The notes: a model not told the origin generated them from the sequence alone. Counted from the stretch's first letter, positions 1 to 36,070 are shown. The stretch: DNA of 36,070 bases from a virus (IMGVR_UViG_3300005613_000210:1-36070), one strand, 5' to 3'. Translations and numbers: made by a program.

Positions 1-132
1 GATCTAACTGAACACATACAAGATGAGTATCCTGGGGCAATTGTACATAACATTTATCCAGCAACAAATCAAACTTCTAGAATCAAAAACGCACAAAGAT
101 ATCAACCAGAAAAACTAACTTGGGGTGAATGA
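1..132 (+). CDS. 3' end of an unidentified structural-region gene (partial)
   Basis: An open frame enters from the left edge and stops at TGA 130-132, leaving 43 residues that end in LTWGE. The start lies outside the window. It sits three bases before the next ATG and is in the same direction as the terminase and tail genes, so it probably belongs to the late structural block (neck or small-terminase area in T4 order). The visible residues carry no motif I recognise, so no function is given. Confidence 0.6.
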   Translation, partial: DLTEHIQDEYPGAIVHNIYPATNQTSRIKNAQRYQPEKLTWGE

Positions 133-135
133 TTA

Positions 136-1449
136 ATGGCACAGTGGAATAAGAATACACAAGACTTCTTGAATCAAGAGAGAAGTCTCTTTGAAGTTTT
201 TGGGGTTGCAACTAGAGATGGAAGGATTGTCGATGATCTCAACAGATTTCCAGTAACTATAAACTCAGATGCTTTTGGAAGAACTAGAACATCTCAACCA
301 CTTACTTTATTTGATAGTTCCCACAGATATAGAGATAATAATCTTTGGGAAAATTTGATTGTAGGAACTGGTTCTACAGTTGGATTTGTAACTACTCAAG
401 GTTTAATCGATATTGCGATTGGAACTACTGCTGGTTGTTCAGTGATTAGAGAAACGACAAAGACATTCTCATATCAACCAGGTAAATCTTTGCTTGTGTT
501 GAATACCTTTGTTCCTGCCACACCAAAAGAAAATCTAAGACAGAGAATTGGTTATTTTGGTGCCGATAATGGAATGTATTTTGAGATTAATGGAACAACA
601 CCTTATTTTGTGAAGAGGAGTTTATCTACTGGCACTGAAACTTCAGTAACACAAGATGATTGGAATATTGACAAGTTAGATGGCACTGGGGTTTCTGGTA
701 TTACATTAGATATCACCAAAGCACAAATTCTTTGGATGGATATTGAGTGGTTGGGCCTTGGTACAGTCAGGATGGGATTTGTCATTGATGGTCAGTTTAT
801 TCATTGCCATTCATTCCATCACGCAAATATTATCCAATCAACTTATATCACAACTGCAGTATTACCTTTGAGATATGAGATTGCGAATACTGGAATTACA
901 ACAAGTTCAAGCACTCTCAAACAAGTATGTTCTACCGTAATTTCTGAAGGTGGTTATGAACTTCGTGGATTACAACAGGCAGTAAATACACCAATTACAT
1001 CACCAGTAGATTTACCATCTCCAGCAGGAACCTATTATCCAGTTATTTCCATTCGTCTTAAATCTTCTCCAAATAGATTAGATGCGATTGTTATTCTGAC
1101 TGCATTATCTCTAATGGGAACAGGAAATGGTCCAGAATATAATTGGCAAATAAGAGCATCCGCAACAACGAGTGGAGGAACTTGGGTTGATGCTGGTATT
1201 GATAGTGCGGTTGAGTATAAAATTGGTGGAACAAGTATAAGTGGTGGGAGAATACTAGCATCTGGATTTTTTAGTTCAACAAATCAATCTTCAACATCAA
1301 TAGATATTCTCAGGGAAGCACTCTTTAAGTTTCAGTTAGAAAGAAATGGATTAACTGGAACACCTTATGAATTAACACTCGTATGTGCTACTAATTCTGC
1401 AGGTGCTGATGTGTTTGCTTCACTGGACTGGGAAGAGATTAGTAGGTAA
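136..1449 (+). CDS. Conserved phage protein of unknown function, probably a virion component
   Basis: This 437-residue protein is rich in Gly, Ser and Thr with many short beta-type stretches, and has no signal peptide or membrane segment. The N-terminus (MAQWNKNTQDF) is polar and is followed by a long beta-rich body, as is common in phage structural or fibre-like proteins. It sits immediately upstream of the terminase, only 5 bases away, where T4 has gp15/gp16 but where T4-like cyanophages carry an extra conserved gene. I do not recognise a T4 orthologue. A structural role is inferred from composition and position; it could equally be an accessory neck or decoration protein. Confidence 0.55.
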   Translation: MAQWNKNTQDFLNQERSLFEVFGVATRDGRIVDDLNRFPVTINSDAFGRTRTSQPLTLFDSSHRYRDNNLWENLIVGTGSTVGFVTTQGLIDIAIGTTAGCSVIRETTKTFSYQPGKSLLVLNTFVPATPKENLRQRIGYFGADNGMYFEINGTTPYFVKRSLSTGTETSVTQDDWNIDKLDGTGVSGITLDITKAQILWMDIEWLGLGTVRMGFVIDGQFIHCHSFHHANIIQSTYITTAVLPLRYEIANTGITTSSSTLKQVCSTVISEGGYELRGLQQAVNTPITSPVDLPSPAGTYYPVISIRLKSSPNRLDAIVILTALSLMGTGNGPEYNWQIRASATTSGGTWVDAGIDSAVEYKIGGTSISGGRILASGFFSSTNQSSTSIDILREALFKFQLERNGLTGTPYELTLVCATNSAGADVFASLDWEEISR

Positions 1450-1454
1450 TTCTT

Positions 1455-4091
1455 ATGAGTGACGTTTACTTAGGAAACCCTTTACTGAAGAAGGCTAATA
1501 CACCGATTGAGTTCACTGAAGAGCAAGTTATTGAATTCTTAAAGTGTAAAGAAGATCCTGTGTATTTTGCTAAGAATTATATCAAAATCGTGTCTCTTGA
1601 TAAAGGTTTGACGCAGTTTAGTCCTTATCATTTTCAGGAAAAGTTAATTAATAACTTTCACGACAATAGGTTTAATATTTGTAAAATGCCACGACAGACT
1701 GGCAAAGCTTTATCGTTAGATACTCCAATTCCAACTCCAAATGGTTGGACAACTATGGGAGATCTTAAAGTTGGTGATAATATTTTATCTCCATCTGGCA
1801 ATTCGGTTTCAGTTACAATGAAAACTGAAACAATGTATAATCACGATTGTTATAAACTATATTTTGATAACGGAGAAGAAATAATTGCTGATGCAAATCA
1901 CTTATGGGAAGTTGATAGTTCATATTGGAGAACTGGAAAAAAAGTTATAACTTCTCAAGAAATATTTGAACAGTATCAAAAAAAATCAGTAAATAAAAGA
2001 GGAAAAGGTGTTCAAGGTTCTCTTTATATTCATAAATCCAATCCAATTAAATTTATCAAAAATAAATTAAATATTGATCCATATTTGCTTGGCGTATGGT
2101 TAGGCGATGGTTATTCATCGGACGGTAGAATCATAGCACATAAAGATGATTATGACTTTTATAAGCAAAAATTTGATGTAGAATATGAAAGAGAATCTAA
2201 TAACTGTATTAGATTTAAGATTAGAAATTTATATTCCAAATTAAAAGAATGTGATTTGCTTAAAAATAAGCATATTCCATTAAAGTATCTTCGTTCTTCT
2301 TACGAAGACAGATTAGAACTTCTTCGTGGATTAATGGATACTGATGGTTCAATCAGAAAAAATAGTAGATCATTTGAGTTCTATCAAAAAAATTATGATA
2401 TAATCTTACAGGTTGTTGAGTTACTTTCTTCTTTGGGCATAAAATCAAATATAAGAAGGAAAGAAATTAAAGAAAATTATTACTATACAGTATCTTTTTC
2501 AACTAAAGAGAGAGTATTTAATCTTCCAAGAAAAATTGCAAATATCAATTCAACAAAATCTGAAAGAAAACAAGAATGTAGACATTATATTCATAAAATA
2601 GAAAAGGTTGATAGTGTACCTGTTGCTTGTATACAGGTTGATAGTGAAGATCATTTATTTTTGTGTGGTAGAACTTTTATTCCCACACATAATTCAACTA
2701 CAGTTGTCTCATACCTCCTTCATTATCTAATTTTTAATGACAGCGTAAATATTGGTATTCTAGCAAACAAGGCAGCAACCGCAAGAGAACTTCTTGGAAG
2801 ACTGGCAACATCTTATGAGAATCTGCCGAAATGGATGCAGCAGGGTATTATTTCTTGGAATAAAGGATCTATTGAACTTGAGAATGGATCAAAAATATTA
2901 GCAGCATCTACTTCTGCAAGTGCTGTTCGAGGAATGTCATTTAATATTCTATTTTTGGACGAATTTGCATTCGTTCCAAATCATGTTGCTGACTCGTTTT
3001 TTGCATCTGTTTATCCTACTATCACATCTGGTAAAAATACTAAAGTTATTGTAGTTTCTACACCTCACGGTATGAATCATTTCTACCGTATGTGGCATGA
3101 TGCTGAAAAGGGAAAAAATGAATATGTTCCGACAGATGTTCATTGGTCCGAAGTTCCAGGAAGAGATGAGGAATGGAAGAAGCAAACTATTGCTAATACT
3201 TCTGAGCAGCAGTTTAAGGTTGAGTTTGAATGTGAATTTTTAGGATCTGTTAATACTCTTATTAATCCATCAAAACTTAGAAATCTTGTATACGAAGATC
3301 CAATAAAGAAAAATGCAGGAATATATGTTTATGAAAATCCAGTAGAGGGAAATAATTACTTAATTACTGTTGATGTTGCTCGTGGAATTGGTAATGATTA
3401 TTCTGCATTTATTGTCTTTGATATTACAAACTTTCCATATAAAGTTGTAGCCAAATATAGAAATAATGAAATAAAACCAATGATGTTTCCAAGCATTGTA
3501 GATGAAGTTGGAAGAGGTTACAATAATGCTTGGTTATTGGTGGAAGTTAATGATATTGGAGACCAAGTTGCAAGCATTTTACATTATGACTTGGAATATG
3601 ACAATATATTAATGGCATCAATGAGAGGTCGGGCAGGGCAGATAGTTGGCACTGGGTTTAGTGGTAAAAAGTCTCAACTTGGAGTGAGAATGACTGCCGC
3701 AGTTAAAAAACTTGGATGCTCCAATCTTAAAACACTCTTAGAAGATGATAAGATATTACTATGTGATTATGATATTATTTCTGAGCTTACTACTTTTATT
3801 CAAAAACACAATTCATTTGAAGCAGAAGAAGGTTGCAATGATGATTTAGCCATGTGTATGGTTATTTTTTCGTGGTTAGTTGCTCAGGATTATTTTAAAG
3901 AAATGACGGATAATGATGTTCGCAAAAGAATATATGAAGAGCAAAAAAATCAGATAGATCAAGATATGGCACCTTTTGGATTTATTTCTGATGGATTTGA
4001 AGATATTAATAAAAGTTTTACTGATGAATCTGGTGATAGATGGTATGTAGATGAATATGGAGATAGAAGTTTTATGTGGGATTATATGTAA
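1455..4091 (+). CDS. 17: Terminase large subunit gp17, interrupted by an intein
   Basis: This is the DNA-packaging motor, an ATPase plus nuclease that docks on the portal. The 878-residue precursor carries a 329-residue intein (residues 85-413); removal leaves about 549 residues against 610 in T4. The P-loop reads PRQTGK, then the intein, then STTVV, so the Walker A motif exists only after splicing. Walker B is NILFLDEFAF (D502, E503, precursor numbering) and the coupling motif is STPHG. The RNase H-like nuclease domain has D640 in VDVARG, an acidic EVNDIG and a late NDDLAM, matching the T4 gp17 metal-binding triad. It is followed by gp18, gp19 and gp20 as in T4. The assignment is secure; the small terminase subunit is not in the window. 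Confidence 0.95.
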   Translation: MSDVYLGNPLLKKANTPIEFTEEQVIEFLKCKEDPVYFAKNYIKIVSLDKGLTQFSPYHFQEKLINNFHDNRFNICKMPRQTGKALSLDTPIPTPNGWTTMGDLKVGDNILSPSGNSVSVTMKTETMYNHDCYKLYFDNGEEIIADANHLWEVDSSYWRTGKKVITSQEIFEQYQKKSVNKRGKGVQGSLYIHKSNPIKFIKNKLNIDPYLLGVWLGDGYSSDGRIIAHKDDYDFYKQKFDVEYERESNNCIRFKIRNLYSKLKECDLLKNKHIPLKYLRSSYEDRLELLRGLMDTDGSIRKNSRSFEFYQKNYDIILQVVELLSSLGIKSNIRRKEIKENYYYTVSFSTKERVFNLPRKIANINSTKSERKQECRHYIHKIEKVDSVPVACIQVDSEDHLFLCGRTFIPTHNSTTVVSYLLHYLIFNDSVNIGILANKAATARELLGRLATSYENLPKWMQQGIISWNKGSIELENGSKILAASTSASAVRGMSFNILFLDEFAFVPNHVADSFFASVYPTITSGKNTKVIVVSTPHGMNHFYRMWHDAEKGKNEYVPTDVHWSEVPGRDEEWKKQTIANTSEQQFKVEFECEFLGSVNTLINPSKLRNLVYEDPIKKNAGIYVYENPVEGNNYLITVDVARGIGNDYSAFIVFDITNFPYKVVAKYRNNEIKPMMFPSIVDEVGRGYNNAWLLVEVNDIGDQVASILHYDLEYDNILMASMRGRAGQIVGTGFSGKKSQLGVRMTAAVKKLGCSNLKTLLEDDKILLCDYDIISELTTFIQKHNSFEAEEGCNDDLAMCMVIFSWLVAQDYFKEMTDNDVRKRIYEEQKNQIDQDMAPFGFISDGFEDINKSFTDESGDRWYVDEYGDRSFMWDYM
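1707..2693 (+). mobile_element. LAGLIDADG intein in the terminase P-loop, class 3 features
   Basis: The in-frame insertion covers precursor residues 85-413 (329 aa). It begins ALSLDTPIPTP and ends FIPTHN, followed by Ser414 (+1). The first residue is Ala, so the usual Cys/Ser/Thr1 nucleophile is absent. Three residues fit the class 3 signature: Trp151 in block B (NHLW, after H149), Cys392 at block F position 4 (VACIQV) and Thr411 just before the terminal His-Asn. The central homing endonuclease has both LAGLIDADG helices: LLGVWLGDG (211-219) and LLRGLMDTDG (289-298). The reading frame is intact, so splicing and nuclease activity are both plausible. Confidence 0.93.
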
Positions 4092-4102
4092 TAGTGATAA
4101 AT

Positions 4103-4110
4103 TATAAATA
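4103..4110 (+). promoter_or_regulatory. T4-type late promoter upstream of gene 18
   Basis: An exact TATAAATA lies 34 bases before the gp18 start and just after the terminase stop. T4 late promoters consist of this -10 box alone and are read by the gp55 sigma factor, which this phage encodes. A strong AGGAG ribosome site follows at 4133-4137. Confidence 0.8.
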
Positions 4111-4144
4111 ATTTTAGAATAATTCTGGATGTAGGAGAATACAG

Positions 4145-6301
4145 ATGCCACTAAATTTAGCATCTCCTGGAATTGTAGTAAGGGAAGTTGATTTAACTAT
4201 TGGAAGAACTACACCTTCTTCAAACAAAGTTGGGGCATTAGTAGCACCATTTGCGAAAGGTCCTGTAGATTTACCTATTTTAGTAGAGAATGAGAATGAT
4301 TTACTAAACACTTTTGGAGAGCCATATTCAACTGATAAGCACTACGAGCATTGGTTGTCAGCATCATCTTATCTTTCTTATGGTGGATCCATGAGAATTG
4401 TGAGAGCTAATGATGCAGATTTAAGAAATGGATTTGTAGGAACTGCTTCAAGTGTCAAAATTGACAGTCTAGATCACTATAATGCTCTTGGATATGATGA
4501 AAATACACTTTCTGGAGTTGTAGTTGCTGCAAGAAATCCAGGATCTTGGTCAAATGGAGTTAGAGTTGCAATCATTGACTCCAAAGCAGATCAAATCCTT
4601 TCAGGTGTTACTACATCAGGCATTGGTGTCGGATATGGAGTAACTCAATCCATTAGTTCTGTGTTACCTGGCGCTGGAACTACTTCAGTTTTAGATGGAT
4701 ATTTGAAGGGAATTATTACTGAAGTTGGTAATGGTAATATTTCGGTAAAATTAATCTCACATGTTTCTGCCGCTGGCACCGAAACTAATGTGGATTATCA
4801 ACAATCGGGAGTTTATGCATTTTCAAACTCTGGAAGTGTAGCAATTCATACTAATGGTCAGTCTTCATCTTACGCAAGCACTTCTTATACATCTCAATTA
4901 GATTGGTTTGACCAACAAACAATCGGTGTTACTACTACCTCCACAATTTCTTGGAATAATATTGCACCACGTCCTGGAACTTCTGCATACGCAGCTGCAA
5001 GAAACTCCAGATTTGATGAAGTACATGTTGTAGTTATTGACTCACTCGGAACTATTACTGGAAATGCTGGCACGATTCTTGAAAAACATGTCAGCCTTTC
5101 TAAGGCATCGGATGCTGAGTTTTCTGTAGGAAGTCCATCGTATTGGAGAAGTTACCTTGCAAACACTTCCGAGTACATTTATGGATTGGGAGCTCCTGTT
5201 GGAGTTGTAACCACAGGATTTAGTTCTGGATTTAATCTTGCTTCTGATGTTGGTTGGGACCAAGATGCTGAAGGTATTATCTTCGCAGCTTCTGGTTCTT
5301 CTACAGATAGTCTTGCTGGAGGTTTAAATTATAACGGCAATTCTAATACTACATCAACTGGTTCTTTAACAGCAACTCTTGCAGAGTTGTCAGATGGATA
5401 CGATTTATTTGAATCTACCGATAATTATACCATTGATTTCTTATTGATGGGATCTGCTGCTTATGATATTTCAACTGCTCAGGCTCTTGCAAATAAACTA
5501 ATTTCCGTTGCGGAATTAAGAAAAGACGCTGTTGCATTCATCTCACCATATAGAGGTGCTGCACTTACAGATACTTCAGATCAAACTGCAGTTGCGATTA
5601 GATCTGCTGCAGACATTACTGATAATGTGCTTTCATTCTATTCATCGGTTGCTTCATCTTCATATGCAATCTTTGATAGTGGATACAAATACATGTATGA
5701 TAGATTCTCAAATACATTTAGATATGTGCCACTAAATGGTGATATTGCAGGTCTTTGTGCTCGCAATGACATCAACAACTTCCCATGGTATTCTCCTGCG
5801 GGAACGACAAGAGGTGCTATCTTAAATGCGGTGAAACTTCCTTACAATCCAACCAAATCACAAAGAGATCGTCTCTACTCTGCAAGAGTAAACTCAGTAA
5901 TTTTCTCTCCTGGAGCAGGAATCATCTTATTTGGCGATAAAACTGGTCTTGCAAGAGCTTCAGCATTTGACAGAATCAACGTGCGTAGATTGTTTATTTA
6001 CCTTGAAAATGCAATTTCTCAAGCTGCTAAAGATGCATTGTTTGAGTTTAATGATGAAGTTACAAGAACAAACTTTGTAAACACTATTGAACCTTTCCTC
6101 CGTGATGTACAATCTAACAGAGGAATCATCGACTATGTTGTTATTTGCGATGAAACAAATAACACTGCTGCTGTGATAGATAATAATGAATTCGTTGCTG
6201 ACATCTACATCAAACCATCAAGATCGATTAACTTCATCGGTCTAACATTCATTGCCACCAAAACTGGTGTTGACTTTGAAGAAGTTATCGGAAACGTTTA
6301 A
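4145..6301 (+). CDS. 18: Contractile tail sheath protein gp18
   Basis: This 718-residue protein (T4: 659) forms the contractile sheath around the tail tube. The N-terminus (MPLNLASPGIVVREVDLT) is the typical sheath start, with the V-x-E-x-D stretch. The C-terminal third carries the conserved sheath core: FNTFRYVPLNG, then INNFPWYSPAG, VNSVIFSPGAG and RRLFIYLENAI. The middle region is Gly/Ser-rich and variable, as expected for surface-exposed sheath domains. A late promoter and a strong AGGAG seven bases before the ATG suit a highly expressed virion gene. The tail tube gene follows 21 bases later. Confidence 0.96.
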   Translation: MPLNLASPGIVVREVDLTIGRTTPSSNKVGALVAPFAKGPVDLPILVENENDLLNTFGEPYSTDKHYEHWLSASSYLSYGGSMRIVRANDADLRNGFVGTASSVKIDSLDHYNALGYDENTLSGVVVAARNPGSWSNGVRVAIIDSKADQILSGVTTSGIGVGYGVTQSISSVLPGAGTTSVLDGYLKGIITEVGNGNISVKLISHVSAAGTETNVDYQQSGVYAFSNSGSVAIHTNGQSSSYASTSYTSQLDWFDQQTIGVTTTSTISWNNIAPRPGTSAYAAARNSRFDEVHVVVIDSLGTITGNAGTILEKHVSLSKASDAEFSVGSPSYWRSYLANTSEYIYGLGAPVGVVTTGFSSGFNLASDVGWDQDAEGIIFAASGSSTDSLAGGLNYNGNSNTTSTGSLTATLAELSDGYDLFESTDNYTIDFLLMGSAAYDISTAQALANKLISVAELRKDAVAFISPYRGAALTDTSDQTAVAIRSAADITDNVLSFYSSVASSSYAIFDSGYKYMYDRFSNTFRYVPLNGDIAGLCARNDINNFPWYSPAGTTRGAILNAVKLPYNPTKSQRDRLYSARVNSVIFSPGAGIILFGDKTGLARASAFDRINVRRLFIYLENAISQAAKDALFEFNDEVTRTNFVNTIEPFLRDVQSNRGIIDYVVICDETNNTAAVIDNNEFVADIYIKPSRSINFIGLTFIATKTGVDFEEVIGNV

Positions 6302-6322
6302 TTAACCTAGAGGTTTAAAAAA

Positions 6323-6913
6323 ATGGCAACCAGAAATCAAATTAACAACATTCCCTTAAGGAAAATTACTGACTTTAAGAGTAAAATGTCTGGTGGTGGC
6401 ACCAGAAGTAATCTATTTGAAGTTGAACTATCATTTCCAGCAGCAGTTGCAATTGATTCAAATACTTTAGATAAGACAAGATTCCTTGTAAAAACTGCAG
6501 CACTTCCAGCATCTAATATTACACCCATCCCTGTTGCTTTTAGAGGAAGAACTCTAACAGTTGCTGGAGATCGCACATTTGAAACTTGGACCATTACTAT
6601 CATCAACGATACTGATTTTTCAATCAGATCTTCCTTTGAAAAGTGGTCGAATTATATCAATAGACTATCTGATAGTACTGGACAAACTGATCCAGCACTT
6701 TATCAAGCTGATGCATTTGTACACCAATTAAATCGTGATGGATCTATCTTAAGATCTTACCATTTCTACGATTTATTCCCAACAGCAATCTCAGCAATTC
6801 CCCTTTCATATGATACAGAGGCAATTGAAGAGTTTACTGTTGAAATGCAAGTTCTCTGGTGGGAAGCAATCAAGGGAACCTCTGAATCAGCAGGTGGTGA
6901 AGACATTAACTAA
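6323..6913 (+). CDS. 19: Tail tube protein gp19
   Basis: A 196-residue protein (T4 gp19 is 163) placed between sheath and portal, the invariant T4 order. It has the tail-tube fold pattern: an N-terminal NLFEVELSFP strand, TKTAALPAS-type segment (LVKTAALPASN), PVAFRGRTLTVAGD, then FETWTITIINDTDF and a C-terminal LSYDTEAIEEFTVEMQVLWWE strand pair. It polymerises as hexameric rings inside the sheath. An AGAGG ribosome site lies upstream (about 6309-6313). Confidence 0.94.
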   Translation: MATRNQINNIPLRKITDFKSKMSGGGTRSNLFEVELSFPAAVAIDSNTLDKTRFLVKTAALPASNITPIPVAFRGRTLTVAGDRTFETWTITIINDTDFSIRSSFEKWSNYINRLSDSTGQTDPALYQADAFVHQLNRDGSILRSYHFYDLFPTAISAIPLSYDTEAIEEFTVEMQVLWWEAIKGTSESAGGEDIN

Positions 6914-6944
6914 ATATTACACAGTAACAAGATAAGTTTATAAC

Positions 6945-8606
6945 ATGGCGAAACTCTTTGGTTTTTCGATTGATGATAATGAGAAAAAGTCCAAATCTAT
7001 AGTATCCCCCGTTCCTCAGAATGATGAGGACGGGGTTGATTATTATATTCAATCTGGATTTTATGGTCAATACGTAGATATTGAGGGAATATACAGAACA
7101 GAATTTGATCTGATGAGGAGATATAGAGAGATGTCTCTTCACCCAGAGTGTGATTCTGCAATTGAAGATATTGTAAATGAAGCTATCGTTAGTGATTTAT
7201 ATGATTCTCCTGTAGAAATTGAACTAACAAACTTAAATGCAAGTGATAAACTAAAGGAAATAATTAGAAAAGAGTTTAAATCTATCAAAGAGATGATGGA
7301 CTTTGATAGAAAAAGTCATGAGATATTCCGAAATTGGTATGTTGATGGAAGATTATATTATCTCAAAGTTATTGATATGAAGAAACCTCATGATGGGATT
7401 CAAGAATTGAGATATGTTGATCCCATGAAAATGAAGCACGTTCGACAAGAGGTAAAGTCGAATGATGGAGGTAAAATAAATGTTAATAACAGACTTCTTC
7501 CCAATTCAAACTCTTTAGATTCTTATTCAAAGATAGAAGAATATTTCATCTACTCACCAACTCCAAATTATCCTTCGGGTAGTATTGGTGGTGCCTCTAA
7601 AGGTTCAATTAAAATTGCAAAAGACTCAGTAACATATTGTACATCTGGATTAGTTGATAGAAATAAAGGTACAGTGTTGTCTTACTTACACAAGGCAATT
7701 AAAGCATTAAATCAACTTAGAATGATTGAAGATTCTTTGGTGATTTATAGATTATCAAGAGCACCAGAAAGACGTATTTTCTATATTGATGTTGGAAACT
7801 TGCCTAAGGTAAAGGCTGAGCAGTACTTGAAAGAAGTGATGTCTCGTTATAGAAATAAACTGGTATATGATGCAAATACTGGTGAAGTTCGTGATGATCG
7901 CAAGTTTATGAGTATGCTTGAAGATTTCTGGCTCCCTCGTAGAGAAGGTGGTCGTGGAACTGAAATTACAACTTTGCCAGGTGGTCAAAATCTTGGAGAA
8001 ATTACTGATATTGATTATTTCCAGAAAAAACTTTACAGAGCACTTTCAGTACCAGAATCAAGACTTGCTGGAAGTGGAGATGGATTTAATTTAGGTAGAT
8101 CTTCTGAAATATTGAGGGATGAACTTAAGTTTTCAAAGTTTGTTGCTCGTTTGAGAAAAAGATTTTCTCAAATGTTTAATGACATGCTTCGTACTCAACT
8201 TCTTCTGAAAAATATTGTTTCTCCAGAAGATTGGAAGAAAATGGAAGACCATATTCAATATGATTTTCTTTACGATAATCATTTCTCAGAATTAAAAGAA
8301 GCAGAACTTCTTACAAATAGATTGAGTCTTGCAACTACAATTGAACCTTATATTGGAAAATACTACTCCACTGAGTATGTGCGTAAGAAAGTACTTAGAC
8401 AAACTGATTCTGAAATTATCGAAATTGATGAGCAGATAGAGGATGAAATTGAAAAAGGTATTCTTCCAGATCCAAATGTTCCTACAGATGAAATGGGAAA
8501 TCCAATCCCAGATGAGCAGGCAGGAGTAGAAGAAGAAATGCCACCTGAAGAAGCTCCACCAGTTGAAACTGATGTTGAAATAGAGCCCAAAGGTGGCAAG
8601 ATATAA
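6945..8606 (+). CDS. 20: Portal vertex protein gp20
   Basis: A 553-residue protein (T4: 524) forming the dodecameric portal through which DNA is packaged by gp17. Recognisable portal segments include YRTEFDLMRRYREMSLHPE near the N-terminus, AIEDIVNEAIV, YVDPMKMKHVRQE, RAPERRIFYIDVGNLPK, FWLPRREGGRGTEITTLPG and YRALSVPESRL. The C-terminus is acidic and Pro-rich (PPEEAPP), as in cyanophage portals. Its stop codon overlaps a late promoter for gene 67. This gene is widely used as a marker for T4-like cyanophages, and the sequence fits that group. Confidence 0.96.
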   Translation: MAKLFGFSIDDNEKKSKSIVSPVPQNDEDGVDYYIQSGFYGQYVDIEGIYRTEFDLMRRYREMSLHPECDSAIEDIVNEAIVSDLYDSPVEIELTNLNASDKLKEIIRKEFKSIKEMMDFDRKSHEIFRNWYVDGRLYYLKVIDMKKPHDGIQELRYVDPMKMKHVRQEVKSNDGGKINVNNRLLPNSNSLDSYSKIEEYFIYSPTPNYPSGSIGGASKGSIKIAKDSVTYCTSGLVDRNKGTVLSYLHKAIKALNQLRMIEDSLVIYRLSRAPERRIFYIDVGNLPKVKAEQYLKEVMSRYRNKLVYDANTGEVRDDRKFMSMLEDFWLPRREGGRGTEITTLPGGQNLGEITDIDYFQKKLYRALSVPESRLAGSGDGFNLGRSSEILRDELKFSKFVARLRKRFSQMFNDMLRTQLLLKNIVSPEDWKKMEDHIQYDFLYDNHFSELKEAELLTNRLSLATTIEPYIGKYYSTEYVRKKVLRQTDSEIIEIDEQIEDEIEKGILPDPNVPTDEMGNPIPDEQAGVEEEMPPEEAPPVETDVEIEPKGGKI

Positions 8607-8609
8607 ATA
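8602..8609 (+). promoter_or_regulatory. T4-type late promoter upstream of gene 67
   Basis: An exact TATAAATA overlaps the gp20 stop codon (8604-8606) and lies 25 bases before the gp67 start. It would drive the prohead genes 67, 21 and 22 independently of the tail genes. Confidence 0.75.
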
Positions 8610-8634
8610 GTCTTATAATTATACAGTAACTTTT

Positions 8635-8799
8635 ATGGAAGAACTTGTCGATTTGATTGCAACTGGCGAATCTTCGTCCAATATTTCTGATAGAATTAAA
8701 GATATTTTGTACATAAAAGCATCTCAAAGAATTGATGATGCTCGTCCAGAAGTTGCATCCATGATGTTTAATGGTGAGCAAGAAGAGGGTGAAGAATAA
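8635..8799 (+). CDS. 67: Prohead core protein gp67-like (small)
   Basis: This 54-residue frame begins MEELVDLIATG and ends in the acidic tail EQEEGEE. T4 gp67 (80 aa) begins MEGLIEAI, has the same short helical body and ends in an acidic tail; it is an internal prohead core protein cleaved by gp21. Position between portal and protease, a late promoter 25 bases upstream and translational coupling to the next gene (TAATG) support the call. Identity rests on N-terminal similarity, composition and synteny because the protein is so short. Confidence 0.8.
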   Translation: MEELVDLIATGESSSNISDRIKDILYIKASQRIDDARPEVASMMFNGEQEEGEE

Positions 8800-9065
8800 T
8801 GCAAATTACAAAGATAATTTTGACTGAGGAAAGCACAACAACAAGTGCTGGATCTGCATCTAGTATTTCTGATGCAACCTGTGTGAGATTATTTAATTCT
8901 CATAGTGGAGATGTTACAGTTGCTATCAGTACTGTTGTTGGAGCTGCAACAAGTCAATATTTCACGATGCCAACAAAGCATGTTGAGTTTTTACAAAAAA
9001 CTCCCTCTGATGTGATTTGGACAGATACTTCAATAAAAGCAAATAAAGTAGCATTTACAAACTAA
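8799..9065 (+). CDS. Small protein of unknown function in the prohead operon
   Basis: An 88-residue protein whose ATG overlaps the gp67 stop by one base, so it is translationally coupled. The sequence is Ser/Thr/Ala/Val-rich (TTTSAGSASSISD) and ends in beta-type segments (VTVAISTVVGAA, KANKVAFTN), suggesting a small beta-sandwich. No T4 prohead gene (68) resemblance is evident: gp68 is highly charged, this one is not. A minor capsid or decoration role would suit its position, but that is inference. Confidence 0.6.
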   Translation: MQITKIILTEESTTTSAGSASSISDATCVRLFNSHSGDVTVAISTVVGAATSQYFTMPTKHVEFLQKTPSDVIWTDTSIKANKVAFTN

Positions 9066-9066
9066 A

Positions 9067-9717
9067 ATGAAACTCATCACAGAAGAAATCCAAAAAGTAG
9101 AGTTTATCACTGAAGGAAAAGGTGCTAATAAAAGACACTACATTCGTGGTGTTTTCCTTCAATCTGAATGTGTAAACAGAAATGGGAGAATGTATCCTTT
9201 TTCAATTATGGAAAAGGAAGTAAAAAGATATAATGAAAACTTTGTATTAAAGGGGCGTGCTCTTGGAGAACTTGGACATCCAGATGGTCCCACCATCAAT
9301 CTTGATAGAGTCTCTCATAAGATTTGTGAGTTATATCGTAATGGAAATAATTTTATTGGTAAAGCTCAACTACTTGAGACACCAATGGGGAAAATTGCAA
9401 AATCACTAATTGGTGAGGGTGTAACTCTTGGAGTGTCTTCTCGTGGTGTAGGTTCACTTAAGATGACTAATGAAGGTCATAAAATTGTTGGTGAAGATTT
9501 TATGTTAGCGACTGCCGCTGACATTGTAGCAGATCCTTCTGCACCCGATGCATTTGTGCAAGGAATCATGGAAGGTAAGGAATGGGTTTATGATTCAAAT
9601 AAAAAAGTTTGGATAGCAGAATCTATTAAAAATATCATTGAAAATGATGCGAAAAGAAAAAGACTGTCTGAAGAAAGAAAACTTCAGCATTTTAAAAAGT
9701 TTCTAAGTATGTTGTAA
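9067..9717 (+). CDS. 21: Prohead core scaffold protease gp21
   Basis: This 216-residue protein (T4: 212) matures the T4-type prohead by cleaving the scaffold and the capsid N-termini. The serine protease signature is present: GELGHPDG with the catalytic His at about residue 71, and GVSSRGVGS with the catalytic Ser at about 124-125. The N-terminal segment (FLQSECVNRNGRMYP) is typical of the family. It lies one base after the small upstream gene, and its TAA is followed at once by the ATG of a GIY-YIG endonuclease that separates it from its scaffold substrate gp22. Confidence 0.95.
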   Translation: MKLITEEIQKVEFITEGKGANKRHYIRGVFLQSECVNRNGRMYPFSIMEKEVKRYNENFVLKGRALGELGHPDGPTINLDRVSHKICELYRNGNNFIGKAQLLETPMGKIAKSLIGEGVTLGVSSRGVGSLKMTNEGHKIVGEDFMLATAADIVADPSAPDAFVQGIMEGKEWVYDSNKKVWIAESIKNIIENDAKRKRLSEERKLQHFKKFLSML

Positions 9718-10308
9718 ATGAAAGAACATTACGTTTATGCTCTTATAGATCCGATTAATAGAATTCCTTTTTATATTGGAAAGGGTAAAAAAGACAGATG
9801 TTATTCTCACCTAAAAGGATATGCAAATTATAATCAAGACAAATTGAATTGTATTAAAAATATAAGACTTTTAGGATTTGAACCTATAGTATATAAATTT
9901 ATTGAAAATATATCAAATTCAGATTCATTAAAATATGAATCATACCTCATAGAATATTACGAAGAGTTTTTAACAAATAAAAATAGTATTCCTCCAGATA
10001 GAACTGGATGTGAACTATCAGTAGAGCATAAAGAAAAGTTAAGAAATAAAAATCTCAATAAAAAACTCACTGAAGAGCATAGGAAAAAAATTGGATTATC
10101 AAATTCTCATAAACCCAATTATAAAATAGATAAAAAATACATAGATAATCCAATTAAAAGAAATGAGGGATCAAAAAATCCAAACTCAAAAATAATTATT
10201 TGCAATGGTATAGAATTTGGTTGTATGAAAGATGCTTATGAATATTTTAATGTTTCTAAGCAAACATTTAAAAAAAGATATGAGTTTAAATTCGTCTCAA
10301 ATCTTTAA
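9718..10308 (+). CDS. GIY-YIG homing endonuclease between genes 21 and 22
   Basis: A 196-residue free-standing endonuclease. The GIY-YIG module is at the N-terminus: YVYALID followed by FYIGKGKKDRCYSH, with the acidic helix near YESYLIEYY. Residues about 105-130 (SVEHKEKLRNK, TEEHRKKIGLSN) look like tandem NUMOD3 DNA-binding units. The C-terminus (ICNGIEFGCMKDAYEYFNVS) looks like a NUMOD1 helix-turn-helix. Its ATG abuts the gp21 stop with no gap and it has no promoter of its own, so it depends on the prohead operon. The frame is intact. The likely target is the 21-22 junction of related phages. Confidence 0.9.
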   Translation: MKEHYVYALIDPINRIPFYIGKGKKDRCYSHLKGYANYNQDKLNCIKNIRLLGFEPIVYKFIENISNSDSLKYESYLIEYYEEFLTNKNSIPPDRTGCELSVEHKEKLRNKNLNKKLTEEHRKKIGLSNSHKPNYKIDKKYIDNPIKRNEGSKNPNSKIIICNGIEFGCMKDAYEYFNVSKQTFKKRYEFKFVSNL

Positions 10309-10311
10309 ATT

Positions 10312-10319
10312 GATAAATA
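10312..10319 (+). promoter_or_regulatory. Probable late promoter upstream of gene 22
   Basis: GATAAATA, one mismatch from TATAAATA, lies 31 bases before the gp22 start and just after the GIY-YIG gene. It would restore independent late expression of the scaffold downstream of the inserted endonuclease. Confidence 0.5.
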
Positions 10320-10349
10320 AATATAGATTAAATAAAAGAATCTAAACAA

Positions 10350-11483
10350 ATGTCCGTTGGTAGCAATTTACAAGAAATGGAAAACGTAGTAACCAAAGGG
10401 GCAGCACCTGCCGAACCAATGCAATCTTTAGATACAGCAACTCCAGGTCAAACTGGTAGTTGGGAAGATCTTGGTGGTCCTACTCCTGAAAATTATCGTC
10501 CAGATGACGAATCAGCAAAACTTGATACTGCAAGCAAAACTCTTTCTCAAGTGAAAGATGTTGTAAATGCAAAGGCAAAGCCTGCGATGCCTATGCAAGG
10601 TGTCAAGGAAGAAATTGAAGATGAGGAAGATGCCGAATCATATGATGATGAAGAGGAAATTGTTTCCGAAGAAATGGACGAAGAAGATGATGAAGAGGAA
10701 GGTGAAGAGGAAGAGGATGATAAGAAAAAGAAAATGATGAAGAAAATGAAGGAAGAGATTGATATCGAAGAAGATGTCAATGCTCTTCTTGAAGGTGAAG
10801 AACTTTCTGAAGAGTTTCAAGAAAAAGCACGCACAATTTTTGAAGCAGCTATCTCTTCTAAGGTTTCCGAAATCGCAGAAGAAATGGAAACTGCATATGA
10901 GGATGCTTTAATTGAAGAAGTGCAGGCAATCAAAGAATCTCTCACTGAAAGACTTGATGCTTATCTTGAGTATGTTGCTGATGAGTGGGTTCAAGAAAAT
11001 GCACTTGCAATCGGTCACGGTTTGCAAACTGAAATGACTGAATCATTCCTTTCTGGAATGAAGCAACTTTTTGAAGAACATTATGTAACTATTCCTGAAG
11101 ATAAATATGATGTAATCGAGAGCATGGTAGATAAACTTGATGAAATGGAAGGAAAACTCAACGAGCAAATCGAAAGAAATGTTGCTCTGAATAGAAGATT
11201 AGCAGAGTCAGTTGCTGATGTAATCTTTGCAGAAGTCGCTGAGGGTCTAGCACTTTCTCAGAAAGACAAACTCGCTTCTCTTGCTGAAAATGTTGAGTTT
11301 GATGGTGAAGACAACTATCGTGAGAAACTGGTAACTTTGAGGGAATCTTATTTCCCATCTAATGCTGGTACTCAAAGAAACTTTGGTGAGAATTTATCTG
11401 AAGAAACTGATTTAAATATTCAGAATGTAAACGGTACTATGGGTACTTATCTTCAGACACTCCAAAGAGTTTCTAAAAAGTGA
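10350..11483 (+). CDS. 22: Prohead scaffold protein gp22
   Basis: A 377-residue scaffold (T4: 269) that fills the prohead core and is later digested by gp21. The N-terminal 85 residues are polar and Pro/Gln/Ala-rich. An extremely acidic stretch follows (about residues 87-125, runs of Asp/Glu such as DEEDDEEEGEEEEDD) with a short Lys/Met patch (KKKKMMKKMKEE). From about 150 onward it is a long alpha-helical coiled-coil-type region. It lies directly before the major capsid gene as in T4. The acidic run produces long Ser-rich open frames on the opposite strand, which are artefacts. Confidence 0.92.
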   Translation: MSVGSNLQEMENVVTKGAAPAEPMQSLDTATPGQTGSWEDLGGPTPENYRPDDESAKLDTASKTLSQVKDVVNAKAKPAMPMQGVKEEIEDEEDAESYDDEEEIVSEEMDEEDDEEEGEEEEDDKKKKMMKKMKEEIDIEEDVNALLEGEELSEEFQEKARTIFEAAISSKVSEIAEEMETAYEDALIEEVQAIKESLTERLDAYLEYVADEWVQENALAIGHGLQTEMTESFLSGMKQLFEEHYVTIPEDKYDVIESMVDKLDEMEGKLNEQIERNVALNRRLAESVADVIFAEVAEGLALSQKDKLASLAENVEFDGEDNYREKLVTLRESYFPSNAGTQRNFGENLSEETDLNIQNVNGTMGTYLQTLQRVSKK

Positions 11484-11529
11484 TTTTTAAATCATAAGTC
11501 AAACTAACACTTTTAAAGAGGTAAAACAA

Positions 11530-12909
11530 ATGCAAATGTTCAACGTAGAGCACTTGCAGGAGAAGTGGAGTCCACTACTAGACTACGAAGGTTTGGATCC
11601 TATCAAAGATTCACATCGTAGAGCTGTCACCGCTATCCTGCTAGAAAATCAAGAGCAGTCTATTCGTGAAGAGCGTGAGTTTCTTTCCGAAGCTCCAACC
11701 AATGCTACTGGAGCTGGTGGTTTTAGTGGCACTTCTGCTGCTGGTGGTCCTACTGCTGGTTTCGATCCCGTTCTGATTTCACTTATCAGACGCTCGATGC
11801 CAAATCTAATTGCGTATGATATCTGCGGCGTTCAGCCAATGAATGGTCCTACTGGACTTATCTTCGCAATGCGCTCCCGTTATGAGAGCCAGACTGGAAC
11901 CGAAGCATTCTTCAACGAAGCAGATTCCGCATTCTCTGGTCAGAGTGCAAGCTTCAACAACACTCAAGGATGGACTGACGGTAACGTTGGTATGGGTACT
12001 ACTGCTCAGGCAGGTAGCAACCCAGGTATCCTCAATCCTGTCGGAATTAACTCTACCGCATATAATGTCGGTCAGGGTCTCAGAACCGACCAAGCAGAAG
12101 ATCTTGGTGACGGTGCTGGTGCTTTCAACGAGATGGCATTCTCGATTGAGAAGGTCACTGTTACTGCAAAGAGCCGTGCTCTGAAAGCAGAATACAGCCT
12201 TGAGCTTGCTCAGGATCTGAAGGCAATTCACGGTCTGAATGCAGAAGCTGAGCTTGCAAACATTCTCAGCACTGAGATTCTTGCTGAAATCAATCGTGAA
12301 GTCATCAGAACTATCTACAAGACTGCTAGACCAGGTGCTCAGGTAAATACCGCAACTGCGGGAACTTTTGACCTTGACGTTGATTCAAACGGTCGTTGGT
12401 CTGTTGAGAAGTTTAAGGGTCTTATCTTCCAAATCGAGCGTGATGCTAACGCAATCGCACAAGAGACTCGTAGAGGGAAGGGCAACACCATCATCTGCTC
12501 TGCAGATGTTGCTTCTGCACTTGCAATGGCTGGTGTGCTTGATTACACCCCTGCACTCAACGCAAACTTGAATGTTGACGATACTGGCAACACCTTTGCT
12601 GGTGTGCTTCAAGGTAAGTATCGTGTATACATCGACCCATATTCAGCAAACGTATCTGCTAACCAGTATTACGTTGTTGGTTATAAGGGTTCTTCTCCTT
12701 ATGATGCAGGTCTCTTCTACTGCCCATACGTTCCTCTCCAGATGGTTCGTGCAGTTGGTCAGGATACATTCCAGCCAAAAATTGGATTCAAGACTCGTTA
12801 TGGTCTTGTTGCTAATCCATTCGCACAAGGAACTAACCAGGGTCTTGGAGCTCTTAATGTTAACGAAAACCGTTACTACAGAAGAGTCAAAGTCAGCAAT
12901 CTTATGTGA
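11530..12909 (+). CDS. 23: Major capsid protein gp23
   Basis: This 459-residue protein (T4: 521) builds the hexamers of the head. Diagnostic segments include KWSPLLDYEG near the N-terminus, RRSMPNLIAYDICGVQPM, then GPTGLIFAMRSRY, EKVTVTAKSRALKAEYSLE and QDLKAIHGLNAE. The C-terminal YRRVKVSNLM is close to the family C-terminus. The N-terminal ~70 residues include a Gly/Ala/Ser-rich linker after LSEAP, the probable gp21 cleavage region. Codon use is visibly richer in C-ending codons than in neighbouring genes, consistent with very high expression. An AAGAGG ribosome site precedes the ATG and a strong terminator follows. I found no perfect TATAAATA directly upstream. Confidence 0.98.
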   Translation: MQMFNVEHLQEKWSPLLDYEGLDPIKDSHRRAVTAILLENQEQSIREEREFLSEAPTNATGAGGFSGTSAAGGPTAGFDPVLISLIRRSMPNLIAYDICGVQPMNGPTGLIFAMRSRYESQTGTEAFFNEADSAFSGQSASFNNTQGWTDGNVGMGTTAQAGSNPGILNPVGINSTAYNVGQGLRTDQAEDLGDGAGAFNEMAFSIEKVTVTAKSRALKAEYSLELAQDLKAIHGLNAEAELANILSTEILAEINREVIRTIYKTARPGAQVNTATAGTFDLDVDSNGRWSVEKFKGLIFQIERDANAIAQETRRGKGNTIICSADVASALAMAGVLDYTPALNANLNVDDTGNTFAGVLQGKYRVYIDPYSANVSANQYYVVGYKGSSPYDAGLFYCPYVPLQMVRAVGQDTFQPKIGFKTRYGLVANPFAQGTNQGLGALNVNENRYYRRVKVSNLM

Positions 12910-12931
12910 TTCATATTCACAGATTTATCTC

Positions 12932-12958
12932 AAGAGGACCTTCGGGTCCTCTTTTTTT
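12932..12958 (+). terminator. Intrinsic terminator after gene 23
   Basis: AAGAGGACC (12932-12940) and GGTCCTCTT (12945-12953) form a perfect 9-bp stem around a TTCG tetraloop, followed by a run of T. It ends the capsid operon. Confidence 0.95.
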
Positions 12959-12978
12959 ATCTAAATAAAAATAAAAAT

Positions 12979-13524
12979 ATGGCAACACCCTTTGATAGAC
13001 AGATACAAAATAGAAACTTCTTATCCCCTATAGGGTTTGATTTTAATTTATCAAGATATCCTAAAATTTCATTTTTTTGCAATTCTGCGAGGATACCAGA
13101 AATTACTTTAAGTATACAGCAGCAACCATCATACTTAAAAAATCTTGATGTTCCTGGAGATATTATTGAATATGGTGATCTTAACTTAAGATTTCTTGTA
13201 GATGAAAATATGATTAATTATGTTGCATTACACAATTGGATTACTGGACTTGGATTTCCAGAATCTACTCAAGAGTTTTCAGATTTGATTACAAATGAAG
13301 ATGGAATCAATGATTATAAACAACAATATAGTGATGGCAGTTTGTCTATATTAAATAGTAATTATAATAAAGTTGCAACGATTAAGTTTAAGGACTTATT
13401 TCCAGTATCTTTAACTTCACTTGATTTTCAGGCAACGGATACCGATATCAACTACTTTACAGCAGAGGCTAGTTTCAAGTATACTATCTACAGTATCCTA
13501 GGAACTGACGGAAATCCCCTATGA
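12979..13524 (+). CDS. Tail-tube-fold protein; candidate gp3-position tail completion protein
   Basis: A 181-residue protein after the gp23 terminator, where T4-like cyanophages carry a gene usually named for gp3 (tail completion and sheath stabiliser). The visible pattern resembles gp19/gp54-type tube proteins: an N-terminal strand (FLSPIGFDFNLS), PEITLSIQQQ, the segment YGDLNLRFLVDENM, then LHNWITGLGFP, and C-terminal strands LTSLDFQATD and YFTAEASFKYTIYSI. A baseplate or tail-terminus tube ring is therefore likely. I cannot tell from sequence alone whether it is a true gp3 or a gp54-like tube initiator. The uvsY start overlaps its stop by 4 bases. Confidence 0.6.
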   Translation: MATPFDRQIQNRNFLSPIGFDFNLSRYPKISFFCNSARIPEITLSIQQQPSYLKNLDVPGDIIEYGDLNLRFLVDENMINYVALHNWITGLGFPESTQEFSDLITNEDGINDYKQQYSDGSLSILNSNYNKVATIKFKDLFPVSLTSLDFQATDTDINYFTAEASFKYTIYSILGTDGNPL

Positions 13525-13958
13525 ATCTTGATGATATCCAGGAAATGTGGCAGAGAGATTCTGCCATAGATCCCGACAATTTACATGATGAATCTTTAAA
13601 AATACCCCAATTACACTCAAAATATTATACCATATATAACACAATTACTCTTCTTCGTGAGAGAGCACGGGAAAGTTTTAATAAAGTAAAACTGGAGAGA
13701 TACAATTACTACACTGGAAAGGCACCTGTTGAGGTTTATGAGGAAGAACCATTTCCCTATAAGGTTAGAGATAAAGACGCCATACAGAGGCATATGGATG
13801 CCGATGAGAAGTTAAATAAGATAGATATGAAAATTAAATATTATGATATTATGCTTAAGTTTCTTGAGGAAGTAATTCGCACCATTTCAAATCGCACTTA
13901 TCAAATTAAGAATGCTATTGAGTTTATGAGATTCCAAGCAGGATATGGTGGACCTTAA
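13521..13958 (+). CDS. uvsY: Recombination mediator UvsY
   Basis: A 145-residue protein (T4: 137) that loads the UvsX recombinase onto gp32-coated single-stranded DNA. It matches T4 UvsY in length and pattern: MNLDDIQEMWQRDS aligns with the T4 N-terminus (MRLEDLQEEL), YNYYTGKAP aligns with LDYYSGRG, the DKDAI and DADEKLNKID segments correspond to T4 DKDVLKVD, and the C-terminus IKNAIEFMRFQAG aligns with IKHIQDMRAFEAG. The start overlaps the upstream stop by 4 bases. In T4 uvsY neighbours uvsW directly; here a GIY-YIG gene has been inserted between them. Confidence 0.93.
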   Translation: MNLDDIQEMWQRDSAIDPDNLHDESLKIPQLHSKYYTIYNTITLLRERARESFNKVKLERYNYYTGKAPVEVYEEEPFPYKVRDKDAIQRHMDADEKLNKIDMKIKYYDIMLKFLEEVIRTISNRTYQIKNAIEFMRFQAGYGGP

Positions 13959-13961
13959 TAT

Positions 13962-13969
13962 TATAAATA
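13962..13969 (+). promoter_or_regulatory. Late promoter of the GIY-YIG gene
   Basis: An exact TATAAATA lies 4 bases after the uvsY stop and 21 bases before the endonuclease ATG. A short 5-bp pairing (AATAC 13966-13970 with GTATT 13993-13997) could touch the start region, but it is too weak to call a gating hairpin. Confidence 0.75.
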
Positions 13970-13990
13970 CTTAATAATGCGATAGATGAT

Positions 13991-14524
13991 ATGTATTCAC
14001 TTTATTGGATAAAACATAAAAATCATGTAAATCCATATAGTGAAGGATATATTGGAATTTCTAAAGATCCATTAAGAAGATTTAAAGAGCACAAAAATTC
14101 TAGAGATAATAATAAAGTAAAGGGTGCTATACAAAATGGTGCCAATATTGAAATTATTTGTAGTAACTTATCTTTAAACGAAGCATTGGAATTAGAAAAA
14201 TCTTATAGACCAAAAGAATTAATAGGTTGGAATTTTTGTGAGGGAGGGCAACTTCCACCAAGTAAAAGTGGTTACAAATATAATGAAGGTAAACAAATTT
14301 TAAAAGGCGAAAACAGGACGGAAAAACAAAAAGAAGCATCTAAAAATCATAGTGAAAGACTCAAAGGGAAAACACCTTGGAATAAGGGAAAAAGTGGATT
14401 TAAAGGTCCAGTAAAACCTTGTGTTTATAAAGGAATTCAATTTAATTCAAGAAAAGAAGCAGCAAATTATTTTGGAGTTTCTATTAGTGCTGTTACTTTG
14501 TGGATAAAAAAGCATTCCAATTAA
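13991..14524 (+). CDS. GIY-YIG homing endonuclease between uvsY and uvsW
   Basis: A 177-residue free-standing endonuclease with an intact frame. The GIY-YIG module spans about residues 1-80: SLYWI, then GYIGISKDPLRRFKEH (catalytic Arg region), and the acidic LNEALELEKSY helix. A NUMOD3-like unit follows (KNHSERLKGKTPWNKGK, about 120-137), then a C-terminal NUMOD1-like helix-turn-helix (YKGIQFNSRKEAANYFGVS). It has its own late promoter and separates two recombination genes that are adjacent in T4. The N-terminal domain differs from that of the 9.7 kb GIY-YIG gene, so the two look like separate acquisitions rather than a recent duplication. Confidence 0.9.
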   Translation: MYSLYWIKHKNHVNPYSEGYIGISKDPLRRFKEHKNSRDNNKVKGAIQNGANIEIICSNLSLNEALELEKSYRPKELIGWNFCEGGQLPPSKSGYKYNEGKQILKGENRTEKQKEASKNHSERLKGKTPWNKGKSGFKGPVKPCVYKGIQFNSRKEAANYFGVSISAVTLWIKKHSN

Positions 14525-14528
14525 TAGA

Positions 14529-14559
14529 AATAAATATTCATAACTGATATGTTATGAAT
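14529..14559 (+). promoter_or_regulatory. Late-promoter-like box and start-codon hairpin of uvsW
   Basis: AATAAATA (14529-14536), one mismatch from the late box, is followed by the inverted repeat ATTCATAAC (14536-14544) and GTTATGAAT (14551-14559) with a 6-base loop. The uvsW ATG (14558-14560) starts inside the right arm. A late transcript starting about 6-7 bases after the box would lose most of the left arm, so read-through RNA would bury the start codon and late RNA would expose it. Confidence 0.6.
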
Positions 14560-16021
14560 GTCACATTTGATTATTTCAAAAAAGAACGAGGTATATCTTC
14601 AGGTAAAGGCAGAACCTCACGTTTATTATGAATTAAGAGATGCATTTCAGTTTGAAGTACCAAATGCAAAGTTCTCACCATCATATAAAAATAAGTGGTG
14701 GGATGGTAAGATATATCTTTTCAATGTAAATACGCAGGAAATATATATTGGACTCTTAGATCGTTTAGTACAATTTTGCAAAGATCATGATTATACTTAT
14801 GAGTTTTTAGACAATAAGTTTTATGGTCTTCCTTTCGAGGTCAATGAAATGATCTCAAAGGAAGGTGTAAAAGATTATATGAAATCTATTTGCAAGTATG
14901 ATCCACGCGATTATCAAATTGAGGGAGTATACGACGCTTTAAGACATAATCGAAAATTATTGATATCTCCAACTGCTTCTGGAAAGTCATTAATGATATA
15001 TTGTCTTGTGAGATATTACGTTGAGAGAGAACAAAATATTCTCGTAGTCGTGCCAACGACATCCCTTGTAGAGCAGATGTATAAAGATTTTGAAGATTAT
15101 GGTTTTGATGTGGGTTCATACTGCCACAAGATTTACGCTGGGAAAGAGAGAGAAACAGATTCTCAAGTAATTATCACTACCTGGCAATCAATTTATAAAC
15201 TTCCCCGACAATATTTCTCAAGATTTAATGTTGTTGTAGGAGATGAAGCACACCAGTTTAAATCAAAGTCATTAGTATCTATAATGACAAAACTTGCTGA
15301 TTGCAAATATAGATTTGGTTTTACAGGTACTCTTGATGGATCTCAAACGCATAAGTGGGTTTTGGAAGGATTATTCGGTCCATCTTATAAGATTATTAAA
15401 ACTGATGAATTAATGAAAAAGGGTCATGTTGCGACATTAGATATTAATGTGCTTCTATTGAAACACCCACCACATAAGTTTGAAAACTTTGAAGAAGAAG
15501 TTCAATATATTATCAATCATGAAAAGAGAAATAAGTTTATTCGTAATCTTTCTCTAGATTTAAAAGGAAATACACTTATTCTTTTTGCAAGAGTGGAGGG
15601 TCACGGACAACCATTATATGAAATGATAAATAGTGAAAAGACTGATAAACGTCATGTCTTTTTTGTTCATGGTGGAGTTGCAACTGAAGATCGTGAAAAA
15701 GTTAGAGAGATTACAGAAAGAGAAAATAATGCAATTATTGTGGCATCTTATGGAACATTTAGCACTGGGATTAATATCAAAAATCTACATAATGTTATAT
15801 TTGCGTCACCTTCAAAATCTAGAATCAGAAACCTTCAGTCAATTGGAAGAGTGCTGAGAAAAGGGAATAATAAAACAAAAGCAACTTTATATGATATTGC
15901 TGATGATATTAGTTATAAGTCTAGAAAGAATTATACATTGAATCATTTAATAGAAAGAATCAAAATCTATAATGAAGAAAACTTTAATTATGAAATTGTA
16001 AACATACCTTTTAAAAACTAA
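14558..16021 (+). CDS. uvsW: Recombination DNA helicase UvsW
   Basis: A 487-residue superfamily 2 helicase (T4: 503) that unwinds R-loops and branched DNA. In T4 it helps switch from origin- to recombination-dependent replication. The N-terminal substrate domain contains YYELRDAFQFE and NKWWDGKIYLF, as in T4. Walker A is SPTASGKSL (K143), the DEAH box is D229-H232, motif III is FTGTL, motif V is ASYGTFSTGINIKNLHNV and motif VI is QSIGRVLRKG. I chose the ATG at 14558; an ATG four bases earlier is out of frame. The stop overlaps the next ATG by one base. Confidence 0.96.
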   Translation: MSHLIISKKNEVYLQVKAEPHVYYELRDAFQFEVPNAKFSPSYKNKWWDGKIYLFNVNTQEIYIGLLDRLVQFCKDHDYTYEFLDNKFYGLPFEVNEMISKEGVKDYMKSICKYDPRDYQIEGVYDALRHNRKLLISPTASGKSLMIYCLVRYYVEREQNILVVVPTTSLVEQMYKDFEDYGFDVGSYCHKIYAGKERETDSQVIITTWQSIYKLPRQYFSRFNVVVGDEAHQFKSKSLVSIMTKLADCKYRFGFTGTLDGSQTHKWVLEGLFGPSYKIIKTDELMKKGHVATLDINVLLLKHPPHKFENFEEEVQYIINHEKRNKFIRNLSLDLKGNTLILFARVEGHGQPLYEMINSEKTDKRHVFFVHGGVATEDREKVREITERENNAIIVASYGTFSTGINIKNLHNVIFASPSKSRIRNLQSIGRVLRKGNNKTKATLYDIADDISYKSRKNYTLNHLIERIKIYNEENFNYEIVNIPFKN

Positions 16022-16422
16022 TGGGAGAGGAGTTTTACTGCATTTTAAAACTAGTTTCTGGTGAAGAAATATTCTCACTTATTTCTACCGATGATAATAA
16101 TGGAGATCCAATTATTATTCTTCAAAATCCAATTACCATGAAAATGATTAATAATCAAGGTAGTGTATATGTAAAAGTAAAACCTTGGTTAGAATTATCG
16201 GATGATGATATGTTTATCATTAGACCAGATAAAGTCATCACAATGACTGAAACTAATGATTCTCACATTATTAAACTTTACAATGATTATCTTTCAGAGG
16301 ACTCTATCGAAAGTCCTTATAATGGATCTGTTAAACCTTCATCTAAGATGGGTTATATATCCTCAGTGCAAGAGGCTAGAGAGAAACTAGAGAATATCTT
16401 TAAAGGTCTTAAAGAAAGCTAG
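16021..16422 (+). CDS. Small Sm-like (predicted) phage protein
   Basis: A 133-residue protein translationally coupled to uvsW (TAATG). Its pattern is FYCILKLVSGEEIFSLIS, then ILQNPITMKM, VKVKPWLELS and FIIRPDKVITMTE, then a helical tail with IIKLYNDYL. The first ~75 residues look like a five-stranded small beta-barrel (Sm/Hfq or SH3-like), with the GEE turn and the PW strand as landmarks. Two further proteins at 31.4 and 31.7 kb share this layout. RNA binding would be attractive next to a helicase, but it is inference; no function is established from sequence. Confidence 0.55.
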   Translation: MGEEFYCILKLVSGEEIFSLISTDDNNGDPIIILQNPITMKMINNQGSVYVKVKPWLELSDDDMFIIRPDKVITMTETNDSHIIKLYNDYLSEDSIESPYNGSVKPSSKMGYISSVQEAREKLENIFKGLKES

Positions 16423-16471
16423 ATCCCATCCATCAACCTCAACAAAGGTATTCTACTGACTTTTTAAGGTG

Positions 16472-16501
16472 TTGTCAAGCCCTTTACATGTATGTTATAC
16501 T
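16472..16501 (+). promoter_or_regulatory. Sigma-70-type promoter upstream of gene 55
   Basis: TTGTCA (16472-16477) and TATACT (16496-16501) are separated by 18 bases, one mismatch in each box from the host consensus. It lies in the 110-base gap before gene 55, so host RNA polymerase could make the late sigma factor early. No terminator is obvious in the gap. Confidence 0.75.
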
Positions 16502-16532
16502 TAATTCATCATATATTTAAAAAACCAATGTT

Positions 16533-17060
16533 ATGCCAAAGAAAAAGACAGAACACTACGTAAATAACAAAGAATTATTGGAGGCAATGATTGTCTATCG
16601 ATCAAAGGTAGAAAAATCATATATGAAGACTTTCAATAAAGATCTCACTGAGCAACCAAAGCAAGAAAGAGCAAAGAAGTGGGAAGGTAAACCACCAATT
16701 CCAAATTATCTTGGAGAGTGTTTTTTGAAGATTGCCACTCACCTCTCATATAAACCAAACTTTGTGAATTATATGTTTCGTGAGGATATGATTTCTGATG
16801 GCATTGAGAATTGTGTGCAGTACATTCATAACTTTGATCCAGAGAAGTCTAAGAATCCTTTCGCATACTTTACTCAGATTATTCACTACGCATTTCTGAG
16901 AAGGATTCAGAAAGAAAAAAAGCAATTAGACATTAAAAGTAAGATTATTGAAAAGACTGGTTTTGATGAGGTTATGATGGTTGATGATAGCTTGCTTTCT
17001 GGACATAGTTCGGAGTATAATGGGATTAAAGATGCAATCCAATATCGGAATAATAAATGA
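16533..17060 (+). CDS. 55: Late transcription sigma factor gp55
   Basis: A 175-residue divergent sigma factor (T4: 185) that directs host RNA polymerase to TATAAATA late promoters. Key segments align with T4 gp55 and sigma region 2: PPIPNYLGECFLKIATHLSY, FREDMISDGIENCVQYIHNF, then KNPFAYFTQIIHYAFLRRIQKEKK. The last contains the FxYFxxxxxxxFLRRI helix of region 2. The several TATAAATA boxes in this window are its predicted targets. Its stop overlaps the start of gp47 by 4 bases. An early-type promoter precedes it, as expected for a regulator made before late genes. Confidence 0.94.
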   Translation: MPKKKTEHYVNNKELLEAMIVYRSKVEKSYMKTFNKDLTEQPKQERAKKWEGKPPIPNYLGECFLKIATHLSYKPNFVNYMFREDMISDGIENCVQYIHNFDPEKSKNPFAYFTQIIHYAFLRRIQKEKKQLDIKSKIIEKTGFDEVMMVDDSLLSGHSSEYNGIKDAIQYRNNK

Positions 17061-18091
17061 AAGTAGGTTTAATTACAGATACTCATTGGTCGGCAAGGAA
17101 ATCTTCCAGACATTTACATAATTACTTTGAGTTATTCTATGAGAATATATTTTTTCCAACATTGGAAGAATATGGAATAACTACTGTAATTCATTTGGGA
17201 GATGCATTCGACAACCGTAAGAGTATTGATTTTTGGGGATTGGATTGGACTAGGAGAGTTGTTTTAGATCCTCTTAGTAAATATGACGTACACATGATTA
17301 TTGGAAATCACGATATTTTTCTAAGAAACTCAAATACAATTAATTCTCCAAGTCTTTTACTTAAGGACTATCCAAACATAAAAACTTATTCTGAAGCAAC
17401 AGAAGTTAATATTGGTGGACTTGATATTTTATTTTTACCCTGGATTAATGAAGAAAATGAAAAACAAACTTTCAAACTTATTCAAGATACATCTTGCCAG
17501 TGTGCGATGGGGCACCTTGAGCTTAAAGGATTTACAGCTTATCGTGGACACACCATGGAAGAAGGTATGGACTGCGAATTACTTAAAAAGTTCAAGCGCG
17601 TCTTTTCGGGACACTATCACACTCGATCGGATAATGGAAGAGTCTTTTACCTAGGAAATACTTATGAAATGTTTTGGAATGATGTGAATGATACAAGAGG
17701 ATTTCATATCTTTGATACTGAAACCCTAGAGCACATTCCAATCAATAATCCTTATAGATTATTCTATAATATCTACTATGAGGATACAAATTACAAAACT
17801 TTTGATTTTTCGGAGTATGAAAATAAAATTGTGAAGGTAATAGTTCGTAAGAAAACAAAACCAAAAGACTTTGAGAAGTTTATTGATAGGTTATATTCAG
17901 TTGGTGTACAAGATTTAAAAATTATTGAAAACTTTGAGATTCAAGAAAGCGAAGAGTTTGAAATAAGTGAGGATGAAAATACACTTTCTATCTTGAATAG
18001 ATATATTGACGAATCTGAGTTTGATCTAAACAAAAACATTATTAAGGGTTTATTTCAAGATCTTTATAGACAAGCTTGCGAAGTAGAATAA
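17057..18091 (+). CDS. 47: Recombination nuclease subunit gp47 (Mre11/SbcD-like)
   Basis: A 344-residue phosphoesterase (T4: 339) that with gp46 resects DNA ends for recombination-dependent replication. The calcineurin-type metal motifs are in order: GLITDTHW (D8, H10), HLGDAFDNR, IGNHDIF, MGHLELKGF and FSGHYHTRS. The C-terminal ~100 residues form the acidic capping and gp46-binding part. It is translationally coupled to gp55 upstream (4-base overlap) and to the DUF3110-like gene downstream (TAATG). Confidence 0.96.
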   Translation: MKVGLITDTHWSARKSSRHLHNYFELFYENIFFPTLEEYGITTVIHLGDAFDNRKSIDFWGLDWTRRVVLDPLSKYDVHMIIGNHDIFLRNSNTINSPSLLLKDYPNIKTYSEATEVNIGGLDILFLPWINEENEKQTFKLIQDTSCQCAMGHLELKGFTAYRGHTMEEGMDCELLKKFKRVFSGHYHTRSDNGRVFYLGNTYEMFWNDVNDTRGFHIFDTETLEHIPINNPYRLFYNIYYEDTNYKTFDFSEYENKIVKVIVRKKTKPKDFEKFIDRLYSVGVQDLKIIENFEIQESEEFEISEDENTLSILNRYIDESEFDLNKNIIKGLFQDLYRQACEVE

Positions 18092-18366
18092 TGTATCTCC
18101 TCACACTTAAAGATAGAAAAGATGATGGAGCATATGCAGTACATGACCAATATGGGCAAAAAGTTTTATTTCTTTTTGAGGAAGAGGATGATGCAACTCG
18201 TTATGCCCTGATGCTAGAGGATGAAGAAGATGAGGAAATGGAACTTGTAGAAGTTGATTCTGACCTTGCCATTCGCACTTGTATGCTCTATAATTACAAG
18301 TATGCAGTAATAACCCCTGACGATATTGTAGTGCCACCTAAGAATGATAACCTTCAAAAAAATTAG
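18091..18366 (+). CDS. DUF3110-like small protein
   Basis: A 91-residue acidic protein. I start it at the ATG overlapping the gp47 stop; a TTG 15 bases upstream also fits the frame but is less likely. The pattern YLLTLKDRKDDGAYAV, VLFLFEEEDDATRYALMLE and a late TPDDIVVPP resembles DUF3110, a family of small cyanobacterial and cyanophage proteins. It overlaps the start of gp46 by 23 bases, so it is embedded in the 47/46 operon. Function is unknown. If the family call is right, it is one of the better host-range hints here (cyanobacteria). Confidence 0.7.
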   Translation: MYLLTLKDRKDDGAYAVHDQYGQKVLFLFEEEDDATRYALMLEDEEDEEMELVEVDSDLAIRTCMLYNYKYAVITPDDIVVPPKNDNLQKN

Positions 18367-20056
18367 ATATAAAAACTTTTTAAGTTCTGGAAATGCATTT
18401 GCCGAAATTGACTTTCAAAAAAGTACCACAAATCTCATTGTAGGAACAAATGGGGCAGGAAAATCAACAATGCTTGATGCTTTGACATTTGCTCTCTTTA
18501 ATAAAGCATTCCGTAAAATTAATAAAAATCAACTCATCAACACAACCAATGAAAGAGATTGTTTAGTTGAAATTGAGTTTTCTGTAAATAATCGTGATTA
18601 TCTTGTTCGTAGAGGAATTAAACCAAATATATTTGATATTGAAGTAAATGGAAATCTTCTGCATAAAGAAGCAGATGACCGTGCAAACCAAAGAATACTG
18701 GAAGAAAATATTCTCAAGGTAAATTATAAATCATTTACGCAAATTGTAATTTTGGGTAGTAGCACTTTTGTGCCGTTTATGCAACTTACTACTGCAAATC
18801 GTCGTGAAGTCATCGAAGATCTTTTAGATATTCGTATCTTTTCTGCAATGAATACTTTGATTAAAGATAAGATGCGAACTCAAAAAGAAAAAATAAAATC
18901 TTTAGATCTTAAGAAAGAAAATCTAAAGGACAAAATTAAAATGCAAGAAACATTCATTGAAGAGCTTGAGAATCGTGGAAATGCTAATATAGAAAGCAAT
19001 AATCGGAAAATATCCGATTTAGATTCTGAAATTGGTAATCATATTGAAGATAATGAGAGATTAGATAAGGAAGTAAAAGAACTTCAGGATAAACTTGAGG
19101 AGATGTCCGATATTGATGGGAAGTTAGCAAAACTTAATAATTTGAAAGGAAAACTATCTCAAAAGGTATCAATAATGGCAGATGAGCATAGTTTTTTTAC
19201 TGATAATTCGGTATGCCCTACATGTACTCAAACTATTGAGGAAGATTTTAGGTTAAATAAAGTTAACGACGTTCAAAATAAATTAAAAGAACTTAAAAGT
19301 GGTTATGAAGAACTTGAAAAAACTATAGTCACTGAAAAGGAAAGAGAACGTCAATTTATCAATACCTCAAAGGAGATTACAAAACTCAATCATGAGATTT
19401 CTCAAAACAATACTCGGATTAGTCTCAGTCGAAGACAAATCAGAGATCTTGAATCTGAAGTTCAAAAAATTACCGATCAACTTAAAAACAGAAATATTGA
19501 GCATGAAAAGTTAGAAGAGTTTCGGAAATCTCTACAATCTGTATTTGATGAATTATCAAAAAGAAAAGAAGAAATCGTTTATTACGACTTTGCATATTCT
19601 CTTCTAAAAGATGATGGAGTGAAAACGAAAATCATCAAAAAATATTTACCATTCATCAATCAGCAGGTTAATCGTTATCTTCAAATGATGGATTTTTATA
19701 TTAATTTTTCATTGGATGAGGAGTTCAATGAAACTATGAAGTCTCCAATTCATGAAGATTTTTCATATAGTTCTTTCAGTGAAGGTGAAAAGATGAGAAT
19801 TGATTTAGCACTTCTCTTCACTTGGAGAGAAGTGGCTAGACTTAAAAACTCAGTAAATACAAATCTATTAATTATGGATGAAGTATTTGATTCTTCACTT
19901 GATGGGTTTGGTACCGAAGAGTTTTTGAAGATCATTAAGTATGTGATTAAAGATGCTAATGTATTCGTAATTTCTCATAAGACTGGCTTAGAGGACAAAT
20001 TTGAAAGTGTCACAAAGTTTGACAAAGTAAAAGGTTTTTCCCGTATAGTCCAATAA
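18344..20056 (+). CDS. 46: Recombination nuclease subunit gp46 (Rad50/SbcC-like)
   Basis: A 570-residue SMC-like ATPase (T4: 560), partner of gp47. Walker A is GTNGAGKST (K40). Two coiled-coil arms (about 165-280 and 300-410) flank a zinc hook CPTC (C291, C294). The ABC signature is SFSEGEKMRIDLALLF, Walker B is LLIMDEVFD and a switch His lies in VISHK. All match T4 gp46 closely. The start at 18344 lies inside the preceding gene (23-base overlap), which fits T4-style packing and keeps the conserved KIRYKNFLSSG N-terminus. Confidence 0.97.
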   Translation: MITFKKIRYKNFLSSGNAFAEIDFQKSTTNLIVGTNGAGKSTMLDALTFALFNKAFRKINKNQLINTTNERDCLVEIEFSVNNRDYLVRRGIKPNIFDIEVNGNLLHKEADDRANQRILEENILKVNYKSFTQIVILGSSTFVPFMQLTTANRREVIEDLLDIRIFSAMNTLIKDKMRTQKEKIKSLDLKKENLKDKIKMQETFIEELENRGNANIESNNRKISDLDSEIGNHIEDNERLDKEVKELQDKLEEMSDIDGKLAKLNNLKGKLSQKVSIMADEHSFFTDNSVCPTCTQTIEEDFRLNKVNDVQNKLKELKSGYEELEKTIVTEKERERQFINTSKEITKLNHEISQNNTRISLSRRQIRDLESEVQKITDQLKNRNIEHEKLEEFRKSLQSVFDELSKRKEEIVYYDFAYSLLKDDGVKTKIIKKYLPFINQQVNRYLQMMDFYINFSLDEEFNETMKSPIHEDFSYSSFSEGEKMRIDLALLFTWREVARLKNSVNTNLLIMDEVFDSSLDGFGTEEFLKIIKYVIKDANVFVISHKTGLEDKFESVTKFDKVKGFSRIVQ

Positions 20057-20070
20057 CAAACCTTGGAAAA

Positions 20071-20208
20071 ATGACAACTCCAAACTGGCAACACAATTCT
20101 GGAAAACCCCAGAAACGAAAACTTAAACCTCAAGCACTGAGACAAGCAAAGGCACGTCTCAAAGCACTCAAGAAACGTCTCCAACAAGGAGACGTTTCTT
20201 TTTTATAA
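20071..20208 (+). CDS. Small basic protein of 45 residues, unknown function
   Basis: A frame of 45 residues starting MTTPNWQHNSGKPQKRKLKP, with a Lys/Arg-rich helix (ALRQAKARLKALKKRL) after it and ending GDVSFL. It lies 14 bases after gp46 with a weak purine-rich leader. The last ~13 codons also form a 13-bp terminator hairpin, and the stop codon lies within a late promoter. The strongly basic character would suit nucleic-acid binding, but that is speculation. Coding potential is supported by position, composition and an in-frame stop; it remains a hypothetical gene. Confidence 0.6.
   Translation: MTTPNWQHNSGKPQKRKLKPQALRQAKARLKALKKRLQQGDVSFL
20170..20204 (+). terminator. Intrinsic terminator after gene 46
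   Basis: AAGAAACGTCTCC (20170-20182) and GGAGACGTTTCTT (20188-20200) make a perfect 13-bp stem with a 5-base loop, followed by TTTT. It lies within the coding end of the 45-residue gene and closes the 55-47-46 operon. Confidence 0.93.
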
Positions 20209-20211
20209 ATA
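20204..20211 (+). promoter_or_regulatory. Late promoter directly after the terminator
   Basis: An exact TATAAATA shares its first T with the terminator T-run and includes the stop codon of the 45-residue gene. The next ATG is 24 bases downstream, so that gene is probably a late gene. Confidence 0.8.
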
Positions 20212-20234
20212 TTTAAAAAAGTATTCATAGACAA

Positions 20235-20993
20235 ATGGATAATCAGAAACAATATTCTTTATTGATGGAAGCATTTAATGCTGTTTATGATAACATCTCA
20301 GAGTCTCATTTTAAGGTTGGTGATGAAGTTATCTGTAAAGATAGTGGGATGGAAGGTGAGGTTATTAAACTTGATAAACCTGATGGAAAAGAAGATGAGA
20401 AGTACTATACTGTGAAGCGTGAAGATGGTAAGAAAGTTAAGTATGCTCCTAAAGAACTGAAACTTGCTGAGGAAGCAAAGAATGGTGGTGTCCCTAGAAA
20501 GAAGGAAGAGAAGTTTCATAAAAAACTAGATACATTAGTGCATAAAACTTTTGGTAAAAGAGAAGAGGAAATGAAAGAAGAAGTTGATATTTTTGATGTT
20601 ATTCTAGAGCACTTAGTTGCAGAAGGTTATGCTGATACCAATCAGGCAGCACTTGCGATCATGGCAAATATGAGTGAAGAGTGGAGAGAGAGTATTATGA
20701 TTGAAGAAGGTATGACGATGAAAGATTTCAAAGCAAACCGCAGAAAACTCAAGCGTAGAGAAGCTTCTGCTGATGCTAAGAAGAGGGGTCACGTTGGTAA
20801 AGAATGGTACAACGATGGTAGAACCTATTCTCCTGATGAAGCAAAGAGAATGCGTTCAAACTTGGATGATGAGGAAAGAAGCACAAGACATCGTAGTTCT
20901 GTAGACCCTGAGGGTGATGATAGTGATTACTCTGCAAACATAACGAAGAATCCTAAAAAACTCCGTAAGCAAACAGCAATGGGAGAGCACTGA
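20235..20993 (+). CDS. Late-expressed protein with a KOW/SH3-like N-terminal segment
   Basis: A 252-residue, highly charged protein. Residues about 26-75 (FKVGDEVICKDSGMEGEVI, then YYTVKREDGKKVKYAP) look like a KOW/SH3-like small barrel. A helical middle follows, with LVAEGYADTNQAALAIMANM and SEEWRESIMIEEG. The C-terminus is basic and polar (GHVGKEWYNDGRTYSPDEAKRMR, ending KNPKKLRKQTAMGEH in separate pieces). A perfect late promoter precedes it and a terminator follows, so it is a single-gene late unit. A virion or packaged role is plausible from timing; the function is unknown. Similar proteins occur in T4-like cyanophages as far as I recall. Confidence 0.6.
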   Translation: MDNQKQYSLLMEAFNAVYDNISESHFKVGDEVICKDSGMEGEVIKLDKPDGKEDEKYYTVKREDGKKVKYAPKELKLAEEAKNGGVPRKKEEKFHKKLDTLVHKTFGKREEEMKEEVDIFDVILEHLVAEGYADTNQAALAIMANMSEEWRESIMIEEGMTMKDFKANRRKLKRREASADAKKRGHVGKEWYNDGRTYSPDEAKRMRSNLDDEERSTRHRSSVDPEGDDSDYSANITKNPKKLRKQTAMGEH

Positions 20994-21018
20994 AATCCAC
21001 TTTTCAAACTGTCCATAG

Positions 21019-21050
21019 GAGGGTCGCAAGACCCTCTTTTTTTGTATAAT
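21019..21050 (+). promoter_or_regulatory. Terminator fused to a -10 box (upstream of the VWA gene)
   Basis: GAGGGTC (21019-21025), loop GCAA, GACCCTC (21030-21036) and a T-run form a terminator. TATAAT (21045-21050) follows immediately. No recognisable -35 lies 16-18 bases upstream, because that position is the hairpin itself. The VWA gene ATG is 21 bases after the box. Confidence 0.75.
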
Positions 21051-21071
21051 GGTCTCATACGAATCAGACCT

Positions 21072-23210
21072 ATGACCGTCAAACACGAAATTAAGTCCCA
21101 ACTTGCCAAATTGCTTGCCACCGAAGATCTTGTAGTGGAGCACAAGAAAGTAGAGACTGCTTGCTTTAATGTCCACACTCGTGTGCTGACACTGCCGATG
21201 TGGGAGAAGGCAAGCAATACCGTGTATGACCTTCTGGTTGCCCATGAGTGCGGACATGCATTGGAAACACCTGATGAAGACTGGTTCGATAATTACAACA
21301 TCCTTCCACAATTCGTGAATGTGGTAGAAGATGCTCGCATTGAGAAACTGATGAAACGTCGTTATGCTGGTCTGGCAAAGACTTTTTTCAATGGTTATAA
21401 AGAGCTTGCTGATGAGGATTTTTTCTGCCTTGAAAATGAAGATATTAATAAGTTTAATCTTGCAGATAAAGCAAATCTTTATTTTAAAATTGGCAACTTT
21501 TTAGATATTAGTTTTTCTCCAAAAGAGATGGAAATCATTGAAATGATTGAGTCTTGTGAAACTTTTGCTGATACTTTGATTGCGGCAGAATGTCTTTACA
21601 AATATTGTGAAGAGCAGCAAAGTGATAAAAGTAATCAAATTAATTTGGATTCTCATGAGAATAGTGAGAATAAAGATGATGACTCTGAAAGTAATGGAGA
21701 AAAAAGTAAGAATAGTAATGAGAGTTTTGAGAATGAGAATAATCAGTCCGAAGAAGAATCTGAAGATGGTAATAAGCAAGAAGAATATTCAAATCAAAAT
21801 GATGTAAAAGGTGATTCTAGTAAAGAGCAGAAAAATGACTCTGGAGATGAATCTGCTACTGTTAAGACTATGGAATCTTTGGAAGAATCCATCCGCAGTT
21901 TGGTTAATCATAACGGAACTGAGAATGTTTATGTTGAGATTCCGGATCTCAATCTGAATAACATTATCATTTCTAACGAAAAAATACATCACCAATGTAA
22001 AACACATTGGGCAGATAATGATTCTCAGTATTTCAATTGGGTTGATGAGGACTATGAAAAGTTTAAAAAATCTGCACAAAAAGAAGTTAACTATCTTGTA
22101 AAGGAGTTTGAGTGTAAAAAATCTGCCGATAGTTATTCTAGATCTTCAATTTCTAGGACAGGAGTTCTTGATTGCTCTAAACTTCATACTTACAGGTATA
22201 ATGAAGATATGTTTAAAAAAGTTACTACTATTCCCGATGGAAAAAATCATGGACTAATTTTTATTCTAGATTGGTCTGGATCTATGGCGGAAGTAATGCT
22301 GGATACAATTAAGCAATTGTATAATTTGATTTGGTTCTGTAAAAAGTGTTCTATTCCCTTTGATGTATATGCATTCACAAATGATTATCCAGTTGTAGAT
22401 AATGAGACTGGAAATATTAGGGAATGTTCCTATGAGAAGAAGGAAAGTCTCATTCAGATTCATGAAACTTTTTCTATGATGAATCTATTTACTAGTCGTG
22501 TGAATGGAGTTGAAATTGAAAGGCAAATGAAAACAATTTATAGAATTGCATATTCTTTTAGACAATATACTCACTATACTATTCCTGTTGGTATGGGACT
22601 TTCTGGAACTCCTTTGAATGAAGCTTTAATATCGCTTCATAAAATTATTCCATCCTTTATGAAGAGTCATAAAGTGCAAAAACTTCAGTGCGTAGTTTTG
22701 ACTGATGGAGAATCTGCACCACTTCGTTTTCACCGTGAGTTTAAAAATCGGTGGCAAGAAGAAGAATATATTGGAGTAAATTATATTGGTGATAATTCTT
22801 TTCTTAGAGATCGTAAAACTGGAAATACATATGCCTTTTTGCCAGAGTATACTCAATTTACTAAAACCATATTGGAAAACTTGAGGGATAATTTTAAAGA
22901 AACTAACTTTATTGGTATTCGTGTTATTGCTAATCGTGATGCTTCAAACTTTATTCGTAGTTATAAAGTGTGTGGAGATGAATATGCAAAAATTATGAAT
23001 ATTTGGAAGAAGAATAGATCTTTTTCAATTCAAAACTCTGGATATCATACTTACTTAGCCATATCTGCAAATACATTGTCTAGTGATTCTGATTTTGATG
23101 TTGTTGATGATGCGACAAAAACACAAATTAAGAATGCATTTGTCAAGAGTTTGAGATCTAAAAAAACAAATAAAAAAATCCTTAATGAGTTCATAAGTTA
23201 TGTGGCATAA
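21072..23210 (+). CDS. CobT-like VWA protein with an N-terminal HExxH motif
   Basis: A 712-residue protein from the ATG at 21072; an upstream non-ATG extension of 10 codons is rejected because it would overlap the -10 region. Near the N-terminus is HECGH (H58-H62), followed by VVEDARIEKLMKRRY, as in zinc metallopeptidases where the second motif offers a Glu ligand. The middle (about 185-280) is a low-complexity Glu/Asp/Ser/Asn region. The C-terminal von Willebrand A domain has the MIDAS motif DWSGS (D400-S404) and a later LTDGES. The next gene is a CobS/MoxR-type AAA+ ATPase, the usual partner of such VWA proteins. Cobalt chelatase activity is not established: the AAA+/VWA pair could be a general metal-insertion or remodelling machine. 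Confidence 0.8.
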   Translation: MTVKHEIKSQLAKLLATEDLVVEHKKVETACFNVHTRVLTLPMWEKASNTVYDLLVAHECGHALETPDEDWFDNYNILPQFVNVVEDARIEKLMKRRYAGLAKTFFNGYKELADEDFFCLENEDINKFNLADKANLYFKIGNFLDISFSPKEMEIIEMIESCETFADTLIAAECLYKYCEEQQSDKSNQINLDSHENSENKDDDSESNGEKSKNSNESFENENNQSEEESEDGNKQEEYSNQNDVKGDSSKEQKNDSGDESATVKTMESLEESIRSLVNHNGTENVYVEIPDLNLNNIIISNEKIHHQCKTHWADNDSQYFNWVDEDYEKFKKSAQKEVNYLVKEFECKKSADSYSRSSISRTGVLDCSKLHTYRYNEDMFKKVTTIPDGKNHGLIFILDWSGSMAEVMLDTIKQLYNLIWFCKKCSIPFDVYAFTNDYPVVDNETGNIRECSYEKKESLIQIHETFSMMNLFTSRVNGVEIERQMKTIYRIAYSFRQYTHYTIPVGMGLSGTPLNEALISLHKIIPSFMKSHKVQKLQCVVLTDGESAPLRFHREFKNRWQEEEYIGVNYIGDNSFLRDRKTGNTYAFLPEYTQFTKTILENLRDNFKETNFIGIRVIANRDASNFIRSYKVCGDEYAKIMNIWKKNRSFSIQNSGYHTYLAISANTLSSDSDFDVVDDATKTQIKNAFVKSLRSKKTNKKILNEFISYVA

Positions 23211-23246
23211 ATACCATCAACTGGTGGACAGATAAAAAACTGTCAT

Positions 23247-23282
23247 AAGGAGAGTTTAAATGCTCTCCTTTTCTTGTATAAT
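23247..23282 (+). promoter_or_regulatory. Terminator fused to a -10 box (upstream of cobS)
   Basis: AAGGAGAG (23247-23254) pairs with CTCTCCTT (23263-23270) over an 8-base loop, then TTCTTG leads into TATAAT (23277-23282). No good -35 is present. The cobS ATG is 33 bases after the box. Confidence 0.7.
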
Positions 23283-23314
23283 TACTATGTTGAGACAAAC
23301 CACTCCACTTCATT

Positions 23315-24418
23315 ATGACTATTTCTTCCGATTACATTCGCACTTCTCTTAAATCTTTGTATGGAGATAATATCTGTGCTGCAGATATTCGTGCTTGGTG
23401 TGCAATGAATGATTCCAACTATCAGACTGTAACTAAAAAACTTGAAGATTATAAAATTGGTCGTGGTAAGTGGAATCTTGAAGTAACTCCACAAAAGGTT
23501 GAAGAAATCGAACGTACTTATCAAGCTCCTCCTGCACTTCCTGCTGTGGAACAAAACCTTATTCCTGAAAAAGATGATACTTTCGTCAAGTTTGGTAACT
23601 TTGGTGATATTAAAAAAATTATTCAGTCCCGTCTCTTTTATCCTACGTTTATTACGGGTCTTTCGGGTAACGGTAAAACGTTCAGTGTTGAGCAAGCGTG
23701 TGCTCAACTTGGTCGGGAACTGATTCGTGTAAACATTACGATTGAAACTGATGAAGATGATCTTATTGGCGGTTTCCGCCTTGTCGATGGCGCTACTGTC
23801 TGGCACAACGGTCCAGTCATCGAAGCACTCCAACGAGGAGCTATCTTGCTCCTTGACGAAATCGACTTGGCAAGTAACAAGATTCTCTGTCTCCAATCTA
23901 TCTTGGAGGGGAAGGGAGTTTTCCTTAAAAAGATTGGAAGGTTCATTCAACCAAAGTCAGGATTCAATGTCATCGCAACCGCCAATACTAAAGGCAAAGG
24001 TTCGGACGACGGTCGGTTTATTGGAACTAACGTGCTCAACGAAGCGTTTCTAGAGCGTTTCCCTGTGACCTTTGAGCAGTCTTATCCAACTCCTGCAACT
24101 GAACAGAAGATTCTGGAAGGTATCGCTCTGGATCTTGGTGTGGAAGATCGTGATTTTTGTAAGCGTCTTGTAGATTGGGGTGACATTATTCGTAAAACCT
24201 TCTATGATGGTGGTATCGAAGAAATCATCAGCACTCGTCGTCTTGTTCACATTATCCGTGCATATAGCATCTTCCAAGATAAAGCAAAGGCGATTCAAGT
24301 CTGTGTGAATCGTTTTGATGAAGAAACTAAACAAGCATTCTTGGAATTGTATGATAAAGTTGATTCAGACTTTGTGATGCCAACGGAGGATTCTGTTGAC
24401 ACATACAACTCTATTTGA
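23315..24418 (+). CDS. cobS: CobS-type AAA+ ATPase (MoxR family)
   Basis: A 367-residue AAA+ ATPase. Walker A is GLSGNGKT (K121), Walker B is ILLLDEID, and the MoxR/CobS features DEDDLIGGFRLVDG, NVIATANTKGKG and NEAFLERFPV are all present. The N-terminal ~90 residues (TISSDYIRTSLKSLYG, WCAMNDSNYQTV) are a separate small domain. In aerobic cobalamin synthesis CobS works with VWA protein CobT to drive cobalt insertion. T4-like cyanophages commonly carry this gene, but the phage role is not proven. The upstream neighbour is the VWA partner. The central region uses more C- and G-ending codons than its neighbours. A consensus promoter for the next gene lies in its last codons. Confidence 0.88.
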   Translation: MTISSDYIRTSLKSLYGDNICAADIRAWCAMNDSNYQTVTKKLEDYKIGRGKWNLEVTPQKVEEIERTYQAPPALPAVEQNLIPEKDDTFVKFGNFGDIKKIIQSRLFYPTFITGLSGNGKTFSVEQACAQLGRELIRVNITIETDEDDLIGGFRLVDGATVWHNGPVIEALQRGAILLLDEIDLASNKILCLQSILEGKGVFLKKIGRFIQPKSGFNVIATANTKGKGSDDGRFIGTNVLNEAFLERFPVTFEQSYPTPATEQKILEGIALDLGVEDRDFCKRLVDWGDIIRKTFYDGGIEEIISTRRLVHIIRAYSIFQDKAKAIQVCVNRFDEETKQAFLELYDKVDSDFVMPTEDSVDTYNSI

Positions 24419-24442
24419 TATAATTGGGGGAGATATCTCCCC
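24396..24442 (+). promoter_or_regulatory. Consensus sigma-70 promoter with a palindrome at the start site
   Basis: TTGACA (24396-24401), a 17-base spacer and TATAAT (24419-24424) match the host consensus in all 12 positions. The -35 lies within the last cobS codons. The perfect 16-base palindrome GGGGAGATATCTCCCC (24427-24442), followed by TTTTA, covers the expected transcription start. It could be an operator, a 5' hairpin or a weak terminator for cobS. Confidence 0.9.
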
Positions 24443-24453
24443 ATTTTACTATT

Positions 24454-24870
24454 ATGTTTGGACCTGAAGATGAAAAAAAATATGTAAATGAGTTTACTAT
24501 GTCTATGAATAGTAATGACCAAATTGAAATACGAAAAAATCCAATTGACACAATTGACTCCATGAGTTCATCTCACTTCTGGAAGTATGAAGAGGATAAA
24601 ACATTGAAAGAGATTCGTGATTATCTTTCAGGAACTTATCAATCACATTATACTTCAAAAGAATCAAAAACACAGACTCTAGATCTGATTGAGAGTATTG
24701 GAGATGCCGAACCATTTTGTAGGAGTAATGCAATCAAGTATCTCTCAAGGTTTGGTAAAAAGAATGGAAAGTCTAAACTTGACATTCTGAAAGCAATCCA
24801 CTATTGTATTCTTCTCTACCATTTCTCTGGACTTCACAAAAAACCATCTGATAATTATGAAACTTTCTGA
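24454..24870 (+). CDS. DUF3310-like protein
   Basis: A 138-residue protein from the ATG at 24454; the longer frame from a TTG at 24424 overlaps the promoter and is rejected. The C-terminal half has TLDLIESIGDAEPFCRSNAIKYLSRFGKKNGKSKLDILKAIHYC (in pieces), the pattern of the DUF3310 family found in many phages and sometimes described as nucleotide-kinase-like. The N-terminal ~50 residues are acidic and polar. Its stop overlaps the gp45 start region by 14 bases, placing it at the head of the replication operon behind a strong early promoter. The biochemical function is uncertain. Confidence 0.7.
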   Translation: MFGPEDEKKYVNEFTMSMNSNDQIEIRKNPIDTIDSMSSSHFWKYEEDKTLKEIRDYLSGTYQSHYTSKESKTQTLDLIESIGDAEPFCRSNAIKYLSRFGKKNGKSKLDILKAIHYCILLYHFSGLHKKPSDNYETF

Positions 24871-25525
24871 AAAAACACTGGGTATTCTTAAAAACTTTGC
24901 AAGTATCAATAACTCAATTCTTGTAAAATCTGGAAACAAACTCCGCACAATTTCAATGGCAAAGAATATTCTTGCTGAGGCTGAAATTGGTGAGCAGTTT
25001 CCGCGTGATTTTGCTGTTTATGATTTGAATCAATTTCTGAATGGTCTCAGTTTGCATCAAGATCCAGATATTGATTTTGATGAAGAATCATATCTCATGA
25101 TTCGTGAAGGCAAGCGTAGGGTTAAGTATTTCTTTGCAGATCCAAGTGTAATTGTTTCTCCTCCTGATAAGGAAATCGACCTCCCATCTAAAGATGTTTG
25201 TTTTCAATTGGATAGTGGGTCTTTGGAAAAACTTGTGAAAGCTGCTGCTGTATACCAACTACCAGATCTTTCTGCAATTGGTGAGGCTGGAGTTGTGAAA
25301 CTTGTTGTTAGAGACAAGAAAAACGATACTTCTAATGAGTATTCTATTGTAGTTGGAGAAACTGATAAGGAGTTTACCTTCAACTTTAAGGTTGAGAATA
25401 TTAAGATTATTCCTGGAGCATATGATGTAGTAGTTTCATCAAAACTTCTTTCTGAGTTTTCAAATACTAAGTATGACCTTAAGTATTGGATTGCTCTCGA
25501 ACCCGATTCTACTTTTATTTCATAA
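24857..25525 (+). CDS. 45: Sliding clamp gp45
   Basis: A 222-residue processivity clamp (T4: 228) that tethers gp43 and, in T4, activates late transcription through gp55. MKLSEKTLGILKNFASINNS aligns with the T4 N-terminus (MKLSKDTTALLKNFATINSG). FAVYDLNQFLNGLSL, FFADPSVIVSPP and the C-terminal IALEPDST also match T4. It overlaps the upstream DUF3310 gene by 14 bases and the next start by one base. The clamp-loader genes 44 and 62 follow with inserted genes between. Confidence 0.96.
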   Translation: MKLSEKTLGILKNFASINNSILVKSGNKLRTISMAKNILAEAEIGEQFPRDFAVYDLNQFLNGLSLHQDPDIDFDEESYLMIREGKRRVKYFFADPSVIVSPPDKEIDLPSKDVCFQLDSGSLEKLVKAAAVYQLPDLSAIGEAGVVKLVVRDKKNDTSNEYSIVVGETDKEFTFNFKVENIKIIPGAYDVVVSSKLLSEFSNTKYDLKYWIALEPDSTFIS

Positions 25526-25947
25526 TGGAATTCTTGCTATATCTAACACCAGAAGCAAAAGAAATTCTTGATATGGTTTATAAGAAAAACTATCAAGTGA
25601 GAGAAAATATTGAGTTATGCAAAAAGAATAAAGAATTTTTCGGTTATACTAACTCAAGAAAAAAGTTTGTGATATGCACAGATAATATTAAAAAAAGTGG
25701 GCATGATGTTAAGTTTTATATAAATGAAACTGTATATCATGAATCTGTACATGTAGCACATTATTGTAATGGATTTAATCCATTTGGCATATCTCAAAAC
25801 AAAATGCGTCTTTCTGATGATAAACTTTATAGTCTTAATAATTCCTTGAGTTTGTCTAATTCAAAGAGTAGAATAGAATATGAGGCATATTGGATGGAAG
25901 ATAAACCAAATGAAGTAAAGTATGTTTTGAAAAAATATTGTTTTTGA
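25525..25947 (+). CDS. Small HExxH metallopeptidase-like protein
   Basis: A 140-residue protein coupled to gp45 (TAATG); the longer frame from 25486 lies inside gp45 and is rejected. The motif HESVH (H72-H76), in NETVYHESVHVAHYC, is a zincin-type HExxH. A second conserved-looking acidic segment, SRIEYEAYWMEDKPNEV, could supply the third ligand. The protein ends KKYCF. There is no signal peptide, so it would act in the cytoplasm. Its substrate is unknown and activity is unproven. Short zincin-like proteins next to the clamp are, to my recollection, present in other T4-like cyanophages. Confidence 0.65.
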   Translation: MEFLLYLTPEAKEILDMVYKKNYQVRENIELCKKNKEFFGYTNSRKKFVICTDNIKKSGHDVKFYINETVYHESVHVAHYCNGFNPFGISQNKMRLSDDKLYSLNNSLSLSNSKSRIEYEAYWMEDKPNEVKYVLKKYCF

Positions 25948-25949
25948 TG

Positions 25950-26012
25950 AATACATTTGCAAGTATTCTTTTTTATAAATAATTATGTAGTTAGAATGTA
26001 AGCAAATGTATT
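25950..26012 (+). promoter_or_regulatory. Late promoter inside a hairpin that buries an HNH gene start
   Basis: AATACATTTGC (25950-25960) and GCAAATGTATT (26002-26012) form a perfect 11-bp stem, and the right arm contains the HNH gene ATG (26006-26008). Past a 2x2 mismatch, GTATTCT (25963-25969) pairs with AGAATGT (25993-25999), adding 7 pairs including two G-U. The loop carries an exact late promoter TATAAATA (25974-25981). Late transcripts starting near 25987 lack both left arms. Confidence 0.85.
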
Positions 26013-26650
26013 GTTTGGAATGTAATTTTACTCTTGGTAAAAGACAAAAAAAGTTTTGCTCTCGCAAATGTATGAATGTATATAATGCAAGAGAATTTGG
26101 CATGAAACACCGAGAAGAAAATCCAAGCAGATACAAAGTTTGTAAAGAATGTAACCAATCTCTAAATCTCAATAAATTTAGTTTAATTGAAAAATGGAAT
26201 ATTAATTCTGGCACAAGAGATATTTGTAAAAAATGTTCCGCAAAATTAAATGAAAAAGATAGAAGAGATAGAGATTGGAAATTTGATGCTAAAAAAGTTC
26301 TTTATGATAATGCAAAACAGAGGGCAAAAAAGTCAAACATAGAGTTTACTCTCACTAAAGAAGATATTGATATTCCAGATACTTGTCCTGTTTTTGGGTT
26401 TCCACTCAAAAGAGAAAATAGAGAATCTTGGATGTATGCTCCAAGTATTGATAGAATAGACAATACTATGGGGTATATTAAAGAAAATATTATTATTGTT
26501 AGTAGGAGAGCAAATATTCTTAAAAAAGATGCTACAATTGAAGAGTTGAGGAAACTTGCAAATTATTATGAACATTTTCGTGACAAACAAATTTCCTGCG
26601 GAAAGTGCAATTGTACTTCCAGACAAATTAATAGTGAAGATGCCAGTTGA
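26006..26650 (+). CDS. HNH-type homing endonuclease
   Basis: A 214-residue free-standing endonuclease. The N-terminus carries a zinc-finger-like set (C3, C6, C18, C22), and a second Cys pair set follows (CKEC near 50, CKKC near 75). The nuclease core is TCPVFGFPLK, then PSIDRIDNTMGYIKENIIIV and SRRANILKKDATIEEL, the pattern of phage HNH-related enzymes (D-x-x-x-D...N..N). It is controlled by its own late promoter and a start-codon hairpin. Its last 83 bases overlap the start of the next gene in another frame, and the final ~25 residues (after YYEHF) look like accidental read-through into that gene. Confidence 0.85.
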   Translation: MYCLECNFTLGKRQKKFCSRKCMNVYNAREFGMKHREENPSRYKVCKECNQSLNLNKFSLIEKWNINSGTRDICKKCSAKLNEKDRRDRDWKFDAKKVLYDNAKQRAKKSNIEFTLTKEDIDIPDTCPVFGFPLKRENRESWMYAPSIDRIDNTMGYIKENIIIVSRRANILKKDATIEELRKLANYYEHFRDKQISCGKCNCTSRQINSEDAS

Positions 26651-27080
26651 AACATGCCAAATGCTTTCTATTGTTGCTTCTGATAAGTGGGGATATGGAT
26701 ACGGCACTCTTCCCAAAACTGATGGCACCCCCTATAAAACCGAAAAAGGTGCATTTCGCAATCATCCCTGCACCAAATGGGCAATGGAGAATATCAACAA
26801 TGCCTATTGGTTAATTAAATGGGGTCTCAACTTGTGTGATGAATACTGCCTGAGGTATAATAAAACTCACTCCTGTTATAAAACTCTTGTGGATGCATAT
26901 TATTTGTTTCCAAAGGGTAAGATTACAGAAGTGACACCATTTGCTCGTGCTATGCCTGAGGAATGGAAGTTTGACAAAACTATTGATACATTTGAAGCAT
27001 ACAAAAGATATATTGCATCCAAACCTTGGGTGTCTGAGAACTATCTTCGTATGCCACAACGCAAACCTGAATGGGTATAA
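26568..27080 (+). CDS. Conserved phage protein of unknown function
   Basis: A 170-residue protein; I start at the ATG giving MNIFVTNKFPAESAIVLPD rather than at the upstream TTG. Cys/Trp/Tyr-rich helical segments include VETCQMLSIVAS, NHPCTKWAMENINNAYWL, CDEYCLRYNKTHSCYK and KRYIASKPWV near the end. The family recurs in T4-like cyanophages as far as I recall; one or two such proteins are labelled pyrimidine-dimer glycosylase-like, which I cannot confirm. Its 5' end is overlapped by the HNH gene, and no good Shine-Dalgarno lies before the ATG, so it may depend on coupling to the HNH gene or on reduced initiation. Confidence 0.65.
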   Translation: MNIFVTNKFPAESAIVLPDKLIVKMPVETCQMLSIVASDKWGYGYGTLPKTDGTPYKTEKGAFRNHPCTKWAMENINNAYWLIKWGLNLCDEYCLRYNKTHSCYKTLVDAYYLFPKGKITEVTPFARAMPEEWKFDKTIDTFEAYKRYIASKPWVSENYLRMPQRKPEWV

Positions 27081-27199
27081 TGTATAAAAAAGGTGATGTT
27101 TTCCTTGATAAAGATACACGCAAGTTGTATATTTTTGATGGGAATGAATGGTTGGAGATTGTCCCAAGTTCTTATTTGAAAAAACCTGATTGGATTTAA
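27080..27199 (+). CDS. Small protein of 39 residues, unknown function
   Basis: A frame coupled to the previous gene (TAATG) and ending 2 bases before the gp44 ATG. The sequence MYKKGDVFLDKDTRKLYIF and GNEWLEIVPSS reads as a small beta-hairpin-rich domain. Tight packing on both sides and sensible residue composition support a real gene. No function is recognised. Confidence 0.55.
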   Translation: MYKKGDVFLDKDTRKLYIFDGNEWLEIVPSSYLKKPDWI

Positions 27200-27201
27200 T
27201 T

Positions 27202-28146
27202 ATGAGCAGTGATTTCCTTTTTGTGGAGAAATATCGTCCTCAAGTAATTGACGATTGTATTCTCCCTGATGAAACTAAAAAAACATTTAAGGAGTTTGTA
27301 GAGAAGGGTGAGATTCCTAATCTTCTTCTTGCAGGACCTCCTGGTATTGGTAAAACCACAATCGCAAAAGCATTATGTAACGAATTGGGTGCAGATTTTT
27401 ATGTCATCAACGGATCCGACGAAGGACGTTTCTTGGATACTGTACGAAACCAAGCAAAGAACTTTGCTTCGACCGTATCACTTGCGGGATCTTCTAAACA
27501 CAAAGTCATCATTATCGATGAGGCGGATAACACTGGCAACGACGTTCAACTCCTATTACGGGCGAATATTGAGACATTTTATAACAATTGCAGATTTATC
27601 TTCACTTGTAACTACAAAAACAAAATTATCGAACCCCTCCATTCCCGATGCGCTGTTATCGATTTTAACATTAGGGGGAAGCAAAAAGCACAACTTGCAG
27701 GATCATTCTTTAAGAGACTTCAAACTATTTTGGATGAAGAAAGAATTGAATACGAACAAAAAGTACTTGTTGAAATTATTTCAAAGCACTTTCCAGATTT
27801 CAGAAGAGTTTTAAATGAATGTCAAAGGTATGCAACTGGAGGAAAAATTGATTCTGGTATTTTGGCATCCTTTTCAGATGTTGCCGTAAATAATCTTATC
27901 CAAAACCTTAAGGAAAAAAACTTCCCTGAAGTCCGTAAGTGGGTGGTATCTAATCTTGATAATGATGTATCTGTAATTATGCGTCGTATTTACGATGCTC
28001 TTTACAATGCTCTTGAAAACAATAGCATTCCTGCTGCTGTGCTTGTGCTTGCTAAGTATCAATATCAGTCTTCCTTCTGTGCCGACCAAGAAATAAATAT
28101 GCTTGCCTGTCTTACCGAATTAATGGTTGAATGTAATTTTAAATAG
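27202..28146 (+). CDS. 44: Clamp loader ATPase gp44
   Basis: A 314-residue AAA+ ATPase (T4: 319); four copies with gp62 load the gp45 clamp. The start is the ATG giving MSSDFLFVEKYRPQ; a TTG four codons upstream overlaps the previous gene and is rejected. Motifs in order: VEKYRP (N-terminal RFC box), Walker A GPPGIGKTT (K51), Walker B VIIIDEAD, sensor 1 FTCNYKNKI, and the arginine-finger SRC motif in LHSRCAVIDF. Downstream, a homing endonuclease gene, a small gene and dam separate it from gp62, which is its immediate neighbour in T4. Confidence 0.96.
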   Translation: MSSDFLFVEKYRPQVIDDCILPDETKKTFKEFVEKGEIPNLLLAGPPGIGKTTIAKALCNELGADFYVINGSDEGRFLDTVRNQAKNFASTVSLAGSSKHKVIIIDEADNTGNDVQLLLRANIETFYNNCRFIFTCNYKNKIIEPLHSRCAVIDFNIRGKQKAQLAGSFFKRLQTILDEERIEYEQKVLVEIISKHFPDFRRVLNECQRYATGGKIDSGILASFSDVAVNNLIQNLKEKNFPEVRKWVVSNLDNDVSVIMRRIYDALYNALENNSIPAAVLVLAKYQYQSSFCADQEINMLACLTELMVECNFK

Positions 28147-28197
28147 TATAAAGTTGCTTTTGTATAAATAATTATAGCAAACGCAACTTGGTATTAT
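28143..28197 (+). promoter_or_regulatory. Late promoter inside a hairpin that buries a homing endonuclease start
   Basis: AAGTTGC (28151-28157) pairs with GCAACTT (28183-28189). The stem continues inward (TTTG 28159-28162 with CAAA 28178-28181) and, past one mismatch, outward (28143-28149 with 28191-28197, two G-U pairs). The outer part includes the start codon at 28196-28198. The loop holds an exact late promoter TATAAATA (28163-28170). The left side overlaps the gp44 stop. Confidence 0.8.
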
Positions 28198-28762
28198 GAT
28201 AGAGAAAGGAGCAAAATGGTGGAATAATGGTAAAGTGAATAAAAGGTCAATTGAATGTCCTGGTGATAGTTTTGTTCTTGGTAGGATTTCTTACCCAAGA
28301 AAACCTTTAACTGAAGAAACAAAGGAAAAAATTAAAAAATCTAATAGAGGAAAAATACCTTGGAATAAAGGAAAAACTCAAATATATTCAAATGAAACTT
28401 TAGAAAAAATGCGGCAAGCAAAGGAAAATTACATTCCTTGGAATGCTGGATTAAATTTAAAGGAACTTGGATATGTTGCTTGGAATAAACTTCCAGATAA
28501 TGAAAAAACAAAATATAAACAATATCGTTATTTGGTAGATAAATTAAGTGAGATTAATTATGTTAAACATTATGATATGATTAACCCAGAACATAAACCA
28601 AGAACCAAATGTGGAGTTGATGGTGGTTATCAATTGGACCATATATATCCAGTTTATGAAGGATATATTAATAATATTCCACCAGAAGAAGTTGCTAAAG
28701 TTGAAAATTTAAGAGTTATTCCTTGGGAAGAAAACCAAAGAAAAAAACATAAACTATTGTAA
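28196..28762 (+). CDS. HNH-type homing endonuclease with NUMOD3 motifs
   Basis: A 188-residue protein inserted after gp44. NUMOD3-like DNA-binding repeats occupy the N-terminal half: LTEETKEKIKKSNRGKIPWN, NKGKTQIYSNETLEKMRQAK and a PWNAG repeat. The C-terminal nuclease-like region has YQLDHIYPVYEGYINNI, then VENLRVIPWEENQRKKHK, matching the H....N...N..K spacing of phage HNH-type homing enzymes. It has a late promoter inside a start-codon hairpin, like the 26.0 kb HNH gene, yet the two proteins are not obviously homologous. The frame is intact. Confidence 0.8.
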   Translation: MIEKGAKWWNNGKVNKRSIECPGDSFVLGRISYPRKPLTEETKEKIKKSNRGKIPWNKGKTQIYSNETLEKMRQAKENYIPWNAGLNLKELGYVAWNKLPDNEKTKYKQYRYLVDKLSEINYVKHYDMINPEHKPRTKCGVDGGYQLDHIYPVYEGYINNIPPEEVAKVENLRVIPWEENQRKKHKLL

Positions 28763-28781
28763 TAATATGTTGTAATTTCAA

Positions 28782-28991
28782 ATGAGTCTAGTCAAAATTA
28801 ATAAAAATTCTTTTGTAGAAGAAAAAGTGAAAACTACTCCTGAGAATGTGAAAGAGGCAAATGAAGGTCTCTTTCGTGCTAAAATGACTCTTCCTGCTGC
28901 CGCAAAACATTGTGGTATGACGCAGAAAGAAATGAAACTCACATTTTTTGAGTATTTGAAGTATCACAAATCTGATTATGAAGTCTCTTAA
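28782..28991 (+). CDS. Small helical protein before dam
   Basis: A 69-residue protein, MSLVKINKNSFVEEKVKTT onward. The segment LPAAAKHCGMTQKEMKLTFFEYLK looks like a helix-turn-helix-sized pair of helices. Its stop overlaps the dam start by 14 bases. A small DNA-binding role is possible but unproven. Confidence 0.55.
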   Translation: MSLVKINKNSFVEEKVKTTPENVKEANEGLFRAKMTLPAAAKHCGMTQKEMKLTFFEYLKYHKSDYEVS

Positions 28992-29829
28992 AACACCCTT
29001 GAGGTACCCTGGAGGCAAGTCTCGTGCTTGCGTCAAGATGGATCCCTATTTTCCAGATCTTCGTAACTATGATGAGTTCCGAGAACCATTTCTTGGTGGG
29101 GGAAGTGTTGCGATTTATATTACCAAGAAATATCCAAACCTAGATATTTGGGTTAATGATTTATACGAACCATTGGTAAACTTTTGGCAGCAACTCCAGA
29201 TGTTTGGTAATGAGATGAAAGACATTCTTACCAATCTTAAATCCTCAAATAGCACTCCAGATAAAGCAAAAATACTTTTTAGTGATGCAAAAATTGCTAT
29301 TAACGATATTCATCAGAATAGTTTAGAGCGGGCATGTGCTTTTTATATCGTTAATAAGTGTAGTTTCAGTGGTCTCACAGAGAGTTCTTCATTTTCAGAG
29401 CAAGCATCTAATTCCAATTTTTCTATGAGAGGAATTGAAAAACTTCCAGAGTATTCTAAACTGATTGAAAAATGGCGTATAACTAATTATTCTTATGATT
29501 ACCTGATGGATGGAAACATGGGTGCGTTTGTGTATCTCGATCCTCCTTATGATATTAAGGATAATCTTTATGGACGTAAGGGATCGATGCACAAAGGATT
29601 TGATCATGATAAGTTTGCTACTGATTGTGATGCTTGTAATGTGGACCAACTTATTAGTTACAACTCAGACCAATTGGTAAAAGACCGTTTTAAGAATTGG
29701 AATGCCGCTGAGTTTGACCTTACATATACAATGAGGTCGGTTGGTGAATATATGCGTGAGCAAAAGAAACGTAAAGAACTACTACTTTTTAATTATGGAA
29801 TTGAAGGATTGGTTAAAGTCGATCAATAA
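28978..29829 (+). CDS. dam: DNA adenine methyltransferase (Dam, D12 class)
   Basis: A 283-residue N6-adenine methyltransferase. The AdoMet site is RYPGGKSR near the N-terminus and EPFLGGGSVAI (motif I). DLYEPLVNFW follows, and the catalytic motif IV is YLDPPYDI (D188-Y191). The target-recognition middle contains NKCSFSGLTESSSFS, typical of the D12 class. It probably protects phage DNA from restriction or modulates it; the recognised site, often GATC in this family, cannot be read from sequence. It overlaps both neighbours (14 and 35 bases) and sits inside the clamp-loader cluster, between the 44 and 62 genes. Confidence 0.93.
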   Translation: MKSLKTPLRYPGGKSRACVKMDPYFPDLRNYDEFREPFLGGGSVAIYITKKYPNLDIWVNDLYEPLVNFWQQLQMFGNEMKDILTNLKSSNSTPDKAKILFSDAKIAINDIHQNSLERACAFYIVNKCSFSGLTESSSFSEQASNSNFSMRGIEKLPEYSKLIEKWRITNYSYDYLMDGNMGAFVYLDPPYDIKDNLYGRKGSMHKGFDHDKFATDCDACNVDQLISYNSDQLVKDRFKNWNAAEFDLTYTMRSVGEYMREQKKRKELLLFNYGIEGLVKVDQ

Positions 29830-30175
29830 AACGAAACAGAACCTGATTGAAGAAGACCCCTCACTTGAGAAGGAATATCCTCCTTATGTTATTAATCGCT
29901 GCCTTTCGGGGGAGATAGATTGTATTATGTTTACTAATGAAATGAATAAGTATCATTTTTTACCTAAAAAGATGCAATATGATTTTTATATAAATAGTCT
30001 GAGGAAAAGGACGAGATTTTCTCCCTGGCTCCGACAAGATAAAATCAAAGATCTTGAATATGTCAAAAAATATTATGGTTATAGTAATGAAAAGGCAAAA
30101 CAGGCTTTGAAAATTCTTACCAAAGAACAACTTAACTTTATTAAATCGAAATTTGAAACTGGAGGGAAAAAATGA
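29795..30175 (+). CDS. 62: Clamp loader small subunit gp62
   Basis: A 126-residue protein. I start at the ATG giving MELKDWLKSINKTKQNLIEE; the longer frame runs back into dam and is rejected. It matches the gp62 type known in T4-like cyanophages, which is shorter than T4 gp62 (187), with PPYVINRCLSGEIDCIMF, NEMNKYHFLPKKMQYDF, LRKRTRFSPWLR and YYGYSNEKAKQAL. It overlaps dam by 35 bases and regA by 4. Confidence 0.88.
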   Translation: MELKDWLKSINKTKQNLIEEDPSLEKEYPPYVINRCLSGEIDCIMFTNEMNKYHFLPKKMQYDFYINSLRKRTRFSPWLRQDKIKDLEYVKKYYGYSNEKAKQALKILTKEQLNFIKSKFETGGKK

Positions 30176-30612
30176 GTGTCGTTCAAGAACCTGAAGTGAA
30201 GTGGTCAACAGACCAAATGGTTGAAGTTATTCTTCATGAACCTGATGATTTTCTGAAAGTTCGAGAAACTTTAACTCGCATTGGAGTTGCATCAAGAAAG
30301 GAGAAAAAACTCTATCAATCGTGCCATATTCTTCATAAGCAAGGTCGTTATTTTCTGGTTCATTTCAAAGAACTTTTTGCTTTAGATGGTAAACATGCTA
30401 ATCTTACGGTAAATGATGTACAGCGTAGAAATCGTATCGCTCAACTTCTTGCTGATTGGGGATTGATTGAGATTGTTGATGTCAGTAAAATTGAAAACAT
30501 TGCTCCATTAAACCAAATCAAAGTTTTGGCTTATAAAGATAAGCAAGATTGGATTTTGGAAACAAAATATAATATTGGTGCAAAAAAGAAAAAGGTTGAG
30601 GAAACCGAATAA
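30172..30612 (+). CDS. regA: Translational repressor RegA
   Basis: A 146-residue RNA-binding protein (T4: 122) that represses translation of early mRNAs by binding near start codons. The body aligns with T4 RegA: VEVILHEPDDFLKVRETLTR, then KKLYQSCHILHKQGRYFLVH, LLADWGLIEIV and a C-terminal KYNIG. There is an N-terminal extension of about 17 residues and a Lys-rich C-terminal extension. Position after gp62 is as in T4. A terminator-promoter junction follows its stop. Confidence 0.95.
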   Translation: MSVVQEPEVKWSTDQMVEVILHEPDDFLKVRETLTRIGVASRKEKKLYQSCHILHKQGRYFLVHFKELFALDGKHANLTVNDVQRRNRIAQLLADWGLIEIVDVSKIENIAPLNQIKVLAYKDKQDWILETKYNIGAKKKKVEETE

Positions 30613-30617
30613 GAATG

Positions 30618-30659
30618 TGGGGACATCAACATCCCCATTTTTTATGTTTCTTGTATAAT
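30618..30659 (+). promoter_or_regulatory. Terminator fused to a -10 box (upstream of hsp20)
   Basis: TGGGGA (30618-30623) pairs with TCCCCA (30632-30637) over an 8-base loop and is followed by TTTTTT. TATAAT (30654-30659) comes after a pyrimidine-rich TTTCTTG. No clear -35. The 60-base leader to hsp20 ends in a strong AAAGGAG. Confidence 0.7.
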
Positions 30660-30719
30660 TATTAGTGGATGCCGAAAGGGTCCATACAATCAAACCTCGC
30701 TTAAAAAGGAGTTACTAAA

Positions 30720-31154
30720 ATGACTAACATGACAAGGTATACTGCTGCAGATCTTCCACAGTTGATGGATAGAATCACACGTAATAGTATTGGAATGGAT
30801 GAATATTTTGACCGTTTATTTAATCTTCACGAAACTACATCAAATTATCCACCATATAATTTTATCAAAGTAAGTAATGTTGAGTCAAGATTAGAACTTG
30901 CCCTTGCTGGATTTAGAAAAAAAGAAGTTAATGTCTACACTCAAGATGGTAAACTTTTTGTCGAAGGTCAAAAAGAAGATAAAGAAACGGAAACTAACTA
31001 CCTGCACAAAGGTCTGGCTCAACGGAGTTTTACTAGAGCGTGGACACTCTCTGATGACACGGAAGTTAGATCAGTTGATTTTGAGGATGGGCTTTTAACA
31101 GTTGTTTTGGGTAAAGTTATTCCAGAACACCATAAGAGAAAAGACTGGTTCTAA
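30720..31154 (+). CDS. hsp20: Small heat-shock protein (Hsp20)
   Basis: A 144-residue alpha-crystallin-domain chaperone. The domain spans about residues 43-135, with IKVSNVESRLELALAGFRKK, VNVYTQDGKLFVEGQK, FTRAWTLSDDTEV and the terminal GLLTVVLGKVIPE (the G-x-L strand). Gene hsp20 between regA and 43 is typical of T4-like cyanophages and is absent from T4, so it supports the host inference. It has its own promoter and strong ribosome site, and a terminator follows. Proposed roles are stress protection and scaffolding during infection. Confidence 0.92.
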   Translation: MTNMTRYTAADLPQLMDRITRNSIGMDEYFDRLFNLHETTSNYPPYNFIKVSNVESRLELALAGFRKKEVNVYTQDGKLFVEGQKEDKETETNYLHKGLAQRSFTRAWTLSDDTEVRSVDFEDGLLTVVLGKVIPEHHKRKDWF

Positions 31155-31159
31155 ATATA

Positions 31160-31174
31160 TTGGGTGATACCCAA
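31160..31174 (+). other. Short hairpin after hsp20
   Basis: TTGGGT (31160-31165), loop GAT, ACCCAA (31169-31174): a 6-bp stem within 6 bases of the hsp20 stop with no T-run. It may protect the 3' end or work with the larger terminator just downstream. Confidence 0.45.
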
Positions 31175-31187
31175 ATATCGTCGCCGC

Positions 31188-31241
31188 AAGGGAGTCCCTG
31201 GCAAAATCCAGGTTGACTCCCTTCTTTCTTTTTGGTATAAT
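31188..31241 (+). promoter_or_regulatory. Terminator with an overlapping sigma-70 promoter
   Basis: AAGGGAGTC and CCTGG (31188-31201) pair with CCAGG and GACTCCCTT (31208-31223) with only a TT bulge, then a T-rich run ends the hairpin. The bulge and arm contain TTGACT (31213-31218), 17 bases before TATAAT (31236-31241). The -35 is therefore part of the terminator stem. The next ATG is 23 bases downstream. Confidence 0.85.
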
Positions 31242-31263
31242 GGAGCATATATTGAAATAATGT

Positions 31264-31401
31264 ATGGGAACTAAACAAAGTAAAAAAATTGATTCTAAAG
31301 GGCACGAAGAAGTTTGGATTTGGGAAGAAACTTCAGAAACTATTCAGGCACTTAAAAATCTACATAATACTGTAAAAAAAGTAAATGATTCTAAAAAATG
31401 A
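31264..31401 (+). CDS. Small protein of 45 residues, unknown function
   Basis: A frame starting MGTKQSKKIDSKGHEEVWIW and continuing with EETSETIQALKNLHNTVKKV as a probable helix. It is the first gene after a strong promoter and overlaps the next ATG by 4 bases. No function is recognised. Confidence 0.55.
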   Translation: MGTKQSKKIDSKGHEEVWIWEETSETIQALKNLHNTVKKVNDSKK

Positions 31402-31751
31402 CAATTAAACTTTCCGTATTGAAAACTGGAGAACATATAATAGCAGATGTAAAGGAAATTATTTCCGAAGAAAATGTAGTTGGTTATTTATTTGATAATC
31501 CGCACAGTGTAATATGTGAAAGAAATCCAATCCTAGTTGAAAATATTGAAAATACTGAAACTGAATTTCATATTACTCTGACTCCTTGGATTGTTTTATC
31601 TGCTGAAGAAAAAATACCAGTTCGTCCAAATTTTGTTGTTACTGTTGTTGAACCAGTGCCAATGCTTAAAAAAATGTATGAGGAAAAAATAAATGGAAAA
31701 CTTGAAAATGATAGTTCTTCTGAACAACATAATTCTTTTGGGGGAGATTGA
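31398..31751 (+). CDS. Small Sm-like (predicted) protein, second copy
   Basis: A 117-residue protein with the same plan as the one after uvsW: IKLSVLKTGEHIIADVKE, then ICERNPILVEN, ITLTPWIVLS and IPVRPNFVVTVVEP, then a KKMYEE helix. The G-E turn, the P-[IV] strand and the LTPW strand line up between copies, while overall identity looks low. The tail is Ser/Asn-rich. It overlaps the next gene by 59 bases, an unusually long overlap. Confidence 0.6.
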   Translation: MTIKLSVLKTGEHIIADVKEIISEENVVGYLFDNPHSVICERNPILVENIENTETEFHITLTPWIVLSAEEKIPVRPNFVVTVVEPVPMLKKMYEEKINGKLENDSSSEQHNSFGGD

Positions 31752-31968
31752 AGAAGTTCCTTCAGAACTTGGTGAACCTGATTGTAAAATTATAAGACCT
31801 TTTATTATCAAAGATCCTGAAATAACTGGGTTAGGTTTTACTCTAGAATCTTGGTTATGTGATTATACGAATCAAAGTGACTTTATGATTCATTCTGATA
31901 AAATTCTTACTATCTGCGATCCAAATCAAAATCTTATTGAAAAATATTCACAAATGAATGAAAAATGA
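31693..31968 (+). CDS. Small Sm-like (predicted) protein, third copy
   Basis: A 91-residue protein whose start lies within the preceding gene; a second in-frame ATG at 31708 would shorten the overlap and begins exactly at the first predicted strand. The pattern is IVLLNNIILLGEIEEVPS, CKIIRPFIIK, FTLESWLCDYT and MIHSDKILTICDP, ending in LIEKYSQM, again the small-barrel plus C-terminal helix layout. The next ATG overlaps its stop by 4 bases. Confidence 0.5.
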   Translation: MENLKMIVLLNNIILLGEIEEVPSELGEPDCKIIRPFIIKDPEITGLGFTLESWLCDYTNQSDFMIHSDKILTICDPNQNLIEKYSQMNEK

Positions 31969-32699
31969 AAGTATTAAGTATTGATCTTGATTACATAGTT
32001 GATTCTAAATTTGAAATTTATGATGATAAATTATTTAATTCTAATTGCTTTGTAAGGTGGGAAAATTACTTTGAATTTTTTCCTTTTTCTGAAGAAGATT
32101 TAAAAATTAATGAATCAAATTTAATTTATTGTTACAGTACATTCTTAAAATCTATTAAAAATTGTGATAAGGTATCATTTGGATATGATCACGATAGTAT
32201 ATTGTATGATATTGCAGATTCTGATAATATTGATATAATTAATATCGATCATCACGACGATTTTTTTCACGGATTTTACAGAACAATGTCTGATGATCTA
32301 GATTTTACAAATCGATTAGAGTATCGAAATTTGTCCGAATACAATTCTGTTAGTGAAGGAAATTGGGGTGCTTGGCTTAATAGTAAAGGAAAATTAAACT
32401 CTTTTACTTGGATTGGAAATCATTATAGTGAAAATAAAATAAGAAATGAAATAAATCAAAATTATTGTAAAAATTATAATAATTTTGAAAAAGAAGATTA
32501 TAATTTTAAGGACTATAATTTCGATAGAATTTTTGTATGTCTTTCTCCTTCATATTTACCAAAAAATCATTGGCATTATTTTTCAATGTTTATTATTGCT
32601 TATGAAAATTTTTGGGGAAAAAATGCAGTAATACATAATCAAAAATATGAAACATATATTAGATACAAAGAGTATAGTGAAAAAATAATCAAAAGGTAA
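31965..32699 (+). CDS. Possible UPF0489/arginase-fold protein
   Basis: A 244-residue protein. Its landmarks are an N-terminal LSIDLDY strand, VSFGYDHDSILYDI, an acidic His cluster INIDHHDDFFHGF, EGNWGAWL and FTWIGNHYSE. This combination resembles the UPF0489 group, whose fold is related to arginase and histone deacetylases and whose His/Asp cluster could bind metal. Coding sequence is very AT-rich. It lies directly before the DNA polymerase gene. The family call is tentative; the activity is unknown. Confidence 0.5.
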   Translation: MKVLSIDLDYIVDSKFEIYDDKLFNSNCFVRWENYFEFFPFSEEDLKINESNLIYCYSTFLKSIKNCDKVSFGYDHDSILYDIADSDNIDIINIDHHDDFFHGFYRTMSDDLDFTNRLEYRNLSEYNSVSEGNWGAWLNSKGKLNSFTWIGNHYSENKIRNEINQNYCKNYNNFEKEDYNFKDYNFDRIFVCLSPSYLPKNHWHYFSMFIIAYENFWGKNAVIHNQKYETYIRYKEYSEKIIKR

Positions 32700-32713
32700 T
32701 TTTACAATTTATT

Positions 32714-34798
32714 ATGTCTAATCGTTTTTATACTAATGTGCAAATGGTCGGGGACCACTTTTTGGTTCGCGGATATGAGGATGGAAAGCACGTTATGTTT
32801 CGAGACCAATTTAATCCAACTCTTTTCGTCCCATCAAATAAAAAAACAAAATATAAAACTTTAGAGGGTGAATATGTTGAATCAGTTCAACCAGGCACTG
32901 TTCGTAGTTGTAAAAGGTTTATACAAAGATATGAAGACGTAGAAAATTTTAAGATTTATGGTAATACTGGGTACATCTATCAGTACATTTCGGATAAATA
33001 CTCAGAAGATGAAATTAAGTTTGATACTAAAAAAATAAAAATATCAACGATTGATATTGAGGTTGCATCAGAAAATGGATTCCCAGATGTAGAATCTGCT
33101 GCAGAAGAAGTTCTTTTGATTACAATTCAGGATTATTCTACAAAACAAATAAGAACTTGGGGTAGAGGACCATTTGTAAATAAGCAGAATAATCTAATTT
33201 ACAAAGCATTTGACACTGAATATGATTTATTGAATGATTTTATTCATTGGTGGATGATTGAAGAAAATACTCCAGAAGTTGTAACTGGATGGAATAGTGA
33301 ACTGTATGATATTCCTTATCTTGTCCGAAGGGTTGATAGAGTTCTTGGCGAGAAATTAATGAAAAGAATTTCTCCTTGGGGTCTTGTGACGGAAAAGGAA
33401 TCATATATTTCCGGTCGTCGCAATATCTCTTATGATGTTGGTGGAATTACTCAACTTGATTATCTTAATCTATATAAAAAATTTACTTATAAGGCACAAG
33501 AATCTTATCGATTGGATTACATTGCAAGTGTTGAACTTGGACAAAAGAAACTAGATCACTCTGAGTTTGATACTTTTAAGGATTTTTATACAAATGGTTG
33601 GCAAAAATTTTGCGAGTATAACATAATTGACGTGGAACTTGTTGACCGTCTGGAAGACAAGATGAAGTTGATTGAATTGGCAATTACTATGGCATATGAT
33701 GCCAAAGTAAATTATGGTGATGTTTTTTCTCAAGTTAGGATGTGGGATACAATTATCTACAATTATCTTAAGAAAAGAAATATTGTAATTCCTCCGAAAG
33801 AAAAAATTGAAAAAAATTCTAAGTATGCTGGTGCTTATGTTAAAGAACCAATTCTCGGACGTTATGATTGGATTGTAAGTTTTGATTTAAATTCAATGTA
33901 TCCTCATTTGATTATGATGTTTAATTTGAGTCCAGAAACTCTTTTAGATAAAAAATGTCCTAATGTTTCTGTCACTAAGATTTTGAATAAAGAATCTGAT
34001 TTAAGTGATTATAAAAACTATGCAGTATGTCCAAATGGATCTATGTATAGAAAAGATGTGAGGGGAATTTTACCGGAACTTATGGAAAAAATGTATAATG
34101 ATAGGGTAATTTTTAAGAAAAAGATGATCGAAGCAAAGGAGAAATATGAAAAAACCCCTACAAAAGAACTAGAAAAAGAAATTTCCAGATGTAATAATAT
34201 TCAAATGGCAAAGAAAATTTCTTTGAATTCCTGTTATGGAAGTTTAGGCACCCCATACTTTCGTTTTTACAAGTTGGAAAATGCAGAAGCAATTACTCTT
34301 TCTGGACAAGTTGCAATTCGTTGGATTGAAAATAAACTTAATCAGTATATCAATAAAGTTTTAAAAACAAAAGAGGTTGATTATATTATTGCATCTGATA
34401 CTGATAGTGTAGTTGGTGATACTGAAGTTTATATCAATTCAGAAAAAATAAAAATTGAAGATATTTATAATGATGTCTGTGATGAAAATAATTTGATATG
34501 TAATCGGGATGAGAATGATTATATTCATAATGTATCTGAATTAAATTTATATACAAAATCTTATGATGGAGAAAATCTTGTTGATGATAAAATTATTCAT
34601 ATTATGAAACATAAAGTTAAAAAGAAATTTTATAAAGTTATTGTAAATGGAAACGAAGTTATTTTAACTGAAGATCACTCATTAGTTGTGGAAAGATGTG
34701 GTGAATTAATTTCAGTTAAACCTCAAGATGTTATTGAAGATGATATTTTTATAAATATTAATGATACTGGTCTGTGTCTCAAAACAACTTATAAATGA
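32714..34798 (+). CDS. 43: DNA polymerase gp43 N-terminal part fused to a split-intein N-half
   Basis: A 694-residue protein: 564 residues of family B polymerase plus a 130-residue intein N-fragment. The exonuclease is complete: IDIE (D114, E116; T4 D112, E114), GWNSELYDIPYL and YNIIDVE. Polymerase motif A is SFDLNSMYPHLI (D391) and motif B is KKISLNSCYGSLG. Motif C is cut: residues 562-564 are DTD and intein Ser565 follows at once. The rest of the palm and the thumb are encoded separately from 35.8 kb. Full-length polymerase needs the two proteins to associate and trans-splice. T4 gp43 is 898 residues, so about one third is missing here. Confidence 0.95.
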   Translation: MSNRFYTNVQMVGDHFLVRGYEDGKHVMFRDQFNPTLFVPSNKKTKYKTLEGEYVESVQPGTVRSCKRFIQRYEDVENFKIYGNTGYIYQYISDKYSEDEIKFDTKKIKISTIDIEVASENGFPDVESAAEEVLLITIQDYSTKQIRTWGRGPFVNKQNNLIYKAFDTEYDLLNDFIHWWMIEENTPEVVTGWNSELYDIPYLVRRVDRVLGEKLMKRISPWGLVTEKESYISGRRNISYDVGGITQLDYLNLYKKFTYKAQESYRLDYIASVELGQKKLDHSEFDTFKDFYTNGWQKFCEYNIIDVELVDRLEDKMKLIELAITMAYDAKVNYGDVFSQVRMWDTIIYNYLKKRNIVIPPKEKIEKNSKYAGAYVKEPILGRYDWIVSFDLNSMYPHLIMMFNLSPETLLDKKCPNVSVTKILNKESDLSDYKNYAVCPNGSMYRKDVRGILPELMEKMYNDRVIFKKKMIEAKEKYEKTPTKELEKEISRCNNIQMAKKISLNSCYGSLGTPYFRFYKLENAEAITLSGQVAIRWIENKLNQYINKVLKTKEVDYIIASDTDSVVGDTEVYINSEKIKIEDIYNDVCDENNLICNRDENDYIHNVSELNLYTKSYDGENLVDDKIIHIMKHKVKKKFYKVIVNGNEVILTEDHSLVVERCGELISVKPQDVIEDDIFININDTGLCLKTTYK
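34406..34795 (+). mobile_element. N-half of a split intein in DNA polymerase
   Basis: 130 residues starting SVVGDTEVYIN, a class 1 block A with Ser1 as nucleophile. Block B is VILTEDHSLVVE with the T-x-x-H motif. The fragment ends CLKTTYK at a stop codon. No LAGLIDADG motif is present. The opening SVxGDTEV and the TEDHSL block resemble archaeal family B polymerase inteins. Confidence 0.93.
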
Positions 34799-35823
34799 TG
34801 AGAAAACATAGAAGAAAACAAACTATTGAAGAAAATGTTGAGTATTACTGTAAAAAAAATAATTTTCAACTTACACTTCAACAAAAAAATCAAATTAAAG
34901 AATGTTTTTTATTATATGAAAATAAATTTTCATCAAAACATAAACTATGTGAATATATAAGTTCTTTTATTAACTATGATTTAAAATTTTGGAAACAAAG
35001 ATTAAATAGACTATTGAAAATTAATTTAAAGGGTGTTACTAAAAAGAAATTTTTGCTTTTATATGGTAAAGATCTTGCGGAAAAAAAATGGAAAAATTAC
35101 ACAAATAAGCAAGCAATAGTTAATAGTTATGACTATAAAAAACAAAAATATGGGTGGACCGAAGATCAATTTGAAAAATATAACAAGTCAAGATCTATTA
35201 CTCTTGATAATATGATTAAAAAATATGGAAAAAATAAAGGAAAAATAAAATATGAAAGTTATGTTGAAAAACAAAGGTATGCTGGAATTTCTTTAGAATA
35301 TTTTATTGAAAAATATGGAGAAATTGATGGAACAATAAAATATCAAAAAACTTGCAATTTAAAAGCATTAACTCTTGACAATTTTATAAAAAAATATGGC
35401 GAAGAACTAGGAAGAAAAAAGTATAGAGATTGCTATGACAATAAACAATTTTTTTATTCAAAATCATCTCAAGAATTGTTTTGGAAAGTGAAAACTGAAA
35501 ATTGTTATTTTGCTGAATATAATAAAGAGTTTGGACTATTGACTGATACTCAATATTATTTTTATGACTATGTTGATACTAAATTAAAAAAATGTATTGA
35601 ATATAATGGAGATTACTGGCACTGTAACCCCAAATTTTATGAATCAAATTACAAAACTCACTATGGATATACTGCCAAAGAAATATGGGAAAAAGATGAG
35701 ATAAAGTTAAATTTCATAAGATCAAAGGGTTATGATGTTATGATAATATGGGAGTCTGAATATTTGCAAATCCCAGATATTATAATTAAAAAAATTGAGG
35801 ATTTTTTGTATGATAAAAATTGA
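34795..35823 (+). CDS. Vsr-like (EDxHD) homing endonuclease between split-intein halves
   Basis: A 342-residue protein overlapping the intein N-half stop (ATGA) and the C-half start (14 bases). Residues about 136-218 hold three repeats of the form TLDNFIKKYGEELGRKKY (approx. 136-162, 166-189, 193-218), with a weaker one near 82-106; these are probably DNA-binding. The C-terminal nuclease region is YFYDYVDTKLKK, then CIEYNGDYWHCNPKFY (E269, D273, H276), IWEKDEIKL (D301) and VMIIWESEY (E320), the Vsr-type E-D-x-H-D pattern. Endonucleases of this type are known between split-intein gene halves in environmental phage DNA (fractured genes). It lacks its own promoter and relies on coupling. Confidence 0.9.
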   Translation: MMRKHRRKQTIEENVEYYCKKNNFQLTLQQKNQIKECFLLYENKFSSKHKLCEYISSFINYDLKFWKQRLNRLLKINLKGVTKKKFLLLYGKDLAEKKWKNYTNKQAIVNSYDYKKQKYGWTEDQFEKYNKSRSITLDNMIKKYGKNKGKIKYESYVEKQRYAGISLEYFIEKYGEIDGTIKYQKTCNLKALTLDNFIKKYGEELGRKKYRDCYDNKQFFYSKSSQELFWKVKTENCYFAEYNKEFGLLTDTQYYFYDYVDTKLKKCIEYNGDYWHCNPKFYESNYKTHYGYTAKEIWEKDEIKLNFIRSKGYDVMIIWESEYLQIPDIIIKKIEDFLYDKN

Positions 35824-36070
35824 GTGTTTGGGTGAACTTGAGTGTGATGTTTATGATTTAGAGACTGAAAAAACCAACAAATTTTTTGGAAATGATATAT
35901 TGGTTCACAATTCTATCTATCTTAATCTTGGACCTCTTGTTAATAAGTTTTTTAATAATAAAGTTGGGAACAAGAACGAGATTGTAGAACTCTTGGATAA
36001 GATATGTAAAGAGCAGTTTGAACCGTTCATCGAATCCAGTTATGAAGAACTTGCGTCGTATGTCAATGCA
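35810..36070 (+). CDS. 43: Split-intein C-half fused to the DNA polymerase C-terminal part (partial)
   Basis: The frame starts with ATG at 35810 and runs off the window. The first 34 residues (35810-35911) are an intein C-fragment: block F CDVYDLETEKTNKFF and block G NDILVHN. Ser follows as +1 residue (35912-35914). The extein then reads SIYLNLGPLVNKFF, which joins to the upstream DTD to restore motif C as DTDSIYLNLG. A further 52 residues of palm and thumb region are visible, including KEQFEPFIESSY. The start codon lies inside the endonuclease gene, in another frame. Confidence 0.93.
   Translation, partial: MIKIECLGELECDVYDLETEKTNKFFGNDILVHNSIYLNLGPLVNKFFNNKVGNKNEIVELLDKICKEQFEPFIESSYEELASYVNA

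Follow-up and report, generated by a model that had tools for sequence, protein, structure and literature searches.

The window, by which we mean the whole stretch of viral DNA analysed here (36,070 nucleotides), very probably carries a mobile fractured-gene cassette in the gp43 DNA polymerase gene of a T4-like cyanophage. The polymerase is encoded by two ORFs that each carry one half of a split intein, IntN followed by IntC in the expected order, the exteins join exactly, and an endonuclease gene stands between the halves (Table 1). From the analyses taken together we infer that this copy would splice, cut and home. By its sequence the window phage is assigned to the T4-like cyanophages and is Kyanoviridae-like: the order regA, hsp20, gp43 is common to the window and Synechococcus phage S-SRM01, and the gp43 N-extein is 74% identical to that of Prochlorococcus phage P-SSM2. 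Comparison of both halves with known inteins and with cyanophage gp43 bore out a preliminary description of this DNA, with matches to PDB 9HTH for the intein and 81% N-extein identity to S-SRM01.

Table 1. Parts of the interrupted gp43 gene and of its flank in the window
Feature	Position	Strand	Basis
gp43 DNA polymerase N-extein, 564 aa	32714..34405	+	phrog_262, E 7.7e-238; Pfam DNA_pol_B and exonuclease
Intein N-fragment (IntN), 130 aa	34406..34795	+	PDB 9HTH, E 2.5e-18; invariant residues in 11 loci
EDxHD/Vsr-type endonuclease gene, 342 aa	34795..35823	+	Alignment; model and fold; phrog_22677, 9e-64
Intein C-fragment (IntC), 34 aa	35810..35911	+	PDB 9HTH, E 3.3e-9
gp43 C-extein from Ser+1 (SIYLNLG...), 53 aa	35912..36070	+	phrog_262 and phrog_1918; 96% DNA identity to intein-less L174
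Probable co-conversion tract, 565 bp	33841..34405	+	76% against empty-site sisters; 93-96% on either side

The N-half of gp43 is a single ORF (32714-34798, 694 aa), in which the polymerase part, comprising the exonuclease and the palm with both catalytic motifs (DLNSMYP and DTD), ends in VDYIIASDTD; residue 565 is the intein Ser1, and the insertion thus lies exactly after DTD. IntN begins with SVVGDTEV, has its block X histidine at position 69 and its block B (TEDH) histidine at position 91, and terminates at a TGA (34796-34798) that overlaps the start of the endonuclease ORF (ATGA at 34795). At the other extremity of the cassette, the ATG of IntC (35810), preceded by GAGG, lies within the 3' end of the endonuclease gene, with an overlap of 14 bp. 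IntC contains VYDLE as block F and ends in ILVHN, directly followed by Ser+1 (35912) and the palm sequence SIYLNLGPLV. As the contig ends at 36070, 159 bp past the insertion, the window does not contain the complete C-half. The preliminary description gave all three lengths of the cassette parts correctly, as it did the exact junction to DTDSIYLNLG, and its fractured gene with a split intein and a Vsr-like endonuclease gene between the halves is right. It placed the beginning of the object at 34382, however, whereas the object begins at 32714; and the fusion of the C-half to SIYLNLG is as it stated, but what it called the rest of the palm amounts to only 53 aa before the contig end.

Judged on these sequence features, the split-intein fracture of gp43 is not a chance arrangement. 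PHROG polymerase families match the gp43 sequence of both halves, and 9HTH matches both intein fragments. Pfam Intein_splicing also matches the two halves (1.5e-6 and 7.8e-5), each under the curated cut-off when taken alone. Ser1, the block X His, TxxH, the block F Asp and His-Asn-Ser are invariant among 11 to 12 diverse loci.

The same layout was found on three other contigs, L085, L006 and L005, with IntN in two of them and a complete C-half in all three. L085 and L006 contain IntN, the endonuclease gene, IntC and a complete C-half (305 and 303 aa), the N-extein being complete in the former and partial in the latter; L005 contains the endonuclease gene, IntC and a 305-aa C-half, its IntN being cut off by the contig end. 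The IntC of the window is 94 to 97% identical to those of L085 and L005. Since the complete C-exteins measure 269 to 271 aa, a spliced gp43 of about 835 aa is predicted; the uninterrupted gp43 of S-SRM01 (2502 nt) has 833 aa. The gene order is also that of L007 and of the phages Aes508, CP21, PTm1 and VPALA. An assembly artefact, whether a chimera put together from two phages living side by side or a spurious interruption of a continuous gp43, might be suspected from the closeness of the contig end to the insertion and from the abrupt change of identity at both edges of the tract described below. Nevertheless, the identical order of pieces, with similar overlaps between the cassette genes, on three separate contigs, the intact frames throughout and the presence of the layout in named phage genomes make such an artefact extremely unlikely. 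No second copy of the window phage came up when the IntC/C-extein junction was searched for by exact match.

Two fragments of gp43 would be translated separately from the overlapping genes. Once IntN and IntC have assembled, an N-O acyl shift at Ser1, transesterification to Ser+1 and Asn cyclisation would follow, so that DTD is ligated to SIYLNLG and an uninterrupted polymerase is produced, by the Ser1/Ser+1 mechanism of the Aes123 PolB1 intein (PolB1 being the name of the gp43 split intein in the literature). Because the break sits within the palm, it is plausible that trans-splicing is necessary for replication, as the preliminary description supposed. Alternatively, no ligation takes place, and the polymerase fragments keep their intein pieces and form an active enzyme by non-covalent association. 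An active two-piece polymerase, with no intein at the break concerned, is described for Aeromonas phage 25, whose gp43 consists of two chains, gp43A and gp43B, that co-purify and are active (PMC2988022), and in the window it is the N-half that carries both catalytic palm motifs. We nevertheless hold non-covalent assembly to be very improbable: all the splicing residues are kept, IntC is the most constrained part of the cassette (dN/dS 0.03-0.14), and close homologues, the split PolB1 inteins of Aes123 and CP21, have been shown in vitro to trans-splice (PMC11923092, PMC12707363).

The endonuclease, too, is under purifying selection, with dN/dS values of 0.20 to 0.27 in all six comparisons among four cyanophage-type copies. 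Between the window and L085, silent divergence is 0.84 for the endonuclease and 1.04 for IntN, against 1.60 for the gp43 N-half, and these lower values suggest transfer. Distance matrices for 8 loci gave P values of 0.03 to 0.09 for the co-inheritance of IntN, IntC and endonuclease, too weak a result to be relied on.

An AlphaFold model of the endonuclease (pLDDT 85, pTM 0.49) consists of a string of helices with four two-helix 'KYG..G..KY' repeats (about residues 83-215), presumably the DNA-reading part of the modelled protein, followed by a compact alpha/beta nuclease domain. The best fold match of this domain in Foldseek is the catalytic domain of I-Bth0305I (PDB 3R3P), with a probability of 0.98 and a TM of 0.62 on the target length but an E value of no better than 0.21, and Vsr comes third; a profile search also reaches Vsr, though weakly (E 0.05), and phmmer with the endonuclease alone did not find a solved relative. 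E245, D258, E269, D273, H276 and D301 are the invariant residues of the nuclease domain, four of them (E245, D258, H276 and D301) in nine homologues. The Vsr residues opposite D258, H276 and D301 in the alignment are those we take to be catalytic. On the model, the protein has an EDxHD/Vsr-like fold with conserved E, D, H and D, the Glu of the motif being uncertain. Two distant relatives only were met in a genome scan, both in bacterial bins.

The question arises as to how the cassette entered gp43. Intein-less relatives, with 155 empty sites among the loci surveyed, read ASDTDSIYLNLG or similar across the junction, in agreement with the exact extein joint. Three of them, L174, L175 and L176, which come from three different metagenomes and have precise empty sites, are close sisters of the window, and we compared the alleles along the gene. 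The window is 93% identical to the sisters over positions 32714-33825 of gp43 and 96% identical beyond the insertion, over 35912-36070, against 76% in the tract directly 5' of it (Fisher P = 2.6e-24). Identity shifts sharply at both edges of this tract, and its right edge lies at most about 6 bp from the insertion. Local variation of the evolutionary rate is a poor explanation, because the three sisters are 97 to 100% identical to each other within the tract, which moreover encodes well-conserved palm sequence. The GC content of the window tract (0.288) is nearer to that of the cassette (about 0.23) than is that of the sister tract (0.329). Of 140 other gp43 loci, 131 are nearer in this tract to L174 than to the window, and the best match to the window tract among the fetched loci reaches 76.5%. 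The simplest reading of these alignments is that an unsampled gp43 donor would have given the cassette together with 565 bp of 5' flank to an L174-like gp43. We infer this direction, since gain by the window is more probable than a precise removal of the cassette from each of the three sisters.

Homing with one-sided co-conversion would be expected to leave such a tract. As a member of the EDxHD homing family, the endonuclease would cut intein-less gp43 near the DTD|S codons, and repair from an occupied copy would carry IntN, the endonuclease gene and IntC jointly, plus some flanking donor DNA; in the window phage the co-converted flank would be about 565 bp long 5' of the insertion, with hardly any 3' of it. 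We lean towards this explanation, namely that a fairly recent natural homing event brought the three parts as one unit, by break repair, into an empty cyanophage gp43 and left a one-sided co-conversion tract. The comparison with the intein-less sisters thus lends indirect support to the earlier proposal that the endonuclease spreads the whole cassette. The window would then also provide the first report of such a polymerase cassette in the T4-like cyanophage lineage.

Alternatively, ordinary homologous recombination between cyanophages may have brought in the cassette, with the endonuclease as a passenger devoid of current homing activity. Further mosaic blocks are present upstream in the same contig when it is aligned with a sister (about 82% identity over 29000-30800 and about 65% over 32000-32700), so the tract might be one more product of such exchanges. 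Endonuclease loss does occur, moreover, as in Campylobacter phages the F379 match is in two pieces and the CC_R7 locus is without the gene. However, the tract edge at about 6 bp or less from the insertion, the purifying selection on the endonuclease and its invariant catalytic residues argue against this alternative. We therefore consider recombination with a passenger endonuclease a minor, though appreciable, possibility, and retain homing as our preferred reading. When L085 was compared with its nearest cassette-less relatives, L178 to L180, no clear tract was seen, identity being just about 80 to 85% on both sides.

The window cassette is not new in kind; what is added here is the mapped comparison with empty sites and the one-sided tract. 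The annotation of Aes508 already mentions an 'intein-containing split DNA polymerase precursor', and the gene between the halves is given as 'similar to very short patch repair (VSR) endonuclease'. Tenacibaculum phage PTm1 is annotated similarly, and Campylobacter phage CP21 and Vibrio phage VPALA have the same order. In Pseudomonas phages MIJ3 and PA5oct a split intein occupies the same polymerase site, but the endonuclease gene between the halves is annotated as HNH and is unrelated to that of the window; the split polymerase B of MIJ3, with its intein and HNH endonuclease gene, was published in 2019 (PMC6892783). Given the examples in Aes508, PTm1, CP21, VPALA and MIJ3, and the in vitro splicing of the Aes123 and CP21 inteins, the suggestion of the preliminary description that a DNA polymerase case might be unprecedented fails.

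The closest comparison is with the PolB1 inteins of Aes123 and Aes508 (JN377894, JN377899), present in the PolB genes of T4-like Aeromonas phages; that of Aes123 has been engineered, and 9HTH is its structure at 1.38 A. They share with the window the gene, the DTD|S site, the canonical split, Ser1/Ser+1 and the block X His, which is described in the literature on PolB1 split inteins; Aes508 also has the Vsr-type endonuclease gene between the halves. In contrast, identity to the window is only about 32% for IntN and 36% for the endonuclease, and the Aeromonas gp43 has an additional break with a Seg-like gene and a group I intron. The intein of the window also differs from the Aes123 type by six non-catalytic cysteines, four in IntN and two in IntC, and therefore belongs to that type by mechanism without being literally cysteine-less; the inteins of CP21, LCGC14 and GOM-OPS-1 have one Cys each (PMC12707363). 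Charge differs as well: both window fragments are net acidic (-11 for IntN and -5 for IntC), whereas Aes508, CP21, PTm1 and VPALA combine a net basic IntN with an acidic IntC, a difference that weighs against the proposed mechanism. CP21, although from another phage lineage, resembles the window in site and order, with IntN about 40% and the endonuclease 38% identical. As for I-Bth0305I, it has been reviewed among the homing endonucleases of mobile group I introns, and not with a split intein. At the locus of Campylobacter phage CC_R7 (L167, 5028-5486), the same intein is present at the same site as a contiguous mini-intein without an endonuclease gene, a natural fused counterpart. The states of CC_R7, F379, CP21 and MIJ3 indicate that endonuclease genes have been gained, lost and exchanged at this site around a single intein lineage.

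With tblastn, the intein was detected among 50,697 phage records in Aeromonas, Campylobacter, Tenacibaculum, Vibrio, Pseudomonas and Prevotella (Lak) phages, and was not found in the cyanophage records of that set, which include several hundred Synechococcus/cyanophage gp43 genes. For T4-like cyanophages, our evidence of the intein thus comes from uncultivated contigs alone.

Fractured genes with a split intein and a free EDxHD/Vsr-like endonuclease gene between the halves were reportedly described by Dassa et al. in 2009 from marine environmental DNA, in other host genes than here (gp41, NrdJ, IMPDH and others). To our knowledge, the mobility of such genes has so far been inferred mainly from the presence of the endonuclease gene. 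Splicing and structure of the PolB1 intein family are already published. Occupied and empty alleles of nearly the same cyanophage gp43, together with a mapped one-sided tract, now make the homing of a split cassette directly testable, with a defined donor sequence, a defined target sequence and an expected tract. The window intein also adds one more to the Ser/Ser split inteins with an ordinary split site, and might serve in protein ligation.

Genes of the homing-endonuclease type are plentiful in the window. The gp17 terminase large subunit ORF (1455-4091, 878 aa) contains a LAGLIDADG domain at about residues 282 to 362, before the ATPase part, and this is a second endonuclease-bearing intein of the phage, in this case probably a contiguous one. 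A GIY-YIG domain gene (9718-10308, 196 aa), flanked by those for the prohead protease and the scaffold, is likely to encode a free-standing homing endonuclease, and directly after the gp44 clamp-loader gene a NUMOD3-motif protein of 188 aa (28196-28762) is probably another. A search for tRNA and Rfam RNAs, such as group I introns, found none in the window. The gene adjoining gp43 upstream (31965-32699, 244 aa) has no family match; as it is about 65% identical to its sister copy while its neighbours are at 92 to 97%, it looks exchanged or fast-evolving. Finally, downstream of gp43 in L006, at the position of the S-SRM01 primase/helicase, the end of the gene at 4197-5567 resembles intein block B (IKITLKSGKTIIVSKEHVFP), and this gene may possibly represent a second interrupted replication gene.
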